Of a stretch of 64,000 bases of DNA, positions 1 through 64,000 are shown in pieces; positions within the stretch are counted from its first letter, which is position 1, and each line of letters starts with the position of its first letter. The DNA is from Halorussus marinus (lineage in GTDB: Archaea > Halobacteriota > Halobacteria > Halobacteriales > Haladaptataceae): assembly GCF_004765795.1 (NCBI RefSeq), contig NZ_SBIV01000003.1, positions 62,001 through 126,000 of the forward strand, in the 5' to 3' direction. Position numbers and translations under genes: made by a program. The notes beneath the pieces are model-generated. The model worked only from the letters and a program-made list of their open reading frames with translations, searched no databases and had not been told where the DNA came from.

Positions 1-1
1 C

Positions 2-1003
2 GGCGTCGCCGCGATGGGCGGCACCTACCTCGGGATCATCTTCGCCACCGCGCCGGCCCGCCACGTCGCGCTCGTCGCGGCCCGCTCGCTACAGGGCACC
101 GGCGACACCCGGACGCCGATGTACGTCAACGTCGTCTCGAACCTCCTCAACATCGGCGGCACGGTCGCGCTCGGCCTCGGTCTCGGCCCGTTTCCGCGCT
201 GGGAGATCGTCGGCGTCGGGGTCGCGACCGCCTTCGGCAACGTGTTCACCGCGCTCGCGCTGGTGGCGGCCATCCGGTGGGATCTGACCGAGGCGTCGTT
301 CGCCCGCCCGACCGACGCCGTCATCGCCCGCCAACTGTTGGCCGTGAGCGCCCCGCGCATCGCGGAGGGGCTCGCGGCCACCGTCGCGGAGTTCCCGTTC
401 AACTCGATCCTGCTCGGGTTCGGCACCGAGGTCAACGCCGCCTACCAGATCGGCCGCCGGATGTACCAGCAGGTCACCGGGCCGCTCTCGCGGGGATACA
501 GCGTCGCCTCCAGCGTCGTCGTCGGGCAGGCGCTCGGCGAGGGCGACCCCGTCCGCGCCCGGTTCGAGGGGTGGGCGACGGGCGCGCTCGCCCTGGTTTC
601 GGTCGGCGCCATCGGCGTCGCGCTCGTCTTCGGCGCGGACCGGCTGGTCGAGTTGTTTACCGACGACGCCGCGACCCTCGAGTACGCCGCTGACTTCGCG
701 CGAGTGTACGGCCTCTCGGCGCCGTTCCTCGCGGTGTTCGTCGTTCTCTCGGGGGCGTTACAGGGCGGTAGCGACACACGGACCCCGTTCGTCGCCCGGA
801 CCACGGGGATGTTCGGGTTCATGGTCGGCTTCTCGTGGCTGGTCGGGGTCGTCCTCGACTACGGCGTCGCGGGCGCGTACGCCGGCATCTTCCTCTACTA
901 CGTCTGGTCGTTGCTCGTCGTCGGCGCCGGCTTCCGGTGGGGCGGCTGGGCGGCACGGGCGGCCGACATGATGGAAGAGCGCGGGAGCGTCGAGGAGGCC
1001 TGA
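2..1003 (+). CDS. MATE family efflux transporter (5' end outside window)
   Basis: This is the C-terminal part of a multidrug and toxin extrusion (MATE) transporter, a membrane protein that exports cationic compounds in exchange for Na+ or H+. The frame is open at the left edge. 333 residues remain of a family that usually has 450-480, so roughly the first 120-150 are missing. Repeated hydrophobic helices and the internal repeat 'GTGDTRTPMYVNV' / 'GGSDTRTPFVARTT' (about residues 36 and 255) are typical of the two pseudo-symmetric MATE halves. It ends 22 bp before the convergent citrate synthase gene. The family call is firm; the substrate cannot be told. Confidence 0.85.
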   Translation, partial: GVAAMGGTYLGIIFATAPARHVALVAARSLQGTGDTRTPMYVNVVSNLLNIGGTVALGLGLGPFPRWEIVGVGVATAFGNVFTALALVAAIRWDLTEASFARPTDAVIARQLLAVSAPRIAEGLAATVAEFPFNSILLGFGTEVNAAYQIGRRMYQQVTGPLSRGYSVASSVVVGQALGEGDPVRARFEGWATGALALVSVGAIGVALVFGADRLVELFTDDAATLEYAADFARVYGLSAPFLAVFVVLSGALQGGSDTRTPFVARTTGMFGFMVGFSWLVGVVLDYGVAGAYAGIFLYYVWSLLVVGAGFRWGGWAARAADMMEERGSVEEA

Positions 1004-1025
1004 CGGCCGAAAATAGCGTCGCCGA

Positions 1026-2165
1026 TTACCGGTCTTCGATCGGGACCCACTCGGCGTCCTTCGCGCCGACGTACTTCGCGCGCGGCCGGATCAGCCGATT
1101 GTCGTCGTACTGTTCGAGGACGTGAGCGACCCACCCGCCGGATCGGGACATCGCGAAGATGGGAGTGTAGAGGTCGATCGGGATGCCCATCTGGTAGTAC
1201 GTCGAGGCCGAGTAGAAGTCGACGTTGGGCGCGATTCCCTTCTCCTCGCGCATGTACTCCTCGATGGCGACCGACATCTCGTACCACTTCGTGTCGCCGG
1301 CGGCCTCGCCGAGCTCCTCGCTCTTCTCGCCGAGGATCTTCGCCCGGGGGTCTTTGACGTTGTAGACGCGGTGGCCGAACCCGGCGACCCGTCGGCCCTC
1401 CTCGAGCGCCGTCCGGACCCAGTCGGTCGGCTCCATGTCGCTGTCGTCGATCTCTTCGAGCATCCGCATCACGTTGGCGTTCGCGCCGCCGTGGAGCGGC
1501 CCGGCGAGGGTGCCGACCGCGCTCGTGATCGCGCTGTGGACGTCAGAGAGCGTCGAAGCGGTGACCATCCCGGAGAACGTCGAGGCGTTCAGGCCGTGGT
1601 CGGCGTGGAGGACCAGCGCCATGTCGAACGTCTCGGCCAGCACCTCGTCGGGCTCCTCGTCGTTGAGCATGTAGAGGAAGTTCTCGGCGTGATCGAGGTC
1701 TTCGCGGGGCGCGACGGGGTCGTTGCCGTTCCGGAGGCGCTTGAACGCCGCGACGGCGGTCGGGAGCTTCGCGGTGATGCGCCGGCCCTTCCGGAGGTTG
1801 ACCTCCCGGTCGGTGGGGTCGGCCGACGAGTCGTCGGGGTCGTGGGCCGACAGCATCGAGGCCACGGTCCGGACGGCCGCCATCGGCTCCTCGTCGGCGG
1901 CCGCGAGCTTCCGGACCGTATCCAGAACGTCCTCGTCGAGTTCGCGCTCGGCCGCCATCGACTCGGAGAACGCCGCGAGCTCCGCTGTGTCGGGGAGTTC
2001 GCCGTGCCAGAGCATGTACAGAACCTCCTCGTAGCTCGCGTTCCGGGCGAGGTCCTCTATCGCGTAGCCGCGATAGACGAGTCGCCCCTCGTCGCCGTCG
2101 ATGTAGCTGAGTCCCGATTCGGCGACGACGACGCCCTCTAACCCTTTCTTGACCTCGTCTGACAT
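1026..2165 (-). CDS. citZ: Citrate synthase
   Basis: Condenses acetyl-CoA and oxaloacetate to citrate at the entry of the TCA cycle, in the cytoplasm. The 379-residue length is normal for the small archaeal/Gram-positive type. The catalytic triad is visible: His225 in LHGGAN, His265 in FGHRVYN and Asp316 in NVDFYS. HADHGLNAST (residues 187-196) is the usual substrate-binding stretch. The start is the ATG at 2165 with a TATA-like AAAAGATAA 33-42 bp upstream, which suggests its own promoter. It is divergent from the PhoU/RCK-C gene and convergent with the MATE gene. Confidence 0.96.
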   Translation of the reverse strand: MSDEVKKGLEGVVVAESGLSYIDGDEGRLVYRGYAIEDLARNASYEEVLYMLWHGELPDTAELAAFSESMAAERELDEDVLDTVRKLAAADEEPMAAVRTVASMLSAHDPDDSSADPTDREVNLRKGRRITAKLPTAVAAFKRLRNGNDPVAPREDLDHAENFLYMLNDEEPDEVLAETFDMALVLHADHGLNASTFSGMVTASTLSDVHSAITSAVGTLAGPLHGGANANVMRMLEEIDDSDMEPTDWVRTALEEGRRVAGFGHRVYNVKDPRAKILGEKSEELGEAAGDTKWYEMSVAIEEYMREEKGIAPNVDFYSASTYYQMGIPIDLYTPIFAMSRSGGWVAHVLEQYDDNRLIRPRAKYVGAKDAEWVPIEDR

Positions 2166-2197
2166 ACCCTGATACTTCTCGGCAAGCCGGGAAAAGG

Positions 2198-2207
2198 ATT
2201 ATCTTTT
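2198..2207 (-). promoter_or_regulatory. TATA-like box of citrate synthase
   Basis: Read on the minus strand the sequence is AAAAGATAAT, 33-42 bp before the citrate synthase ATG, in an AT-rich stretch within otherwise GC-rich DNA. Position and composition fit an archaeal TATA box with a short 5' leader. Confidence 0.5.
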
Positions 2208-2249
2208 GTTTCTATTTCGGAGCGCCGCCACCGAACTCGCCCGCGAACG

Positions 2250-2257
2250 TTTTTATC
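2250..2257 (+). promoter_or_regulatory. TATA-like box of the PhoU/RCK-C gene
   Basis: TTTTTATC lies 23-30 bp before the ATG at 2280. This is the spacing expected for a leaderless haloarchaeal transcript. Confidence 0.5.
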
Positions 2258-2279
2258 GGGCCCCGTCCAACGTCACCGT

Positions 2280-3494
2280 ATGAACCCTTCGGCGGGCGAC
2301 GTCGAATACGAGCCCGTCAGCGTCAAGGCGGTGCTGGCGGAGATGAAAGACACCGCCGAACTGCTGATCGACCTCTCGTTTTCGGCGGTGCTCCACGGTA
2401 GCGACGACGTCGCCCGGGAGGTGCTCGACCTCGAAGCCCGGATGGACGTCCTTCAGATGCGAGCCCGGATGAGCCTTCTGATGGCCGCCCGGAGCCCTGA
2501 GGACGCCGAACAGCTGGCGCCGGTGCTCGGTGTGGTCGGCGCCGCCGAGAAGATAAGCGACGCCGCCGGCGACATCGCGAAGGTCGTGCTGGAGGATATC
2601 GGCCTGCCCGACGCGATGCGGGCCGCGCTCCCCGAGGCGGTCGAGACGCTGGTTCGGGCGGAGCTCGCGACCGACTCGGGGTTCGCCGGCCGCACGCTCG
2701 GAGCCGCCGACCTCGAAACCGAGACCGGCGTCCGGGTCATCGCGATCCGTCGGGGCCGCGACTGGATCACCAACCCCGACCGGGACACCCGCCTCGACGC
2801 CGGCGACAGCCTCCTGTTGCGGGGCACCGAGGATGGGATCGCGGACGTGTACGAGCGCGCGACCGGCCACGCCTACGAGCCGCCCGCGGAGGTCGACCCC
2901 GGCATCGAGGACCTCGAACGCGCGGTCGACTCGATCGTGCTGATGAAAAACATGAGCGAACTCGGGGTCGACCTCGCGTACGGGAGCGTCCTGTTCGACA
3001 GCGAGGCGGTCGCCGAGGAGGTCGTCGAACTCGAAGCTGAAGTCGACGCCCTCCAGTCGCGGTTCGAGGCCTGGACTCTGCGGGCCGCCGCCCGGGTCGA
3101 CGACCCCGTCTCGCTCCGCGGGCTGGTCCACCTCGCGAACGCGACCGAGGTCGTCAGCGACGCCGCGGTCGAGATCAGCGAGGGCGTCCTCCGGGGGCTT
3201 GGCACCCACCCGGTCGTCGAGCAGGCGGTCGAGGAGAGCGACGAGGTGATCGTTCGGCGGACCGTCGCGCCCGACAGCGAGTTCGACGGCGCGACTCTCG
3301 GCGACCGCGAGGTCGAAACCGAGACCGGAATGCGGGTCATCGCGGTCCGACGCTCGACCGGCGACGAGCGCGACTGGATCATCCAGCCCGGCCCGACGAC
3401 CGAGCTCCGGGCCGGCGACGTGTTCCTCGCGAAGGGGACACGGTCTGGCGCCGAGCGACTCGCGGCGCTCACGGGCGAGGAGGCCGCCGACTGA
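2280..3494 (+). CDS. Soluble PhoU-like / RCK-C (TrkA-C) tandem protein
   Basis: A 404-residue cytoplasmic protein made of two copies of one module. Each has a helical PhoU-like domain (about 13-115 and 207-315) followed by an RCK-C/TrkA-C ligand-binding domain (about 118-195 and 320-398). The repeated signature 'LETETGVRVIAIRRG' / 'VETETGMRVIAVRRS' marks the start of each RCK-C strand. There is no membrane segment, so it is not itself a channel. Haloarchaeal relatives are annotated as potassium channel family proteins. RCK-C domains bind nucleotides or ions and PhoU-like domains regulate transport, so a role in controlling a K+ or other ion transporter is inferred. Confidence 0.8.
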   Translation: MNPSAGDVEYEPVSVKAVLAEMKDTAELLIDLSFSAVLHGSDDVAREVLDLEARMDVLQMRARMSLLMAARSPEDAEQLAPVLGVVGAAEKISDAAGDIAKVVLEDIGLPDAMRAALPEAVETLVRAELATDSGFAGRTLGAADLETETGVRVIAIRRGRDWITNPDRDTRLDAGDSLLLRGTEDGIADVYERATGHAYEPPAEVDPGIEDLERAVDSIVLMKNMSELGVDLAYGSVLFDSEAVAEEVVELEAEVDALQSRFEAWTLRAAARVDDPVSLRGLVHLANATEVVSDAAVEISEGVLRGLGTHPVVEQAVEESDEVIVRRTVAPDSEFDGATLGDREVETETGMRVIAVRRSTGDERDWIIQPGPTTELRAGDVFLAKGTRSGAERLAALTGEEAAD

Positions 3495-3495
3495 C

Positions 3496-3783
3496 TCAGT
3501 CCAGTTCCTTCGCGAGCCGATACGCCGAAATCAGCGTCAGCACCGTCGTCGCCAGCGCGCCGAGCGCCGACCCGAAGACGAACCCCAGTCCGAGGTAGTA
3601 CGCCACCGGTCGCTGGGCGCCGGGCAGGAAGACGAACACCGCGAGCACTGCCGCCGTGGCGAGCGCCGCGAACGAGAACCCCCGGACGGCGTTCCGACGG
3701 ACGTTCAGCGCCGCGGCGAAGTTGGCCCGCGGGCGCTCGGGGACGGGTTCGGACACGGTCGGCGATTGGGACGGAACCGTCAA
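3496..3783 (-). CDS. Small membrane protein, unknown function
   Basis: A 95-residue protein with a soluble N-terminus rich in Pro/Ser and two hydrophobic helices (about residues 34-53 and 61-86, the second LGLGFVFGSALGALATTVL). It begins at the ATG at 3783 and its stop lies 1 bp from the stop of the convergent PhoU/RCK-C gene. I do not recognise a characterised family; such two-helix proteins are common conserved hypotheticals in haloarchaea. Confidence 0.65.
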   Translation of the reverse strand: MTVPSQSPTVSEPVPERPRANFAAALNVRRNAVRGFSFAALATAAVLAVFVFLPGAQRPVAYYLGLGFVFGSALGALATTVLTLISAYRLAKELD

Positions 3784-3804
3784 AGGCGCGTCGGTCCGCG
3801 CCGT

Positions 3805-3933
3805 TCAGTCGGTCTCTGTGCCGGCGGTCGCCTGCGGGCGCCCGTTCGCGGCGGCCGGGATCCGGGCCTCCAGCGCCAGCGCGCCGGCGCCGAACAGGAG
3901 GCTCGCCGCGACCAGCACCGATCGGAGCGACAT
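3805..3933 (-). CDS. Possible 42-residue single-helix membrane protein
   Basis: A short frame from an ATG at 3933 to a TGA at 3805. It starts MSLRSVLVAASLLFGAGALA and forms one clear transmembrane helix, followed by a polar tail ending in ETD. Codon third positions are GC-rich, as in neighbouring genes. It lies just upstream of the 95-residue membrane protein gene on the same strand (21 bp apart), so the two could be co-transcribed. The evidence is composition and context only. Confidence 0.4.
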   Translation of the reverse strand: MSLRSVLVAASLLFGAGALALEARIPAAANGRPQATAGTETD

Positions 3934-4058
3934 TCAGCCGCCGATAGCTCTCTCCGGGCCATAGGGGTTCGGGAACCGCCGAGCAGTTGCCGGTTCGGCG
4001 CGTCGGCGTTTCGCCGAGACCGAACCGCTAAAGGGCGTGTAGGCGTCGGTTATGGGTA

Positions 4059-5015
4059 ATGAAGACGCTCGGAACGGCGAGTGCCGCCCCCGGCGAGTTC
4101 GACACGGGACGGTTGCAGGTCGGCGAAACGCGCGACGGAAGCGAGTTCGGACTGCCGGTCGCGGTGCTGAACGGCGCCGACGACGGGCCGACGCTGTACG
4201 TCCAGGCGGTCAGCGACGGCGACGAACTCAACGGGCTCGGGGTGCTCCGGCGGGCGATCCCCCAGATCTCTCCGGCGGCTCTCTCCGGGACGATCTTGGC
4301 GGTCGGCATCGTGAACTACCACGCCTTCCAGGTGGCCGAGCACCGCAATCCGATCGACGACACGAAGATGAACCGCACCTACCCCGGTAGCGAGTCGGGG
4401 ACGTCGAGCGAGCGCATCGCGGCCGCGACCTTCGAGGCCGCCTCGCGGGCCGACTACATCCTCGACCTCCATCAGGGGTCGACCAGCCGGATGCTCAACG
4501 AGGCCCGCGTGCGGTGCGGTCGGCGCCACCGGCTCCACGACGACTGTCTCGAACTCGCGAAGGTGTTCGGCTGTGGCCACGTCCTCGACCAGAAGGGTCC
4601 GGACGGCCAACTCGCTCGGGTGGGTCCCGACGAGGGCATCCCGGCGATCGACCCCGAACTCGGCGGCGCCATCGGGTGGGACGAAGAGAGCATCCGGTAC
4701 GGCGTCGACGGGCTGTTCAACGTCCTCCGGTACTACGGCTTTCTCGACGGGAGCGTCGACCCCGACCCCCAGATCAGAGCGTCCGGGTTCGACCGGTACG
4801 GCTCGCCGTCGGGCGGACTGGTCGACTTTCAGGTGGCTCTCGGCGACCCGGTCGACCCCGGCGACGTGCTGTTCGAGGTGACCGACCCGTTCGGCCAACT
4901 CAAGGCCGAGGTGACCGCCGACGACTCGGGCGTGTTCTGGCGCTCGCGCCGGCTCCCGCAGGTGGCGACCGGCGAGTACGTCTGCTCGGTCGGCACCAAC
5001 GTCAGCGAGTACTGA
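4059..5015 (+). CDS. Succinylglutamate desuccinylase/aspartoacylase family protein
   Basis: A 318-residue zinc-dependent amidohydrolase-like protein of the AstE/AspA (M14-like) fold. The first metal motif, usually HGxE, reads SDGDELNG (about residues 54-61) with Asp in the histidine place. The later DLHQGS motif (about residue 140) keeps the metal histidine. A C-terminal beta-barrel-like part (GDPVDPGDVLFEVTDPFG) resembles the carrier-like domain of this family. The substrate is unknown; an N-acyl amino acid or a deacetylated osmolyte precursor is plausible. Its stop overlaps the start of threonine synthase by 1 bp (TGATG), so the two are co-translated. Confidence 0.8.
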   Translation: MKTLGTASAAPGEFDTGRLQVGETRDGSEFGLPVAVLNGADDGPTLYVQAVSDGDELNGLGVLRRAIPQISPAALSGTILAVGIVNYHAFQVAEHRNPIDDTKMNRTYPGSESGTSSERIAAATFEAASRADYILDLHQGSTSRMLNEARVRCGRRHRLHDDCLELAKVFGCGHVLDQKGPDGQLARVGPDEGIPAIDPELGGAIGWDEESIRYGVDGLFNVLRYYGFLDGSVDPDPQIRASGFDRYGSPSGGLVDFQVALGDPVDPGDVLFEVTDPFGQLKAEVTADDSGVFWRSRRLPQVATGEYVCSVGTNVSEY

Positions 5016-6181
5016 TGGCCGCCGACGCGCCGACGCCGACCGACCTCGCGTGCCCCGACTGCGGCCGGACGTACGACGCCGGCCCGGACGAGCCGTGGCG
5101 GTGTGACTGCGGACGACCGCTCGAACTCGCCGACCGGCCGCTCCCGACCGGCCCCGCCCCGGAGTTCGAGCAACTGGACGCGCGCAGGGGCCTGTGGGCG
5201 TTCGACGCGTTCGTCCCGATCGAGCCCCGGGTCACGCTCGGCGAGGGGTTCACGCCCCTGCAGGACGCCCCCGAGTGGGGACCGAACGCGCAGTTCAAGC
5301 TGGAGTACGTCTTCCCGTCGGGGAGTTTCAAGGACCGCGGCGCGACGACCACTCTCTCGCGGGCCGCCGAACTCGGGGTCGAACGCGTCGTCGAGGACTC
5401 GTCGGGCAACGCGGGCGCGGCGGTCGCCCAGTACGCCGCCCGAGCCGGCATCGAGGCCGACATCTACGTTCCGGCCGACGCGAAGGCCTCGAAGCTCGCG
5501 GCGATCGAGCGGGTCGGCGCGACCCCTATCGAAGTCGAGGGCTCCCGGCAGGACGTGACCGACGCGTGCATCGAGCGCGTGGCGCGAAGTCGAGCCGGAG
5601 CCGACCCGCGACAGCGCGGCGACGCGTGGTACGCCAGCCACGCGTGGAACCCCGCGTTCTTCGCTGGCACCGCGACCGTCGCGTTCGAGATCGCGGCCCA
5701 GCGCGACTGGGACGTGCCGGACGCCGTGGTCGCGCCGCTCGGGCACGGGACGCTCTTTCTCGGCGCCCATCGGGGGTTCCGCGCGCTGACGGACGCGGGC
5801 TGGACCGACGAGATGCCCCGCCTGCTCGGCGCGCAGGCCGCCGGATACGCGCCGATCGCCGACGAACTGCACGGCGACGGGCCGGGCGGCGCCTCGGGGA
5901 CACCGCCCGACGACAACGAGGTCGCGGACGGCATCCAGATCCGCGAACCGGTCCGAAAGGACCAGATCCTCGACGCGATCGAGGCGACCGACGGCGACGC
6001 GATCGCGCTCGGCGCCGACCCGGTCGAGGACGCCCTCGATCGGCTCCACCGGGGCGGGTTCTACGTCGAGCCGACGTGTGCGGCCGCGCCCGCGGCGCTG
6101 GAGCGGTACCGCGAACGGGGCGTCGTCGACCCCGGCGACGACGTGGTCGTCGCGCTGACCGGGAGTGGTCTCAAGTCGTGA
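5015..6181 (+). CDS. thrC: Threonine synthase (PLP-dependent)
   Basis: Predicted to convert O-phosphohomoserine to threonine with pyridoxal phosphate. 388 residues. The N-terminal zinc-ribbon (CPDCGRTY...CDCGRPL, about residues 9-33) is typical of archaeal ThrC. The PLP lysine lies in SGSFKDRGA (about residue 104), and SSGNAGAAVAQYA is the phosphate/substrate loop. Near the C-terminus ALTGSGLK is the usual family ending. The ATG at 5015 overlaps the preceding stop by 1 bp, and the stop overlaps the next gene by 4 bp. A cysteate synthase or threonine dehydratase-like role cannot be fully excluded, but the zinc ribbon and motifs favour ThrC. Confidence 0.88.
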   Translation: MAADAPTPTDLACPDCGRTYDAGPDEPWRCDCGRPLELADRPLPTGPAPEFEQLDARRGLWAFDAFVPIEPRVTLGEGFTPLQDAPEWGPNAQFKLEYVFPSGSFKDRGATTTLSRAAELGVERVVEDSSGNAGAAVAQYAARAGIEADIYVPADAKASKLAAIERVGATPIEVEGSRQDVTDACIERVARSRAGADPRQRGDAWYASHAWNPAFFAGTATVAFEIAAQRDWDVPDAVVAPLGHGTLFLGAHRGFRALTDAGWTDEMPRLLGAQAAGYAPIADELHGDGPGGASGTPPDDNEVADGIQIREPVRKDQILDAIEATDGDAIALGADPVEDALDRLHRGGFYVEPTCAAAPAALERYRERGVVDPGDDVVVALTGSGLKS

Positions 6182-6699
6182 CGGTCCGCCCGGCCGACTA
6201 CTGCCCCGACTGCGGGACCGCCACGACGACCCGGGAGATAGAGGACCGCGAGCGCCGGTACTGCGAGGCCTGCGACCGCCCGGTGTTCCAGAACCCCGCG
6301 CCGACCGCCGCGGCCGGCGTGGTCGACGGCGACTCGGTGTTGCTGGTTGAGCGGGCGGTCCCGCCGGGGGTCGGCGAGTGGACCGTCCCCGGCGGCCACC
6401 TCGAAGCCGACGAACAGCCCGCGGTCGCCGCGGCCCGAGAACTCCGCGAGGAGACCGGCGTCCGGGTCGACCCCGACGCGCTCGAACTGGTCGACGCAGA
6501 ACTCCTCGCTCCGTTCCGTGGTAAGCGCGCCGTCTCGATGGTGTACGCCGTCCCGGCGGCCCGCGCCGAGGGGGCGCCCACCGCCGGGTCCGACGCCGCC
6601 GCGGTCCGGTTTTTCTCCCGCGACGAGGTCGAGGCCGACGAGGACGCGTTCCGGCCCCACGTCCCCGACCGAGTCGAGTCGGTCCTCGACGCGATCTGA
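6178..6699 (+). CDS. NUDIX hydrolase with N-terminal zinc ribbon
   Basis: A 173-residue pyrophosphohydrolase. A four-cysteine ribbon (CPDCG...CEACDRP, about residues 9-33) precedes a NUDIX fold. The NUDIX box is complete: GGHLEADEQ, seven residues, then RELREETGV, matching G-x5-E-x7-REUxEExGU. The layout matches NudC-like or ADP-ribose-type enzymes, but the substrate cannot be predicted. I chose GTG at 6178 as the start because it places the ribbon at the N-terminus and overlaps the thrC stop by 4 bp (GTGA), so it belongs to the preceding operon. Confidence 0.87.
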   Translation: MTVRPADYCPDCGTATTTREIEDRERRYCEACDRPVFQNPAPTAAAGVVDGDSVLLVERAVPPGVGEWTVPGGHLEADEQPAVAAARELREETGVRVDPDALELVDAELLAPFRGKRAVSMVYAVPAARAEGAPTAGSDAAAVRFFSRDEVEADEDAFRPHVPDRVESVLDAI

Positions 6700-6745
6700 G
6701 TCGGCGACCGCTCGTCGCCCGCCCGGAGGATCCCGCGGCTCGGAG

Positions 6746-8170
6746 CTACAACCACCCCGCCTCGGCCCGCGCGACCAGTTCCGAGTCGGCCGCCCGCCAG
6801 TCGTCCTCGGCGTCGGCGAAGACTCGCTCGGCGCGTTCGCTCGCGTCCGCGACGACGGCTTCGGGGTCCGCGTCCACGAACTCGCCGTCGCGAACGATCG
6901 GGTCGCCGGCGACGAACACGTCCCGGACCTCCCGGCCGGTGGTCGAGTGGACGAGGTTCGGGACCGCGGTGTGGAGCGGCTCGGAGACGGTCGGCGCGAC
7001 CCCGAGCGCGTCGACGTCGACGGTGATCACGTCGGCGGCGGTGCCGGCTTCGAGCGTGCCGACCGCGTCGGCGATCCCGAGCGCCTTCGCGCCCTCGACG
7101 GTCGCCAGCCCCAGCGCCCGCCACGCGGGCAGGGCGGTCGGATCGCCGGCCTCGACCTTCGAGAGGAGGCTCGCGGTCCGGGCCTCCCTGAGCAGATTGT
7201 GGTGTCCCGGGCCCGGCGCCTGATCGGTGCCGACGCCCGCGACCCCGCCGCGCTCGACGTAGTCGGCGACCGGGGGCACCTCGCCGTCGATCATGCCGAT
7301 AGAACTCGGACACGCGAGCATGCGGGCGCCGGCCTCGACCAGTCGCTCGCGCTCGGCCGGGGTCGTCCCGTGGCAGTGGACCGCGACCAGAAAGTCGTCG
7401 ACCGCCCCGTGGTCGTCGAGGGCCGAGACGGTGGTCTCGCCGTCGCCGTACCGCTCCTCGATCTGGAGGCGTTCGCGCTCGCCCTGCGCGACGTGCATGT
7501 GGACGTCCCGACCGTGCTCGCGGGCCCGGTCGCAGATCTCCCCGAGCAACTCGGGCGAGACCATATCGAGCGCCTGCGGTCCGTAGGCGGGCTCGACGAG
7601 CGGGTCGTCGCCGTACCGATCGAACAGCGCCTCCGCGCGGTCGAGCGCGGCCTCGCCCTGCTCGCGGTCGAAGGGGTAGAGCTCTCGGGGCCCGAGATCG
7701 GCGCGGTCGTCGGGCACCTCGTTGATCGTCTCGATCGCGACCGTCCGCACGCCCAGGGGCCGGTACACCTCCTCGACGAGCCGGCCGACCTCGCCCGCAT
7801 ACTCGCCGATCGTAGTGACGCCGCCCCGGACCGCCTCCAGCACGCCGAGTCTGGCCCCGACCGCTTCGTCCTCGTCGGTCATGTGGTTCGCGAGCGGGCC
7901 GAGCGCGCGGTTCATCCACTCGATCTCGGGCACGTCCTGTGCGCCCCCGCGCACGAGCGTGTGGCGGGTGTGTGCGTGGGCGTTCACGAGCCCGGGCATC
8001 GTGACCGTCCCCGACCCGTCGATGCGGGTTTCGGCGCTCGCGTCGACGTCGTCGGTCGGTCCGACGTACGCGATCTCGCCGCCGGCGATCCCGAGCGCGC
8101 CGTCCTCGACGATACCGAGCGTCTCGTCGCGAAACGTGAGTAGCGTGGTACCGTGGATCAGGGTATCCAT
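6746..8170 (-). CDS. Amidohydrolase of the MTA/SAH deaminase (chlorohydrolase) type
   Basis: A 474-residue metal-dependent deaminase/hydrolase of the TIM-barrel amidohydrolase superfamily. The metal motif HxH appears as NAHAHTRHTLVRG (about residue 60). Later ligands are in MHVAQGERE (His), AVHCHGTTPAE (His) and GVGTDQAPG (Asp). Close families deaminate 5'-methylthioadenosine, S-adenosylhomocysteine or related purine compounds. The ATG at 8170 is chosen because the beta-strand MDTLIHGTTLLT is the normal N-terminus. It is divergent from the radical-SAM gene (135 bp shared promoter region). Confidence 0.85.
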   Translation of the reverse strand: MDTLIHGTTLLTFRDETLGIVEDGALGIAGGEIAYVGPTDDVDASAETRIDGSGTVTMPGLVNAHAHTRHTLVRGGAQDVPEIEWMNRALGPLANHMTDEDEAVGARLGVLEAVRGGVTTIGEYAGEVGRLVEEVYRPLGVRTVAIETINEVPDDRADLGPRELYPFDREQGEAALDRAEALFDRYGDDPLVEPAYGPQALDMVSPELLGEICDRAREHGRDVHMHVAQGERERLQIEERYGDGETTVSALDDHGAVDDFLVAVHCHGTTPAERERLVEAGARMLACPSSIGMIDGEVPPVADYVERGGVAGVGTDQAPGPGHHNLLREARTASLLSKVEAGDPTALPAWRALGLATVEGAKALGIADAVGTLEAGTAADVITVDVDALGVAPTVSEPLHTAVPNLVHSTTGREVRDVFVAGDPIVRDGEFVDADPEAVVADASERAERVFADAEDDWRAADSELVARAEAGWL

Positions 8171-8305
8171 ACTCGTGATCTCGTAACCACGGCGCTTAAC
8201 GTTCAGGGTGGCGGAAGACGGCGATCCGGGCACGGACGGCTCAGCCGCCGCGAAAGCCAATGCGCACAGTTTTTCAGCGTCGGCCCGGTAGAGGGGTACA
8301 ACGAA

Positions 8306-9298
8306 ATGATCTCGAAGGGCTGCGAACAGTGCGCCGAGGGGGGCAAGATGGTGCTGTTCGTCTACGGCTACTGCGACCAGCGCGACTGCTTTTACTGTCC
8401 GCTCGGCGAGAACCGGAAGAACGTCACCGACGTGTACGCCAACGAGCGGAAGGTCGAGTCCGACGAGGACGTCCTCACCGAGGCAAAGCGCATGGACGCG
8501 CTCGGCACCTCGATCACGGGCGGCGAGCCCCAGGAAGCGATGAACAAGACGTGTCGGTACCTCTCGTTGCTCAAAGACGAGTTCGGCGAGGACCACCACA
8601 CCCACCTCTACACGGGCATCACGGGGGGCCGCGAGAACATGCGCCGGCTCTCGGAGGCCGGCCTCGACGAGATCCGGTTCCACCCGCCGCTGGAGCTGTG
8701 GGGCGACATGCACGGCACCGAGTGGGAGGAGATCCTCTACATCGCCCGCGAGGAGGGGCTGACCCCCGCGTTCGAGATCCCGGGCATCCGCGCCGAGGAG
8801 GAGTTTCTGGAGTTCTTAGACGAGGGGGCCGCGGAGTTCTGCAACATCAACGAGTTCGAGATGAGCGACGGCAACTTCCGCCGGATGCAAGAGGAAGGCT
8901 ACGAGCTTCAGGACGGCCACATGAGCGCGGTCGAGGGCTCGAAGGAGATTCTCGACAGGATGGGCGACCACGACCGGGTCTACTTCTGTACCTCCGTGTT
9001 CAAAGACGCCGCCCAGCACCGCAACCGGATGAAGCGAATGGCCCGCAACATCCGCCGGGAGTTCGACGAGGTGACCGACGACGGCACGCTGGTCTACGGC
9101 AAGACGTGGGAGACCGAACAGCGCCTCGACGAACTCGGGGTCCCCGAGGAGTTCTACAGCGTCAAGTCCGACCACGTCGAGCTCGCGTGGTGGCTGCTCG
9201 AGGAGATGATCGACGAAGGCGATCTCGAAGAGGGCGAGATCGTCGAGCAGTACCCCACCTACGACGGGCAGGTCGTCGAGCGGACGCCGCTGGCGTAG
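8306..9298 (+). CDS. Radical-SAM protein related to pyruvate-formate-lyase activating enzyme (COG2108-like)
   Basis: A 330-residue iron-sulphur enzyme of unknown substrate. The cluster motif is Cys23-x4-Cys28-x2-Cys31 (GYCDQRDCFYC), one residue longer than the usual CxxxCxxC. An extra Cys pair lies at residues 6 and 9 (KGCEQC). Downstream SITGGEPQEA resembles the GGEP SAM-binding motif. The start ATG at 8306 follows a short AT-containing leader. It is divergent from the amidohydrolase. Archaeal relatives are conserved but uncharacterised. Confidence 0.82.
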   Translation: MISKGCEQCAEGGKMVLFVYGYCDQRDCFYCPLGENRKNVTDVYANERKVESDEDVLTEAKRMDALGTSITGGEPQEAMNKTCRYLSLLKDEFGEDHHTHLYTGITGGRENMRRLSEAGLDEIRFHPPLELWGDMHGTEWEEILYIAREEGLTPAFEIPGIRAEEEFLEFLDEGAAEFCNINEFEMSDGNFRRMQEEGYELQDGHMSAVEGSKEILDRMGDHDRVYFCTSVFKDAAQHRNRMKRMARNIRREFDEVTDDGTLVYGKTWETEQRLDELGVPEEFYSVKSDHVELAWWLLEEMIDEGDLEEGEIVEQYPTYDGQVVERTPLA

Positions 9299-9358
9299 TC
9301 GTCCGGTGCGGACGGACGAGCGTGGCGCGTCTGGCCGTCTTTCGGGTCGAGGGCGGCT

Positions 9359-10600
9359 TTAGACGCCGGTCGAGTAGCGTAGAATTCCGGCGACGCCGCC
9401 GAACGCCGACTGGAGCTGTTCGCCCTTCTCGAAGTCCGTGGAGATGAACTTCGTCTCGGTGCCGCGCTGTCCGGCGATGTTCATCAGGTACTCGATGGCG
9501 TCCTCGCGCTCGACGATCTCGGCATCCTCGCCGCTCTCGCAGGTGTGGTCGGGCGTGTCCTCGCGCTGGTCGACGAACTCGAACTCCTCTTTCTCGCCGC
9601 AGTCGTAGACCACCACGTCCTTGCGGAGGTCCTCCGAGAGCAACAGCCGGTCGACCGACCCCATCACGAGGTTCTTCCGGGTCGGCTCGAACCCGTAGGT
9701 CGCCTTGTTGCCCTCGTGGAGCTGGCGGAAGAACTCCTCCATCTCCTTTTTGTCTTTCATCACCTCGGCGTCCGCGAGGGCGTCCTCGGCGTTGTCGACC
9801 AGATCGTAGAGTCCAGACTCGTCGGTGTAGGCCACGTCGAACTTGCCGAGCACCTTCTGCTGGATCTCGTGGTGGAGGTAGTCGCCGTCGAGGAACTCGT
9901 CTTTGGTCGGCGAGGGGCCGCCGACGAGCACGCCGTCGATGTTCTCGCGCTCGGGGACGAACAGGTCGTTGGCCATCTCGGCGACCTCCTGATAGAAGTT
10001 GTCGATGGCTTCGAGCCGCAGGCGGGCGAACCGCTGGGCGGACTGGCCCCCTTTCCGCTGTTTGCCCGGCACCAGCGACGAGGCGGACTTGACCGGCTCG
10101 ACGCGCTTGCCCCGGAGCCAGCCGACGTTGGCCTCGCGCCGGTCGAGCACGATGAGGCCGTACAGCCCCTTGTCGGCCAGCATCTGTTCGAGGGGGTCGG
10201 TCAGGAACGCCGAGTCGCAGTGGTACCGGAACGACTCGATGGGTTGGGGCGGGTCTTCGAGCACCTTCGTGACCATGTCGGTCCGGCCGCCGCCCGAGTC
10301 GATCGCGCCGCTGAAGATGACCAGCCCGTTGTCCGGCGGGAAGGTATCGTAGTAGCGGAGCCGGTCTTTGATCGAGGTGAGCGCGTCCTGAACGTTCGTG
10401 CGGGTCTGTTTGGACTTGATGTTGCTCGCCTCGCTGTGCTCTTGGGTGACGTGGGCGACCACGTCGCTGATCTGCTTGTCCGGCGGGATGTAGATCGTTA
10501 CGAGCTGGGTCCCCGAGCCCTCGTAGTCTTTGAGGTCCTCGATGACCCTTCGGAACTCGTATTTTTTCCGGTCGGACTGCTCGTCCTCCTGCTCACTCAT
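9359..10600 (-). CDS. prf1: Peptide chain release factor aRF1
   Basis: Recognises all three stop codons and triggers peptide release on the archaeal ribosome. 413 residues, normal for aRF1/eRF1. The stop-codon motif NIKS is at residues 60-63, the YxCxxxF motif at 126-132 (YHCDSAF), and the catalytic GGQ at 184-186 in GKQRKGGQSAQ. The C-terminal domain (about 280-413) follows the eRF1 pattern. The ATG at 10600 starts MSEQEDEQSDRKKYEFRRVI. It has its own divergent upstream region shared with the MinD-like gene. Confidence 0.96.
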   Translation of the reverse strand: MSEQEDEQSDRKKYEFRRVIEDLKDYEGSGTQLVTIYIPPDKQISDVVAHVTQEHSEASNIKSKQTRTNVQDALTSIKDRLRYYDTFPPDNGLVIFSGAIDSGGGRTDMVTKVLEDPPQPIESFRYHCDSAFLTDPLEQMLADKGLYGLIVLDRREANVGWLRGKRVEPVKSASSLVPGKQRKGGQSAQRFARLRLEAIDNFYQEVAEMANDLFVPERENIDGVLVGGPSPTKDEFLDGDYLHHEIQQKVLGKFDVAYTDESGLYDLVDNAEDALADAEVMKDKKEMEEFFRQLHEGNKATYGFEPTRKNLVMGSVDRLLLSEDLRKDVVVYDCGEKEEFEFVDQREDTPDHTCESGEDAEIVEREDAIEYLMNIAGQRGTETKFISTDFEKGEQLQSAFGGVAGILRYSTGV

Positions 10601-10792
10601 TGCTACGTTGTAGGCCCTCCAGAGGGTAAGTAACCTTTGACCTGCGAGCCGCGCGTTGCGGCCGCACGCGCCCGATTGGAACACGCTAGAGGCCGCCCCG
10701 GGCGGTGACCGGACCCCGCGTCTGTCGCGCGTCGGACGCGCGGCGCGCGCCGCGGCCGAATCGGGGCGAACGCGTCGGCGATCACGGAGTAA

Positions 10793-10801
10793 TTTTATAT
10801 G
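10793..10801 (+). promoter_or_regulatory. TATA box of the MinD-like gene
   Basis: TTTTATATG lies 33-41 bp before the ATG at 10834, a strong archaeal TATA match in a GC-rich setting. Confidence 0.55.
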
Positions 10802-10833
10802 CGCATCGTGGTTCGGTTGGGACAACGAATATC

Positions 10834-12519
10834 ATGTCCGACACGGTTTACGCGATAGCGAGCGGGAAAGGAGGTGTCGGAAAGACGACGACCGCGATCA
10901 ACCTCGGCGCGATGCTGGCCGACCGGGGCCACTCGGTCGTCGTCGTCGACACCGACCTCGGGATGGCGAACCTCGCGGGCTTTCTCGACTTCGACGTCGA
11001 GAGCCCGACCCTCCACGAGGTGCTGGCCGAGGAGGCCGACGCCGACGAGGCGATCTACGAGGCGCCCGGCGGCATCGACGTCCTCCCCAGCGCCACCGAC
11101 ATCGAGGCGTTCGCCAAGTCGAACCCGGCGAACCTCACCCACGTCGTCGAGCCCCTGCGCGAGGCCTACGACTACGTGTTGCTCGACACGGGCGCGGGGG
11201 TCAGCTACGACACGCTGGTGCCACTGGCGCTGGCCGACGCCACGCTGTTGGTCGCCACCCCGGACGTCGCCTCGGTGCGGGACACCGCCAAGACGGGCGA
11301 GCTCTCAGCCCGCGTCGGCACCGGAGTCGTCGGCGCGGTGCTGACCCAGCGTTCGAGCAACATCCTCAACGCCGACGACGTGGAGTCGACGCTCGGCACC
11401 GAGGTGCTCGTGGTGGTGCCCTCCGACGAGGCGGTGCCGATGGGCATCGACGCCGGCCGACCGCTCGCGTCGTTCGCGCCGAACGCGCCGGCCGGGCAGG
11501 CCTATCGGGAGCTCGCCGCGGTGCTGATCGGCGACGCCGAGCCCGACCCGGAACTCGAACTCGACGAGCAAGAGCCCGACGACGACCGAGTCACCCCCGA
11601 GACGCTGACCGAAGGCGTCGACCGCGAGGTCGAAACGCCCCTCGCCGGCGCCGAGGTAGCCGAGAACGTCCGGGAGGCCGTCGACGGCGACGAGGACCCG
11701 CAGGGCCTGCTCGGCGGCGAACTGGCGAAGGCGGCCGACGAGATCCGACGGGAGGCCGCCGGGGACGACGCCGCGGAGCCGGTCCCCGACCCCGACGAAT
11801 CGCGCTCCGCCGCCGACGAATCGAGCCCCGACGTCGACGAGTCGCTGTTCGACGTCGACGACCGGCGCCCGGACGAAGCCGGGGCAAGCGAGGACGGGGC
11901 TCCCGACTCGGCGAGCGCCGGGGGATCGGACGTGGCGCCAGCCGACGACGTCGACGACGACGCCCGGAGCGTCGACGACCTCCTCGAACAGCACCTCGAC
12001 GAGGACCGACTGGGCGACGACGAGCCGACGTCTGAGGGGGCGTCGGCCTCCGAATCAGGTGCGGGCGGCTTCGAGGAGGGGTCGGCGATCGAGACCGACC
12101 CCTTCGAGGACGCTGAGGAAGGCGGTGATCCGTTGGCCGAAGACGACGCCGACGGTCCGCTCGTCGAAAACGAGGGCGGCGATCCGCTCGCCGAAGACGA
12201 CGCCGACGACCCGTTGGCCGACGCCGAGGAATCCGACCCGCTCTCCGAGGCACGCGAGGAGGCCGGGCTCGATTCGGAGGCGGATGGGACCGACCCGGCC
12301 CCGGACGCGGATGCGAGCGGTCCCGACGACTCGACGCCCGACGCGCTCGACGCCGAGTCCGAAGCGGTCCCGTTCACCCGCGACCGCCCCGACGCCGGCC
12401 CGTCGACCGACGACGAGTCCGACTCCGACGCGACCACGGACGCCGAGGAGAGCGACTCCGACGACGACGCCGAGGCGAGCGACGGGGTGCTCGGGCGCCT
12501 CGGCTCGCTGTTCCGCTGA
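10834..12519 (+). CDS. minD: MinD/ParA-family ATPase with long acidic C-terminal tail
   Basis: A 561-residue protein. Residues 1-235 are a deviant Walker-A ATPase of the MinD family: GKGGVGKT at 11-18, VVVVDTDLGMANL near 36-47, and the Walker-B-like VLLDTGAG at about 115-122. Residues about 236-548 are a low-complexity acidic tail with a repeated GGDPLAEDDAD / DPLADAEE pattern. The last residues, GVLGRLGSLFR, could form a basic amphipathic helix. Archaeal MinD proteins position archaella, chemoreceptors and pili. The fold is certain; the role of the tail is inferred. It stands alone with its own promoter. Confidence 0.88.
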   Translation: MSDTVYAIASGKGGVGKTTTAINLGAMLADRGHSVVVVDTDLGMANLAGFLDFDVESPTLHEVLAEEADADEAIYEAPGGIDVLPSATDIEAFAKSNPANLTHVVEPLREAYDYVLLDTGAGVSYDTLVPLALADATLLVATPDVASVRDTAKTGELSARVGTGVVGAVLTQRSSNILNADDVESTLGTEVLVVVPSDEAVPMGIDAGRPLASFAPNAPAGQAYRELAAVLIGDAEPDPELELDEQEPDDDRVTPETLTEGVDREVETPLAGAEVAENVREAVDGDEDPQGLLGGELAKAADEIRREAAGDDAAEPVPDPDESRSAADESSPDVDESLFDVDDRRPDEAGASEDGAPDSASAGGSDVAPADDVDDDARSVDDLLEQHLDEDRLGDDEPTSEGASASESGAGGFEEGSAIETDPFEDAEEGGDPLAEDDADGPLVENEGGDPLAEDDADDPLADAEESDPLSEAREEAGLDSEADGTDPAPDADASGPDDSTPDALDAESEAVPFTRDRPDAGPSTDDESDSDATTDAEESDSDDDAEASDGVLGRLGSLFR

Positions 12520-12668
12520 CTGGGGCCACCGAGCGCTCGCCGTCCCGCGTCGAGTGCAGGGTCGAGACGCCGGCCCTGCTCCGGCGCGGTGGGGTCCGTT
12601 GGGCTCGTGGCGATTCTGGTCGGCGCCGCCGGCCGCCGGGGGCGTTCGGCGTTAAGTTCCCGGCTCGA

Positions 12669-14441
12669 TCACATCGACCGCGGCGCGGCCACGCCGAGCA
12701 CGCCCAGCGCGTTCCCGACGGCGTGTTTCGCCGCCGCGACGAGCGCGAGGCGTGCGTCCCGCAGATCGTCGTCGACGTCGTCGCGGAGCACCGGACACTC
12801 CCGGTAGAACGTGTTGAACGTGTCGGCGATCTCGCGGGTGTAGGTCGCGACGACGTGGGGTTCGAGGTCCTCGGCGGCCGCCTCGATCACCGCGGGGAAG
12901 CGCGCGACGACTTCGAGCAGTTCGCGCTCCGCCTCGGCGTCCAGCACCGAGGCGTCGACGCCGGCGAGGGCGCCGTCGGTGTCGGCCGAATCGAGCCCGG
13001 CCTCTTCGAGGATTCCGCAACAGCGGGCGTGGACGTACTGGACGTACGGCGCGCTCTGGGCCTCGAAGTCGAGCGCGCGGTCCCACTCGAAGGTGATCGC
13101 CTTCGCGGGCTGTTTCGAGACGATGTCGTACCGAACCGCGCCGATGCCGACCTGCTCGGCGATGCGCTCGACGTCGTCGTCGGTCAGGTCGTCGTCGCGG
13201 ATCCGGTCGTCGAGCCTGTCTTCGACCTCCTCGCGGGCGCGGTCGACCGCCTCGTCGAGCAGGTCGTCGAGGTCGATGCCCGTGCCGGCGCGGGTCGACA
13301 TCTTCCCCTCCGGGAGGTTGACGTACGAGTAGATGACCTGCCGGAGCTGGTCGGTGTCGTTGTCAAGCAGGTCGAGCGTCGCCCGCATCTGGTCGGCCTG
13401 GAGCTTGTGGTCCTCGCCGAGCACCGTCACCGCGCGGTCGTAGTTCTGGAACTTCCACTCGTGGTGGGCGAGGTCCCGGGTGGCGTAGAGAGTGGTGCCG
13501 TCCGAACGGAGGAACACGAAGTTCTTCTCGATGTCGTAGGCCGCCAGATCGAGTTGCCAGGCCTCGTCCTCGTAGACCGCCTCGTCGAGGTCCTGAAGCC
13601 GGTCGACCACGTCGTCGACCGAGCCGTCGCGGATGAACCGGGTCTCCTTGACGAACTCGTCGAACTCCGCGGGGAGCCGCCCCAGGCTCTCGCGCATGCC
13701 GCCGAGCACGGTGTCGACGACCTCGCCGACGCGGTCGTAGGTCTCCTCGTCGCCGGCTTCGAGCCCCTGCATGATCGCGGTGATCTCCTCCTCGGCGGCC
13801 TCGACCTCGTCGGGGTCGCCGTCTTCGAGCACCTCGTTGCCCTTCCGGTAGTAGCGCACGAGGTCGTAGTCGGCCTTCTCGCGCTCGGGATCGGGCAGGT
13901 CGTCCTCGTCGAACGTCTCGTAGGCCCAGGTGAACACGGCCATCTGGCGCCCCGCGTCGTTGACGTAGTAGTGGCGGTCGACGTCGTAGCCCGCGAAGTC
14001 GAGCACTCGGGCGACCGCGTCGCCCACGATGGGGTTGCGCGCCCGGCCGACGTGGACCGGTCCGGTCGGGTTCGCGGAGGTGTGTTCGACCACCGCGGAC
14101 TCGCCGGTGGGGTCGAGCCGGCCGAACGTCTCGGACTGGGCCGCCTCGACGGTGCCCTCGTAGTAGGCGTCGCTCGCCCGGAAGTTGACGTAGGGGCCCT
14201 GTGCGGTCGCCGCCTCGACGAGATCGTACTCGGCGGCGTCGATCTCGTCGGCGATCCGGCCGGCGACCTGCGGCGGGGGCGCACCGACCTCGCCCGCGAG
14301 CCGGAACGCCGCGCTCGCGGCCAGCACGGCGTCGACGCCCTCGGGCGGGTCCTCGATACCGAGGTCGTCTGTCGGGAGGTCGAGCGCGTCGAGCGCGGAG
14401 GTGAGCGCCGCCGCCACCTCGTCGCGGAACTGGAGATACAT
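12669..14441 (-). CDS. argS: Arginyl-tRNA synthetase
   Basis: Charges tRNA-Arg. 590 residues, normal for class I ArgRS. The N-terminal Add-1 domain (about 1-105) precedes the ATP site [14 protein letters not shown] (the HIGH motif as HVGR, about residue 118-131). [12 protein letters not shown] is the KMSK loop, and the C-terminal DALR anticodon-binding domain follows. The start at 14441 ([11 protein letters not shown]) matches the start of the partial copy at 16590. The 5' 298 bp and the leader are duplicated behind the nhaC gene (see 16295-16628). This copy is intact and should be functional. Confidence 0.96.
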
Positions 14442-14480
14442 GCTACGAGCTTTTCGACCGGCGGGTAAATGGGTTTCTGA
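14144..14480 (-). repeat. Direct repeat, argS 5' end, intact copy
   Basis: The first 298 bp of argS plus about 39 bp of upstream leader recur in the same orientation at 16295-16628, at roughly 95% identity by eye. The shared leader includes GCTACGAGCTTTTCGACCGG. The two copies bracket nhaC. Confidence 0.85.
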
Positions 14481-14592
14481 AGCGTGTGAGCCCGTCCGCG
14501 CGGTCCGATCCGACGCCGACGCGCCGGCGCGAGTCGCGGACGAACCGGTTAGCCGTGGGCGTCGGCGCTCGCCGACGACGCGGCCGGCCCGG

Positions 14593-16155
14593 TCAGTCGG
14601 CGTCCGAGCCGAAGACCCGGGGCATCGCGACCGTGGTCCGCTCGGAGAGCACGTACGCCGCGACACCGAGCGCGACGACGCCGACCGCGAGCAGGGGCAG
14701 CGGCGAGACGTCGTACCCGCTCGCGAGGAACAGCCCCGTCGCGACGGTGCCACAGAGAAGCGCGTACGGGATCTGGGTGTTGACGTGGTCGACGTGGTCT
14801 GCCCCGGCGAACATCGACGACATCACCGTCGTGTCGCTGATCGGCGAGCAGTGGTCTCCAAAGAGCGACCCGGTGAGGATGGCGCCGATCGCGCCCGGGA
14901 GCGGCGCCCCGAGGTTGAACGCGAGCGGGACGGCCACCGGGAACATGATCCCCATCGTCCCCCACGAGGTGCCGATGCTGAACGAGATGATGGCCGCCGC
15001 GACGAAGACCACCGCGGGGAGGAGCTCGGGCGTGATGACGCCCTCGGCGACGGCGACGACGTACTCGCCGACGCCGAGCGCCTCGCTGACCGACCCGATG
15101 GTCCACGCCAGCGAGAGCACGGCGACCGGGAAGATCACCATGCTGAACCCCTCGAAGATGGAGTCGCTGACCGCCTCCAGCCCGACGCGGGCGTGCCCGA
15201 CGAGGATGGCGAGCAGGAGTCCGCAGGCCGAAAAGACGCCCCAGAGGATGGCGTCGGCGGTCGCGGCGTCCTTCAGCGCCTCGACGGGCGCGACGCCCGG
15301 CCACCCGCCGGAGGTCAGGAGGCCGAGTCCCGTGACGGCCACGAGCGCGACGATGGGCGCCGCGAAGTACCACCAGCGCGAATCGACGTGGTCGGGCGTC
15401 ACGATGTCCTCCTCGCGGGTCTCGAGCAGGGGGTCCGCGTCGTCCCGGAGAACCTTCCCCGTCTCCTTCGCGCGGGTCTCTGCGCGCTTCATCGGGCCGA
15501 AGCTCCACCCGGTGGTGACGGTGATGAAGACGAGCACCACCGCGAGGAGGCTGTAGAATCGGAACGGGATGCTCTGGAGGAACACCACGAACGCGCTCTG
15601 GTCGATGCCGAGCGCCGAGAACTGCTCTTTGATGAGCCCGACCTCGAAGCCGACCCACGTCGAGACGACGGCGACGCTGACGACGGGCGAGGTGGTCGAG
15701 TCGAGCAGGTATGCGAGCTTCTCGCGGCTGATGTCGAACTTGTCGGTGATCGGCCGCATCACCGATCCGGTTATCATCGTACTCGCGTACGAGTCGACGA
15801 AGATGAGCATTCCGAGGATGCTGGTCCCGAGCTCGGCCTGCCTGCGGGTTCGAATCCGGGCGATGATGCGCTCGGCGAGGGCCTTCATCCCGCCAGAGAG
15901 GAATATCATCCCGAGCATCGCTCCGGAGAGGAACGTGAACAGGAGGAGTTTGCTGTTGAACGATGCGGTGATGTTGTCGATGACCAACTGGAGGGAGTAG
16001 GCCGCCCCGGTGATCGGGTTCCAGCCAACCAGAATGGTCGCACCGATCCAGATGCCCGCAAACAGCGACAGCAACACCTGCCTGCTCACCAGCGTCAGCA
16101 CGATGGCGAACAGCGCCGGCAGCAGGCTGATGATGCCGTACGTTTCAGATGCCAT
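14593..16155 (-). CDS. nhaC: Na+/H+ antiporter, NhaC family
   Basis: A 520-residue integral membrane protein with about 12 hydrophobic helices. Features typical of NhaC include [18 protein letters not shown], the long hydrophilic loop [14 protein letters not shown], and [17 protein letters not shown] followed by [16 protein letters not shown]. It should exchange cytoplasmic Na+ for H+, which matters for a halophile. The ATG at 16155 has a good TATA-like box about 30 bp upstream. The gene is bracketed by two copies of the argS 5' end, which suggests it arrived by integration. Its 5' region is more AT-rich than its neighbours. Confidence 0.9.
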
Positions 16156-16183
16156 TACGCTCGGGCAGTTTCCAAGTAGGAAA

Positions 16184-16191
16184 GTTAAAAC
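16184..16191 (-). promoter_or_regulatory. TATA-like box of nhaC
   Basis: GTTTTAAC on the minus strand, 29-36 bp before the nhaC ATG, in the most AT-rich 130 bp of this region. Confidence 0.5.
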
Positions 16192-16294
16192 TTGTTCAAT
16201 TGCACCGCTCGAAATAGATAGGTAATCAACAATTCCTCTCCGATCGGCAGACTCGACACAACTACGGTGTCGCAAACGGCCCGGTCGCGGGGCA

Positions 16295-16628
16295 CCTCGA
16301 CGGTGCCCTCGTAGTAGGCGTCGCTCGCCCGGAAGTTGACGTAGGGGCCCTGTGCGGTCGCCGCCTCGACGAGATCTACTCGGCGGCGTCGATCTCGTCG
16401 GCGATCCGGCCGGCGACCTGCGGCGGGGGCGCGCCGACCCCGCCCGCGAGCTCGCCGCCGCGCTCGCGGCCAGCACGGCGTCGACGCCCTCGGGCGGGTC
16501 CTCGATGCCGAGGTCGCCTGTCGGGAGGTCGAGCGCGTCGAGCGCGGAGGCCAGCGCCGCCGCCACCTCCTCGCGGAACTGGAGGGACATGCTACGAGCT
16601 TTTCGACCGGCATAAAGGGGCTCCTGAA
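16295..16628 (-). pseudogene. Truncated, frameshifted duplicate of the argS 5' end
   Basis: A second copy of the argS leader and first ~98 codons, in the same orientation as argS and about 2.15 kb away. It keeps an ATG at 16590 (MSLQFREEVAAALASALDAL) and reads ArgS-like to about residue 45. Two single-base deletions (near 16466 and in GAGATCTACTCGG near 16375) then break the frame, and similarity stops at 16295 within the Add-1 domain. It cannot encode a synthetase. With the intact copy it brackets nhaC. The stretch 16156-16294 before it is the AT-rich nhaC promoter region. Confidence 0.85.
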
Positions 16629-16633
16629 CCGCG

Positions 16634-18646
16634 TTACCCCTCGAGCGCGGCCCATCGGAGCGCGTCGGCAAACGCGAGCGCCGAGTCGTAGCGCTCGGCG
16701 GGGTCGGCGGCGAGCGCGCGGGACGCGACGCCGGCGAGCTCGCCGCCGCGATCGTCGGCGAGCAGGCGGTCCGCGAGCGCACCGAGCTGGTAGACGTCGA
16801 CGGCCTCGGGTGCGGGGTCGTCTTCGGGCGGAGCGGACCGATCGGACCCGTCCAACCCCGCGGCGAGCCCCCAGTCACCCACCAGAACGTCGTCGCCTGC
16901 GATCCAGACGCTCTCGGGGGTCAACCGCCCGTGGACGGCGCCATCGCGGTGGGCCCGGTGGACCGCTTCGGCGGCCGCGGCGACCGCGCGGGCGATCCAC
17001 TCGATCGACCGATCTGCCGCGCGGGCGTCGAGCGTCGTTTCGACGGGGTCGGTCACCGCCCACGGCTCGGGGTCGACGCCCCACGCCCGCACGCTGAGAA
17101 CTCCCGAGGCGCCGAGATCGCTCCACGTCGCGAGCGCGTCGGCGAACGCGTCGTCGTCGACCGCGTCGCCGTACCGGTGGAGCGAGACCCGCTGGTCGGC
17201 GGGCGTCCGGGCTCGTCGAACGTCAGCGAGGGTGGTCTCGGCGATCCGTTCGCCGGGTTCGAGGTCGCCGATGTCCATCGACGCGTCGGGAGTCGAGTCG
17301 TCTCGACCGAACCGGCGGTACGCGCCGGCGAGCACCGCCGCGCCGACCGCGCCGCCGACCGCGAGCCCCGCGGTCGACGAGAGGGCGCGGTAGGCGTCGT
17401 AGAGCGGCGTCGACTCGGGCGGCGAGACGGCGAGGACGGTCCCGAAGACTGTCCCGAGATAGAGCGCTCTCCGGTCGAGGCGGGGGAGATACGTCAGTTC
17501 CCCGGGGTACTCGAACCGCCACTTCGGCGCGCCGGTATCCGCGTTCACCCCGTACAGCCCGTCGTCGTGACTGTGTACGACGGCGGTGCCGTCGGCGATC
17601 CCGATCAGGTAGGCGGCCGCCTCGCGCCCGGTCGCGAACCGCCAGCGCTCGGTCCCGTCCGCCGGCGCGAGCGCGGCCACGAACCCCTGCCCGCTGGCGT
17701 ACACCGCGTCGCCGACCCGGCGCGGCCGCCAGTCCAATTGGGCGCCCGCGTCGAACCGCCACCGCTCGGCGCCGTCGGACGGCGAGACCGCCCGGACGAC
17801 CGACCCGTCGTTGAGATACGCGCCGTCGTCGGTCACTGTCCCCGGGAGGCCGTAGGCCTCGTCCTCGCCGGTCGACACGCGCCAGCGTCGGGTCCCCTCC
17901 CGGTCGAACGCGTGGAGGGCCGCCCGCCCGGTGTCCCAGACGAACACGCGGTTCTCAGTCGCGCCCGCCGTCGAGATGTGGGGATAGGACGAGCCGTAGC
18001 CGGCGTCCTCGACCGGCTGAAACCGCTCGCGCCACCGGACGCGGCCGTCGGCCGCCGAGAGCGCGTACAGTTCACCCTCCGTCGTGCCGAGGTACGCGCG
18101 TTCGCCGTCGGACACCAGATCTGTCCAGGGAAACCCCTCGGCGTCTGTGAACCGCCACCGCTCCCGACCGTCCCGGATCGAGAGCGCGACGATACCGCCG
18201 TCACGCTCCACGAGGACCGTTTCCGACAGCGTCCCGTAGACGGCGGGGTTCTCGCTCCCGTCGAAGCGCCACCGGACCGCCCCGGTCGCGGCGTCGAGCG
18301 CGACGAGCCCGCTCGCGTCGACCACGAGGGCCAGCCCCGCCGCGAAGACCGCGTAGGGGCGAGTCTGGGAGCCGCGGCTCTCGACCTCGTACCGCCAGCG
18401 CTCCGCGCCGTCGGTCGAGATGCCCGCGACCCCTCGCTCGGTGACGGCGGTCAGCACGCCGCCTGTCGCGCCAAGAAGCGTCGCGGAGTCGCCCGCGTCG
18501 GTCGACCACCGAACCGTCGCCTCGGGGACGAAGGGGTGGTCGGTGATCGCGTCGGTCGCGTTCGTCACCTGCCAACTGCCGAGACTCGCGGCCGAGGCGG
18601 CGAGGCCCGCGCCGAGGAGCTCGCGTCTGTTGGGGGACCGCGTCAT
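16634..18646 (-). CDS. Tat-exported PQQ-like beta-propeller, TM helix and cytoplasmic pseudokinase
   Basis: A 670-residue protein. A twin-arginine-like signal (NRRELLGAGLAASAA, residues 6-20) is followed by a beta-propeller of about eight repeats, each ending WRY or WRF preceded by DG/TG (for example ATGAVRWRF, DGRERWRF, DGTERWRF), up to about residue 410. A transmembrane helix spans about 426-443. The C-terminal part (about 460-665) is protein-kinase-like. The HRD motif reads H572-G-R, the following LKPEN reads LTPES, the DFG motif is D591-W-G, and the beta-3 lysine position reads VSLHRY, so catalysis looks lost. The propeller should face outside and the pseudokinase inside. Start ATG at 18646; divergent from taw1. 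Confidence 0.82.
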   Translation of the reverse strand: MTRSPNRRELLGAGLAASAASLGSWQVTNATDAITDHPFVPEATVRWSTDAGDSATLLGATGGVLTAVTERGVAGISTDGAERWRYEVESRGSQTRPYAVFAAGLALVVDASGLVALDAATGAVRWRFDGSENPAVYGTLSETVLVERDGGIVALSIRDGRERWRFTDAEGFPWTDLVSDGERAYLGTTEGELYALSAADGRVRWRERFQPVEDAGYGSSYPHISTAGATENRVFVWDTGRAALHAFDREGTRRWRVSTGEDEAYGLPGTVTDDGAYLNDGSVVRAVSPSDGAERWRFDAGAQLDWRPRRVGDAVYASGQGFVAALAPADGTERWRFATGREAAAYLIGIADGTAVVHSHDDGLYGVNADTGAPKWRFEYPGELTYLPRLDRRALYLGTVFGTVLAVSPPESTPLYDAYRALSSTAGLAVGGAVGAAVLAGAYRRFGRDDSTPDASMDIGDLEPGERIAETTLADVRRARTPADQRVSLHRYGDAVDDDAFADALATWSDLGASGVLSVRAWGVDPEPWAVTDPVETTLDARAADRSIEWIARAVAAAAEAVHRAHRDGAVHGRLTPESVWIAGDDVLVGDWGLAAGLDGSDRSAPPEDDPAPEAVDVYQLGALADRLLADDRGGELAGVASRALAADPAERYDSALAFADALRWAALEG

Positions 18647-18746
18647 CACCGTACACCGGTCACTCGACCTACATTTCACTTCCCATCCGGGGCGACGGCC
18701 AGAACACCGACACCTTTTGGGCGTCGCCCGCATACCACGGTCCACC

Positions 18747-19724
18747 ATGAGCGACTCGTCGGGACCCAAGCAGGTGGACTCTCCGGACTACCACAGCGAG
18801 AACCACACCGCGGCCCAGACCTGCGGCTGGACCGCCAACGCCCTGCGCGGGGAGGGCAAGTGTTACAAGAACATCTTCTACGGCATCGAGTCCCACCGGT
18901 GTATCCAGATGACGCCGGTCGTCAAGTGCAACGAGCGGTGTGTCTTCTGCTGGCGCGACCACGCGGGCCACGCCTACGAGCTCGGCGACGTCGAGTGGGA
19001 CGATCCCGAGGCGGTCGTCGACGCCAGCATCGAGCTCCAGCAGAAGCTCCTGTCGGGGTTCGGCGGCAACGACGAGGTCCCCCGCGAGGTGTTCGAACAG
19101 AGCATGGAACCGCGCCACGTCGCGATCAGCCTCGACGGCGAGCCGACCCTCTACCCCTACCTGCCCGAACTCATCGAGGCGTTCCACGACCGCGACATCA
19201 CCACCTTCCTCGTCTCGAACGGCACGCGCCCCGAAGTCATCCGGGAGTGTGACCCCACCCAGCTGTACGTCAGCGTCGACGCCCCGGAACGGGCCACCTT
19301 CGACGAAGTCGTGAAGGCCATGGAAGACGACGCGTGGGAGAAGCTCGTCGACACCATGGACGTGCTCGCGGACAAAGACGAGACCCGGACCGTGCTCCGG
19401 ACGACGCTGGTGGGCGGGGAGAACGTCCGACATCCGGAGTGGTACGCCGGGTTCTACCGGCGGGCCGACCCCGACTTCGTGGAGCTCAAATCCTACATGC
19501 ACGTCGGCGAGTCGCGAGACCGCGTGGCGCGGTCGTCGATGCTCGACCACGACGACGTCGTGGCGTTCGCCGAGGAGATTCAGGCCCACATGCCCGACCA
19601 CGACTACCTGAAGGAGGTGCCGGTCTCGCGGGTGGCGCTGTTGTCGAAGACCGACGAGACGTGGGTGCCGAAGCTGAACAAAGAAAGCGACTTCTGGGCG
19701 CGCGACCCCGTCACCGGCGACTGA
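18747..19724 (+). CDS. taw1: tRNA 4-demethylwyosine synthase (TYW1/Taw1)
   Basis: A radical-SAM enzyme that builds the tricyclic 4-demethylwyosine base at G37 of tRNA-Phe from N1-methylguanosine and pyruvate. 325 residues. The radical-SAM cluster motif is C61-x3-C65-x2-C68 ([10 protein letters not shown]). Three further cysteines at 26, 39 and 52 match the second 4Fe-4S site of archaeal TYW1. [12 protein letters not shown] is the SAM-binding region. Start ATG at 18747; about 100 bp separate it from the divergent propeller-pseudokinase gene. Confidence 0.94.
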
Positions 19725-19725
19725 C

Positions 19726-20088
19726 TCACACCCGTTCGAGCTCCTCCTCGGTCGCCTCGCTCTCGACGTCGCCCGTGTTTCGCGTCTCGGTCGGCTCGAA
19801 CAGCAGGACCTCGACTTCCGACGGCGCGACGGGTCGGTGTTCGACGCCCGCGGGGACGACCAGCAACTCGCCTTCGCCCAGCACCGCGTCCTCGCGCTCG
19901 CGGAACTCGACCCGGAGTTCGCCGGTCCGGACCAGAAAGAGCTCGTCGGCCTCCTCGTGGGAGTGCCAGACGAACTCCCCGTCGAGCTTGGCGAGCTTGA
20001 CCGCCTGTCCGTTGAGTTCGGCCGCGATCCGCGGCGACCAGTGGTCGTCGAACGAGTCGAACGCCGCCTCGAGGTTCACCGTCTCCAT
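19726..20088 (-). CDS. Cupin domain protein
   Basis: A 120-residue single-domain cupin. The first metal motif is [17 protein letters not shown] (about 42-58) and the second is [12 protein letters not shown] (about 78-89), with His and Glu in the usual places. Small cupins of this type bind a metal and may be isomerases, dioxygenases or sensors; none can be assigned. Its stop lies 1 bp from the taw1 stop on the opposite strand. Confidence 0.82.
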
Positions 20089-20230
20089 GAGCGAGGGGTG
20101 GCGCTCGACCCGGAAAGCTCTGGGGGCGGCCCCGAAGGGAAACGACTACGTGGTGGCGGACCCAAATTTCACGTCCGACGGCGCGCGCCTCTCCGTTCCA
20201 ATTCTGAGAAACGTACCGCATCCGTTATCC

Positions 20231-20236
20231 TTAAAC
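20231..20236 (+). promoter_or_regulatory. TATA-like box of ribK
   Basis: TTAAAC (in ATCCTTAAACCG) lies 24-29 bp before the ribK ATG at 20260, consistent with a leaderless transcript for the ribK-ribB pair. Confidence 0.45.
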
Positions 20237-20259
20237 CGCGAGCGACCGGAGTTTCACCT

Positions 20260-20967
20260 ATGTCAACGACCCAGCCGCGTGCAGTCGGCTACGACGAGCT
20301 CGCGGCGCTGAAGCTGCTCGCCCTCGACGGCGGACTGGAGGGCGAAGTCAAGATCTCGTGCTCGGCGCTCGCCGAGCGCCTCGACGCGTCGAACCAGACC
20401 GCCTCGCGTCGGCTCCAGGGGCTCGACGAGGCCGGGCTGGTCGAGCGCGAGATGGTCAGCGACGGCCAGTGGGTCTCGGTCACCGAGGACGGCGAGTGGG
20501 CGCTCAAACGCGAGTACGAGGACTACCGGCGCATCTTCGAGGGGCCCGCCGGCGTCGACCTGACCGGCACCGTCACCAGCGGGATGGGCGAGGGCCGCCA
20601 CTACATCTCGCTGTCGGGCTACATGGCTCAGTTCGAGGATCGACTCGGCTACGAGCCGTTCCTCGGCACCCTCAACGTCGAACTGACCGACGAGAGCGTG
20701 CGCGCCCGGTCGGCGATGGAGGCCATGGAGCCGGTGGCCATCGACGGATGGGAGGACGACGAGCGAACCTACGGCCCCGCTGTCTGCTACCCCGCCGTGG
20801 TCGAGACGCGAGACGGCGAGACCTACGAGCAGGCCCACACCATCGCGCCCGAACGCACCCACCACGAGGACGACCAACTCGAGATCATCGCCCCGGACAA
20901 GCTCCGCGAGGAACTCGGACTCGACGACGGCGACCACGTCACCGTCCACATCGAGGAGGGGCCATGA
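20260..20967 (+). CDS. ribK: CTP-dependent riboflavin kinase with N-terminal HTH
   Basis: Archaeal RibK (DUF120) phosphorylates riboflavin to FMN using CTP. 235 residues. An N-terminal winged HTH (about 8-85, with [20 protein letters not shown] as recognition region) is fused to the kinase beta-barrel (about 95-232, with [16 protein letters not shown] and [14 protein letters not shown]). The HTH suggests the protein also acts as a regulator, as proposed for archaeal RbkR. The stop overlaps ribB by 4 bp (ATGA), so the two riboflavin genes form one operon. Confidence 0.93.
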
Positions 20968-21620
20968 GCCGCGCCGCCGCGGGCGTCGAGGCCGCTGTCG
21001 AGGCGTTCCGGGAGGGATCGCCGGTGCTCGTCCACGACGCCGCCGACCGGGAAGGCGAGACCGATCTGATCTACCCGGCGGGCGCGGTCGGCCCCGCCGA
21101 CGTCTCCCGACTGCGCAACGACGCCGGCGGCCTGATCTGCGTCGCGCTCGCCGACGAGGTGGCCGAGGCGTTCGACCTGCCGTTCCTCGAAGACGCGCTC
21201 GACCATCCGGCGAGCGCGAGCCACGATCTGGGCTACGACGAGCGGTCGTCGTTCTCGTTGCCGGTGAACCACCGGGACACCTACACCGGGATCACCGACG
21301 AGGACCGCGCGAGAACCATCGCCGAACTCGCCGCGGCGGCCGCCGATCCCGACGGCACCGACTTCGCCGCCGAGTTCCGCGCGCCGGGTCACGTCAACGT
21401 CCTGCGGGCGGCCCCGGACCTGCTGGCCGACCGCGAGGGCCACACCGAACTGGGAATCGCGCTGGCCGCCGCCGCGGACCGCGAGCCCGCGGTCGTGGTC
21501 TGTGAGATGCTCGACGACGAGACCGGCGGGGCGCTCTCGCCGGCCGACGCCCGGGCGTACGCCGACCGGTACGGCTTCCCGTATCTGGAGGGGTCGGACA
21601 TCGTCGGCTACGTCGACTGA
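20964..21620 (+). CDS. ribB: 3,4-dihydroxy-2-butanone-4-phosphate synthase
   Basis: Makes the four-carbon unit of riboflavin from ribulose 5-phosphate. 218 residues, a single-domain RibB without a fused GTP cyclohydrolase II. The acidic active loop is present as [16 protein letters not shown] (about 29-44), followed by [33 protein letters not shown] and FRAPGHVN are the other family blocks. Translationally coupled to ribK by a 4-bp overlap. Confidence 0.94.
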
Positions 21621-21685
21621 GCCCGCGTCGATTCGCGGTGCGAACCGTCAACACTCATTACGGAGGCGTGCGTTCGTCGGGACGT

Positions 21686-22621
21686 ATGAGCTTCGACGAG
21701 ATGGACGTGGACACGATCTGGATGGACGGAGAGTTCGTCGACTGGGAGGACGCACAGATCCACGTCCTCACGCACGCACTGCACTACGGAACCGGCGTCT
21801 TCGAGGGCGTTCGCGCCTACGAGACCGAGAACGGCACCGCGATCTTCCGGTGGGAGGAACACCTCGACCGGCTGTACAACTCGTGTAAGCCCTACGACCT
21901 CGACATCGGCTACGATCGCGAGGAGCTGACCGAGGCGACCGAGCGGCTCGTCCGCGAGCAGGACCTCGGCTCGTGTTACATCCGCCCGATCGTCTTCTAC
22001 GGCTACGACAGCCTCGGTGTCAGCCCCGGCGACAACCCGACTCGGACCGCGATCGCGGCGTGGCCGTGGGGCACCTACCTCGGCGAGGACGCCCTCGAAA
22101 ACGGCGTCGAGGTGATGGTTTCGTCGTGGCGCAAGCATGCCTCCAGCCAGATCCCGACCAACGCCAAGACCACCGGCCTGTACGTCAACAGCATGCTCGC
22201 GGGCGAGGAGGCCCGCCGGAACGGCTTCGCCGAGGCGATCGTGCTCAACAAGGAGGGCGACGTCGCGGAGGGGCCGGGCGAGAACCTGTTCATGGTTCGT
22301 GACGGCGAGATATTCACCCCCGGGCTCGCCGAGAGCATCCTCGACGGCATCACCCGCGACACCGTCATCACGCTGGCCGAGGAGCGGGGCTACACCGTCC
22401 ACGATCAGGCGACGATCTCGCGGGGCGAACTCAACACCGCCGACGAGCTGTTCTTCACCGGGTCGGCCGCGGAGGTCACGCCGATTCGGCGGGTCGACAA
22501 CGTCGAGATCGGCGACGGCAGTCGGGGCCCGGTGACCGAGGAGCTCCAGACCGCCTTCTTCGACCTCGTCGAACGGCGCACCGACGACCACGACGAGTGG
22601 TTCAGCTACGTCGGCGAGTAG
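21686..22621 (+). CDS. ilvE: Branched-chain amino acid aminotransferase
   Basis: A PLP class IV transaminase for the last step of Leu, Ile and Val synthesis and the first of their breakdown. 311 residues, the usual length. GTGVFEGVRAYETENG, the PLP lysine in TNAKTTGLYVNS (about residue 158), and the block VAEGPGENLFMVRDG are characteristic. The start ATG at 21686 gives the normal N-terminus MDVDTIWMDGEFV a few residues in. It stands alone after ribB. Confidence 0.94.
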   Translation: MSFDEMDVDTIWMDGEFVDWEDAQIHVLTHALHYGTGVFEGVRAYETENGTAIFRWEEHLDRLYNSCKPYDLDIGYDREELTEATERLVREQDLGSCYIRPIVFYGYDSLGVSPGDNPTRTAIAAWPWGTYLGEDALENGVEVMVSSWRKHASSQIPTNAKTTGLYVNSMLAGEEARRNGFAEAIVLNKEGDVAEGPGENLFMVRDGEIFTPGLAESILDGITRDTVITLAEERGYTVHDQATISRGELNTADELFFTGSAAEVTPIRRVDNVEIGDGSRGPVTEELQTAFFDLVERRTDDHDEWFSYVGE

Positions 22622-22663
22622 TCGTCGCCGTCGACGCGTAGTCGAGCGAGTTCGATCGCTCGC

Positions 22664-23275
22664 TCACCGCGAGGGCGGCGATTCGGCGGTCTTCTCGTCC
22701 TCGACGTCGATGGGGATGCCCGACTCGCTTGTCTCGCCGAACCCCGCGCTCAGGACCCGGGTGAGCGCGTCCTCGACGCTCTCGTCGGTCTCCTCGAAGC
22801 GGCTGGGCTCGACCTCGACCACGAACCCGGTGGTGATGTTCGGCGCGGTCGGCAAAAACAGCATCTCGCGGCCGTCGTCGGTGGTCTTGCCCGTCTTGAA
22901 CGCGGTCATCCGCATCCCGTTCCACGTCTCGAGTTTGACCGGGGCCTGCAGATCGGTCGTGTCCGAGAACGCGGTCTCGGCCGCCATCTTCGAGGCGTTG
23001 TAGATGACCCGGAGGCCGGGGACTCGGTTCATCACGCCGTCGATGATCCCCTCGACGAGCGAGCCGACGGCGGTCCGCATCATGTAGCCGACGCTCAACA
23101 CGAGCAGGCTGAACACGATCAGGACGGTCAACACGCGCAACGACTCGGGGGTCATGTCCTGGAGGAACGGGAGGCCGGCGATCTTGAGATAGAGCCACGC
23201 GACGATGTAGGTCGTGACCATGATGGGCGCGAGAACGATGAGACCGCTGGCGATGTCGCGTTTCCACGAGGACAT
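22664..23275 (-). CDS. DUF502 family membrane protein
   Basis: A 203-residue protein with two N-terminal transmembrane helices (about 8-32 and 46-67) and a soluble domain with the DUF502 signature: NRVPGLRVIYNASKMAAE, then EMLFLPTAPNITTGFVVEV. The function is unknown; members are widespread in bacteria and haloarchaea. A strong TATA box, GTTTATAA on the minus strand at 23301-23308, lies 26-33 bp before the ATG, so the transcript is probably leaderless. Confidence 0.88.
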   Translation of the reverse strand: MSSWKRDIASGLIVLAPIMVTTYIVAWLYLKIAGLPFLQDMTPESLRVLTVLIVFSLLVLSVGYMMRTAVGSLVEGIIDGVMNRVPGLRVIYNASKMAAETAFSDTTDLQAPVKLETWNGMRMTAFKTGKTTDDGREMLFLPTAPNITTGFVVEVEPSRFEETDESVEDALTRVLSAGFGETSESGIPIDVEDEKTAESPPSR

Positions 23276-23300
23276 TTGTAGGCAACATCCGACCCCAGGA

Positions 23301-23308
23301 TTATAAAC
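23301..23308 (-). promoter_or_regulatory. TATA box of the DUF502 gene
   Basis: GTTTATAA on the minus strand, 26-33 bp upstream of the start at 23275, an excellent fit to the archaeal consensus. Confidence 0.6.
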
Positions 23309-23342
23309 TAGATGCTATCGCGAGCCCGCCCGATCGCGGAGT

Positions 23343-24179
23343 TCACCCGCCGATGATCGCCCGGGCCGCGAACAGGAGGTTCTCCTTGCGCTCCATCACG
23401 CGCCGGTAGAAGTACGACAGCCACTTGCCGCCGTACGGGACGTACTGGTAGACCTCGTACTCCTCGGCGAGGTCGTACTGGGCGTCCTCGCGGACGCCCA
23501 TCAGCATCTGGATCTCGAAGTCGGTGCCGTACTCGTCGTGGAGGTCTTTCGCCAGCGAGATCATCGCCGGATCGTGGCTCCCGACCGCGATCCCGCCCTC
23601 GAAGTGCTCGAACATGTACTCGAGGTACTCCTCGTAGGCCGCGTCGACCGCCGACTTCTCGGTGAGCGCGACCGACTCGGGCTCGTCGTATGCGCCCTTG
23701 ACGAGCCGAACCTTCCCCGGCACGTCCGCGAGTCGTTCGAGGTCGTCGGCGGTCCGGTGCAGGTTCGCCTGAATGCAGACTCCGACCCCGCCCTCGTGTT
23801 TGCGCGCGAGCTCCTCGTAGACGTCGAGGGTCGCGTCGGTCGTGGTGTGGTCCTCCATGTCGATCCAGACGAACAGGTCCCGTTCGGCGGCGTGGTCGAC
23901 GATGCGCTCGACGTTCTCGCGGAACACCTGCGTCCCCGCGTCGAGCCCGATCTGGGAGGGTTTGACCGAGACGCAGGCGCCGAGGCCCGACCCGTCGATT
24001 CCCTCCAACAGCCGGAGGTACGCCTCGGCGTCCTCGTCGGCGGGTCCGCGGTCGTGGTAATGTTCCCCGAGCAGATTCAGGATGACCTTGACGTTTCGGT
24101 CGTTGAGCTCTCGGGTGTGGTCGAGCGCCTCGGCGGGGGTCTCGCCTGCCACGAACTTGCTCGCGATTGGCGGGATCAT
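23343..24179 (-). CDS. Proline dehydrogenase
   Basis: An FAD enzyme oxidising proline to pyrroline-5-carboxylate. 278 residues, the monofunctional type. The barrel motifs are visible: SVKPSQIGL, FVWIDMEDHTTTDATL, IQANLHRTADDL, RLVKGAYDEPE (substrate lysine region), FEIQMLMGVREDAQ and the arginine pair in YFYRRVMERKENLL. It starts at the ATG at 24179 with TATA-like GTATAAGT (24203-24210, minus strand) 24-31 bp upstream. No P5C dehydrogenase gene is nearby. Confidence 0.92.
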   Translation of the reverse strand: MIPPIASKFVAGETPAEALDHTRELNDRNVKVILNLLGEHYHDRGPADEDAEAYLRLLEGIDGSGLGACVSVKPSQIGLDAGTQVFRENVERIVDHAAERDLFVWIDMEDHTTTDATLDVYEELARKHEGGVGVCIQANLHRTADDLERLADVPGKVRLVKGAYDEPESVALTEKSAVDAAYEEYLEYMFEHFEGGIAVGSHDPAMISLAKDLHDEYGTDFEIQMLMGVREDAQYDLAEEYEVYQYVPYGGKWLSYFYRRVMERKENLLFAARAIIGG

Positions 24180-24548
24180 TATTGGGGCTTAGTACCCACT
24201 TGACTTATACGATGGGCATTCGAAGCCCCGTCGACGACCGTCTCAGATCGTTTCTCCCGGCAAAACGCTCCGGCTTCGGTTCGGACAGACCGAAGCTATC
24301 CGACGCCGAAAGGGGCCGTTTGCTGTTGTCAACTCTGATTACGCGCCGAAACCGTGCTCGAACGGTCACGTTACGCTGGGACCGCCGAGACCGCTTCGGA
24401 TCGCCGCCGCGAGCGTCGCATACTCGAGTAAAGCCGAATTTCGCCATTTAAGCCGGATCTTACAGTTGCAACGGCCAACGACGTTTTCCGTCCAACCGGG
24501 TATAACCGCAGTCGGATCGCACCCGACCAGCGATCGCGACACAGACCC
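24180..24548. other. Non-coding stretch between proline dehydrogenase and the small secreted-protein pair
   Basis: 369 bp without a credible gene; the short open frames on both strands have no protein-like composition. It holds the TATA-like GTATAAGT of proline dehydrogenase (24203-24210, minus), a perfect 8-bp stem GCTTCGGT/ACCGAAGC with an 8-base loop (24273-24296), and TATAAC at 24501-24506, 43-48 bp before the start at 24549. Confidence 0.6.
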
Positions 24549-24908
24549 ATGCAAGAAAACAGCATCTCGTCCGAGTCAAGCGACACAGCGCTCCAAGACG
24601 TCGGTGCCGGTGGCGAAGGGTACATGTTCAACAATCAGTTCCAGCCGGACGCTCAGTTCGTCGTGGTGACGCCCGCATTGGACTGGGCGCCCGAAGGAGC
24701 CGGCGAGGGACAGTTCGGGACCGCGTTCAACACCCGGATCGTCCAGTACGTCGGCGCGGCCAACCAGTTCGCGTTCCTGTTCCCGTACGAGGACGCGGAG
24801 GTCTCGGAGGGCCAGCGGTACACGCTCGGTGGCGACTGGGCGGACATCGAAGATCAGGCCGACGACGGCACCGTGAACTTCGTGAACGTGACGTTCAATC
24901 CCGCGTAG
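24549..24908 (+). CDS. Small paralogue of the adjacent Tat protein, without signal peptide
   Basis: A 119-residue acidic protein of unknown function. It aligns over its length with the mature part of the next gene: GEGYMFNNQF/GVGVMLNSQF, LDWAP/LGWAP, NTRIVQYV/DTRVINYD, AFLFPYEDAEVSEGQRY/AMLFVPQEAGLQEGEAY and VNVTFNP/VGVEFSP. Unlike its neighbour it has only a short polar N-terminus and no Tat signal, and none is encoded upstream in any frame. Only 11 bp separate the two genes, so they form an operon. It looks like a small beta-sandwich; no family is recognised. Confidence 0.7.
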   Translation: MQENSISSESSDTALQDVGAGGEGYMFNNQFQPDAQFVVVTPALDWAPEGAGEGQFGTAFNTRIVQYVGAANQFAFLFPYEDAEVSEGQRYTLGGDWADIEDQADDGTVNFVNVTFNPA

Positions 24909-24919
24909 ACGACTCAACC

Positions 24920-25483
24920 ATGACAGACAACGACACCACGCTCGATCCGATAGTGAGTGAATCGACGCGTCGAACGTTCCTGAAGGCCGGTGCGGTCGCG
25001 TCGGGAAGTGTCGCGCTCGGCTTCTCCGGATTCGGGAGCGTCGCGGCTCAGGACGACGCCGGCGGTGTGGGAGTGATGCTCAACAGCCAGTTCTCGGGCG
25101 GCGCGCGGTTCACCGTCGCGTCCGACTCACTCGGGTGGGCGCCCATCGAGAGCGAGTTCGACGGGACGCAGTACGACACCCGCGTCATCAACTACGACTG
25201 GTCTTCCGGTGCGTACGCGATGCTGTTCGTCCCGCAGGAAGCCGGCCTGCAGGAGGGCGAAGCCTACGAGTTCAGTACCGGTATCGAAGCCGTCGACGTC
25301 GACGAGGGAGTGCTCGACGGCGACCTCCTCTTCGACGACGCCGGCGAGGTCGGGCTGGTCGGGGTGGAGTTCTCGCCGATCCAGTCGGACGCGACGGCGA
25401 ACGGAAACCAGACGACGGGCGACGAGACCACCGGCACCGAAACGACCGCTCTCGAGACCGCGACGACCGAATCGACCGAGTAG
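24920..25483 (+). CDS. Tat-exported small beta-rich protein with Thr-rich tail
   Basis: A 187-residue protein with a clear twin-arginine signal: STRRTFLKAGAVASGSVALG (residues 14-33) and a likely cleavage site after VAAQ, near residue 45. The mature domain (about 48-150) is related to the product of the preceding gene. The tail (about 155-187) is a Thr/Glu/Gly-rich low-complexity segment (TTGDETTGTETT), typical of haloarchaeal cell-surface proteins and a likely O-glycosylation region. Function unknown. It is probably co-transcribed with the 119-residue paralogue, 11 bp apart. Confidence 0.75.
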   Translation: MTDNDTTLDPIVSESTRRTFLKAGAVASGSVALGFSGFGSVAAQDDAGGVGVMLNSQFSGGARFTVASDSLGWAPIESEFDGTQYDTRVINYDWSSGAYAMLFVPQEAGLQEGEAYEFSTGIEAVDVDEGVLDGDLLFDDAGEVGLVGVEFSPIQSDATANGNQTTGDETTGTETTALETATTESTE

Positions 25484-25511
25484 CCCGATCGACCCTCTCG
25501 GTCGTCGGCGA

Positions 25512-26033
25512 TCAGGCGTCGCGCGCGCCGACCCGGTGGTGTGTGACCGTCTGGGCCGCGAGCCCCCCGATCAAAAAGACGAGATTCCGGATCGGCGCCC
25601 CCAGATCGAACACCTCCACGCGGAGCTTTCGCTCGAAGACCGGCCAGAACGGACTGACCGGCTGTGTTCCCGGTAGCAACACGAGCACGTCGGCGACGAC
25701 GTGGCTCGATGTCCCCACGAACAGCCCGATGGCCGCCCAGACGAAGACGGCGTTCGCGGTGAGCCTCACCGACCGCGGTTCGCCCGCGACCCGGACGCAC
25801 GCGACGAACGCGCCGGCCGCCAGCACGCCGCCGCCGACGCCCGCGACCGCCGCGAACAGGAACGTGTGGGTCACGCCGTGATGGGTGACGTACGGGAGGT
25901 GGTTGTCAAGATCCGGGAGGAGAGCGACCACCAAGACGAACGCCGAGACGACGGTGCCCGGTTTCCGACCGAGGACGAACGGGATCGGGACCGCGAACAG
26001 CATCGCGACGCCGTAGTGACCCGCGGGATACAT
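25512..26033 (-). CDS. Membrane-bound metal-dependent hydrolase (YdjM/DUF457-like)
   Basis: A 173-residue integral membrane protein. The conserved acid/histidine block LLPDLDNHLPYVTHHGVTHT (about 40-59) and the later SSHVVADVLVL (about 113) supply Asp and His residues at the membrane face, as in YdjM-like predicted metal-dependent hydrolases. About four hydrophobic helices. The substrate is unknown. I chose ATG 26033 (MYPAGHYG) because this N-terminus is typical of the group. Confidence 0.75.
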   Translation of the reverse strand: MYPAGHYGVAMLFAVPIPFVLGRKPGTVVSAFVLVVALLPDLDNHLPYVTHHGVTHTFLFAAVAGVGGGVLAAGAFVACVRVAGEPRSVRLTANAVFVWAAIGLFVGTSSHVVADVLVLLPGTQPVSPFWPVFERKLRVEVFDLGAPIRNLVFLIGGLAAQTVTHHRVGARDA

Positions 26034-26095
26034 ACCGGATTTTGGTACTGCCCTGAGGCGGTTAACAGTTATCGCCGTCTGGCGATCCGCCGGGC

Positions 26096-26299
26096 TCACG
26101 GTCGGCCCAAGAGGTCGAGTCGGTCGAGCCCCCACGCCCCAAGCCCGAGGCCCGCGATCAGCGCCGTCCCGAGCACGAACAGAGGCAGGACTCGCCCCGG
26201 GAGCGGCCCCTCGAACGGGCCGAACGCCAGCTTCCAGACCGCATACGAGGTGAGCGTCGTCCCCACGAGCACCGCGAGGGGTTCGATCGCGTCGGACAT
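26096..26299 (-). CDS. Small two-helix membrane protein, unknown
   Basis: A 67-residue protein from ATG 26299 (MSDAIEPLAVLVGTTLTSYAVWKL). Its two transmembrane segments (about 8-24 and 38-57) are linked by FGPFEGPLPGR. It lies between the hydrolase gene and carS and is divergent from carS. A longer start at 26329 is possible but less likely. No family recognised. Confidence 0.55.
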   Translation of the reverse strand: MSDAIEPLAVLVGTTLTSYAVWKLAFGPFEGPLPGRVLPLFVLGTALIAGLGLGAWGLDRLDLLGRP

Positions 26300-26400
26300 C
26301 TTCCAGAGAGCGACGACCTCCGTCCGCAAGGGGGCTACGGCCGCTCGTCGACCGCTCCGAACTCCCGGCGCTTAAGGTCTCGGCGTTCGCGTACTCGGTC

Positions 26401-26946
26401 ATGAGCCTCTTCGAGACGATCGTGGTCGCGCTGTGGGCGATGCTCCCCGCCTACGTGCCGAACAACGCCGCCGTCCTCGCGGGCGGCGGCCGCCCCATCG
26501 ACGGCGGTCGGACGTGGGGCGACCGGCGACTCCTCGGCGACGGGAAGACGTGGCGGGGGACGGCGGTCGGCGTCGCGGCGGGCGCGGCGCTGGCGGTCGC
26601 GCTCTCGGCGCTCGCACCGGCGGCGTCGGCGGCTGTCGGCGTCGATTTCCCGACCTTCCCCGCCGCGGTCGCGGTCGCCCTGCCGGCCGGTGCGATGGCG
26701 GGGGACATCGCCGCCTCCTTCCTGAAGCGCCGGACGGGTCGTGAGCGCGGCGCGGCGTTCCCCGGGCTCGACCAGCTCGATTTCGTGGTGTTCTCGCTAC
26801 TGTTCGCGTTCGTCGCCGCGCCCGCGTGGTTCGGCGCGGTGTTCACGCTCCCGGTGTTGGCGGTCGTGGTCGTCGCGACGCCCCTGTTGCACGTCGGGAC
26901 GAACGCCGTCGCGTACGCCCTCGGGCTGAAAAACGAGCCGTGGTAA
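26401..26946 (+). CDS. carS: CDP-archaeol synthase
   Basis: Transfers CMP from CTP to digeranylgeranylglyceryl phosphate, making CDP-archaeol for archaeal phospholipids, at the membrane. 181 residues with about five helices. Signatures: LPAYVPNNAAVLAGGGRPIDGG, then RRLLGDGKTWRGTAVG (about 43-58), and GDIAASFLKRRTGRERGAAFPGLDQLDFVV. These match the CarS (formerly DUF46) family closely. A repeat element starts 16 bp after its stop. Confidence 0.95.
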   Translation: MSLFETIVVALWAMLPAYVPNNAAVLAGGGRPIDGGRTWGDRRLLGDGKTWRGTAVGVAAGAALAVALSALAPAASAAVGVDFPTFPAAVAVALPAGAMAGDIAASFLKRRTGRERGAAFPGLDQLDFVVFSLLFAFVAAPAWFGAVFTLPVLAVVVVATPLLHVGTNAVAYALGLKNEPW

Positions 26947-26962
26947 GACGACCTTTTACTGC

Positions 26963-27010
26963 GGGCGCGCCACGAGCGCCGCGCCCTCCCAAACGCTCGA
27001 TCAAAAACAC
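26963..27010 (+). repeat. Dispersed hairpin element, copy A
   Basis: Stem GGGCGCG/CGCGCCC around the 10-base loop CCACGAGCGC (26963-26986), followed by AAACGCTCGATCAAAAAC at 26991-27008. The segment from GCCCTC to AAAAAC matches copy B at 56577-56602 in all but one base, and the loop is the reverse complement of copy B's loop. Confidence 0.75.
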
Positions 27011-27011
27011 C

Positions 27012-27188
27012 GGGAGAGCTTCGCTCTCCCGAGCCTGCGTTCACTCCGTTCACGCAGACACGGCGTCACCGCCTCAGTCACACCCTCGCTTCGCTCGGGT
27101 GTTCCTTCGACGGTTCCTTGGTCCGCTCGCGCGTCGCGGTCCGAGAGAGCGACGCTCTCTCGGCATCACGAAAGGCGATGGCTTTCGA
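27012..27188. repeat. Cluster of short-loop inverted repeats
   Basis: Successive hairpins: GGGAGAGC-TTC-GCTCTCCC (27012-27030), CTGCGT...ACGCAG (27035-27057), CGAGAGAGC-GAC-GCTCTCTCG (27142-27162, 9-bp perfect stem) and CGAAAG...CTTTCG (27170-27188). Such chains are seen in haloarchaeal intergenic DNA. Function unknown. Confidence 0.6.
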
Positions 27189-27445
27189 ACAACTTCGCTT
27201 CTCGCTCGCGGTAGCGTGGGTCATCCCCAACTGAAACGCTCGGCCGAGCGATCCGGTCTGACTTAGATTCGCTCCGTAGATTTATAACCGAAGCCGGGAC
27301 CAACTCGGGGCACGCCGATGGCTCCGAAACGCATCCTCCGAGTCATCGCCTTCGCGTTCGCTGTCGGTCCGTTCGGTACCCTCGTTCGAGCGGAGCCGAC
27401 GCAAAGGGCACATTTTTTCACGCCCGCCGCCCCCACTACTCTCCG

Positions 27446-27967
27446 ATGGCCAACGAGGAACTCATCGCGGCGCTCAGGGAGGCCGAGGCGGTCAAGTACG
27501 GCGAGTTCGAACTCTCTCACGGCGGGACCAGCGACTACTACGTCGACAAGTACCTGTTCGAGACCGACCCGCGGTGTCTCGAACTCGTCGCCGAGGCGTT
27601 CGCCGAGCGCGTCGGGGAGACGAAGCTCGCGGGCGTCGCGCTCGGGGCGGTGCCGCTGGTCGCGGTCACCAGCGTCGAGACCGGCAACCCCTACGTCATC
27701 GCCCGCAAACAGCAAAAGGAGTACGGCACGGCCAACCTCATCGAGGGCCGACTCGACGAGGGCGAGGAGGTCGTCGTCCTCGAAGACATCGCCACCACCG
27801 GCCAGAGCGCGGCCGACGCCGTCGAGGCGCTCCGCGAGGCGGGAGCGACCGTCGACCGGGTCGTCGTCGTCGTGGACCGCGAGGAGGGCGCAACCGAGAA
27901 CCTCGCGGAGTACGACGTCGAACTCGAATCGCTGCTCACCGCCTCGGAACTGCTCGACGCGGAGTGA
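27446..27967 (+). CDS. pyrE: Orotate phosphoribosyltransferase
   Basis: Makes orotidine 5'-phosphate from orotate and PRPP in pyrimidine synthesis. 173 residues. The PRPP-binding motif is [14 protein letters not shown] (about 110-123). [16 protein letters not shown] near the N-terminus and [18 protein letters not shown] (flexible catalytic loop with Lys) are OPRTase signatures. It lies 82 bp before another phosphoribosyltransferase-fold gene on the same strand. Confidence 0.94.
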
Positions 27968-28049
27968 GTTGGTCGATTACGCACCTCTGGTCTATCTCTG
28001 CTGGAATCACTTCGAGGTATTCAAGTTCGTGGGATGAGTGTGGCGGGGT

Positions 28050-28766
28050 ATGAACCGCGCAGAGAAGGCGAACCTCCAGTTGCGGGCGGTCGCCGTGCTT
28101 CGGATGCTGAAGGAGACGCGAACGTACGACGAACTCGCGGCGGTGACCGACCTCCCGGCCGGCGATCTGAACCGCTACGTCAACGGCCACGTCCTGCCGA
28201 GTCTCGACCGGGCCGAGGAGATCGTCGGCGGCGTCGGCCGCGACGAACTGGCGGCCGAACTCGAGGCCCGCGTCCGGGTCGACGGCGAGGGGTACGTCGA
28301 CAACTCCGCGGTCGTGTTCGACCAGTCGTTTCTCGATCTGGTCGCGCCGGTCGCCGCCGAGGCGTTCGGGTTCGACCGCCCCGACGTGGTGCTGACCGCC
28401 GCCACCGACGGCATCACCCTCGGGGCGGCGATGGCCGACTACTTCGGCGCCCGGGTCGCCTACGCGAAAAAGTCAAAGGAGACCGCCGTCGAGGAGTTCA
28501 TCGAGTCCCGCCAGCGCCTCCAGTCGGGGATCGAACTCACGTACTACCTGCCCGCCTCGGCCATCGACGCCGGCGACACCGTGCTGGTCGTCGACGACCT
28601 GATCCGGTCGGGCGAGACCCAAGAACTGTTGCTCGACATCGCCGAGCGCGCGGACGCGAGCGTCGGCGGCGTGTTCACGCTCATCGCCGTCGGCGACGAG
28701 GGACTCGAACGCGCCGAGGGCCGGACCGCCGCTCCGGTCGGCGCGCTGACGACGTACGAGGCCTGA
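28050..28766 (+). CDS. HTH-phosphoribosyltransferase fusion, probable PRPP-sensing regulator
   Basis: A 238-residue protein. Residues about 1-60 form an HTH (YDELAAVTDLPAGDLNRYVNGHV as the recognition part). Residues about 85-230 are a type I phosphoribosyltransferase with the PRPP loop TVLVVDDLIRSGET (177-190) and a flexible loop VAYAKKSKE. The layout recalls Bacillus PurR and haloarchaeal GfcR, where a PRTase fold became a sensor. It lies 112 bp upstream of a purine-type permease, with two short palindromes between. I infer a purine-salvage regulator; an active purine phosphoribosyltransferase is the alternative. Start ATG 28050 is preferred over GTG 28038. Confidence 0.8.
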   Translation: MNRAEKANLQLRAVAVLRMLKETRTYDELAAVTDLPAGDLNRYVNGHVLPSLDRAEEIVGGVGRDELAAELEARVRVDGEGYVDNSAVVFDQSFLDLVAPVAAEAFGFDRPDVVLTAATDGITLGAAMADYFGARVAYAKKSKETAVEEFIESRQRLQSGIELTYYLPASAIDAGDTVLVVDDLIRSGETQELLLDIAERADASVGGVFTLIAVGDEGLERAEGRTAAPVGALTTYEA

Positions 28767-28803
28767 CGCCGACCCCGGCGCCGTTCGCGGGTCGCGTGAT
28801 ATC

Positions 28804-28850
28804 CATATTTGTGTATATGTGGGGTTTCTCTATGGTAACGGTTAAATAAC
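28804..28850 (+). promoter_or_regulatory. Promoter/operator region of the NCS2 permease
   Basis: CATAT-6 bp-ATATG (28804-28819) is a short inverted repeat. GTTAAATAAC (28841-28850) is both palindromic at its ends and a TATA-like box, about 29-38 bp before the permease ATG. Their place just after the HTH-PRTase gene suggests operator sites for it. Confidence 0.5.
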
Positions 28851-28878
28851 GCGTCGGGAGTATGCTCACTCGTGCATT

Positions 28879-30348
28879 ATGGGAGCTAACGACGCTGCCG
28901 ACGAGTCGTCGGGTGCGCTGGCGGAGTACTTCGACTTCGAGGAGCACGGAACCGACCTCCGGACGGAGATCCTCGCGGGGCTGACCACGTTCCTGTCGAT
29001 GAGCTACATCGTGGTGGTCAACCCGGACATCCTCGCGGCCGCCATTCAGATCGATGGCGTCGGCCCCGACCGGACGTTCCAGATGCTCGCGGTCGTGACC
29101 ATCATCGCGGCCGCGGCCGCGACGCTCGTGATGGCGCTGTACGCCAAGCGGCCGTTCGCGCAGGCGCCGGGGCTCGGGCTCAACGCCTTCTTCGCGTTCA
29201 CGGTGGTGCTCGGGCTCGGGATCGACTGGCAGACCGCGCTCGCGGCCGTCGTGGTCGAGGGCGTCGTCTTCATCGCGCTCACCGCGGTCGGCGCCCGCGA
29301 GTACATCATCCGGCTCTTTCCCGAACCGGTCAAACTCGCGGTCGGTGCGGGCATCGGGCTCTTTCTCGCCATCATCGGACTGGAGGAGATGCGGGTGGTG
29401 GCGGGCGACGCCGCGACGTTCCTGACGTTCAATCCGGTGTTCGCCTCCGATCCGGTCGCGATCGTCTCGGTGGTCGGCCTGTTCGTCACGCTCGCGCTCT
29501 ACGCCCGGGGCGTTCGGGGCTCGATCGTCTCGGGCATCGTCTTCACGTCGGTGCTCGGCTACGCCGTCGCGTGGCTGGGCTACTCGGCGTACCCGGCCGA
29601 CGCCGACGCGCTCGCGGAGATGGGCGTTACCCTCGTCGACGTCGCGCTCGCGCCGAACGCACCCGTCACCTACGACGCCGCGAGCTACAACATCGCGCCG
29701 CTCGCCGGCGCGTTCGTCTCCGGGCTCCAGAACATCGAGGCGTTCTCGTTCGCGCTCATCGTCTTCACCTTCTTTTTCGTGGACTTCTTCGACACCGCGG
29801 GGACGCTCACCGGCGTCTCGCAGGCCGCGGGCTTCCTCGACGACGACGGCAACCTCCCCGAGATGGACAAGCCCCTGATGGCCGACGCGGTCGGCACCAC
29901 GGTCGGCGGCATGCTCGGGACCTCGACCGTCACGACCTACATCGAGTCGGCGACCGGCGTCGAGGAGGGCGGTCGAACCGGCATGACCGCGCTCGTGGTC
30001 GCACTGCTGTTTCTGGCCTCGCTCGCGGTCGTGCCCCTCGCGGTCGCGGTCCCCTCCTACGCCTCGCACCTCGTGCTCGTCGTGGTGGGAGTCATCATGC
30101 TCTCGAACGTCGCCGAGATCGCGTGGGACGACATCACCTACACCATCCCGGCCGCGCTCACCATCCTCGTGATGCCGTTTACCTTCTCCATCGCCTACGG
30201 CATCGCCGCGGGGATCATCTCGTACCCGATCGTGAAGCTCGCGGCCGGCGAACTCGACGACACTCGCCCCGGCCACTGGGCGCTCGCCGCGGCGTTCGTC
30301 CTCTACTTCTTCGTGCGCACGAGCGGGCTCCTCGCCGGTAGCGTCTGA
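28879..30348 (+). CDS. NCS2 family (AzgA-like) purine permease
   Basis: A 489-residue membrane protein with about 13 helices. AzgA-type motifs: GLTTFLSMSYIVVVNPDIL near residue 35-53, PFAQAPGLGLNAFFAFTVV, and FFVDFFDTAGTLTGVSQAAG, followed by ADAVGTTVGGMLGTSTVTTYIES. Relatives import adenine, guanine or hypoxanthine with protons. It is downstream of, and probably controlled by, the HTH-PRTase protein. The start ATG at 28879 follows a TATA-like GTTAAATAAC. Confidence 0.93.
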   Translation: MGANDAADESSGALAEYFDFEEHGTDLRTEILAGLTTFLSMSYIVVVNPDILAAAIQIDGVGPDRTFQMLAVVTIIAAAAATLVMALYAKRPFAQAPGLGLNAFFAFTVVLGLGIDWQTALAAVVVEGVVFIALTAVGAREYIIRLFPEPVKLAVGAGIGLFLAIIGLEEMRVVAGDAATFLTFNPVFASDPVAIVSVVGLFVTLALYARGVRGSIVSGIVFTSVLGYAVAWLGYSAYPADADALAEMGVTLVDVALAPNAPVTYDAASYNIAPLAGAFVSGLQNIEAFSFALIVFTFFFVDFFDTAGTLTGVSQAAGFLDDDGNLPEMDKPLMADAVGTTVGGMLGTSTVTTYIESATGVEEGGRTGMTALVVALLFLASLAVVPLAVAVPSYASHLVLVVVGVIMLSNVAEIAWDDITYTIPAALTILVMPFTFSIAYGIAAGIISYPIVKLAAGELDDTRPGHWALAAAFVLYFFVRTSGLLAGSV

Positions 30349-30498
30349 CGCGACGCTCGACTCGTTCTCGTTCGCGGCCGCTTATCCCGGCGGGACACGC
30401 CGGTCGACGAGTACGGCGGGGTTCGGCGGCCGTCGCCTCGATCGCGACGAGCGTCCGCCGGCGAGGCCGAGCCGTGAGGACTGACTCTCAGTCTGACG

Positions 30499-30507
30499 TA
30501 CATTTAA
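30499..30507 (+). promoter_or_regulatory. TATA-like box of the arylsulfotransferase-like gene
   Basis: CATTTAACG lies 26-34 bp before the ATG at 30533, with normal leaderless spacing. The 184-bp gap before it holds nothing else I can support. Confidence 0.45.
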
Positions 30508-30532
30508 CGGGCACCGCGTCGTCACGGCCGGT

Positions 30533-31969
30533 ATGAACCTCGGCTCCGTCTCGCGCTCGCGGCGGTGGCTCGTCCGGATCGCGGTGGCGCTGGTGGCGGC
30601 CGCGCTCCTCGCGCCCGCCGCGATCTCCGGCGCCACGTACGTCCTGACCGACGAGGACCCCGGAAACCTCCGGGCGTCTGTCGAAGAGCCCGCGAACGGC
30701 ACGACCGTCATCTCGATTCAGGGCTTTCACTTCCAGGGGATGGCAAACGAGAACAAGCCCGCCCGCCTCGTCGCGGTCGGCCCCCGCGGCGACGTCGAGT
30801 GGGTCCACAACGGTTCGGGATTCGACGCGACGTGGTTCTACGACGTCGACCCGCTTGAGGACGGCCACCTGCTCGTGACCGCGACCGCCGCCGACGAGAC
30901 GCTGGTGTACGAACTCGACCCCGACACCCAAGAGCGGATCTGGACCGAACGCCTCCCCATTCAGGACACCCACGACGTCGATCTGATCAACGGCGACCGA
31001 CTGCTGGTCGCGAACATGCGCGAGGCCGGGAAAGACGACCGCCTGTTCGTCTACGACACCGCCGCCGACGAGATCGTCTGGGAGTGGCACTTCGACGACC
31101 ACTACCCCGAGTCGGTCGGGGGCTCGTCGAACGACTGGACCCACGTCAACGACGTCGACAAGATCGGCGACGGCGAGTATCTGGCCTCCCCCCGGAACTT
31201 CGATCAGGTGATCGTGGTGAACCGCTCGACCAACGAGATCGACGCGCGACTCGGGAGCGACGACGACCACGACACGCTGTACGAACAGCACAATCCCCAG
31301 TACCTCGAAGGCGAGGACGGGACGCCAACGATTCTGGTCGCCGACAGCGAGAACGACCGGATCGTCGAGTACGCCCGGGACGCCCGCGGTGCGAACGGTT
31401 CGAGCGCGTCGGCGTCCTCGGACGGCGAGTGGACCCGGACGTGGAGCGTCGGCACCGACGGGCTGAGCTGGCCCCGGGACGCAGACCGACTCCCCGACGG
31501 TGACACGCTGGTCGTGGACACGATGAACCAGCGCGTGTTCGAGATGACCCCCGAGGGCGACGTGGTCTGGGAGTTCCACGCGCCGTGGGCGCCCTACGAC
31601 GCCGAGCGCGTCCACCTCGGCGACGAACCCGGCGGGCCGACGATGCGGGAGCTGAACGCCTCCGGAAGCTACGACCTGAGCGGTAGCAGCCTCTCGGTCG
31701 GCGACAGCGAGGGCGTCGCCTTCTGGATCGACGAGACGTTCGGGGGGACGCCGGTCGAGGCCCAGGCCACCTCCGTCGCCCGGACGTGGGCTCACGTCAC
31801 GCCGTGGATCCGGCCGGTGTGGATGACCGGCTGGGAGTTCCTCGCGGCGATCGCCGCCGGAATCGCGCTGGTCGCGTGGGGCGCGGGCGAGGCGATCTAC
31901 CAGCGCCGTCGGCTCCGGACCGGCCTCTCGAACGCCCTGAGGCGGGTGTCGGAGTTGGGAGGGCGGTAG
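30533..31969 (+). CDS. Arylsulfotransferase-like beta-propeller protein, anchored at both ends
   Basis: A 478-residue protein with an N-terminal membrane helix (about 10-33), an extracellular propeller (about 50-420) and a C-terminal helix (about 432-452) followed by a basic tail. The propeller repeats contain HDVDLINGDRLLVANM, THVNDVDKIGDGEYLAS and SWPRDADRLPDGDTLVVDTMNQRV, as in haloarchaeal proteins annotated as aryl sulfotransferases. The catalytic His of PAPS-independent enzymes may be one of THVN or THDV, but I cannot confirm it. A role in surface sulphate or glycan chemistry is inferred only. Confidence 0.75.
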   Translation: MNLGSVSRSRRWLVRIAVALVAAALLAPAAISGATYVLTDEDPGNLRASVEEPANGTTVISIQGFHFQGMANENKPARLVAVGPRGDVEWVHNGSGFDATWFYDVDPLEDGHLLVTATAADETLVYELDPDTQERIWTERLPIQDTHDVDLINGDRLLVANMREAGKDDRLFVYDTAADEIVWEWHFDDHYPESVGGSSNDWTHVNDVDKIGDGEYLASPRNFDQVIVVNRSTNEIDARLGSDDDHDTLYEQHNPQYLEGEDGTPTILVADSENDRIVEYARDARGANGSSASASSDGEWTRTWSVGTDGLSWPRDADRLPDGDTLVVDTMNQRVFEMTPEGDVVWEFHAPWAPYDAERVHLGDEPGGPTMRELNASGSYDLSGSSLSVGDSEGVAFWIDETFGGTPVEAQATSVARTWAHVTPWIRPVWMTGWEFLAAIAAGIALVAWGAGEAIYQRRRLRTGLSNALRRVSELGGR

Positions 31970-32044
31970 TCCGGCGAGCCGACGGTCGCGTCACGACCTT
32001 CCGACACCATCACGTTCTTTGCTCGCAAGCGACTACGCGCCCAC

Positions 32045-32302
32045 ATGACGAACCTCGAACTGTACGAACTCGAAGGCTGTCCGTACTGCGCGAAGGTCAA
32101 AGAGAAGCTCGACGAGCTCGGTCTCGACTACGAGTCTCACATGGTGGCCTCGTCGCACTCCGAGCGCACCGAGGTCGAGGCGGTCAGCGGCCAGACGGGC
32201 GTCCCCGTGCTGGTCGACGAGGAGCACGGCGTCGAAGGAATGGCCGAGAGCGACGACATCGTCGAGTACCTCGAGGAGACGTACGGCGATCAGGCGGCCT
32301 GA
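32045..32302 (+). CDS. Glutaredoxin-like / GST N-terminal domain protein
   Basis: An 85-residue thioredoxin-fold protein with a CPYC redox motif (residues 12-15, EGCPYCAKVKEKL), the cis-proline motif TGVPVLVDEE (about 51-60) and AESDDIVEYLEETYG at the end. It is a dithiol glutaredoxin by motif. Haloarchaea use gamma-glutamylcysteine rather than glutathione, so the physiological reductant is uncertain. Stand-alone gene. Confidence 0.88.
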   Translation: MTNLELYELEGCPYCAKVKEKLDELGLDYESHMVASSHSERTEVEAVSGQTGVPVLVDEEHGVEGMAESDDIVEYLEETYGDQAA

Positions 32303-32471
32303 GGACCCCCGGATCGGTCCGGGCGCGATCCGCCGGCAGTCCGAACGCGCTTTCTGACCTCTGCACTCCGCGGAGTGGCAACAAAGGCTACGTGGCTCCC
32401 GCCAGTGCGTCCGACCGTGGTGGAACGCTGGGAACGCACGATAGAGACGATCGGGGTTCGGGGGGAGTAGC

Positions 32472-33296
32472 GTGGGAGACGCCGAAACGACGACCGAGGG
32501 CGACTCCGAGGAGTCGACGACCGAGCAGACGCCATCGCCGGACATTCTGGACTCGCTCATCGAGAGCGGGCTCCACGAGATTCGCCGCGAGCGAAACGGG
32601 CTTTTGCTGTCTGGCTTCTCTGCGGGCCTCGACATCGGCTTCGGGCCGGTGCTGATGGCGGTGATTCTCACTCTCTCGACCGGAGGGTACGGCGACCTCG
32701 GGACGGAACTGCTGGTGGCGAGCGCCTACGCCGTCGGCTTCATTTTCGTCATCATCGGTCGCTCGGAGCTGTTCACCGAGCACACGACGCTGGCGGTGCT
32801 CCCCGTCGTCGACGGGCGGGCGTCGCTCGCGGGACTGGGGCGGCTCTGGGGGCTGGTGTACGCGGGCAATATCGTCGGCGGGGCGGTGTTCGCCGGCCTG
32901 CTGGTCACGCTGATGCCCAACCTCGGGGTCGCCTCGCCCGAGGCGTTCGAAACGATCGCGCACAAGCTCGTCGATCACGACCCCGGCTGGCTGTTCGTCG
33001 CCGGGATCCTCGCGGGCTGGCTGATGGGACTGCTCGCGTGGCTGCTCACCGCCGCACAGGAGACGATCAGCCGACTCGCGGTCGTCTGGCTCGTCACGGC
33101 CTCGATCGGGCTCCTCCACCTCCCGCACTCGATCGCGGGCAACGTGGAGGTGCTGTTCGGCGTGTTCGTCTCCTCGGGGGTATCGGTGACCGATTACGCG
33201 ACGTTCCTCGCGCTCGCGACCGCGGGCAACGCGATCGGCGGGGGCGTGTTCGTCGCGCTGTTGAAGTACGGTCACGTCGTACGGGGCGGGGGCTGA
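32472..33296 (+). CDS. Formate/nitrite transporter (FNT) family channel
   Basis: A 274-residue membrane protein with six helices. It starts at GTG 32472, giving an acidic tail (about 1-35) before SGLHEIRRERNGLLLSGFSAGLDIGFGP. SELFTEHTTLAVLPVVDGRASL and the loop GNIVGGAVFAGLL are family motifs; the second conserved half has TAGNAIGGGVFVALLKYGHV. Members pass formate, nitrite, hydrosulphide or other small anions as pentamers. The specific anion is unknown. Confidence 0.88.
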   Translation: MGDAETTTEGDSEESTTEQTPSPDILDSLIESGLHEIRRERNGLLLSGFSAGLDIGFGPVLMAVILTLSTGGYGDLGTELLVASAYAVGFIFVIIGRSELFTEHTTLAVLPVVDGRASLAGLGRLWGLVYAGNIVGGAVFAGLLVTLMPNLGVASPEAFETIAHKLVDHDPGWLFVAGILAGWLMGLLAWLLTAAQETISRLAVVWLVTASIGLLHLPHSIAGNVEVLFGVFVSSGVSVTDYATFLALATAGNAIGGGVFVALLKYGHVVRGGG

Positions 33297-33335
33297 GTGC
33301 TCGCCCGGACCCGGAGAACGATCTGTCCCGGGCGC

Positions 33336-34295
33336 TCAGGCCGGTTCCTCGGCGCGCTCGCGGATCAGCTTTCGCAGTTCGTCGGGATCGTCGATCTCCT
33401 CCAGTTCGTCGCGCTCGACGAGCCCGGTGCCGTCGACGTTCTCGCGGTTGGCCTCGTCGACGAAGTAGACCGATCGGGTGTGGGCGACCTCGCCGATCGA
33501 GGACATGATCCGGGCGCGCTTCTCGGCGGCCTTGGTGAACGCCGAGTGGCCCGTGAGGACGTTCTCGTCGCTGTCCTCGTCCTCGCTGACGGTCTTGAAC
33601 GGCGCCCGAACCGTGGGGTGGACCTCGAAGCCCGCCCGGGTCAACACCGTGACGATGCGCTCGTCGTCGCTCTCTGGCTGGGGGTCCTCGGGCGTGGGGT
33701 CGCCGTCGCGGACCTCCTCGGCACCGTCGAGCACCTCGACCGGGCTGGTGAGGTCTCCCTCGAACATCTCTTCGAGCTCGAACGCGACCTCGACGCTCGC
33801 GTTCATCCCGTCCTCGTACTTCGAGACGGTGCGCCGAGAGACCCCGAGCTCGGAGGCGAGCTGGCCGAGGCTCCAGCCGCGCTCCTCGCGCTCGTCGCGG
33901 AGCACGTCGCCGTCGATGTTGACGTAGAGGCCGCCGGGCGCGGCGTAGACCAGCGGCGCCAGTCCCTCGACGAAAAGCTCCATCGCGGTGTCGGGACTGA
34001 ACACGGGGACGCCGTGGCGAAAGTAGACGACGCCCGGTTCGAGGTCCTCGTCGCGAGTCCGTAGACCGACGACGAGCGGCGTCGCGTCGAGGTACTCCCC
34101 GAGCCGACGCATCTCCACACCGGTCGCGCCGTCGAGCGCGTCGACGTTCGCCAGCACTTTCAGTAACAACAGGTCGCGGCCGCGCCTTGCGGCCACGTCG
34201 AAACTCTTCGGTCGAATCGCGCACCGGTCGCTCACGGAGAACCCCGCGTCCTCCAGCATCGCAGTCACGTTCCCGACCAGTGCAGACCGGGACAT
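33336..34295 (-). CDS. Archaeal HTH-type transcriptional regulator (Cro/C1 HTH in the middle)
   Basis: A 319-residue protein of the archaeal conserved HTH-type regulator family. The N-terminal alpha/beta part (about 1-120) resembles a nuclease-like fold ([20 protein letters not shown]). A Cro/C1-type HTH follows (about 130-185, [23 protein letters not shown]). The C-terminal part (about 215-319) has a second alpha/beta region with [17 protein letters not shown]. Its targets are unknown. A strong TATA box 22-31 bp upstream indicates a leaderless mRNA. Confidence 0.85.
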
Positions 34296-34316
34296 ATCCG
34301 CATGTAAGTGATTCCC

Positions 34317-34326
34317 CTATATATGC
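34317..34326 (-). promoter_or_regulatory. TATA box of the HTH regulator gene
   Basis: CATATATAGG on the minus strand, 22-31 bp before the start at 34295. Confidence 0.6.
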
Positions 34327-34444
34327 GTTGTGTCGAACGTATCCCGACCGCTGCTTGCGATTGGACGCCGCCACGGCGGTACATTCATATTGGAAGACGG
34401 ACGGCTCCGAAAGCCGTTAGTCCGACACGCCCCTACCGCCGACA

Positions 34445-35761
34445 GTGACGGTCATCGGCATCGACGACACCGACTCTCGGGAACTCGGGATGTGTACGAC
34501 CTACCTCGCCGCCCGGGTAGCCGAGCGGGTCGGCGCCGAGCGACGGCTCCTCGTCCGGCTGAACCCCGCTGTCGAGCACAAAACTCGGGGCAACGCGGCG
34601 CTGGCGATCCACACCGACGCCGACCCCGACGACGCCTTCGAGGTCGCCCGCGAGGCGGTCGCCGAGGCGGCCGCGACCGACGATCCACGGACGAACCCCG
34701 GGCTGGTCGTCGCGCCCGGCGACCCCGGGGCGGTGCCCGATTCGGTCGCCGCGTTCGCCCGCCGCGCGGTTCGCGAGCGGCTCGACGTCGAGGCGGCTGA
34801 GGCCGAACTCGACGCCGCGGGCTACCGCCACGCCGGCTGGAAGGTCGGTCGCGGGAAGATCGGCGCGCTGGCCGCGGTCGGCGCGTGGGCGGGGCTGGGC
34901 CCCGCGCCGGACGCGAACGGCGTCGACCGCGACGGCTCGAACGCCGCCGACGGCCCGGGGGGCGAGTGGACTTACGAATGTATCACCTATCGGGAGCGCA
35001 ACCGGTGGGGAACGCCCCGGGAGGTCGACGCCGACTCGGTGTTCGAAGCCGCCGACGATGCCTACCCCGTCGTCTGGGACACCGTCGACCGCGAGACGGG
35101 CGAACTGGTCTGTGTCCCCCACACGCCCGGCCCGATCCTCCACGGGATCCGCGGCGACGACCCCGACGCCGTCCGCGAGGTCGCCGAGGCGATCGAGAGC
35201 GAGCCCGTCGAACGCCGGGCGGTGTTCGTCACGAATCAGGGCACCGACGCCCACCTCCGAGACGCCCCGCTCTCGGCCGCCGCGAACGGCCGCTCGTACC
35301 GGACGACCGGGACCGTCGTCGACGACCCGGAGACGAGGCGGGGCGGCCACGTCTTCTTCGCGATCGAGGACGGCGAGTCGCGCCTCGACTGCGCCGCCTT
35401 CGAACCGACCAAGCGGTTTCGCGACCGGGTCCGCGCGCTCCGGGCCGGCGACCGAATCACGGCCTGCGGCGAGGCGTCCGAGGACACCCTCAAACTGGAG
35501 AAGTTCGCGGTGCGGTCGCTGAACCGGACGGAACTCGCCACTCCGGACTGCCCGGACTGTGGCCGGTCGATGGAGAGCGCCGGAGCGGGACAGGGCTACC
35601 GGTGTCGAGACTGCGCGACGACCGCCGACGGCAAGATCGAACGGGCGGTCGACCGGGAGATCGAACTCGGGTGGTACGAGGTGCCTCCCGAGGCCCGCCG
35701 ACACATCGCCCGGCCGCTGGTCAGGGGCGGGTTCGACGCACCGACTCACCCCGAGCGGTGA
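34445..35761 (+). CDS. tiaS: tRNA-Ile2 2-agmatinylcytidine synthetase
   Basis: Attaches agmatine to C34 of tRNA-Ile(CAU) so that it reads AUA; essential in archaea. 438 residues from GTG 34445. The N-terminal GIDDTDSRELGMCTTYLA is the TiaS signature. GWKVGRGKIGALAAVGAW follows at about 137-155. An OB-like domain lies at about 285-350, and a C-terminal zinc ribbon (CPDCGRSM...CRDC, about 368-390) binds tRNA. The 148 bp before it include the TATA box of the divergent regulator and TCATATTGG at 34385-34393. Confidence 0.93.
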   Translation: MTVIGIDDTDSRELGMCTTYLAARVAERVGAERRLLVRLNPAVEHKTRGNAALAIHTDADPDDAFEVAREAVAEAAATDDPRTNPGLVVAPGDPGAVPDSVAAFARRAVRERLDVEAAEAELDAAGYRHAGWKVGRGKIGALAAVGAWAGLGPAPDANGVDRDGSNAADGPGGEWTYECITYRERNRWGTPREVDADSVFEAADDAYPVVWDTVDRETGELVCVPHTPGPILHGIRGDDPDAVREVAEAIESEPVERRAVFVTNQGTDAHLRDAPLSAAANGRSYRTTGTVVDDPETRRGGHVFFAIEDGESRLDCAAFEPTKRFRDRVRALRAGDRITACGEASEDTLKLEKFAVRSLNRTELATPDCPDCGRSMESAGAGQGYRCRDCATTADGKIERAVDREIELGWYEVPPEARRHIARPLVRGGFDAPTHPER

Positions 35762-35873
35762 CCGCGACGGGCCGACGTCCGGGGATTTCGATCGGCGTCG
35801 ACCACCGGCCGTCATTCCGACCTCGCGGCGGCGTCCCGAAAAGAGTTAAACCCCGCACCCGTACGCCCGGCTA

Positions 35874-36965
35874 ATGCTGCTGGTCCTGTGTGTGGACCTC
35901 GACGACGACCTCGGCCGGAAGACCGACTTCGACACCCCGGTCGTCGGTCGGGACGACGTCGAGCGCGCCGCCGTGGCGCTCGCGACCTCCGACCCCGAGG
36001 ACAGCGACGTGAACGTCATGTTCGAGGGCGTCCACCTCGCCGACCGCATCGACGACGAGACGGTCGAGGTGGCGGTCGTGACCGGCGTCGACGGGAGCGA
36101 CGTCGCCGCGAATCGGGCGGTCGGCGAGGAGGTCGACGAGGTGCTTGCCGGGCTCTCGACCAGCGAGGAGGTCCGGGCGGTCATCGTTACCGACGGCGCC
36201 CAAGACGAGAGCGTGATCCCGGTCGTCCGATCTCGGGTGCCGGTCGACGGCGTCCGGCGCGTGGTGGTCCGGCAGGCCCAGGACCTCGAATCGATGTACT
36301 ACACCATGAAGCAGGTGCTCGACGACCCCGAGACCCGCGGGACCGTCCTCGTCCCGCTTGGCATCCTGTTGCTAATCTACCCGCTTGCGGTCATCTCCGA
36401 CTGGCAGGGGTTGCCCGGCGCGGCGGTGTTCGGCATGACCTCGGGACTGCTCGGGCTCTACGTCCTCGGCCGGGGGCTGGGCGTCGAGCGTCTGCTCGAC
36501 CGGGCGGCCGAGAAAGCCCGCACCGGGCTGTACGCGGGCCGCGTGACGCTCATCACCTACGTGGTCGCGACCGCCCTGCTGGTCATCGGCGGGGTCCGCG
36601 GGGTCGAGATGCTCGAATCGGTGAAGGCCGGGAGCGACGCCCCGGTCGGACCGATACGCGTGCTCGCGTCGCTGGTCTACGGGGCCGTGACGTGGTTCAC
36701 CGCCGCCGGAATCACCACCAGTCTCGGTCAGATCACCGACGAGTATCTCGCCGACCGCTTCCGGTGGCGCTACCTCAACGCCCCGTTCTACGTCGTCGCG
36801 ATCGCCGCGGTGCTCCACGCGGTCAGCGCCTACTTCCTCGGGCGCGTCCCGCTGACGTATCTGGCGGGGATGCTCACTGTCGGCACGTTACTCGGCCTCT
36901 CGAGCACGCTCGCGTTCGCGGTCGCCGAATCCCGCCAGTCGCGGCGGGCAGAACAGGTCGGCTAG
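35874..36965 (+). CDS. DUF373 family membrane protein
   Basis: A 363-residue protein of archaeal family DUF373. The soluble N-terminal half (about 1-140) has MLLVLCVDLDDDLGRKTDFDTPVVG and VAVVTGVDGSDVAANRAVGEEVDEV. The C-terminal half carries about six transmembrane helices. Function unknown. Its stop codon overlaps the stop of the convergent polyprenyl synthase gene by 4 bp. Confidence 0.9.
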   Translation: MLLVLCVDLDDDLGRKTDFDTPVVGRDDVERAAVALATSDPEDSDVNVMFEGVHLADRIDDETVEVAVVTGVDGSDVAANRAVGEEVDEVLAGLSTSEEVRAVIVTDGAQDESVIPVVRSRVPVDGVRRVVVRQAQDLESMYYTMKQVLDDPETRGTVLVPLGILLLIYPLAVISDWQGLPGAAVFGMTSGLLGLYVLGRGLGVERLLDRAAEKARTGLYAGRVTLITYVVATALLVIGGVRGVEMLESVKAGSDAPVGPIRVLASLVYGAVTWFTAAGITTSLGQITDEYLADRFRWRYLNAPFYVVAIAAVLHAVSAYFLGRVPLTYLAGMLTVGTLLGLSSTLAFAVAESRQSRRAEQVG

Positions 36966-37804
36966 CGCTCGCGGGTCACGACGAACGACGCGAGGTCTTC
37001 GAGGTAGCCGGTCGCGGTCTCGTCGGGGGTCTCGGCCCGGTCGAGGGCGGCCAGCGCGGACTCGGACTGCTCGCGAGCGAGGTCGTTGGCCGCCGCGGCG
37101 TCGAGGTCGGTCACCTGCACGATCGACGGCCGGCCCATCTCGGCGTCGGTTCCGGTCGGCTTCCCGAGTTCCTCGGCGTCGGCGGTCGCGTCGAGCACGT
37201 CGTCGCGGATCTGGAACGCCACGCCGACTCGCTCGGCGTACTCGCCGAACGCCTCGACGGTCACGGGGTCGGCGTCGGCCGCAAGCGCCCCCAGTTCGGC
37301 GGCCGCCCGGAACAGCGCGCCGGTCTTCCGGCGGGCGAGTTCCATGTACCCCTCTCGGTCGGTCGGCCGGGCGACCAGTTCGGTCGCCTCGCCCTCGCCG
37401 AGTTCGACCATCGCGTCCGCGACCGCGACGGTCGCTCGGGGATCGGACGAAAACAGTTCGAACGCCTCGCCGATGAGCCCGTCGCTCGCGATGATCGCCG
37501 GCGCGTACCCGAACTCGGCCCACGCGCTCGCGGTGCCCCGGCGGGTGTCCGACCGGTCGATGATGTCGTCGACCACGAGCGACGCGTCGTGGACCAGTTC
37601 GACGCCCACCGCGAAGTCGACCGCGGCCTCGGCGACCCCGCCGGCGGCCTCGCAGGACAGCACGGTGACGGTCGGCCGGACGCGCTTGCCCCCCGACAGC
37701 GCGACGTGGCGGACCTCCTCTGAGAGCTCCGTCGGCTCGACCCGGTCGAGGACCGCTTCGAGGCGCTCCTCGACCAGCGCCCGCCGGGACTCGGGATAAT
37801 CCAT
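36962..37804 (-). CDS. idsA: Polyprenyl (geranylgeranyl/farnesyl) diphosphate synthase
   Basis: Condenses isopentenyl diphosphate with allylic diphosphates to make C15-C20 (or longer) isoprenoids, precursors of archaeal lipids, carotenoids and quinones. 280 residues, somewhat short for the family. The first aspartate-rich motif is DDIID (about 79-83) after LVHDASLVV. The second is RDDVLD (about 203) in FQIRDDVLDATAD. SGGKRVRPTV binds the diphosphate. The start is ATG 37804 (MDYPESRRALVEERLEAVLD). Product chain length cannot be told from sequence alone. Confidence 0.88.
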   Translation of the reverse strand: MDYPESRRALVEERLEAVLDRVEPTELSEEVRHVALSGGKRVRPTVTVLSCEAAGGVAEAAVDFAVGVELVHDASLVVDDIIDRSDTRRGTASAWAEFGYAPAIIASDGLIGEAFELFSSDPRATVAVADAMVELGEGEATELVARPTDREGYMELARRKTGALFRAAAELGALAADADPVTVEAFGEYAERVGVAFQIRDDVLDATADAEELGKPTGTDAEMGRPSIVQVTDLDAAAANDLAREQSESALAALDRAETPDETATGYLEDLASFVVTRER

Positions 37805-37897
37805 CGGCCGGGACTCAGGACCGGCAAAACAAGTACGTGACGATAGCGGAGCGGTTCCGTGACGGTCGCTCCGCACCCGCTTTCGCTCTCGGTCGCG

Positions 37898-37943
37898 TTG
37901 CTCGCTGCGGACACCGCTCGGCGCGGAACGCTCGATCAAAATC
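37898..37943 (+). repeat. Dispersed hairpin element, copy D
   Basis: Contains AACGCTCGATCAAAA (37927-37941), preceded by GCTCGCTGCGGACACCGCTC. Over 46 bp it matches copy E (42951-42996) at 36 positions by my count. It sits in the 198-bp gap between the etfA stop and the idsA start. Confidence 0.65.
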
Positions 37944-38002
37944 CCGGCCGCGAATGTCCCGAGCGGCCGGCGATCGATCCTCCCCGGATCGGTCTGGAGG
38001 CG

Positions 38003-38953
38003 TTACTCGAACTCCTCGATGAGTTCGGGCACGACCTCGAACAGGTCGCCGACGACGCCGTAGTCGGCGATGTCGAAGATGGGGGCGTTCGGGTCGGTGT
38101 TGACCGCGATGATCGTGTCCGAGCCCTTCATCCCGGCGACGTGCTGGACCGCCCCGGAGATGCCGATGGCGAGGTAGACGTCGGGGGTGACGACCTTCCC
38201 CGACTGGCCGACCTGCCGGTTCTTGGGGAGCCAGCCGTTGTCGACGATCGGTCGCGACGACGACAGCGTCGCGTCGGTCGCCTCGACGAGATCGCGGATG
38301 AGATCGAGGTTCTCCTCCTCCTCGATGCCTCGGCCGATCGAGACGATGAAGTCGGCCTCGCTGATGTCGACGTCGCCGCCGCCGACCTCCTCGAAGCCGG
38401 TCACCGTCGAGCCGGCGTCGGTGTCGATGTCGACGTCGAACTCGGCCACCTCGGCGTCGCCGACGCCGTCTGCGGCGGGCCACTCCACGCCGCGGATAGT
38501 GACCGCCGTCCGGTCGCCGCCGACCTCGACGGTCGTCTCGACCTTCGAGCCGTACATCTCGCGGGTGACTTCGAGCCCGTCGTCGTACTCGAAGCCGACC
38601 GCGTCGGTCGCCAGCGAGAGGTCGAGTCGGTTAGCGACTGCGGGGGCGAAGTCGAGCCCGTTGACGCTGTTTGCCATCACCAGCACTTCGGGGTCGAGTT
38701 CGGCGTGGAGCGCCTCGACGGCTTGGGCGTAGACGTCGTGGTTGAACTCCTCGCCCTCCGAGACGGTGTGGATGAAGTCGACGCCTTCGCGGTTCAGCTC
38801 GTCCGCGAACTTTTCGGTGTCGCCGCTGATGACCGCGACGTGGAGGTCGCCGCCGGTCGCGTCGGCCAGCTCCCGTCCCGCGGTCACGAGCTCGTAGCTC
38901 ACGTCCCGGAGGTCGCCGCGGCGGTGCTCGGCGACGGCCAGCACGTCGCTCAT
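38003..38953 (-). CDS. etfA: Electron transfer flavoprotein alpha subunit
   Basis: FAD-binding subunit of ETF, which passes electrons from acyl-CoA and other dehydrogenases to the quinone pool. 316 residues. The C-terminal FAD motif is complete: RPIVDNGWLPKNRQVGQSGKVVTPDVYLAIGISGAVQH (about 225-270), then IIAVNTDPNAPIFDIADYGVVGD. It follows etfB with a 4-bp overlap. Confidence 0.95.
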   Translation of the reverse strand: MSDVLAVAEHRRGDLRDVSYELVTAGRELADATGGDLHVAVISGDTEKFADELNREGVDFIHTVSEGEEFNHDVYAQAVEALHAELDPEVLVMANSVNGLDFAPAVANRLDLSLATDAVGFEYDDGLEVTREMYGSKVETTVEVGGDRTAVTIRGVEWPAADGVGDAEVAEFDVDIDTDAGSTVTGFEEVGGGDVDISEADFIVSIGRGIEEEENLDLIRDLVEATDATLSSSRPIVDNGWLPKNRQVGQSGKVVTPDVYLAIGISGAVQHVAGMKGSDTIIAVNTDPNAPIFDIADYGVVGDLFEVVPELIEEFE

Positions 38954-39741
38954 TCTGCCACCCCCTTCTCGCGGAGGACTTCAGCCAGTCGCCCGGCGGT
39001 CTCGCCGGCGTCGCCCTCGAAGAGCTCGGCGTCGCTCTCGCTCTCGGGCTCGTACATCGAGGTGAGGGTGAGATCGCTCTCGACGGCGTCGGCATCGAGC
39101 CCGACGTCGTTGAGGGTCTTTGGCGCGATCTCCTTGCTCTGGGCCTGCCGGATGCCCCGGAGGCTGGCGTACCGGGGCTCGTTGATCCCGGTCTGGATGG
39201 TGAGCACCGCGGGGAGCTCGATGTCGGTGAGCTCCTCGACGCCGCCCTCCAGTTCGCGGTGGACGTGTGCGACGCCCGCCTCGTGGTCGTAGTCGAGGGC
39301 GTTGACGACCGCGCCCCACTGGAAGCCGAGGTGGTCGGCCAGCGAGACGCCGGTCGCGCCGAACGCGTCGTCGCCAGCCTGCACGCCGGAGAGGACGAGA
39401 TCGGGGTCTTCCTCCTCGACGACGGCGGCGAGCATGTTGGTCTTCGTCTCGACGTCGAGCAGGTCGACGTCTTCGAGCGCGTCGTCCCACACTCGGACGG
39501 CGCGGTCCGCGCCCTTCGCCAGCGCCATCCGGATGGTTTCGTCGGCCCGCTCGGGCCCGATAGTGACCGTCACGACCTCGTCGGCCGGACCGTCCTCTTT
39601 CAGTTGGACGGCCTCCTCGACCGCGTAATCGTCCCACTCGTTCAGGTCGTACTCGAGGTAGCGTTCGTCTACCTCGGTCCCCGCAATCTCGAAGTCGTCG
39701 GCGACTTCCGCGACCTCTTTCACTGTCACCAGGACCTTCAT
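38950..39741 (-). CDS. etfB: Electron transfer flavoprotein beta subunit
   Basis: Partner of EtfA; 263 residues. MKVLVTVKEVAEVADDF at the start, YDLNEWDDYAVEEAVQLKE, ALAKGADRAVRVWDD, the AMP/adenine-binding region LSGVQAGDDAFGATGVSLADHLGF (about 117-140) and RYASLRGIRQAQSKEI near residue 200 are diagnostic. ATG 39741 is the conserved start. The pair stands without an etf-quinone oxidoreductase gene here. Confidence 0.95.
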   Translation of the reverse strand: MKVLVTVKEVAEVADDFEIAGTEVDERYLEYDLNEWDDYAVEEAVQLKEDGPADEVVTVTIGPERADETIRMALAKGADRAVRVWDDALEDVDLLDVETKTNMLAAVVEEEDPDLVLSGVQAGDDAFGATGVSLADHLGFQWGAVVNALDYDHEAGVAHVHRELEGGVEELTDIELPAVLTIQTGINEPRYASLRGIRQAQSKEIAPKTLNDVGLDADAVESDLTLTSMYEPESESDAELFEGDAGETAGRLAEVLREKGVAE

Positions 39742-39810
39742 AATAGATGTGTCTCTGGCACGGAGGTAAACGCTTTCGAAACGCACGACGCGATGCCGGT
39801 AGTTTCCGAG

Positions 39811-40941
39811 CTACTCGGTCACGTCCTCGTCCGGGAGGGTGATGAGGTTCTCGCGGCCGATCCGGAGCTTGTCCACGTCGCCGTTGTCCGCCATCTTCGA
39901 GAGCAACTGGGAGACTTTGGCGTTCGACCAGTTGGTCTCCTTGACGATGTCGGCCTGCTTCATCCGGCCGTCGTTCTCCTCGAGCAGTCGGAGGACTCGC
40001 TCCTCGTCGCTCAACAGTTCCGGATCGGGCTCGGCCTCGTCGTCGCTGTCGGTCTCCTCGGCGGTCGCGCCGCCCGTAGTAGCGTCTTCGGACGGCTCGT
40101 CCGACGCGGCGTCGGCGATGTCGGCCTCCGACAGGTCGGGAGCGTCCTCGCGGCGAGTCCACGCGTATGCGCCGGTCCCGCCGGCCAGCACCAACAACAG
40201 CAAGACGACTCCCGAGAGGCTCCCGACGTCGGGCAAGCCGCCGCCCGGCGATCCGGGGGTCGTCGAGGCCGGGTTCCGGGGCTCGTAGGAGACCTCGATC
40301 TCGCCCGGCTCGAACGACTCGGGGCCCTCGTAGTGGAGTTCGTTGACGTTCGAGACGCCCTTGTTCGGGGGCGTGTTCCGCACCACGTAGCTGTCGGGGC
40401 CGTCGATGACCAGCGACTGGTCGCGGGTCAGCTCCGGGAGCCAGGTTCCGGACGGCGTTCTGAACGCGTCGTCGACGACGACGACTCTGTCTTCGACTCG
40501 CGAGAAGTTCGTCCAGGTGAACGACAGCGTGAGCCGGCCGACCGTCCCGTTCTCGAGGAGCCTCGCGGACCGACTCGCGTCGCGGATCGCCATCTTTCGG
40601 TCGGGGGCGGCGCGGGACCCGATGCGTTCGAACGTCTCGCTGGTGACCCCGACGTCCGTCTCACCGCTCTCGTACTTCTCGGCGAGCTGTCGGAACGCCG
40701 CCGTCTCGTTCTCGTCCCGGAGGGCGAATTGCGTCGTTACCGTCCAGTCGGCGTCCCCGGTCTCGCGGAGGGAGACGCGCATGATCGTTTCGTCGCGGGT
40801 TTCGTTGGTCTCCGTCGCGGTCTCGCTCTGCTGTAGGGGCGTCGCGGTCAGCTCGTCGGTCGACTGGCCGACGCCAGCGGCGGCTCCGGCGACGGGACCG
40901 AGGGCGAGGAGGGCGACGAGGAGGGCGGCGAACCACCGCAT
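39811..40941 (-). CDS. Membrane-anchored winged-HTH protein with extracellular domain
   Basis: A 376-residue protein. A Sec-type signal (MRWFAALLVALLALGPVAGA) is followed by an extracytoplasmic domain (about 25-245) rich in beta structure with several N-glycosylation-type NxS/T sites. A transmembrane helix (about 250-270, VVLLLLVLAGGTGAYAW) and an acidic linker lead to a C-terminal winged HTH (about 310-372, KQADIVKETNWSNAKVSQLLSKM). The layout is a one-component sensor that could bind DNA at the membrane. Its divergent neighbours encode a secreted protein and a pilin-like protein. The start ATG 40941 is favoured over 40965 because a TATA-like box lies 26-31 bp upstream. Confidence 0.78.
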   Translation of the reverse strand: MRWFAALLVALLALGPVAGAAAGVGQSTDELTATPLQQSETATETNETRDETIMRVSLRETGDADWTVTTQFALRDENETAAFRQLAEKYESGETDVGVTSETFERIGSRAAPDRKMAIRDASRSARLLENGTVGRLTLSFTWTNFSRVEDRVVVVDDAFRTPSGTWLPELTRDQSLVIDGPDSYVVRNTPPNKGVSNVNELHYEGPESFEPGEIEVSYEPRNPASTTPGSPGGGLPDVGSLSGVVLLLLVLAGGTGAYAWTRREDAPDLSEADIADAASDEPSEDATTGGATAEETDSDDEAEPDPELLSDEERVLRLLEENDGRMKQADIVKETNWSNAKVSQLLSKMADNGDVDKLRIGRENLITLPDEDVTE

Positions 40942-40966
40942 ACAGTCGCGTGAACACGCCGACAAG

Positions 40967-41068
40967 AAAATACTTTCTATCCGGAGATAAAACGTCAGCG
41001 CGCTCCGTGAAACGTCTCGGGCGCTCTGATGGCGTCCCGGCGGAGTTCATACTTTCGTGCGTATTTTA
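40967..41068. promoter_or_regulatory. Divergent promoter pair for membrane HTH gene and secreted-protein gene
   Basis: TATTTT on the minus strand (40967-40972) is 26-31 bp before the HTH gene start at 40941. TATTTTA on the plus strand (41062-41068) is 28-34 bp before the ATG at 41096. The shared 154-bp region could let the HTH protein control both directions. Confidence 0.5.
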
Positions 41069-41095
41069 ATGGTGGGCGGGCGAGATGCGAACGAG

Positions 41096-42349
41096 ATGCG
41101 AGTCACCCCCGTTATGCTGGCGTTACTGCTGGCCCTCTCTCCGGGCGCGGCGGCGGTGCAGGCGGCCGCGCCGCTGGCCTCGGCCGCCGACGACCGCGTC
41201 GGGGCGACCGACGTGGTCCGACCGGCGACGAACGAGAACACGACCGCGGTGCTGACGCTCGGCGCCGACCCCGATCGGACGGCGTTCGACTCGACGTCGG
41301 TGTCGCTCGGACGCGCGCTCGCGGCCGATCGGGCGAGCGCCGAGACGGCGCTCAGCGTCGGAGCGCTCGACGAGAAACTGGCCGCGGCCGGAAGCGACCG
41401 CCGGCGGAAACAGATCCTGACGCGGTACCGGTATCGGATAGAGAATCACGTCATCTCACTACGGTCGGCCGAACAGCGCGCGACCGAGGCGTTCTCGAAC
41501 GGATCGCTGTCGGCCACGGCGTACCTCCGGACGCTCGGTCGCATCGACGCCGAAGCCGAGCACGTCCGCCACACCGTACGGGAACTCCAGACGCGGGCAC
41601 AGAAGCTCCCCGACTTCGGAATGCTGAACGTCGACACGTCGGTGCAGGTGCGGCTCATGCTCGTCGAAGGGCCGGTCCGAGACCGGATCTCGAAGTCACT
41701 CCGGGGGACGCGCGATCCGATCCGCGTCCACGTCAGCACGGCCGGACGCGGCGTCGCGCTCTCGGCGATTCGCGACGGCGAATACGTCCGTGAGATCGCC
41801 CGCCCCGACCGGCGCGACTCGGGGACGACCGAGTCGCTGACCGTCGGACGGGCGTTCAACCTCGTCCTCGACCAGTACCCCTGGGTCCGGAACAACACCG
41901 CCGGCGGGAGCAGTTCCCAGTACAGTCCGACCGACGTCTACGACGTGACCGTGAACCACAACCACGGCAACTTCACGGCCTCGCTCGACGCCGGGACGGG
42001 TGAGATATTCAAGGAGATCCAGTACAAGCACCTCGAAGGCCAGCGGACCCTTCCGCCGGGACCGGGCGTCCGGAACACCGCCGCGAACGCGTTCGGCACG
42101 GAGAACGTCACGCTCACCGTCAACCGCACCTACCCCGGCGGTCCGCTTCGGGCACATCTCGCGAACGAGACCGGCGCGCCCCTCGACGGGACGATCACAG
42201 TCGACGGCGAACCCGTCGGGGCTACGGGCTCAGACGGCGTCCTGTGGACGCTCGGGCCAGACGAGCAGTTCCGCGTGAGCGCGACCCACGACGGGACGAC
42301 GGTCAACGTGACCGCGACACCGGTCGACATCCGCTCGGCCGAAGGTTGA
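41096..42349 (+). CDS. Secreted/surface protein with helical and beta domains, unknown
   Basis: A 417-residue protein with a Sec-like signal peptide (MRVTPVMLALLLALSPGAAAVQAA), a helical middle (about 60-170, RYRYRIENHVISLRSAEQRATEAF) and beta-rich C-terminal parts with many NxT/S sequons (NNTAGGS, NVTLTVNRTY, NVTATPVD). It is absent from my list of characterised families but looks like haloarchaeal cell-surface proteins found beside pilin-like genes. The next gene starts 27 bp later on the same strand and encodes a pilin-like protein. The start is chosen by TATA spacing and signal peptide position. Confidence 0.65.
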   Translation: MRVTPVMLALLLALSPGAAAVQAAAPLASAADDRVGATDVVRPATNENTTAVLTLGADPDRTAFDSTSVSLGRALAADRASAETALSVGALDEKLAAAGSDRRRKQILTRYRYRIENHVISLRSAEQRATEAFSNGSLSATAYLRTLGRIDAEAEHVRHTVRELQTRAQKLPDFGMLNVDTSVQVRLMLVEGPVRDRISKSLRGTRDPIRVHVSTAGRGVALSAIRDGEYVREIARPDRRDSGTTESLTVGRAFNLVLDQYPWVRNNTAGGSSSQYSPTDVYDVTVNHNHGNFTASLDAGTGEIFKEIQYKHLEGQRTLPPGPGVRNTAANAFGTENVTLTVNRTYPGGPLRAHLANETGAPLDGTITVDGEPVGATGSDGVLWTLGPDEQFRVSATHDGTTVNVTATPVDIRSAEG

Positions 42350-42376
42350 AGGCGGAAGCCGGGACCAGTTGGCGGC

Positions 42377-42838
42377 GTGTCCCCCCGCGCCGTCTCCCCC
42401 GTCTTGGGCGTCGTCTGCCTGCTCGTCGTGACGGTCGTCCTCGCCGCCGCCGTCGGGACCGCGGCGCTCGGGACCACGCTCCCGACCGACCGACCGACGG
42501 CGGCCGTCGATCTACGCGTCGACGCGGGCGCCGACCGGCTCGCGCTCGTTCACCGCGCTGGCGAGGCCCTCGACGTGCGAGCGCTGTCCGTCCGGATTCT
42601 GATCGACGGCGACCCCCTCGACCGCCAGCCGCCGGTCCCGTTCTTCTCGGCGCGCGGGTTCGTCTCCGGGCCGACCGGCCCGTTCAACCCCGCCGCCGAC
42701 CCCCGGTGGTCGGTCGGCGAGCGTGCGAGCCTCCGAATCGCCGGGACGAACGCGCCGACGATAGCGCCCGGCGAACGCGTCGCGGTCGAATTCCTCGTCG
42801 AAGGTGTAGTCGTCGCGGAGGCGTCGGCGAGGGCGTAG
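42377..42838 (+). CDS. Archaeal type IV pilin-like protein
   Basis: A 153-residue protein from GTG 42377. The N-terminus SPRAVSPVLGVVCLLVVTVVLAAAVG (in segments: RAVSPVLGV plus a hydrophobic helix, about 4-29) is the class III signal cleaved by prepilin peptidase, as in haloarchaeal PilA/DUF1628 proteins. The remainder is a small beta domain. It lies 27 bp after the secreted-protein gene, probably in one operon. Just after its stop begins the duplicated end of the methyltransferase gene. Confidence 0.78.
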   Translation: MSPRAVSPVLGVVCLLVVTVVLAAAVGTAALGTTLPTDRPTAAVDLRVDAGADRLALVHRAGEALDVRALSVRILIDGDPLDRQPPVPFFSARGFVSGPTGPFNPAADPRWSVGERASLRIAGTNAPTIAPGERVAVEFLVEGVVVAEASARA

Positions 42839-42841
42839 CTC

Positions 42842-42915
42842 CTCTTCGGGGACGCGAGCGACGGTGGCGATCGCGACGTCGGGATCGTACGAGGGCCCCA
42901 TCTCGCGGTGCTCGA
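42842..42915 (-). pseudogene. Detached second copy of the methyltransferase 3' end
   Basis: These 74 bp repeat the last ~24 codons of the methyltransferase gene (43055-43128) in the same orientation, with one mismatch by my alignment (offset 213 bp). Read on the minus strand they encode EHREMGPSYDPDVAIATVAR and the final VPEE. There is no start or body, so it is a remnant. Confidence 0.85.
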
Positions 42916-42950
42916 CCACCTTTTTACTTCGTCGAGCGTCCTCGCTCGCG

Positions 42951-42996
42951 GTGCTCGCCGCGGACGCCGCTCCTCGCAAAAAGCTGGATCAAAAAC
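42951..42996 (+). repeat. Dispersed hairpin element, copy E, between duplicated gene ends
   Basis: Contains GCTCGCCGCGGACGCCGCTC followed by CTCGCAAAAAGCTGGATCAAAAAC, the same layout as copies A, B and D. It sits between the two copies of the methyltransferase 3' end, so the element and the duplication are physically linked. Confidence 0.65.
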
Positions 42997-43051
42997 GACG
43001 CTCCCCTACTGCGTTCGCTCGCATCTCCGGTCGCTCCGGTCGATCGCTGAC

Positions 43052-43675
43052 CTACTCTTCGGGGACGCGAGCGACGGTGGTGATCGCGACGTCGGGATCG
43101 TACGAGGGCCCCATCTCGCGGTGCTCGATGTCGACGTACCCCGCATCGCGGAACATCCGATCGGCCTCCTCGCGGTCGTAGAACAGCATGATCGCGTCGG
43201 CGACCTTCTGCATCACCGTCGATTCCGGGTAGTTCGGCCCGACCACGAGCACCTGTCCGCCGGGCTTTGCGACTCGGCGGATGTCCCGCAGTGCGAGCAC
43301 CGGGTTGGGCCAGTACTCGATCGAGCCCGACGACCACACCACGTCGAAGCTGTCGTCGCGGAACGGGAGCCGCTCGGCGTCGCCTCGGTAGAAGCTCACC
43401 GGGTCGTGCTTGCCGAACTTGTCCCACGCCTTCTCCATCTGGTGGACGCTCTGGTCGAGCCCGTGGACGTTCTCTGTGTGTTCGAGCAGTCCCTCGGTGC
43501 CGAAGCCGGTGCCACAGCCCACGTCGAGGACCCGGTCGTCGGCCTCGATGTCGAGCATCGCCAGCGCCTCGGCACGCATCTCCTCGTTCCAGATGAACGG
43601 GTTGACGCTGTCGTACACCTTCGAGAGGTACTTGTAGAACAGCCGCGCCCGGCTCTTGTCTTCGAGGATACCCAT
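43052..43675 (-). CDS. SAM-dependent methyltransferase, UbiE/MPBQ type
   Basis: A 207-residue class I methyltransferase. The SAM motif I is VLDVGCGTGFGTEGLLEHT (about 41-59), motif II VWSSGSIEYWPNP (about 100-112), motif III LALRDIRRVAKPGGQVLVVGP. The N-terminus KSRARLFYKYLSKVYDSVNPFIW resembles enzymes that methylate the benzoquinone or naphthoquinone ring of plastoquinone, tocopherol or menaquinone precursors. A menaquinone-pathway role is inferred. Start ATG 43675. The last 74 bp of the gene are repeated just downstream (42842-42915). Confidence 0.85.
   Translation of the reverse strand: MGILEDKSRARLFYKYLSKVYDSVNPFIWNEEMRAEALAMLDIEADDRVLDVGCGTGFGTEGLLEHTENVHGLDQSVHQMEKAWDKFGKHDPVSFYRGDAERLPFRDDSFDVVWSSGSIEYWPNPVLALRDIRRVAKPGGQVLVVGPNYPESTVMQKVADAIMLFYDREEADRMFRDAGYVDIEHREMGPSYDPDVAITTVARVPEE
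43055..43128 (-). repeat. Direct repeat: methyltransferase 3' end, in-gene copy
   Basis: 74 bp at the 3' end of the methyltransferase gene, matched by 42842-42915 with a single difference (GGTGGTGATCG here, GGTGGCGATCG there). The copies are 213 bp apart and enclose repeat element E. Confidence 0.85.
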
Positions 43676-43809
43676 TGGCACTATTTTTGTGCCGCTCGAC
43701 AAATAATCCTGCCATTTCGCGCGGGTGAAACCGACGAGCGCACGCCGGCGCTTCCCGCGGAACGCGCTCGTGATCGCACACCCGACCGACGGGGCGGCCG
43801 GCTCCGAGG

Positions 43810-43836
43810 ACCCCGCGTTCGCTTCGCTCGCGGGGT
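43810..43836. repeat. Hairpin upstream of the ATP synthase promoter
   Basis: ACCCCGCG/CGCGGGGT, an 8-bp perfect stem with an 11-base loop (TTCGCTTCGCT), lies about 35 bp before the TATA box of the atp genes. It may end transcription from upstream or insulate the promoter. Confidence 0.5.
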
Positions 43837-43870
43837 CGCGCCAAAGGACCGTAGGTCGTTCCGCAAGTAG

Positions 43871-43876
43871 TTTATA
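43871..43876 (+). promoter_or_regulatory. TATA box of the ATP synthase operon
   Basis: TTTATA in AGTAGTTTATAGGCG, 30-35 bp before the atpH start at 43906. Confidence 0.55.
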
Positions 43877-43905
43877 GGCGCTCCCGCAACTTTCGCGTGA
43901 TTAGT

Positions 43906-44238
43906 ATGCCGAGGCCAGAGGTTCTCGAACGAATCAAGGAGGCCGAGACGGAGGCCGACGAAATCGTCGCCGAGGCCGAGGAGGCCCGCGACGAGCGCAT
44001 CTCCGAAGCACGCGAGGAAGCAGAGGAGATCCGCCGCGAAGCCGACGAAGAGGCGTCCGAGCTCCACGAGGAGCGGGTCGCCGAGGCTCGCGAGGAAATC
44101 GAGGCCGAGCGCGAAGACATCCTCGCCGAGGGCGAGGCCGAGCGCGAGGAGCTCGAAACCCACGCCCGAGAGAACGAGGAGGAAGTAACCGACTACGTCG
44201 TCGACCTGTTCGAGGAGGCGGTGCATGCTCAGACCTGA
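43906..44238 (+). CDS. atpH: A-type ATP synthase subunit H (peripheral stalk)
   Basis: A 110-residue, almost wholly helical protein with heptad-rich charged sequence (EAEEARDERISEAREEAEEIRREADEE). It forms the peripheral stalk coiled coil with subunit E. The start is ATG 43906 (MPRPEVLERIKEAE); an upstream GTG at 43897 is less likely. It overlaps atpI by 14 bp. First gene of the operon. Confidence 0.88.
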   Translation: MPRPEVLERIKEAETEADEIVAEAEEARDERISEAREEAEEIRREADEEASELHEERVAEAREEIEAEREDILAEGEAEREELETHARENEEEVTDYVVDLFEEAVHAQT

Positions 44239-46426
44239 ACGAATGAGCAAGGTGTCCGTGACGGGCTCGCGCGCCGTCATGGACGACGTCATCGAGACCG
44301 TCCACGAGCTGAATCTGGTGCATCTCTCGGACTACGACGGCTCGTGGGAGGGGTTCGAGCCCGGCGCGCCGATCGAGGGCGCCGACGAGGCGTCGGACAA
44401 GCTCGTCACCGTCCGATCGCTCGAGAGCATGCTCGACCTCGACGAGGCCGACGCCGGACCGAGCCGCATCGTCACCGACGAGGCCCTCGAAGACGAACTC
44501 GAATCGGTCCGCACCGAGGTGAACGAACTCGACGATCGACGGAGCGAGCTCGAAACCCAGCTCCGGGAAGTCGAGGAGCGTATCGACTCGATGGCGCCGT
44601 TCGCGGACCTCGGTATCGATCTCGACCTGCTTTCGGGCTACGATGCCGTTCAGGTCGCGGTCGGCGAGGGCGACGCCGACGAGGTCCGTCTCGCGCTCGA
44701 AGCCGACGAGAACGTGCGTGAGTTCGACGTGTTCGCGGGGTCGGACACGATCGCGGTGTTCGCCTACCCCGAGTCGGACGCGGGCGACGACGCGCTCGAC
44801 GAGGCGCTGGTCGGCGTCGACTTCGCGCTACTCGCGGTCCCGGACGCCGAGGGGAGCCCCGAGGAGTACGTCGAGGAGCTCGAACACGAGCGCCAGAAGC
44901 TCGAAACCGAGCTCGAAAGCGTCGAGAGCGAACTCGAGAACCTCCGCCTCGACACCGCCGGCTTCCTGCTGGCCGCCGAGGAGAAGCTCTCTATCGACGT
45001 CCAGAAGGCCGAGGCGCCGCTCAACTTCGCGACCACCGAGAACGCGTTCGTCGCGGAGGGCTGGATCCCGACCGACCGGTACACCCAACTCGCGAGCGCG
45101 CTCGGCGATCGAGTCGGCGACCGCGTCGAGGTCGACGAGCTCGAACGCGCCGCTTACGACCGCCACGGCAACGCCCACGACACCGAAGAAGTCGAGCGCG
45201 ACGAGCCCGCCCGCGAGGAGATCGCCGACGAGGACGTGGCGGCCGACGGCGGACAGGTCACGATGGGCGACGACCAGCCGCCGGTCGTCCAGGACAACCC
45301 CGGCGCGTTCAAGCCGTTCGAACTGCTCGTCGAGACGATCAACCGCCCCAAGTACTCCGAGTTCGACCCGACGGCGCTGCTGTTCCTGACGTTCCCCGCG
45401 TTCTTCGGGTTCATGATCGGTGACCTCGGCTACGGACTCCTGTACATGGGGATGGGCTATTGGCTGTACCGCAGTTTCGACAGCGCGGCGCTCAAGAGCC
45501 TCGGCGGCATCGCGATATGGGCCGGCGGGTTCACCGCGCTGTTCGGCGTCCTCTACGGCGAGATATTCGGACTCCACCAGCTCGGCGAACTCGTCTGGGG
45601 CGGCCACCCGCCCATGAAGAAGGGACTCCAGCCGATCGAGGGCGAGTTCGCGCTGACGTGGATGGTCGTCTCGATCCTGGTCGGCCTGCTCCACATGACC
45701 GTCGGATACGTTCTCGACTTCGTCGAGAACCTACAACACAGCGTCACCGACGCCGTCCTCGAGAGCGGCTCGTGGGTCCTGCTGTTCGCGGGCATCTGGA
45801 CGTGGATCTTCAGCACGCAGGCCGAGACGATGAAGCCGGGCTTCCTGTTCACCGTCTTCGACGGCGAACCGTTCGCGCTCGGCTTCGGGGGCTTCTCGCC
45901 CGTGATCGGGACCGTCGGACTCGCCATCGGCGCGGTCGGCTTCGTGCTCTACGTCGCCGGCGAGTTCAAGCACTTCGGCGGACCCGGTATCGTCATCGGC
46001 GCGCTCGAAAGCCTGAGCGTCCTCTCGGACGCGCTGTCGTACACCCGGATCGCCGCGGTGTTGCTCGCCAAGGCGGGGATGGCCTTCGTGGTCAACCTCC
46101 TGTTCTTCGGCGTGTACTCCGTGGACCACGGGGAGGGCGCCGAGTGGCACTTCATGATCGACTACGGTCCGCAGTACGTCCTCGACCACTACGAGGCGGC
46201 CTCCATCATGTTCCCCGGCCTGATGCACTCGGGCATCGCCGGCGTGCTCGGCGGGCTGGTCGTGCTCGTCGTCGGCCACCTGCTGGTGCTGGCGCTCGGG
46301 ATCACCAGCGCCGGACTGCAGGCGGTGCGTCTCGAGTACGTCGAGTTCTTCGGGAAGTTCTACGAGGGTGGCGGCGACGAGTACGAGCCGTTCGGGTACG
46401 AACGGACGTACACCACGCAGGACTGA
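44225..46426 (+). CDS. atpI: A-type ATP synthase subunit I (a-subunit)
   Basis: A 733-residue membrane subunit that forms the stationary half of the proton channel. The N-terminal half (about 1-355) is cytosolic and partly coiled coil (ELDDRRSELETQLREVEERI). The C-terminal half has about eight helices (from GFMIGDLGYGLLYMGMGYW). The essential arginine is in VLSDALSYTRIAAVLLAKAG (about residue 610). Start ATG 44225 (MLRPERMSKVSVTGSRAVMDDV) is preferred to 44243 because this N-terminus fits the haloarchaeal pattern. Overlaps atpH by 14 bp. Confidence 0.95.
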   Translation: MLRPERMSKVSVTGSRAVMDDVIETVHELNLVHLSDYDGSWEGFEPGAPIEGADEASDKLVTVRSLESMLDLDEADAGPSRIVTDEALEDELESVRTEVNELDDRRSELETQLREVEERIDSMAPFADLGIDLDLLSGYDAVQVAVGEGDADEVRLALEADENVREFDVFAGSDTIAVFAYPESDAGDDALDEALVGVDFALLAVPDAEGSPEEYVEELEHERQKLETELESVESELENLRLDTAGFLLAAEEKLSIDVQKAEAPLNFATTENAFVAEGWIPTDRYTQLASALGDRVGDRVEVDELERAAYDRHGNAHDTEEVERDEPAREEIADEDVAADGGQVTMGDDQPPVVQDNPGAFKPFELLVETINRPKYSEFDPTALLFLTFPAFFGFMIGDLGYGLLYMGMGYWLYRSFDSAALKSLGGIAIWAGGFTALFGVLYGEIFGLHQLGELVWGGHPPMKKGLQPIEGEFALTWMVVSILVGLLHMTVGYVLDFVENLQHSVTDAVLESGSWVLLFAGIWTWIFSTQAETMKPGFLFTVFDGEPFALGFGGFSPVIGTVGLAIGAVGFVLYVAGEFKHFGGPGIVIGALESLSVLSDALSYTRIAAVLLAKAGMAFVVNLLFFGVYSVDHGEGAEWHFMIDYGPQYVLDHYEAASIMFPGLMHSGIAGVLGGLVVLVVGHLLVLALGITSAGLQAVRLEYVEFFGKFYEGGGDEYEPFGYERTYTTQD

Positions 46427-46551
46427 CTCCCCCGCCGCTCTCCGATCGACTCTGCGTTGGCGGTTCCCCCCGTGTCTTTTCCATTGTCATTTGGTATCAC
46501 AAAACCGGCTCAAGGGCCGAGACGCCCCCGCTCGTCAACTCTTTTGGGAAG

Positions 46552-46559
46552 CTTTATGA
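46552..46559 (+). promoter_or_regulatory. Possible internal promoter before atpK
   Basis: CTTTATGA lies 58-65 bp before the atpK start, inside the 190-bp atpI-atpK gap, the only sizeable gap from atpH to atpB. An extra promoter would help make the many c-subunits needed per complex. Confidence 0.4.
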
Positions 46560-46616
46560 TGGCAGTGACGGCAAATACGACTGTCCGGTTACGAGAGCAA
46601 ACGGAGACAAAACCCT

Positions 46617-46892
46617 ATGTACGAATTTGTACTCGCGTTCGTGGAAAGCAGTGTACTGCTCGCTCAAGACGGCGCCGCCAGCGGCGGCCCGGCGTTTACG
46701 GCCGAAGCCGCCGCCGCGCTGTCGGTCGGTCTCGCGGCGCTGGCCGCGGGGTACGCAGAGCGCGGTATCGGTAGTGCGGCCATCGGCGCCATCGCCGAGG
46801 ACGAGAGCCTCTTCGGGACGGGCCTCATCATGACGGTCCTGCCCGAGACGCTCGTGATCCTCGCGCTGGTCGTCGTCTTCATCGTCGGTTAA
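46617..46892 (+). CDS. atpK: A-type ATP synthase subunit K (c-ring proteolipid)
   Basis: A 91-residue double-helix hairpin that makes the rotating ring. The N-terminus carries a hydrophobic leader-like stretch. The first helix is about 33-60 (SVGLAALAAGYAERGIGSAAIGAIAE) and the second about 67-90. The ion-binding glutamate is Glu77 in VLPETLVIL. One hairpin with one carboxylate fits a high ion-to-ATP ratio. Gap of 190 bp upstream, 24 bp downstream to atpE. Confidence 0.94.
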   Translation: MYEFVLAFVESSVLLAQDGAASGGPAFTAEAAAALSVGLAALAAGYAERGIGSAAIGAIAEDESLFGTGLIMTVLPETLVILALVVVFIVG

Positions 46893-46916
46893 ACGCACCC
46901 TTTCCCCTCTTCATCA

Positions 46917-47498
46917 ATGAGTCTGGACACGGTAGTTGAGGATATTCGAAACGAAGCCCGCGAGCGCGCGAAGGAGATTCGTTCGGAGGGCGACGAACGC
47001 GCCGCCGAAATCGTCTCCGAGGCCGAAGCCGACGCCGAGGAGATACTCGCGGAGCAAGAACGCGAAACCGAACAGACGATCGCCCAGGAGCGCGAGCAGA
47101 AACTCTCCAGCGCCAAGCTGGAGGCCAAGCAAAAGCGCCTCGAAGCCCGCCGAGACGTCCTGCAGGACGTCCGCGAGAGCGTCGAAGAGCGACTCGCAAC
47201 TCTCGGCGGCGACGACCGAGAGGCGCTCACCCGCGAACTCCTCGACGCGGCGGCCGAGGAGTTCGACGACGGTGCGACGGTTCGGGTGTACGGCAAGCCC
47301 GACGACGACGAACTGCTCACCGACATCGTCGCCGACTACGACGGCTACGAGTACGCCGGCGAGTACGACTGCCTCGGCGGCGTCGTCGTCGAGAGCCAGG
47401 AGTCTCGACTCCGCGTGAACAACACCTTCGACTCGGTGTTGGAAAGCGTCTGGGAGGACAACCTCCAAGACATCAGCGGCCGTCTCTTCGAGCAATGA
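46917..47498 (+). CDS. atpE: A-type ATP synthase subunit E (peripheral stalk)
   Basis: A 193-residue stalk subunit. The first ~105 residues are a long charged helix (RERAKEIRSEGDERAAEIVSEAEADAEEI) that pairs with subunit H. The C-terminal domain (about 110-193) has DYDGYEYAGEYDCLGGVVVESQESRLRVNNTFDSVLE, the family signature. Overlaps atpC by 4 bp. Confidence 0.94.
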   Translation: MSLDTVVEDIRNEARERAKEIRSEGDERAAEIVSEAEADAEEILAEQERETEQTIAQEREQKLSSAKLEAKQKRLEARRDVLQDVRESVEERLATLGGDDREALTRELLDAAAEEFDDGATVRVYGKPDDDELLTDIVADYDGYEYAGEYDCLGGVVVESQESRLRVNNTFDSVLESVWEDNLQDISGRLFEQ

Positions 47499-48556
47499 GC
47501 GTAGAAAAGACGGGCGGTCCCTCGAACTACGAGTACGTCTCGGCCCGGGTCCGAGCCCGGCGAGCGAAGCTGTTCGCCGAGGAGGACTACCGGAAGCTCA
47601 TCCGGATGGGCCCCGGCGAGATCGCGCGGTACATGGAGGAGACGGAGTACGAAGACGAGATCAACGCGCTTGGCTCTCGGTACGACGGCGTCGATCTGAT
47701 CGAGTACGCGCTCAACCGCAACCTCGCCAAGCACTTCGAGGACCTGCTCGACTGGGCCGAGGGCCGGCTCTACACCCTCATCGCCCGGTACCTCCGGAAG
47801 TTCGACGCCTGGAACGTCAAGACCGCGCTCCGGGGGATCTACTCGGGCGCCGACAGCGAGACCATCGCCGAGGACTTCACTTACGCCGGCGAGTTCGACC
47901 GGCAGTTCCTCGACCGGCTCGCGGAGGCCGGCTCCATCGAGGACGCCGTCGAACTGCTCGACGGCACGCGCTACGGCGAGCCGCTCGCCGCCGCGTTCGA
48001 GGACTACGAGGAGTCGGGCGTGTTGATCCCGCTCGAAAACGCCGCCGACCGCACGTACTACGAGGGTCTGATCGAGGGCGCCACCAAGTCCGGGAACCGC
48101 GCGACCCAGCTGTACGCCGAGTTCCTGCAGGCCGAGATCGACTTCCGGAACGTCCGTAACGCGCTCCGGATCGCCCGGAGCGGGGCCGAGATCGACCCCG
48201 AGGACTACTTCATCGAGGGCGGCGACCTGTTCGACGCGTCGGACGTGGCCCAACTGTCGGGGAACGTCGACGAACTCGTCACGTTCGTCCGTGACAGCAG
48301 CTACGGCGACGACCTCTCGGATGCGCTGAACGAGCTCGAACGAGCCGACAGCCTCATCGGGTTCGAACACGCACTAGACGCTGCACTGCTAGAGTACTCG
48401 AACCACCTTTCGCACGTATTCCCGCTGTCGGTCTGTCCGGTCCTCGCGTACATCCTCGCCAAAGAGCGCGAGGTCGAGAACATCCGCGCCATCGCTCGCG
48501 GCCGCGAGGCGGGCCTGACCGAGACGGAGATCGAAGACGAACTGGTGATACTATGA
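47495..48556 (+). CDS. atpC: A-type ATP synthase subunit C (central stalk / ring cap)
   Basis: A 353-residue subunit of the V/A-ATPase C/d family that connects the central stalk with the K ring. All-helical, with three repeat-like domains; YEYVSARVRARRAKLFAEEDYRKL near the start and CPVLAYILAKEREVENIRAIARGREAGL near the end are typical. Overlaps atpE and atpF by 4 bp each. Confidence 0.94.
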   Translation: MSVEKTGGPSNYEYVSARVRARRAKLFAEEDYRKLIRMGPGEIARYMEETEYEDEINALGSRYDGVDLIEYALNRNLAKHFEDLLDWAEGRLYTLIARYLRKFDAWNVKTALRGIYSGADSETIAEDFTYAGEFDRQFLDRLAEAGSIEDAVELLDGTRYGEPLAAAFEDYEESGVLIPLENAADRTYYEGLIEGATKSGNRATQLYAEFLQAEIDFRNVRNALRIARSGAEIDPEDYFIEGGDLFDASDVAQLSGNVDELVTFVRDSSYGDDLSDALNELERADSLIGFEHALDAALLEYSNHLSHVFPLSVCPVLAYILAKEREVENIRAIARGREAGLTETEIEDELVIL

Positions 48557-48890
48557 GCCAGGAGATCGCGGTCGTCGGCAGCCCGGAGTTCACCACCGGA
48601 TTCCGGCTCGCCGGCGTTCGAAAGTTCGAGAACGTTCCGGACGACCGGAAAGACGAGGAGCTCGACGACGCGGTGAACCGCGTCCTCGACGACGAGGAGA
48701 TCGGTATCGTCGTGATGCACGACGAGGACCTCGATCGCCTGTCGCGGCAGGTCCGCAACGAGGTCGAGACGAGCGTCGAACCGACGATGGTCTCGATCGG
48801 CGGCGGCGCGGGCAGCGGCGGACTCCGCGAGAAGATCAAGCGCGCAATCGGTATCGACCTTATGGACGAAGACGAAAACGGTGACAACGA

Positions 48891-48894
<4 letters not shown>
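48553..48894 (+). CDS. atpF: A-type ATP synthase subunit F
   Basis: A 113-residue Rossmann-like subunit that binds subunit D in the rotor. Signatures: [19 protein letters not shown] at the start, [15 protein letters not shown] (about 51-65), and [28 protein letters not shown] at the end. 4-bp overlaps with atpC and atpA. Confidence 0.94.
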
Positions 48895-50651
<1,757 letters not shown>

Positions 50652-50654
50652 ACC

Positions 50655-52082
50655 ATGAAAGAATACCAAACTATCACCGAAATCAGCGGCCCGCTGGTGT
50701 TCGCCGAAGTTGACGAGTCCATCGGATACGACGAGATCGTCGAGATCGAGACCGAACAGGGCGAGACGCTCCGCGGGCAGGTGCTCGAATCCAGCGACGG
50801 TCTCGTCGCGATCCAGGTGTTCGAGGGCACCGAGGGCATCGACCGCAACGCCTCGGTCCGGTTCCTCGGCGAGACGATGAAGATGCCGGTCACAGAAGAC
50901 CTGCTCGGGCGCGTCCTCGACGGGACGGGCCAGCCGATCGACGGCGGCCCCGAGATCGTGCCCGACGACCGCCACGACATCGTCGGCGCGGCGATCAACC
51001 CCTACGCCCGCGAGTACCCCCAGGAGTTCATCCAGACCGGCGTCTCCGCCATCGACGGCATGAACACCCTGATCCGGGGCCAGAAGCTCCCGATCTTCTC
51101 GGGCTCGGGACTGCCCCACAACGACCTCGCGCTCCAGATCGCCCGACAGGCGACCGTCCCGGAGGAAGAGGCGGACGGCGACGACGAGGAGGGCTCGGAG
51201 TTCGCGGTCATCTTCGGCGCGATGGGCATCACTCAGGAGGAGGCAAACGAGTTCATGGACGACTTCGAGCGCACGGGCGCGCTCGAACGCTCGGTCGTCT
51301 TCATGAACCTTGCCGACGACCCCGCGGTCGAGCGGACGGTCACCCCGCGGATGGCGCTCACGACCGCCGAGTACCTCGCGTTCGAGAAGGACTACCACGT
51401 ACTGGTGATCCTGACGGACATGACCAACTACTGCGAGGCGCTCCGCGAGATCGGCGCGGCCCGCGAGGAGGTGCCGGGTCGCCGTGGCTACCCCGGCTAC
51501 ATGTACACCGACCTCGCCCAGCTCTACGAGCGGGCCGGCCGCATCGAGGGCCGCGAGGGGTCGGTCACCCAGATCCCGATCCTCACGATGCCCGGCGACG
51601 ACGACACCCACCCGATCCCGGACCTCACCGGCTACATCACCGAGGGCCAGATCTACATCGACCGGGACCTCAATAGTCAGGGCATCGAGCCGCCGATCAA
51701 CGTGCTACCGAGCCTCTCGCGGCTGATGGACGACGGCATCGGCGAGGGGTTCACCCGCGAGGACCACGCCGACGTCTCCGACCAGATGTACGCGGCGTAC
51801 GCGGAAGGCGAGGACCTGCGTGACCTCGTGAACATCGTCGGTCGCGAGGCGCTCTCGGACCGCGACAACAAGTACCTCGACTTCGCCGACGCCTTCGAGA
51901 CGGAGTTCGTCCAGCAGGGCTTCGACACCAACCGGGACATCGACGACACGCTCGACCTCGGCTGGGACCTGCTCGGGATGCTTCCCGAAGAGGAGCTCAA
52001 CCGCATCGACGAGGAGTTCATCGAGCGCTACTACCCCGAGGACGACGAGACCGAGACGGCAGAAGAAGTCGCGGCGGACTGA
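50655..52082 (+). CDS. atpB: A-type ATP synthase regulatory subunit B
   Basis: A 475-residue non-catalytic partner of subunit A. It lacks a Walker A (the loop reads [20 protein letters not shown], about 152-171), as usual for [32 protein letters not shown] (about 277-307) is diagnostic. It is the last of the tightly packed atp genes before the light module; the next atp gene, atpD, lies 3.76 kb downstream. Confidence 0.97.
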
Positions 52083-52175
52083 CGACCGATCTCTTTTCGA
52101 CCGCTCGCCGAAAGCGGTGGTGCCGGGCCGGCGGGCGTCCCCGATGTTCATACGTCAGGAGTCCTACGCTAGCGT

Positions 52176-54161
52176 ATGACAACGCGTGGCGTGGACGGGG
52201 CAGACGTGGTGTACGTCGCCTCGGCGGCCGACACCGCGGCCGACGTCGCCGACGGGCTGGCGGCCGCGGGCGCGGCAGTGACCGTCGTCGCGTCGGCGGA
52301 CGCCGCGATCCGGGCGGTCCGCGAGCGCGACCCCGACTGCGTCGTCACCGAGTTCCGACTCGGCGAGGGAAACGGCCTCGACCTTCTACGTCGGCTCCGG
52401 CGCGAGCGCGACCTCCCGGTCGTCGTGTTCTCGGACGCCGACGATCCCGCGCTCGCGGCGGCGGTGCTCGACGCCGCCGGCGCGTTCGTTCCGACCCACG
52501 ACGGCGGCGTCGATCGGCTGTGTCGCCGGCTCGCGAACTGTCTCGGCGACGAGGCTCGCGTGGGCATCTCCGAGACGATGAAAGAGCGCGCGATGGACGA
52601 AGCGCCCGTCGGCATCACGGTCGCCGACGCGACACAGCCCGACGAGCCGCTCGTCTACGTCAACGAGGCGTTCGAGCGGCTGACCGGCTACTCAACCGAG
52701 CAGGTGCTGGGGCGAAACTGCCGGTTCCTGCAGGGGCCCGACACCGACCCCGAGGCGGTTCGAGAGCTCCGGGCGGGCATCGATGGGGCCGAGCCCGTCT
52801 CGGTCGAACTCCGGAACTACCGTCGGAACGGCGAGCCGTTCTGGAACCGCGTGGACGTCGCCCCGATCCGGGACGGCTCGGGAACCGTCACTCACTACAT
52901 CGGGTTCCAGACGGACGTGACCCGGCGTCGACGCGCCGCGACCGCCGCGCGCCGGTGGGCCGAGGAGTGTCGCGCCGAGCGACGGACGGTCGAACACGTC
53001 CTCGACCGGGTCGAGGGGCTGGTCGAGGACGTGACCCGGGTGTTAGTCGAGGCGTCGTCGCGTCGAGCGGTCGAACGTCGGGTCTGCGAGCGGGTCGCGG
53101 CGACCCCCGGATACGCGGCCGCGTGGGTGGGGCGGGTCGACCGGACTCGCGACGAGGTTACCACGCGCGCCCGAGCGGGCGATGTCGACCGCTCGCTCGG
53201 CGATCGGTCGGTCGACCTCTCGTCCGCCGCGCCGGCCGCGCGTGCGGTCCGAACCGGGACGGCCGAGTCGGGCGAGGGGTCGGCCGCCTCGCCGGACTCA
53301 GACCCGGCCGACTGCTCGACGATCGCGGTGCCGCTCGCCTACCGCGAGACGACGTACGGAGTGTTGACGGTGTACGGGGCCGACTCGAACGCGTTCGACG
53401 CCCACGACGCGACCCTGCTCGCGTCGGTCGGGCGGGCGACCGGCAACGCGATCAACGCCATCGAGAGCAAGCGAATGGTGGCGGCAGACGAGGTCGTGGC
53501 CGTCGAAGTGACCGTCTCGGATCCGAACGCGCCCCTCACCGAACTCGCCGCGGCCGCCGGTAGCCGGTTCGAGTTCGAGGGCGTGAATCGCCGATCCGAC
53601 GGGACCGTCGTGCTCTTTCTGGGAGCAGACGGCGCGGTGTCGTCGGACGTCGACGACGACTCGTCGGTGCGGGCGATCACCGCGGTCAGCACCGATCCCG
53701 AGTGGTCGCTGACGGAGGTCTCGCTCTCGGCGGACACCGTCGTCGGCCGACTCGGGGATCTGGGCGTTCGGCTGACCGACCTCGACGCCACCGACGAGCG
53801 CGTCGCCTATCGGTTCGAGGCGCCCGGCGAACCCGTGGCCCGATCGGCCGTCGACGCCTTCGAGGACCGTTACGACGGCGTCGAGCTCACGCGGTTTCGG
53901 CGTCGCGAGCGGTCGGACCGCTCGGGGCGGGGGTTCGTCCGCGACGTCCGCGACCGGCTCACGGACCGCCAACTGACCGCGCTCCAGAAGGCGTACTTCG
54001 GCGGGTTCTTCGAGCGGCCCCACCGGGTGACCGGCGACGATCTGGCCGACTCGATGGGCATCTCCCGGTCGACGTTCCACCAGCACCTGCTCGCGGCACA
54101 GCGAAAGGTCCTCGGAGCGTTTCTCGAAGACCGCCCCGACCTCGACCCGATACCACACTAG
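52176..54161 (+). CDS. bat: Bacterio-opsin activator: pseudo-receiver, LOV/PAS, GAF, Bat and HTH-10 domains
   Basis: A 661-residue transcription factor. Residues about 8-122 resemble a response-regulator receiver, but the phospho-acceptor position is Glu59 (CVVTEFRL), not Asp. Residues about 138-250 are a LOV-type PAS: GRNCRFLQG (179-187, with photoadduct Cys182), then NYRRNGEPFWN and YIGFQTDVT. A GAF-like domain spans about 285-440, a Bat-type domain about 445-595, and the HTH-10 domain about 608-655 (LTDRQLTALQKAYFGGFFERPHR). It should sense blue light or redox state and activate bop. It starts 93 bp after atpB on the same strand; its stop codon lies inside the bop activator palindrome. Confidence 0.92.
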   Translation: MTTRGVDGADVVYVASAADTAADVADGLAAAGAAVTVVASADAAIRAVRERDPDCVVTEFRLGEGNGLDLLRRLRRERDLPVVVFSDADDPALAAAVLDAAGAFVPTHDGGVDRLCRRLANCLGDEARVGISETMKERAMDEAPVGITVADATQPDEPLVYVNEAFERLTGYSTEQVLGRNCRFLQGPDTDPEAVRELRAGIDGAEPVSVELRNYRRNGEPFWNRVDVAPIRDGSGTVTHYIGFQTDVTRRRRAATAARRWAEECRAERRTVEHVLDRVEGLVEDVTRVLVEASSRRAVERRVCERVAATPGYAAAWVGRVDRTRDEVTTRARAGDVDRSLGDRSVDLSSAAPAARAVRTGTAESGEGSAASPDSDPADCSTIAVPLAYRETTYGVLTVYGADSNAFDAHDATLLASVGRATGNAINAIESKRMVAADEVVAVEVTVSDPNAPLTELAAAAGSRFEFEGVNRRSDGTVVLFLGADGAVSSDVDDDSSVRAITAVSTDPEWSLTEVSLSADTVVGRLGDLGVRLTDLDATDERVAYRFEAPGEPVARSAVDAFEDRYDGVELTRFRRRERSDRSGRGFVRDVRDRLTDRQLTALQKAYFGGFFERPHRVTGDDLADSMGISRSTFHQHLLAAQRKVLGAFLEDRPDLDPIPH

Positions 54162-54168
54162 TGTGGTA
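54151..54168 (+). promoter_or_regulatory. Perfect palindrome, probable Bat-binding upstream activator of bop
   Basis: TACCACACTAGTGTGGTA is an 18-bp perfect palindrome that spans the bat stop codon. Its core, ACC-n2-ACTAG-T-n-TGG, agrees with the Halobacterium bop UAS as I remember it (ACC-n2-ACTAGTT-n-GG type). Its centre is about 47 bp before the bop ATG, close to the spacing known there. A TATA-like TTCTATCC (54175-54182) follows at a suitable distance but is weak. Confidence 0.75.
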
Positions 54169-54206
54169 CGTCGCTTTCTATCCTTCAGCATTATTTACTA
54201 AGTGCT

Positions 54207-54956
54207 ATGCCACAACCAGGTAGCGAATCGATTTGGCTCTGGCTCGGAACCGCCGGTATGTTCCTCGGGATGGTGTACTTCATCGCGAGGGGCTGGAACG
54301 AACGCGACCAGCGACGACAGGAGTTTTACATCGTCACGATATTCATCACCGCCATCGCGTTCGTGAACTACCTCGCGATGGCGCTCGGGTTCGGGCTGAC
54401 GACCGTCGAACTGGCGGGCGAGACCCTCGACATCTACTGGGCGCGGTACACCGACTGGTTTTTCACCACGCCGCTGTTGCTCGTCGACCTCGGGCTGTTG
54501 GCCCGAGCGAACCGCAACCAGCTCGGCACGCTGGTCGGTCTCGACATGCTGATGATCGCGACCGGCGCGGTCGCGACGCTGGCCGCCGGAACCGGCGCGC
54601 TGGGCGAGGGCGCTCGACGCCTGATCTGGTGGGGCGTCAGCACCGGCTTCCTCGTGGTGTTGCTGTACTTCCTGTTCGGCACGCTGAGCTCGCAGGCCTC
54701 GGAGGTGTCGGCCGAGGCCCAGTCGACGTTCACTCGGCTCCGGAATCTCGTCGTCGTGGTGTGGGCGGTGTATCCCGTCTGGTGGCTGGTCGGCACGGAG
54801 GGACTCGGGGTGATCGGACTCGGCCTCGAAACGGCCGGCTTCATGGTTCTCGATCTGGTCGCCAAGGTCGGCTTCGGCTTCATCCTGCTGTCGAGCCGCA
54901 AGGCCATCGACGACGCCGCCGCGGCCGGCGGCGACCCCGAACCCGCGGCCGCGTGA
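54207..54956 (+). CDS. bop: Bacteriorhodopsin, light-driven proton pump
   Basis: A 249-residue seven-helix retinal protein. All pump residues align with Halobacterium BR: R80 (R82), D83 (D85, proton acceptor), T87 (T89), D94 (D96, proton donor), D113 (D115), E198 and E208 (E194/E204, release group), D216 (D212) and the retinal Schiff-base K220 (K216). The blocks are [20 protein letters not shown] and [17 protein letters not shown]. This is a DTD-type outward proton pump, not halorhodopsin or a sensory rhodopsin. It has no long leader before helix A. It lies between bat and crtY, inside the atp gene cluster. Confidence 0.97.
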
Positions 54957-55061
54957 GGCTCGCGGTCGCTCGTTCGCTTCGCTCGCCCGCGTGAGGCCGG
55001 GGACCGCGCCCGACCCACCCGGGTTCGGAGGACCGACGGACCGATTCGCGCGTTCGATTCC

Positions 55062-55817
55062 ATGAGCACGATCACCTACTTCCAGTTTCACGTCGCCTTG
55101 CTGGTCCCCGCGTTGCTCGTCCTGTCGGCGATCTCGTCGGTTCGACGGCGGGCCGGATCGAGCGACGTCCGTCCGTCGGGCGTGGTCGTCGTCTCGGTCG
55201 TCGCGCTGGCGTACACGATTCCGTGGGACAACTACCTCATCGAGGTCGGCGTCTGGCGGTACGGGACCGGCGCCGTCGCGGTTCGGATCTGGAACGCGCC
55301 GCTCGAAGAGTACCTCTTCATCCTGATCCAACCGATCCTCGTCGCCCTGTGGCTCCACCACCTGAAGCGGCCGCCGAAAGCCGGTTCGGAGTCGCTCTCG
55401 GTGACCCGCCGGGCGCGGATCGCGGGCGCCGCGGCGGGACTCGGGATCGGCGGCGTCGGCCTCGGGCTCCTCGCGCGCCCGGCGACGCTGTATCTCGGCG
55501 CCATTCTGGCGTGGGCCGGCCCGGTGCTCGCGCTCCAGTGGGGCTTTGGTTGGCCGTACCTCTGGCGGCGGCGACGGACGCTCGCGATCGGCGTCGGCGC
55601 CCCGACTGCGTACCTCTGGGCCGCCGACTGGCTCGCGCTCCGATACGGCATCTGGGAGCTCGCGCCCGCGTACACTACCGGCTGGAATCTGGCGGGACTG
55701 CCGGTCGAGGAGGCGACGTTCTTCGCCGTCACGAACCTCTTCGTGGTGCAGGGCTTGCTACTGTACGCGTGGGTGCTCGACGGTCGACGCCGACCGTCGG
55801 CGACTGAAAAAGGTTAA
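55062..55817 (+). CDS. crtY: Lycopene beta-cyclase (fused CrtYc-CrtYd type)
   Basis: A membrane enzyme that closes both ends of lycopene to beta-carotene, the precursor of retinal. 251 residues, with two halves of similar layout: [15 protein letters not shown] (about 51-65) with [10 protein letters not shown] (79-88), and [15 protein letters not shown] (193-207) with [14 protein letters not shown] (213-226). About seven helices. It is 105 bp after bop, a gap holding only a CGCTTCGCTCG-type hairpin, and ends 28 bp before atpD. It would supply chromophore precursor; no brp/blh cleavage enzyme is in this window. Confidence 0.93.
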
Positions 55818-55820
55818 CCC
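55811..55820 (+). promoter_or_regulatory. Possible promoter of atpD
   Basis: AGGTTAACCC after a run of A, 26-35 bp before the atpD ATG and partly inside the 3' end of crtY. It is a weak TATA-like site that could give atpD its own transcript. Confidence 0.35.
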
Positions 55821-55845
55821 CTTCGAACAACAAACGTCCCTCAAG

Positions 55846-56544
55846 ATGGCCAAGGACGTCAAACCCACTCGGAAGAACCTGATGCAGATCGAGGATCGCA
55901 TCGAGCTCTCCGAGCGGGGTCACGACACGCTCGAAAAGAAGCGTGACGGTCTCATCATGGAGTTCATGGACATCCTCGATCAGGCCCAGGACGTGCGCGC
56001 CGACCTCGAGGACGACTACGAACTCGCCCAGCAGAAGATCAACATGGCCCGGGCCATGGAAGGCGACGTGGCGGTTCGAGGCGCCGCGGCCGCGCTGAAA
56101 GAACACCCCGAGATCACCACCGAGTCGAAAAACATCATGGGCGTCGTCGTGCCCCAGATCGAGTCGAGCAAGGTCCGGAAGGGCCTCGACGAGCGCGGAT
56201 ACGGCGTCTTAGGAACGAGCGCCCGGATCGACGAGGCCGCCGAGGCCTACGAGGAGCTCTTAGAGAGCATCATCCTCGCCGCGGAGGTCGAGACCGCGAT
56301 GAAGAAGATGCTGACCGAGATCGAGACGACCAAGCGCCGCGTGAACGCCCTGGAGTTCAAGCTCTTGCCCGATCTCAACGACAACAAAGAGTACATCGAG
56401 CAGAAGCTCGAAGAGCAAGAGCGCGAGGAGATCTTCCGGCTCAAGAAGATCAAGGGCAAGAAAGAAGAAGAGGAGAAAGAAGAGCGCGCCGCCGCCGCGG
56501 CCGAAGCCGCCGAGGACGAGGAAGTCGTCACCGCCGACGACTAA
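55846..56544 (+). CDS. atpD: A-type ATP synthase subunit D (central rotor)
   Basis: A 232-residue coiled-coil rotor subunit. [36 protein letters not shown] at the start and [39 protein letters not shown] near residue 165-205 are diagnostic. The C-terminus is an acidic and Ala-rich tail. It is separated from atpB by bat, bop and crtY, all on the same strand. A 14-bp-stem hairpin follows 6 bp after its stop. Confidence 0.95.
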
Positions 56545-56550
56545 CGACCG

Positions 56551-56605
56551 TTTGCGAGGGCGGCGCGCTCGTGGGCCGCCCTCGCAAACGCTCGATCAAA
56601 AACCG
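56551..56605 (+). repeat. Dispersed hairpin element, copy B, after atpD
   Basis: TTTGCGAGGGCGGC and GCCGCCCTCGCAAA form a 14-bp perfect stem around the loop GCGCTCGTGG (56551-56588), overlapping AAACGCTCGATCAAAAAC (56585-56602). The loop is the reverse complement of the loop in copy A. It could act as a terminator for the atp cluster. Confidence 0.8.
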
Positions 56606-56712
56606 TCGTCACTCCCTTCGGGGGTTCCTCGGTCCGCTCGCTTCGCTCGCTGATCTGCGGTATTGTGCCCGCTTTCGACCACGCCTTTCACTTCGCCCGC
56701 CGACGCTCCGAT

Positions 56713-57108
56713 ATGACCTGTCCGAACTGCGGTATCGAGCGCCTCGCGTTCGCGGTCCCGACCGACCTCCGGGAGCATCTGCCCGACGACGCCGAGCGCA
56801 TGGCGATCTGTCCGCGGTGTCTCGACCTCGCCCCGGTCGAGGACGCCCCGGCAGACCTGCCGGACTTCGCGGGAATCAGCGACGCCGTCCCCGACGGCGA
56901 GGCGGGCGCGACGATGGCGCTCGCGATCGGGCTACTCGATTCGCTGGCGCTCTACCGGAGCGAGATCGGAGCCCTCCTAGAGCGGGTCGAGCGCGCGGGC
57001 ACCGACCCCCTGCTCGTGGTCGACCGGCTCGCGGCCGACCCCGACGTCGAGCCCCGGTTCGACCTCGATCGGCGCCGGACCCAGATCGAACAACTGCTGT
57101 ACGGCTGA
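56713..57108 (+). CDS. Zinc-ribbon protein of unknown function (DUF6276-like)
   Basis: A 131-residue protein. Two CxxC pairs (CPNC at 3-6 and CPRC at about 37-40) form a zinc ribbon with the segment LREHLPDDAERMAI between. A helical C-terminal domain (about 70-131) has ALAIGLLDSLALYRSEIGALLERVE. I think it belongs to haloarchaeal DUF6276. ATG 56713 is chosen so the first CxxC is at the N-terminus; a start at 56665 is possible. Confidence 0.75.
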   Translation: MTCPNCGIERLAFAVPTDLREHLPDDAERMAICPRCLDLAPVEDAPADLPDFAGISDAVPDGEAGATMALAIGLLDSLALYRSEIGALLERVERAGTDPLLVVDRLAADPDVEPRFDLDRRRTQIEQLLYG

Positions 57109-57165
57109 GCCCCTCGCCACGCGAACGGGTGGGGGGACGGCCGTGGCGGTCGTGCGTCCCCGAGA

Positions 57166-57419
57166 GTGGCCGGCTCACGGTTCGACCCCGAGACGCTGGT
57201 CGGCTTCTCGGTCACATCCATCCCGACGGTCATCATCGCCGTCTTGCTCTTCGGAGCGGTTCGGCGGTCCCGTTCGCGGTCGCGATCAGCCTCGCGCTCC
57301 ACGTCGTCCCGTTCGTCGCGCTCGGGATACTCACCTACTCGGGGCTCACTGTATCCGACCCCAGCGTTCGCCCGACCTCGGTCCCGTCAGGTAGTTTCAC
57401 TTTCACTCCGGATGGCTGA
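57166..57419 (+). pseudogene. Frameshifted small two-helix membrane protein
   Basis: GTG 57166 opens SRFDPETLVGFSVTSIPTV, leading into a membrane helix to about LLFGA (57258). That frame then turns into Arg/Ser-rich sequence. From about 57262 another frame continues naturally as AVPFAVAISLALHVVPFVAL, GILTYSGLTV and a TGA at 57419. The two parts together make a normal ~84-residue two-helix protein like haloarchaeal small membrane proteins (DUF6684-like, I think). Either the gene is broken by a one-base change or the read has an error. Confidence 0.55.
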
Positions 57420-57450
57420 CGTTCATATCAGTTCCAGATAAGTTAGACGT

Positions 57451-57630
57451 ATGACTCCAGAGCTGATCCGCGGCGACCGCGCGACCGACCGATCGGACCG
57501 GACGATGCTCGACGTCTCGGACGTCGAGACCGCGCGCGTCGAGGAGTACGTCACCGAGTGGTTCCCCGACGTCGGCGACGTCTACCTCGAACGCAAGGGC
57601 GGCACGACGCTACTGATCGCCGGCGAGTAG
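57451..57630 (+). CDS. Small acidic protein, 59 residues, unknown
   Basis: ATG 57451 to TAG 57630. The sequence runs MTPELIRGDRATDRSD, then LDVSDVETARVEEYVTEWF, PDVGDVYLERKGGTTLLIAGE. The composition is acidic and protein-like, with a predicted alpha-beta-beta pattern. TATA-like sequence (GTTCATATCAG, near 57421) lies about 25 bp upstream. No family recognised. Confidence 0.6.
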   Translation: MTPELIRGDRATDRSDRTMLDVSDVETARVEEYVTEWFPDVGDVYLERKGGTTLLIAGE

Positions 57631-57768
57631 GCCCGCGGTCCGATCGCGGCGCGGTCGCGGCCGCGGTGCAGTCGCGGTGCGGTCGCGGCGCGGTAGCAGT
57701 ACGCCATCGAGCAGTTGTCCCGCGAGCGACCGGAGGGAGCGAGCGGCCTTTTCATCAACGTTTTGCAA

Positions 57769-57792
57769 GGGCGCGCCTCTCGGGGCGCGCCC
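57769..57792 (-). repeat. Hairpin element, diverged copy C
   Basis: GGGCGCGCC/GGCGCGCCC, a 9-bp perfect stem with loop TCTCGG. Read on the minus strand it is followed by TTGCAAAACGTTGATGAAAA, similar in layout to hairpin plus AAACGCTCGATCAAAA of the other copies, then a second CG-rich hairpin. It lies within the 215-bp gap 57631-57845. Confidence 0.5.
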
Positions 57793-57810
57793 GCAGCAAA
57801 AGGTTGTACG

Positions 57811-57820
57811 TAAACGTTTA
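57811..57820 (+). promoter_or_regulatory. Palindromic TATA-like site before the TRAM gene
   Basis: TAAACGTTTA, a perfect 10-bp palindrome, lies 26-35 bp before the ATG at 57846, where a TATA box is expected. Confidence 0.45.
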
Positions 57821-57845
57821 GGCCACCGGGCGACTACCCACGACC

Positions 57846-58316
57846 ATGCCGGACTGTCCACTCGCCGACGACTGCCCGAGCTTTCAGGAGCGGATCGAGG
57901 GTATGGGGTGTCAACACTACGGCGACCGGGGCGGTGCCGAGTGGTGCCAACACTACAGCCAGCCAATCTCCGAACTCAAGACCGCGCCGGTCCAGCCGGG
58001 CGAGGAGGTGGTCGTCGACGTCGAGGACATCCACGAGAGCGGCGCCGGCGTCGGCCGGACCGAGGACGGCTTCATCGTGATGGTCGACGGCATTCTGCCC
58101 GACGCCCGCGCGAAGGTCGAGATCACGAACGTCCACGGCAGTCACGCGAAGGCCGACCCCGTCGAGCGCCTGCCGATGGACGAGGAGGCCGACGCCGACG
58201 AGGCCGACGCCGACGAGGTCGACGACGTGGCCGACGACGCCGAGACCGAGACCGACGACGAAGACGGCCCGTCCCGTCCCCAGCTCGGGAGCCGCGACAA
58301 CTTCTGGGGCAGCTGA
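57846..58316 (+). CDS. TRAM-domain protein
   Basis: A 156-residue protein. The N-terminal Cys-rich part has C4, C10, C22 and C34 (DCPLADDCPSF...GCQHYGDRGGAEWCQHY), a possible metal site. A TRAM domain follows (about 48-110, GEEVVVDVEDIHESGAGVGRTEDGFIVMVDG). The C-terminus is an acidic low-complexity tail ending RPQLGSRDNFWGS. TRAM domains bind RNA; small archaeal TRAM proteins act as RNA chaperone-like factors. Stand-alone gene. Confidence 0.88.
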   Translation: MPDCPLADDCPSFQERIEGMGCQHYGDRGGAEWCQHYSQPISELKTAPVQPGEEVVVDVEDIHESGAGVGRTEDGFIVMVDGILPDARAKVEITNVHGSHAKADPVERLPMDEEADADEADADEVDDVADDAETETDDEDGPSRPQLGSRDNFWGS

Positions 58317-58404
58317 TCCCGCTCTCGCGGGGCGCCTCGGGGTGGACAGTCCCAACGACGGCTCGCGCCGCGGGTTTTTTCGCACGGAGTGCATACACGC
58401 TACT

Positions 58405-58440
58405 ATGAGCCGACGACGCCTCTCGGAGGGTCGCCCGTGA
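58405..58440 (+). CDS. Possible 11-residue leader peptide upstream of tfx
   Basis: ATG 58405 begins MSRRRLSEGRP and stops at a TGA that overlaps the GTG start of the Tfx gene (GTGA, 4 bp). TATA-like sequence with T-run (TTTTTTCGC, 58374-58382) precedes it. A translated leader coupled to the next gene is possible, but so is chance. Confidence 0.25.
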   Translation: MSRRRLSEGRP

Positions 58441-58919
58441 ACGACGTTCCGGATCCCGAAGAGTTGCTCGACCGGGCCGGCTTCGACGCCGAGACGAACG
58501 TGCTGACTCAGCGTCAGGCCGTCGTGCTGGCGTTGCGCGAACACGACGTCGCGCAGGCGACCATCGCCGACCGGCTCGGCACCTCGCGCGCGAACGTCTC
58601 GAGCATCGAAGCCAGCGCCCGCGAGAACGTCCGGAAAGCGGGCGAGACCGTCGCGTTCGCCGAAGCCCTGCGCGCGCCGGTCCGAGTCGTCGTCGAGGCC
58701 GGCACCGACCTCTACGACGTGCCTTCGCGGGTGTACGACGCCTGCGACGAGGCCGGGGTGAAGGTCGACCACGCCGCCCCCGAACTCATGAAACGCGTGA
58801 GCGACGAGGCCGGCGACGCGGTCGAGAACCGCCAGATTCTGGAGGATCTCCTGATCGGCGTGACGACCGACGGCACGGTGACCGTCCGGGAGTCGCGGGA
58901 AGCCGATCGCCCGGAGTGA
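58437..58919 (+). CDS. tfx: Tfx family DNA-binding protein
   Basis: A 160-residue archaeal transcription regulator. The N-terminal HTH (about 20-70) has NVLTQRQAVVLALREHDVAQATIADRLGTSRANVSSIEASARENV, the Tfx signature. The C-terminal domain (about 75-150) has LRAPVRVVVEAGTDLYDVPSRVYDACDEAGVKV. Tfx was described in methanogens as an activator of the molybdenum formylmethanofuran dehydrogenase operon; the target here is unknown. GTG 58437 is the likely start. Confidence 0.88.
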   Translation: MNDVPDPEELLDRAGFDAETNVLTQRQAVVLALREHDVAQATIADRLGTSRANVSSIEASARENVRKAGETVAFAEALRAPVRVVVEAGTDLYDVPSRVYDACDEAGVKVDHAAPELMKRVSDEAGDAVENRQILEDLLIGVTTDGTVTVRESREADRPE

Positions 58920-58995
58920 CCCGGGCCGGCCGGCGCGCGGTCGACCGACCGGGACGCCCCCGGGAGCTTTGGGGGTGGGTTCCGAACTGACTCGC

Positions 58996-59781
58996 ATGGA
59001 GTTCGGATTAGCGGGCGATTCGGCACTGGTAACGGCGAGTTCGAGCGGTCTCGGTCGGGCGTCGGCGACGGCGCTGGCCGCCGAAGGCGCGGACGTCGCG
59101 ATCTGTGCGCGCGGCGAGGAGCAACTCGCCGACGCGAAAGCGGAGCTCGAGGCGGCCGGCGACGGCGACGTGGTGGCGGTCCGGACCGACATCACCGATC
59201 CCGACGAGGTCGAGGCGCTGGTCGAGGCGACCGTCGAGGAGTTCGGCGGGCTCGACCACGTCGTCACCTCCGCGGGGGGCCCGCCGTCGGGACGGTTCCT
59301 CGACACCACCGAGCGCGACTGGTACGAGGCGTTCGACCTGCTGGTGATGAGCGTGGTCCGACTCACGAAGGCCGCCCATCCGCACCTCGTCGAGTCGGAC
59401 GCGGGCACGATCGTCAACGTCACCTCGACCAGCGTCCGGGAGGCCATCGACGGCCTCGTGCTCTCGAACGCGGTCCGGCGCGCGGTCATCGGCCTGATGA
59501 AGACCCAAGCCCGCGAGTGGGCGCCCGAGGTGCGCGCCAACGCAGTGCTCCCGGGCGCTCACGAGACCCCCCGAATCGCCGAACTCGTCGAGGCGGGGGT
59601 CGAGCGCGGCGAGTACGACAGCTACGAGGAGGGGCTCGCCGACTGGGCGGCCGACATCCCGCTGGATCGGGTGGGCGACCCCGACGAACTCGGCGATGCG
59701 GTCGCGTTCCTCTGTAGCGAGCGGGCGAGCTTCGTCAACGGCGCGTCGCTCCCGGTCGACGGCGGGACCCTCCGTAGCTGA
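58996..59781 (+). CDS. SDR-fold oxidoreductase with altered active site
   Basis: A 261-residue Rossmann protein of the short-chain dehydrogenase family. The NAD(P) motif is TASSSGLGRASA (about 13-24), then D65-I-T in RTDITDP and TSAGGPP at the NNAG position. The active-site serine is in NVTSTS (141-146). The YxxxK pair reads S157-NAV-R161 (LSNAVRRAVIGL), so Tyr and Lys are both replaced. The C-terminus AFLCSERASFVNGASLPVDGGTL is normal. ATG 58996 gives the standard start MEFGLAGDSALVT. Substrate unknown. Confidence 0.85.
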   Translation: MEFGLAGDSALVTASSSGLGRASATALAAEGADVAICARGEEQLADAKAELEAAGDGDVVAVRTDITDPDEVEALVEATVEEFGGLDHVVTSAGGPPSGRFLDTTERDWYEAFDLLVMSVVRLTKAAHPHLVESDAGTIVNVTSTSVREAIDGLVLSNAVRRAVIGLMKTQAREWAPEVRANAVLPGAHETPRIAELVEAGVERGEYDSYEEGLADWAADIPLDRVGDPDELGDAVAFLCSERASFVNGASLPVDGGTLRS

Positions 59782-59965
59782 CCCGGGCGGAGACGAGTGC
59801 GGACGCGTCGACGACGGTCCGCTACTCCGAGCGCTCTTGGCGTCAGAATCGCGATATCCTCCGTCTGGATGATGAACCAACCCCCGAGAGTTAACGCCCG
59901 CCGAAGCCGCGGATCAATCCCGGACGCCGCGAGCCAAAGGGTGCCGTATCGGCGGCTCGTCCTGT

Positions 59966-62431
59966 TTATCGGTCCTCGGCCTCGGCCGACTCGACTCCGT
60001 TTCCGTCAGTGGCCAGCGGGCGATCGTCGCCGGTCTCAGTGGCCGACTCGACGGCCGATTCGTCTGATGGGACGGTGGGATCACCGGTCGCCACTGTGAA
60101 CTCCCCGAGGAGCGTGTCGAGTTCACGCGATTTCTCAGAGAGCGTCTCGACTTCGCCGGTGACCTGACTCAGCGAGGCGGTCTGCTCCTCTGCGGCCGCG
60201 GACACGTTCTGTGCCTCGGCGGAGGTTTGTTCGCTGATACTGGCGACTTCACTCGTCATCGAGACGACTTCCTCGGTCGTGGTCGCCTGATCTTCGGTGG
60301 CCTCGTGGATCTCTTGGATGCCATCGTTGGCCTTCTCGACGTCTTCGACGACTTCTTCGAGCGTCCCGAGGCCCTCGTCGATAGTTTCCATCCCCGCGTC
60401 CACCCGGTCGCGCATCTCTTGCATGTCCTCGACCGTATCGGAAGTCGACTCTTGTACTCGGTCTATCAGGTCACCGATCTCCTGGGTGGCGTCGCGGGTG
60501 TCCTCGGCGAGGTCTTTCACCTCGCTGGCGACGACCGCGAACCCCTCACCGGCTTCGCCCGCCCGTGCGGCCTCGATCGAGGCGTTGAGTGCCAGCACGT
60601 TGGTCTGCTCGGCGATGTCGTCGATCATGTCCACGATCTCACCGATCTGGTTCATCTCGTCGCTCAACTGCTCGACGGTCTCGACGGTCTCGACCGTGGT
60701 CTCCTCGATGCGGTCCATTTCGTCCATGGCCTCGTCGGAGAGTTCCCGACCGGTCGCTCCCTTCTCTGCGGCCTGTTCGGAGAGGGAAGCGACCTGATTC
60801 GCTGAGGCCGCGACCTCCTCGATGGTCGCCGAGAGGGTACTCATCTCGTTGGTAACCTCGTCGACGTGTTCTGACTGCTCGACCGCTCCCGCAGAGATGT
60901 CCGCGGTGGATTCGGCGACCTCCTGACTCGCGTTTTCGACCTCCTCGCTCGCGGTGCTCGCCTCCTCGCTGGCGTCGGCGACCTCGTCGGAGAACTCCTG
61001 GATGCGACCGATGGTCCGCTCGAGATCGTCCATCATGGCGTTGAACGAGTCGGCGATGTCGCTCATGGCCTCGCTCTGGCTTTCTGCGTCCATCCGCCGA
61101 GTGAGGTCGCCCGCCGCCGCCTCCTCCATGACGTCGCGGAACTCCACGGCTTTCCGTTCGAGCGCGTCGTTGACCGCCTCGGCCTCCGCTTGGGCCTCCT
61201 GTGCCTCGGTGCGGGCTCGCTCGATGTCGGTGATGAGCGTTTCGAGGTCGCGGCTCATCTCCTCGAGCGACTCCCCGAACTCGCCGGGCACGTCCTCGTC
61301 TAACACCGGCGCGTCGAAGTTCTGGGCGGCGAGCGCGTTCGTCTGCTCGGCGGCGGTGTTCAGGAACGCTTTCATCGACGCGAACGCGTCGATCACCTCG
61401 CCGACCTCGTCGATGCGGTCGGTTTCGTCGATCTCCACGTCGAGGTCGCCGTCGGCGATCGCGCTGGCCTTCCCCGAGAGGTCGTCGAGCGAGACGGCGG
61501 TTCGACGACCGATCGTGAGTCCAACGACGACGAACCCGAGGGTGAAAACGCCTACGAGAGCCACGATGGCCTGCTCTATCTGGGATTTGAGGGCGTAGGC
61601 GCTCGACTGGGGGACGTGCATCAGGACGACCCAGTCGGTCCCCTCGACGGGGGCGAACGCCATGACGTGGTCCGAGTCGATGACGCCCTCCATCGGGCCC
61701 ATGTCCATTACTCCGGACTCCCCGCCGAGCCCCTTTTTCATCGCCATCGAGTCTTTGCCCATGTACGTATCGAGGATCCGGCCTTCCCGCTGTGCGAACA
61801 CGACGGTCCCCTCCGAGTCGACGACCTGCGTGAAGCTCCCCTCGTACGGTCGCTTGAACAGGTCCGCGACGTGCCCGGGGTCGACGGTGATCAGGACCGC
61901 CCTGTCGGGCGCGTTCGGAACCGGACTGACGAACGCGATGGTCGACTCGTTGTGGCTCCGATACGGACCGGACACGAACACGCCGTCGGCGCTCTGTAGG
62001 GCCGAGACGTTCGCCAGCCACGGAACGCCCCGCTCGGCGAGGTCGGCGCCCACCAGTTCGTCTTCGGTCCCGCTGATGACCCGTCCGGAACTCGTGTTGA
62101 GGTAGCTTATGCCGTGTACCTCGTCCGGTAGCGCTTCGAGTTCGGTCTCGAACGTCGACCGAATTCGGTCGGCGTCACCCGAACGGACCGCGACTCCCTC
62201 CGAGAGCAACCGCGTCGTTCGCTTTCGCTCGCTCTGCCACTCCTGTAGTTGATCGGCCGACAACTCGGTTATGGTCTTCGCCTCGTTGTGCTTCTCGTCG
62301 GTGAGCTGGGCCGACACCTCGCCCTGAATCCAGAATCCCACGCCCGCGACGACCGCGAGCGTGAGGAGCACCACCGCGGCGAACTTTCTGAGATAGCTCT
62401 TCCGTACGAAACTGAGCGTCTGTTCATCCAT
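59966..62431 (-). CDS. Haloarchaeal signal transducer (methyl-accepting chemotaxis protein)
   Basis: An 821-residue membrane receptor. First helix about 16-36. The extracellular dCache-like sensor (about 40-280) has [18 protein letters not shown] and [19 protein letters not shown]. Second helix about 284-306 ([21 protein letters not shown]). A HAMP at about 307-360 is followed by a second HAMP-like unit (about 425-480). The signalling coiled coil has the conserved tip [40 protein letters not shown], split here for length, at about 620-660. It would relay ligand binding to CheA. Ligand unknown; no che genes are in the window. Confidence 0.95.
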
Positions 62432-62622
62432 CCCCGTGAAAATTACTGATTACTGGTATGTCATAGAACCTTCGTCGCAGTTATCAATACTGATAGCAGA
62501 TCAGCCATGTTGAACGAAAATCGTAGACTCTCGATCGAGTCGGGACGGACCGAACGCGACAGGGACCGACGTCTCGCCCGAGCCTCGACACCACGGCACC
62601 GAACCCGGTTCGATCGCCCGTC

Positions 62623-63684
62623 TCAGAACCGCCCCTGTTCGCGAAGCGCGGCGACGACCTCGCGGACGCGCTGGGCGTCGTCTTTCGGGACGACCACCAC
62701 TCGGTCGCCGGCGGCCGCGACCACCAGTCCCTCGACGCCGACCGCGCTGACGTGCGCGCCGTCGAGGCCCGCGACCACCGTCTCCTCGGCGTCGATCGTG
62801 AGCGCGTCCCCGAGGACCGCGTTGCCGTCGGCGTCGGTCTCGACGACGCGCTCGATCGCGTCCCACGACCCCACGTCGTCCCACTCGAAGTCGGCGGCCA
62901 CGACGTAGGCGTCGTCGGTCCGCTCCATCACCGCGTAATCGACGCTGACGGGCTCGACCGCCCGGAACCCTCGCTCGGGATCGCCGTCGTCGAGGGCCTC
63001 GACCAGCGGCGCGAGCGGCGAGTCGCGGGCCGCCCGGAGCAAGGCCTCGGGCGTCCACGCGAACAGCCCGGCGTTCCAGTAACAGCCCGCGGCCACGAGT
63101 CGCTCTGCGGTCTCGGCGTCGGGCTTCTCGCGGAACCGAGCGATCTCGGCGTACTCGCCCCTCGACTCGCCCGGCTCGATGTAGCCGTAGCCGGTCGCTG
63201 GCCGCGTCGGTTCGACGCCGAACGCGACCAACCCCTCCGTTTCGACTGCGGCGCGGGCCGCGGTCCGGGCCGCGCCGGCGAAGCCGTCGCCGACGACGTG
63301 GTCGCTCGGGACACAGAGCACCACGCAGTCGCCGTCCCGATCGGCGGTCGTCTCGCCCTGCTCGCCCGTCTCCGGGGCGGGCCCGTTGCGTTGCTCTCGG
63401 ACCCGGTGGGCGGCGTACGCCAGCGCGGGGCCGGTGTCTTTGGCGTCGGGCTCGACGATGACCCCCGCCCCGGGAACCGCCTCGCGGACGCGGTCTGCGT
63501 GCTCGGCGGTCGTCGAGACGTACACCTCGTCGGCGAAGCCGACGCGCTCGACGGTCCGAGCGAGCAGCGACTCCGACCCGCCGAGCGCGAGGAACTGCTT
63601 CGGCCGATCCGCCCTGCTCGCCGGATAGAGCCGGGTCCCGGTGCCGCCGGCCATCACCACCGCGACGATCGGGCGGGCTACCAC
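62623..63684 (-). CDS. Mannose-1-phosphate guanylyltransferase
   Basis: Makes GDP-mannose (or a related NDP-sugar) for glycans. 353 residues. The nucleotidyltransferase signature VVMAGGTGTRLYPASRADRPKQF starts near residue 9. VPSDHVVGDGFAG binds the nucleotide, and GYGYIEPGE, FREKPDAETAERLVAAGCYWNAGLFAWTPEALL and DFEWDDVGSWDAI are typical of ManC-type enzymes; no isomerase domain is fused. I chose GTG 63684 (MVARPIVAVVMAGG) because it overlaps the upstream stop and gives the standard N-terminus. Protein N-glycosylation is a likely use. Confidence 0.9.
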   Translation of the reverse strand: MVARPIVAVVMAGGTGTRLYPASRADRPKQFLALGGSESLLARTVERVGFADEVYVSTTAEHADRVREAVPGAGVIVEPDAKDTGPALAYAAHRVREQRNGPAPETGEQGETTADRDGDCVVLCVPSDHVVGDGFAGAARTAARAAVETEGLVAFGVEPTRPATGYGYIEPGESRGEYAEIARFREKPDAETAERLVAAGCYWNAGLFAWTPEALLRAARDSPLAPLVEALDDGDPERGFRAVEPVSVDYAVMERTDDAYVVAADFEWDDVGSWDAIERVVETDADGNAVLGDALTIDAEETVVAGLDGAHVSAVGVEGLVVAAAGDRVVVVPKDDAQRVREVVAALREQGRF

Positions 63685-63956
63685 GTCTCGACCCGTCCGT
63701 CGCGAACGTCCTCGACACACCCCTCGCAGTCGGGGTGGTCGGCGTCGAAGCAGGCGGGGCGGGCCGCCGCGTCGAGCGAGACGGCCCGACGCTCGGCGTA
63801 CCGCCGACAGACGATCTTCGCGCGGCCCTCCTCGTCTTGGGGGAGGTCCGCGAGCGCGGCCTGCCGGCCGTCGCGGTAGGCCCGTTTCGCGTCGGCGACC
63901 TGTCGCCCCGCGGACCTGAGCTTGGCGCGGAGGAAGCTTTCGAGGCGGTCGTCCAT
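63678..63956 (-). CDS. Small cysteine-containing haloarchaeal protein
   Basis: A 92-residue protein. A helical N-terminal part (MDDRLESFLRAKLRSAGRQVADAKRAYRDGRQ) is followed by RAKIVCRRYAERRAVSLD and CFDADHPDCEGCVEDVRDG, giving four cysteines that could bind zinc. I think it is a DUF7091-type conserved haloarchaeal protein. Its stop overlaps the guanylyltransferase start by 7 bp, so the two are co-transcribed. Function unknown. Confidence 0.75.
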   Translation of the reverse strand: MDDRLESFLRAKLRSAGRQVADAKRAYRDGRQAALADLPQDEEGRAKIVCRRYAERRAVSLDAAARPACFDADHPDCEGCVEDVRDGRVETW

Positions 63957-64000
63957 GTCGGTTCATGTAGGGCGTGGGCGTAGAAAGGTTTGTTCGTCGA

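Follow-up and report, generated by a model that had tools for sequence, protein, structure and literature searches.

The gene at positions 16634..18646 of the window (the whole 64,000-nucleotide stretch of Halorussus marinus DNA analysed here) most probably encodes a Tat-exported single-pass adaptor, a reading to which we assign a probability of roughly 0.6. In this protein, an N-terminal, nine-repeat PQQ/BamB-type propeller situated outside the cell would act as a platform for binding proteins or ligands, with no PQQ cofactor, and a cytoplasmic C-terminal Hanks-type fold would perform no phosphorylation and, in the H. marinus orthologue (hereafter the query), probably would not bind ATP. The C-terminal domain would carry information by binding a cytoplasmic partner, in the manner of bacterial MviN and EssB/YukC. 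The gene itself, its domain order, the fold family of the C-terminal domain, the missing catalytic residues and their family-wide loss were established by sequence comparison.

The open reading frame (propeller-pseudokinase gene P0001, reverse strand, as are all its features given below) is intact, starts with ATG and encodes 670 amino acids with no stop inside, in a genome with a GC content of ~69%. Its orthologues are intact and syntenic, and their start sites match that of the query relative to the M..SPTRREFL leader. A frameshift, a pseudogene or a lone mutation could be ruled out, as the intact orthologues display the same losses. The initial annotation had proposed a Tat-like signal, a propeller outside, one transmembrane helix and a pseudokinase inside, a layout that agrees with what we found. 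Residues 1–30 (MTRSPNRRELLGAGLAASAASLGS...; 18557..18646) form a twin-arginine (Tat-type) leader (SPNRRELLGAG), in which a relaxed motif (NRRELL) is accompanied by a hydrophobic stretch, and the canonical motif is present in the leaders of orthologues (SPTRREFL or SLSRRGFL), making the twin-arginine leader a family-wide trait. A single transmembrane helix (residues ~421–444; 17315..17386) was recognized by hydropathy as well as in the AF2 model (helices at 414–423 and 425–444), and is directly followed by the basic segment AYRRFGR. The combination of a Tat leader, one transmembrane helix and basic residues immediately after it points to Tat export, with the propeller on the outer face and the C-terminal domain in the cytoplasm. 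A tatC-like gene (L077:4086-6002) adjoins the Haladaptatus orthologue, which itself is predicted to be exported by Tat, and a homologous ORF occupies the same position in another locus (L078).

Residues ~42–409 (17420..18523) were identified as a PQQ_2/BamB-type beta-propeller by Pfam, AF2 and Foldseek. The Pfam PQQ_2 model matched with an e-value of 8.6e-39 (134 bits vs. a gathering score of 27.6), and nine W-motifs were found (W47, 84, 126, 164, 205, 255, 296, 335, and 376), which upholds the propeller of the initial annotation and corrects its count of about eight WRF repeats. In the AF2 model, one closing strand is followed by eight four-stranded blades and a last, three-stranded blade, giving a pattern of nine blades in which the N-terminal strand closes the last one (block pLDDT mostly 80–94). 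The best Foldseek matches were two designed propellers, Cake10 (360 residues; rmsd 4.0) and Cake9 (359 residues; rmsd 4.2), followed by BamB and Cake8 (rmsd mostly 5–7), and the model is most like a nine-bladed design. As blade number is not always set by repeat number in designed propellers (PMC8458387), nine blades should be read as a prediction. The models for PQQ-dependent dehydrogenases (TIGR03074/03075) scored 25–28 bits vs. cut-offs of 480–833, and the entire protein of 670 residues contains no cysteine. Quinoprotein dehydrogenases carry two vicinal cysteines at the PQQ site; a PQQ enzyme was rejected because of the absent cysteines together with scores far below the cut-offs. BamB has a PQQ_2-type propeller and a similar predicted model, but the query reached 79 bits against TIGR03300 (cut-off 285) and 87 bits against the AfsK equivalog NF053615 (cut-off 1300, best stretch in the propeller), and orthology to either protein was ruled out by these curated cut-offs. 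Moreover, BamB is a lipoprotein of the outer membrane with eight blades, and an outer membrane is absent here.

The assignment of the C-terminal domain (residues ~459–670; 16637..17272) to the Hanks-type kinase fold was made by profile. The family profile, built from 29 relatives, matched PknB across the whole domain (positions 13–273, E = 3.5e-36), and a 13-member profile of the query's own subfamily matched it with E = 8.6e-20. When searched singly, 16 of the 29 members matched Pfam Pkinase; the query was not one of them, its C-terminal domain being too diverged to yield any Pfam match alone, and among PDB sequences it gave a weak match to PknI (E 7e-4). The AF2 model of the isolated domain had a pLDDT of 54, with an order of strands and helices that is compatible with a kinase at low confidence, and the Foldseek matches listed for it were all protein kinases, with PknB recurring among the best and none below 1e-3. 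The kinase fold proposed initially was borne out by the homologue search, with the poor structural model lending weak support. Several structural residues of the fold persist: His in HRD, Asp in DVYxLG and Arg in DPxxRY.

Alignment of the motifs, and of the query and family profile to PknB, located the catalytic losses: the beta-3 VAIK motif reads VSLH (17177..17188; Lys to His490), the alphaC Glu is replaced by Ala504 (17135..17137), and HRDxKPxNx reads HGRLTPESV (HGRLTPES at 16910..16933), in which HRD has become HGR (Asp to Arg) and the catalytic-loop Asn has become Ser579. A pseudokinase is defined by the absence of at least one of the VAIK Lys, the HRD Asp and the DFG Asp (PMC10211241); the first two are replaced in the query by His and Arg, and the third is present. 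No lysine occurs in the C-terminal domain and only one in all 670 residues, which makes a relocated (WNK-style) catalytic lysine impossible; this scarcity is not peculiar to the propeller-pseudokinase, because several neighbouring genes share it. The DFG motif reads DWG (GDWGL; 16868..16876), keeping Asp591 and Gly593, and the same DWG is found in haloarchaeal kinases with an intact HxDLKPEN-type loop (L094, L096, L097, and L109), so that it was discarded as a sign of dead catalysis. The initial annotation had therefore read all three motifs correctly, and erred in counting DWG among the losses. Judging by the remaining substitutions, catalysis looks lost in the query, as had been suggested, and the loss appears to be both family-wide and old.

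The Tat-propeller-TM-pseudokinase architecture was recovered ~37 times, in Halorussus and Haladaptatus as well as in a second haloarchaeal family (f13); other haloarchaeal families have relatives that combine a propeller and a pseudokinase in a varied layout. The query protein used alone as a search sequence had no match in the genome contigs, and a search for related loci with an alignment returned five loci, including ones from Halorussus aquaticus, Halorussus halobius and Haladaptatus. Of the propeller-TM clade (37 proteins), a single member has kept the HRD Asp, none the HRDxK Lys, four the beta-3 Lys, seven the catalytic-loop Asn and 20 the DFG Asp, and the full catalytic set was found in none. 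A tree built from 64 kinase-like domains placed the four whose motifs are intact in one group (95/89 support), and none of them fell within the propeller clade. These counts, together with the tree, indicate that the loss of the HRD motif is old, and that the other losses are patchy and occurred later.

The propeller-pseudokinase is 41–51% identical within the genus vs. 82–93% for most of its neighbours, a strong contrast in rates that fits weak constraint and a rapidly changing interface alike. That both domains diverge faster than the neighbouring genes, and that Lys, Asn and DFG Asp are lost patchily, would fit a reading in which the propeller does the work (envelope assembly or surface binding) and weak selection retains the kinase remnant only as an anchor or stabilizing cap. 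However, in the pairs compared the C-terminal domain was conserved about equally to or more than the propeller (56% vs. 40% identity for L001-L011, 83% vs. 69% for L026-L030), its C-terminal helix (SALxFADALRW) is near invariant, and the domain is present in every aligned orthologue. Its NG86 dN/dS remained below 0.6 in close pairs (0.25–0.56, with dS below ~0.55), similar to that of the propeller, and was ~0.5 or higher in more distant pairs such as those of the query; all of these estimates are rough in such GC-rich genes. The dead domain is therefore not decaying freely and is under some constraint, and we regard a role as a mere anchor or cap as rather unlikely.

An atypical enzyme, in which a nucleotide/metal site near Asp591 and migrated residues would support kinase activity, AMPylation or another transfer, appears unlikely as well. 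Missing motifs do not prove inactivity, as POMK is active without all canonical residues, and SelO and SidJ perform other chemistry (PMC10211241); Asp591 and Gly593 are present in the query, and the orthologues L013 and L017 retain the beta-3 Lys, the catalytic-loop Asn and the DFG Asp, so that some members of the family may still bind nucleotides. On the other hand, the DFG Asp is kept in only the 20 of 37 proteins mentioned above and is replaced by Gly, Ser, Asn or Glu in many orthologues, the query domain is devoid of lysine, and the positions that never vary in the alignment of the 13-member subfamily look structural (Trp, Leu, Pro and His, plus Asp, Arg and Trp in the C-terminal ADxLRW helix). 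For the query, we infer an absence of activity and a role as an adaptor.

A Pkinase search in 28 genomes of the family returned, among the loci read, propeller pseudokinases, soluble HEAT-type pseudokinases carrying HGALRP (in most of the 28 genomes) and RIO-type kinases. None of the loci read in these genomes encoded a Hanks-type kinase with an intact HRD Asp, a count that leaves aside unread weak matches (e.g., G011:C1:763480 and G001:C1:856680) and that very divergent kinases could escape. One of the HEAT-repeat proteins (L130; G000:C5:91260-91775, frame 301-2082) is soluble and has a C-terminal pseudokinase with HGALRPGAV and GDWGL, and its orthologues, present in most genomes of the family, are likewise dead. 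The idea that the membrane-bound pseudokinase pairs allosterically with an active kinase (of the RIO, Bud32 or ABC1 type) or with the soluble HEAT-pseudokinase of the same cell describes a common pseudokinase role (PMC10211241) and accords with the source genome, which encodes a RIO-type kinase as well as a HEAT-repeat pseudokinase, but a canonical Hanks partner is unlikely there given the search above, and genomic linkage to RIO/Bud32 was not seen, hence we give it little credence. Elsewhere, one haloarchaeal genome with nine matches had most of them in a cluster of kinase-like genes (G075:C1:1466912-1497857), which includes two with intact catalytic loops. Two divergent haloarchaeal proteins (L108; G223:C45:44500-50500) have the kinase-like domain first and the PQQ repeats after it, both without the HRD Asp, so the opposite polarity exists in haloarchaea too.

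In relatives, the gene order at the locus is Taw1 - NhaC - propeller-pseudokinase - argS - MinD-like - aeRF1, with NhaC absent in some of them and the argS side conserved through both genera. The window departs from this order (argS-NhaC-argS fragment-propeller gene-Taw1 vs. argS-propeller gene-NhaC-Taw1 in relatives), and a segment comprising the 5′ end of argS and the final ~20 bp of the propeller-pseudokinase gene occurs in two copies, at 16289..16653 (reverse strand) and 14138-14506 (91.6% identity, 369 bp). This is best explained by a local tandem duplication after which each gene lost one of its copies, with no part in the function of the protein. No conserved partner gene was identified among the neighbourhoods of the family; NhaC, ArgS, a PhnCDE-like ABC transporter and TatC were considered as functional partners and set aside, as the linkage is confined to parts of the family or involves housekeeping genes, and they provide leads, not evidence. 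A second propeller-pseudokinase subfamily (L080-L083) lies immediately downstream of the genes for a phosphonate-type ABC transporter (substrate-binding protein, ATPase, and permease) in four Halorussus genomes. A defence system was also ruled out, since the similarity to PADLOC defence kinases (PD-T4-6, MkoA; best query match 1.6e-8, over 90 aa of a 1112-position model) is restricted to the kinase core and the neighbours are housekeeping genes.

Bacterial PQQ-kinase proteins have the kinase first and the PQQ part at the C-terminus (PMC1262709, PMC12599244), which supports the earlier statement that the domain order is reversed here with respect to AfsK-type fusions. AfsK of Streptomyces combines nine PQQ repeats with a Hanks-type kinase, and its model NF053615 matches the propeller part of the query, but its kinase is N-terminal and active (PMC1262709), whereas the kinase fold of the query is C-terminal and appears dead. 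The actinobacterial ActPs1 resembles the query in joining a Hanks-type pseudokinase and PQQ_2 in one polypeptide, and is set apart by domain order, with PQQ_2 C-terminal to the pseudokinase instead of a Tat leader, N-terminal propeller and transmembrane helix preceding it (PMC12599244). ActPs1 proteins are further marked by deletions of their own, such as the lack of helix G. MviN (ActPs3) and EssB/YukC are membrane-anchored pseudokinases that act by binding, as proposed for the query, but they are bacterial, lack a PQQ propeller, have other extracytoplasmic parts, and function in the context of a peptidoglycan-synthesis membrane protein or the T7SS machinery (PMC12599244). Pseudokinases from the same order of archaea, i.e., kinase folds without catalytic motifs, appear as counts in the passages concerned: seven of eight kinases are dead in Halorientalis regularis (cited in PMC10211241), and one of five is a pseudokinase in Halobacterium salinarum (PMC1262709). 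In the open-licence literature searched, a haloarchaeal form with this reversed order, Tat export and a membrane span was not described. Haloarchaeal pseudokinases and actinobacterial pseudokinase-PQQ fusions of the opposite order are already known, so that the haloarchaeal Tat-propeller-TM-pseudokinase family adds a variant to them.

Little work has been done on prokaryotic pseudokinases, and those of archaea have been reported mostly as counts; the value of the present case lies in a defined, syntenic, multi-species family that joins an exported sensor-like domain to a dead kinase. As its members represent natural steps of decay, from those that keep Lys, Asn and DFG Asp to those with none, the family could be used to test the role of the kinase fold after catalysis has been lost. 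With no canonical Hanks kinase found among the loci read in the Halorussus/Haladaptatus family, phosphoproteins there would need another source, e.g., RIO-type kinases. It is conceivable, though we consider it doubtful, that Halorussus/Haladaptatus gave up Hanks-type phosphotransfer and have retained and diversified the kinase fold for binding alone, along two lineages, the membrane propeller-pseudokinases and the soluble HEAT-pseudokinases, which might perhaps form one phosphorylation-free transmembrane signalling route.

Follow-up and report, generated by a model that had tools for sequence, protein, structure and literature searches.

Does the 18-bp perfect palindrome at the end of bat serve as the activator site of the bacteriorhodopsin-type gene bop that follows, and does its symmetry carry any meaning? 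We examined this question within the window, the whole stretch of 64,000 nucleotides that was analysed, in the genome from which it comes and in related loci.

A palindrome at the junction of bat and bop

The features that bear on the question are the following, with positions counted in the window.

50655..52082, + strand: atpB, ATP synthase subunit B, upstream border of the bat-bop-crtY insert (assigned by eye and from the locus in PMC7755889)
52176..54161, + strand: bat, a 661-aa regulator with receiver-like, PAS, GAF, BAT and HTH_10 domains
54090..54092, + strand: codon of Leu639 (predicted recognition helix of Bat), a position held by Arg in 40 of 44 tails
54151..54168, + strand: 18-bp perfect palindrome TACCACACTAGTGTGGTA, the proposed Bat-dependent upstream activator sequence (UAS) of bop, with ACC-n2-ACTAGT-n2-GGT at 54152-54167
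54152..54159, - strand: distal half-site AGTGTGGT, with an identical distal half in 2 of 30 relatives
54160..54167, + strand: TATA-proximal half-site AGTGTGGT, whose fourth base (54163) is G
54159..54161, + strand: bat stop codon, the TAG within the ACTAGT core, where the bat reading frame ends
54172..54181, + strand: non-canonical TATA-like element CGCTTTCTAT, positioned from the R1 profile match at 54150-54180
54207..54956, + strand: bop, bacteriorhodopsin-type gene, 249 aa (PF01036, E 1.2e-68)
55062..55817, + strand: crtY-type lycopene cyclase gene (PF18916, 26.1 bits, just below the 27-bit cut-off)
55846..56544, + strand: atpD, ATP synthase subunit D, downstream border (assigned by eye and from position)

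The layout itself is already known, since the available portion of PMC7755889 describes bop between atpB and atpD in many haloarchaea. The best solved chains for the bop product are cruxrhodopsin-3 and a bacteriorhodopsin. The regulator combines HTH_10, BAT, PAS and GAF domains, all above the Pfam cut-offs, and we assigned it to the Bat family on that basis; it resembles the HTH_10/Bat family (PF04967, PF15915) in domain content and in its helix-turn-helix, and differs from it in Leu639.

The original prediction described an 18-bp perfect palindrome overlapping the bat stop codon and centred about 47 bp before the bop ATG. Both points were confirmed: TACCACACTAGTGTGGTA is identical to its own reverse complement, the TAG lies inside ACTAGT, and the centre is 47 bp upstream of the ATG at 54207. 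The site matches all 12 fixed bases of the pattern ACCNNACTAGTNNGGT, that is, the ACC and GGT ends and the ACTAGT core. Within the window, TACCACACTAGTGTGGTA has no second match at up to 3 mismatches, and 100 shuffles yielded none.

Symmetry alone is weak evidence, because the window holds three perfect 18-bp palindromes against a mean of 1.25 in a first-order Markov simulation, in which 44 of 60 simulated windows contained at least one. We therefore rejected perfect symmetry as an argument for function. The tetranucleotide CTAG, in contrast to its expectation from dinucleotides (about 79), occurs only 8 times in the window, an avoidance of about tenfold, and the ACTAGT core is thus more notable than the symmetry. 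Place and conservation of the site mean more than its palindromic form.

In Halobacterium, mutagenesis revealed a UAS on the 5′ side of bop, and Bat is said to work through this element, according to excerpts from PMC1447603, PMC1885257 and PMC1502140, the last of which reports the motif near up to 108 genes. The window site is like the bop UAS of H. salinarum/NRC-1 in lying upstream of a non-canonical TATA, in its ACC and GG ends, in its ACT..T core and in being the presumed target of Bat. It is unlike that UAS in being perfectly symmetric, with the second T after the core replaced by G, and in that bat and bop form a tandem in which bat immediately precedes bop and runs into the site. The Halobacterium UAS is reported in work by Baliga and DasSarma (1999, 2000), and their saturation mutagenesis of 1999 reportedly gave the consensus ACCcnactagTTnGG; the proximal TT, in upper case in that consensus, reads TG in the window.

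Conservation of the site and its linkage to bat

We collected 47 bop loci by scanning genome contigs with the bop protein, a set from which the window's genome or very near ones were possibly excluded. For each locus, the best match to ACCNNACTAGTNNGGT was sought in the 150 bp before the chosen start codon, with equal scores resolved towards a distance of 47 bp. For 12 of the 47, in which the protein match set in downstream of the gene's start, the start codon was picked by hand; choosing an ATG 3 bases further upstream in several Halorubrum loci would change the distance from 52 to 49. At least 9 of the 12 fixed bases are present in 30 of the 47 relatives, and each of these sites has its centre 47-52 bp before the start; among dinucleotide-shuffled upstream regions, 488 of 9600 scored at least 9. 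The other 17 loci were left out of the consensus, although score-8 candidates exist in six, with centres lying 44-53 bp upstream of the start.

Among the 30 relatives, the majority consensus includes CC-n-AACTAGTTG-n-GTACG-n-CGCTTA, so the TATA-like element is conserved as well. The window reads CGCTTT where this majority reads CGCTTA, and the weak TATA box of the original prediction was a fair description. A 36-column DNA profile (R1), trained on the 30 relatives and not on the window, gave 33 matches over the 47 loci plus the window (465,377 bases), all at bop promoter sites; 30 of these are training sites that match by construction and two are on the opposite strand. Places with at least 11 fixed bases number ten in the 47 loci (401,377 bases), and nine are bop promoters. 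The remaining one, TCCATACTAGTCAGGT at L044:3391-3406, lies about 0.5 kb before bop.

In a genome whose bacteriorhodopsin is 92% identical to that of H. salinarum, ACCATACTGATTGGGT stands 46 bp before bop. Genome G087, which encodes a bacteriorhodopsin with 100% identity to the H. salinarum query across residues 3-262, showed no site in the 91 bp between bop and the contig end. Among 28 further opsin loci, in which L070 repeats L003 and L111 repeats L083, 13 have a site with at least 9 fixed bases at 37-54 bp before a possible start. Within the genus of the window, bop is patchy, as a match of more than 50% identity to the bop protein was found in only one of 17 congeners (G011, among G001-G017). 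We also observed by eye a different palindrome, CGGAAATTTCCG, about 49 bp before bop and adjoining bat in Halorubellus salinus (L033).

Presence of the site mostly follows that of bat. Counting a tblastn match to the window's Bat at E <1e-40 (our own cut) as strong, we found strong bat matches in 32 of the 47 loci; in 27 of these the match precedes bop and has the same orientation. Within the fetched loci, a strong match accompanies 29 of the 30 sites and only 3 of the 17 loci without a site, or 5 of 17 when the weaker bat-like matches in L024 and L042 are counted (Fisher p 2.7e-8, a value that ignores shared ancestry among loci). The three exceptions on the one side are L033, L040 and L049, with a strong bat match but no good site. 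On the other, L035 has a site and no bat in its fetched locus; a Bat relative is present elsewhere in its genome. The fetched bop of L023 has no site; at another place in that genome, CCCCAACCAGTTGGGT lies between a Bat relative and a second opsin gene, 44 bp ahead of the latter. Whole genomes do not lend themselves to a clean test of association with Bat, because each of the 21 genomes queried has 7 to 44 Bat-like matches.

The original prediction held that many unrelated copies in the genome would speak against a Bat site. In the genome of the window (3,763,720 bp in 37 contigs), there is one exact copy: the window site is the sole match without mismatch both to ACCACACTAGTGTGGT and to ACCNNACTAGTNNGGT (ACC-n2-ACTAGT-n2-GGT). 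It is also the sole match to R1 at E ≤10 (E 0.024; 106 first-look candidates scored). Allowing up to 2 mismatches to ACCNNACTAGTNNGGT, we counted 52 forward matches vs. 34 for a reversed control pattern, and the three places with one mismatch (L002, L056 and L057) fall within reading frames whose third-position G+C suggests that they are coding. A second model, R2, made from the 20-base core alone, had no match in this genome at E ≤10 (150 of 317 candidates scored). R2 reported neither the window site at E ≤10 nor L017, one of its own training sites; the model is weak and its silence in the genome therefore tells little.

The original prediction proposed a search for copies at crtB, brp or other opsin genes. 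In this genome, neither the other two opsins nor the blh-type gene nor either of the two phytoene-synthase-type (crtB-type) genes, each with 1.5-kb flanks, yielded a site, and the best score of a weight matrix over these five loci (about 3.6-3.9 kb each) was 10.2, inside the L052 opsin gene, against 23 for the bop site. No wider regulon emerged from R1 or among the ACCNNACTAGTNNGGT matches listed at up to 2 mismatches. The window genome is in this respect unlike H. salinarum/NRC-1. In Halobacterium the site is common to the retinal-synthesis genes of the regulon, although this is not a universal criterion for a Bat site. In the window species, the site may be used for bop alone, or other sites may have diverged.

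One unusual base, one unusual residue and the bat stop codon

Bases 2-4 of the proximal half-site are G, T and T in all 30 aligned relatives, and the window has G (54163) as the fourth base; the fourth base of the distal half varies (T in 21, G in 6, A in 2 and C in 1). None of the 30 relatives has a perfect palindrome. Because the base is absent from all 30, the symmetry of the window site appears to be a lineage-specific T-to-G change at a conserved position. The nearest relative, L003 (bop 89% identical), has ACCACACTAGTTTGGT, one base away from the window site, and the same sequence is found in L070 (G011). The perfect palindrome, to which the original prediction drew attention, is thus not the sign of an ideal site, as T is invariant where the window has gained its symmetry. 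Symmetry need not strengthen the site, and it should not be taken for an improvement.

Outside the 30 relatives, the 13 sites in further opsin loci have T at the proximal position in 12 cases and A in L082, and the T is therefore not absolutely required. A or C is also found there in sites before halorhodopsin-like, cyclase-like and DUF4397 genes. Among 392 Halobacteriales genomes, the 17-mer ACCNNACTAGTGNGGTA occurs in three, those of the window, G011 and G115; in G011 and G115 the match and the downstream gene are on opposite strands, which leaves the window as the only one of the three with the proximal G. Judged by descent and place, the window site is the bop site, with a departure at the proximal TT base.

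The base change coincides with a change in the presumed DNA-binding part of Bat. The 89-residue tail of Bat is predicted to form four helices (mean pLDDT 85.7), the last of which (residues 59-79 of the tail) is presumed to be the recognition helix. The predicted helix-turn-helix resembles sigma region 4, with Z scores of up to 8.8, a range also reached by common helical arrangements. A Foldseek search with the tail gave no match at E ≤0.001 (best E 0.022), and a sequence search for solved helix-turn-helix relatives returned nothing convincing. In this helix the window Bat has Leu639, in the context HQHL(L)AAQRK. Apart from the Arg of most of the 44 tails, which include two second copies of the same gene, position 639 is Gln in two (Halobacterium-type), Thr in L026 and Leu in the window. 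Five tails outside this set have Arg (L003, L013, L033 and L037) or, in the distant L042, Gln. Counted back from the end by us, Leu639 corresponds to Gln661 of the 674-aa Halobacterium Bat of G087. A Q661R/Q665R variant of Bat is cited in PMC7755889 and PMC6471424, where the title of the cited work speaks of increased DNA-binding affinity.

A joint change of residue 639 (Arg to Leu) and of the site (T to G) is suggestive only, because it would be a single event and because Bats with Arg also stand beside sites without the T: L123, L125 and L137 have A or C. Conversely, L026 has Thr at residue 639 and T in its site. The comparison points to a testable pair, one base and one amino acid that differ together.

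The overlap with the bat stop codon is a separate matter. Among 26 loci with bat in tandem upstream and a site with at least 9 fixed bases, two from Halobaculum species (L008 and L009) use the TAG of ACTAG as the bat stop codon, and in a third, L007, the stop overlaps the site by one base. L123 offers another case: there the same TAG terminates a Bat relative (site GCCCAACTAGTCGGGT) upstream of a cyclase-like gene, which was named by eye and has no Pfam match. The nearest relative does not share the overlap, since its bat ends 64 bp before the site. A simple account would be that a bat frame losing an earlier stop runs on into the TAG, with no special mechanism needed.

Interpretation of the site and alternative explanations

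The palindrome is probably the Bat-dependent UAS that is known from the bop gene of Halobacterium, a reading to which we give a probability of roughly 0.8. It draws on the sequence and position of the site, its conservation, its linkage to bat and its uniqueness in the genome; from these we infer that Bat itself binds, does so as a dimer and activates, and also where transcription starts. A Bat dimer would most likely grip the two half-sites through its C-terminal helix-turn-helix and may assist the basal factors at the poor TATA-like element, which lies about 15 bp past the centre, so that the bop transcript would start with little or no leader. The likeness to the Halobacterium bop activator site, put forward in the original prediction, is supported by the conservation in 30 of 47 relatives, by the unequal occurrence of bat and by uniqueness. 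The site appears to be a conserved promoter element, ordinary but for one odd base.

Alternatively, the site may be bound by another factor, for example a Brz-like zinc-finger protein, with Bat acting indirectly. We consider this unlikely. Deletion of brz in H. salinarum lowers bop and crtB1 mRNA, and the available text of PMC2253796 leaves open whether Bat acts through Brz; the same excerpts describe small CPxCG proteins that regulate bop in Halobacterium. Downstream of atpD, at 56665-57105, the window encodes a DUF6276 protein with two CPxCG-type motifs, a candidate for such a factor. However, the site tracks bat (29 of 30 vs. 3 of 17), and in L137 a similar site accompanies a Bat-family gene that has no opsin gene as its neighbour, both of which favour Bat as the binding protein.

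Two further readings are far less probable. That the palindrome forms an RNA hairpin or terminator where the bat mRNA ends is suggested by the predicted fold of the window transcript, with a 7-bp stem at -15.2 kcal/mol (z -2.45; matched by 4 of 200 shuffles). In the 30 relatives, however, the arms pair at 71.1% of positions vs. 70.5% when shuffled, with 203 of 500 shuffles as high, although slid versions of the arms pair less (24.7-46.7%). No T run directly follows the palindrome, and it is the distance to bop that is kept, while that to the bat stop varies widely. As the 30 relatives gave no sign of pairing kept by compensatory changes, we rejected a hairpin or intrinsic terminator. It is equally improbable that the palindrome is a chance occurrence and that bop is read through from the ATP synthase operon, needing no promoter of its own. 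One such palindrome per window is about what chance would produce, and the accessible part of PMC7755889 describes bop of H. marismortui as lacking its own promoter. Against this, the sequence and its distance are conserved in 30 of 47 relatives, with the TATA-like element behind. Unlike the H. marismortui bop as described there, the bop genes of the window and of most bat-linked relatives are preceded by a conserved UAS and a TATA-like element.

If the palindrome is the UAS, a bop gene inside the ATP synthase operon is predicted to have its own Bat-controlled promoter when bat is present. The bop UAS has so far been known mainly from one genus, as far as the excerpted literature extends, and the comparison provides a consensus across many haloarchaea.

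Similar sites are also found before genes other than bop. In G115 (L137:3385-3400; L114:1501-1517), a Bat-family gene (PF15915, E 1.3e-40) is followed by ACCCCACTAGTCGGGT and then by a DUF4397 gene, with the centre 54 bp before its ATG. Sites lie 50, 51 and 44 bp upstream of halorhodopsin-like genes in L123, L125 and L130, respectively; these genes were named by eye, and PF01036 was confirmed for L125 only. The sites before the cyclase-like and halorhodopsin-like genes are at L123:4509-4524 and 6684-6699, L125:5561-5576 and L130:2373-2388. Of 16 stretches around Bat relatives, seven contain a place with at least 10 of the 12 fixed bases and nine contain none, which shows that a neighbouring site is not general to the Bat family; in L130, one of the seven, our pattern recognised no Bat-like frame.

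It is possible, but in our view rather doubtful, that some Bat-family activators form a portable cassette with an operator at or past the 3′ end that controls the next gene, and that operator and helix were re-tuned together in the window lineage. If so, the next gene would mostly be bop, a carotenoid-cyclase-like gene in L123 and the DUF4397 gene in L137, and the stop codon would be part of the operator in four genomes.

Two others of the seven stretches have their places near Bat relatives, with 10 of 12 fixed bases, at L131:5169-5184 and L134:4170-4185, the latter about 60 bp ahead of the bat-like gene's own start. In the window, a 12-bp palindrome noted by eye, TACGCTAGCGTA (52165-52176), contains a second CTAG and overlaps the bat start codon, and is possibly an autoregulatory site. 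The sequence GAGTCCTACG lies just upstream of the bat start and is also found before bat in L003.
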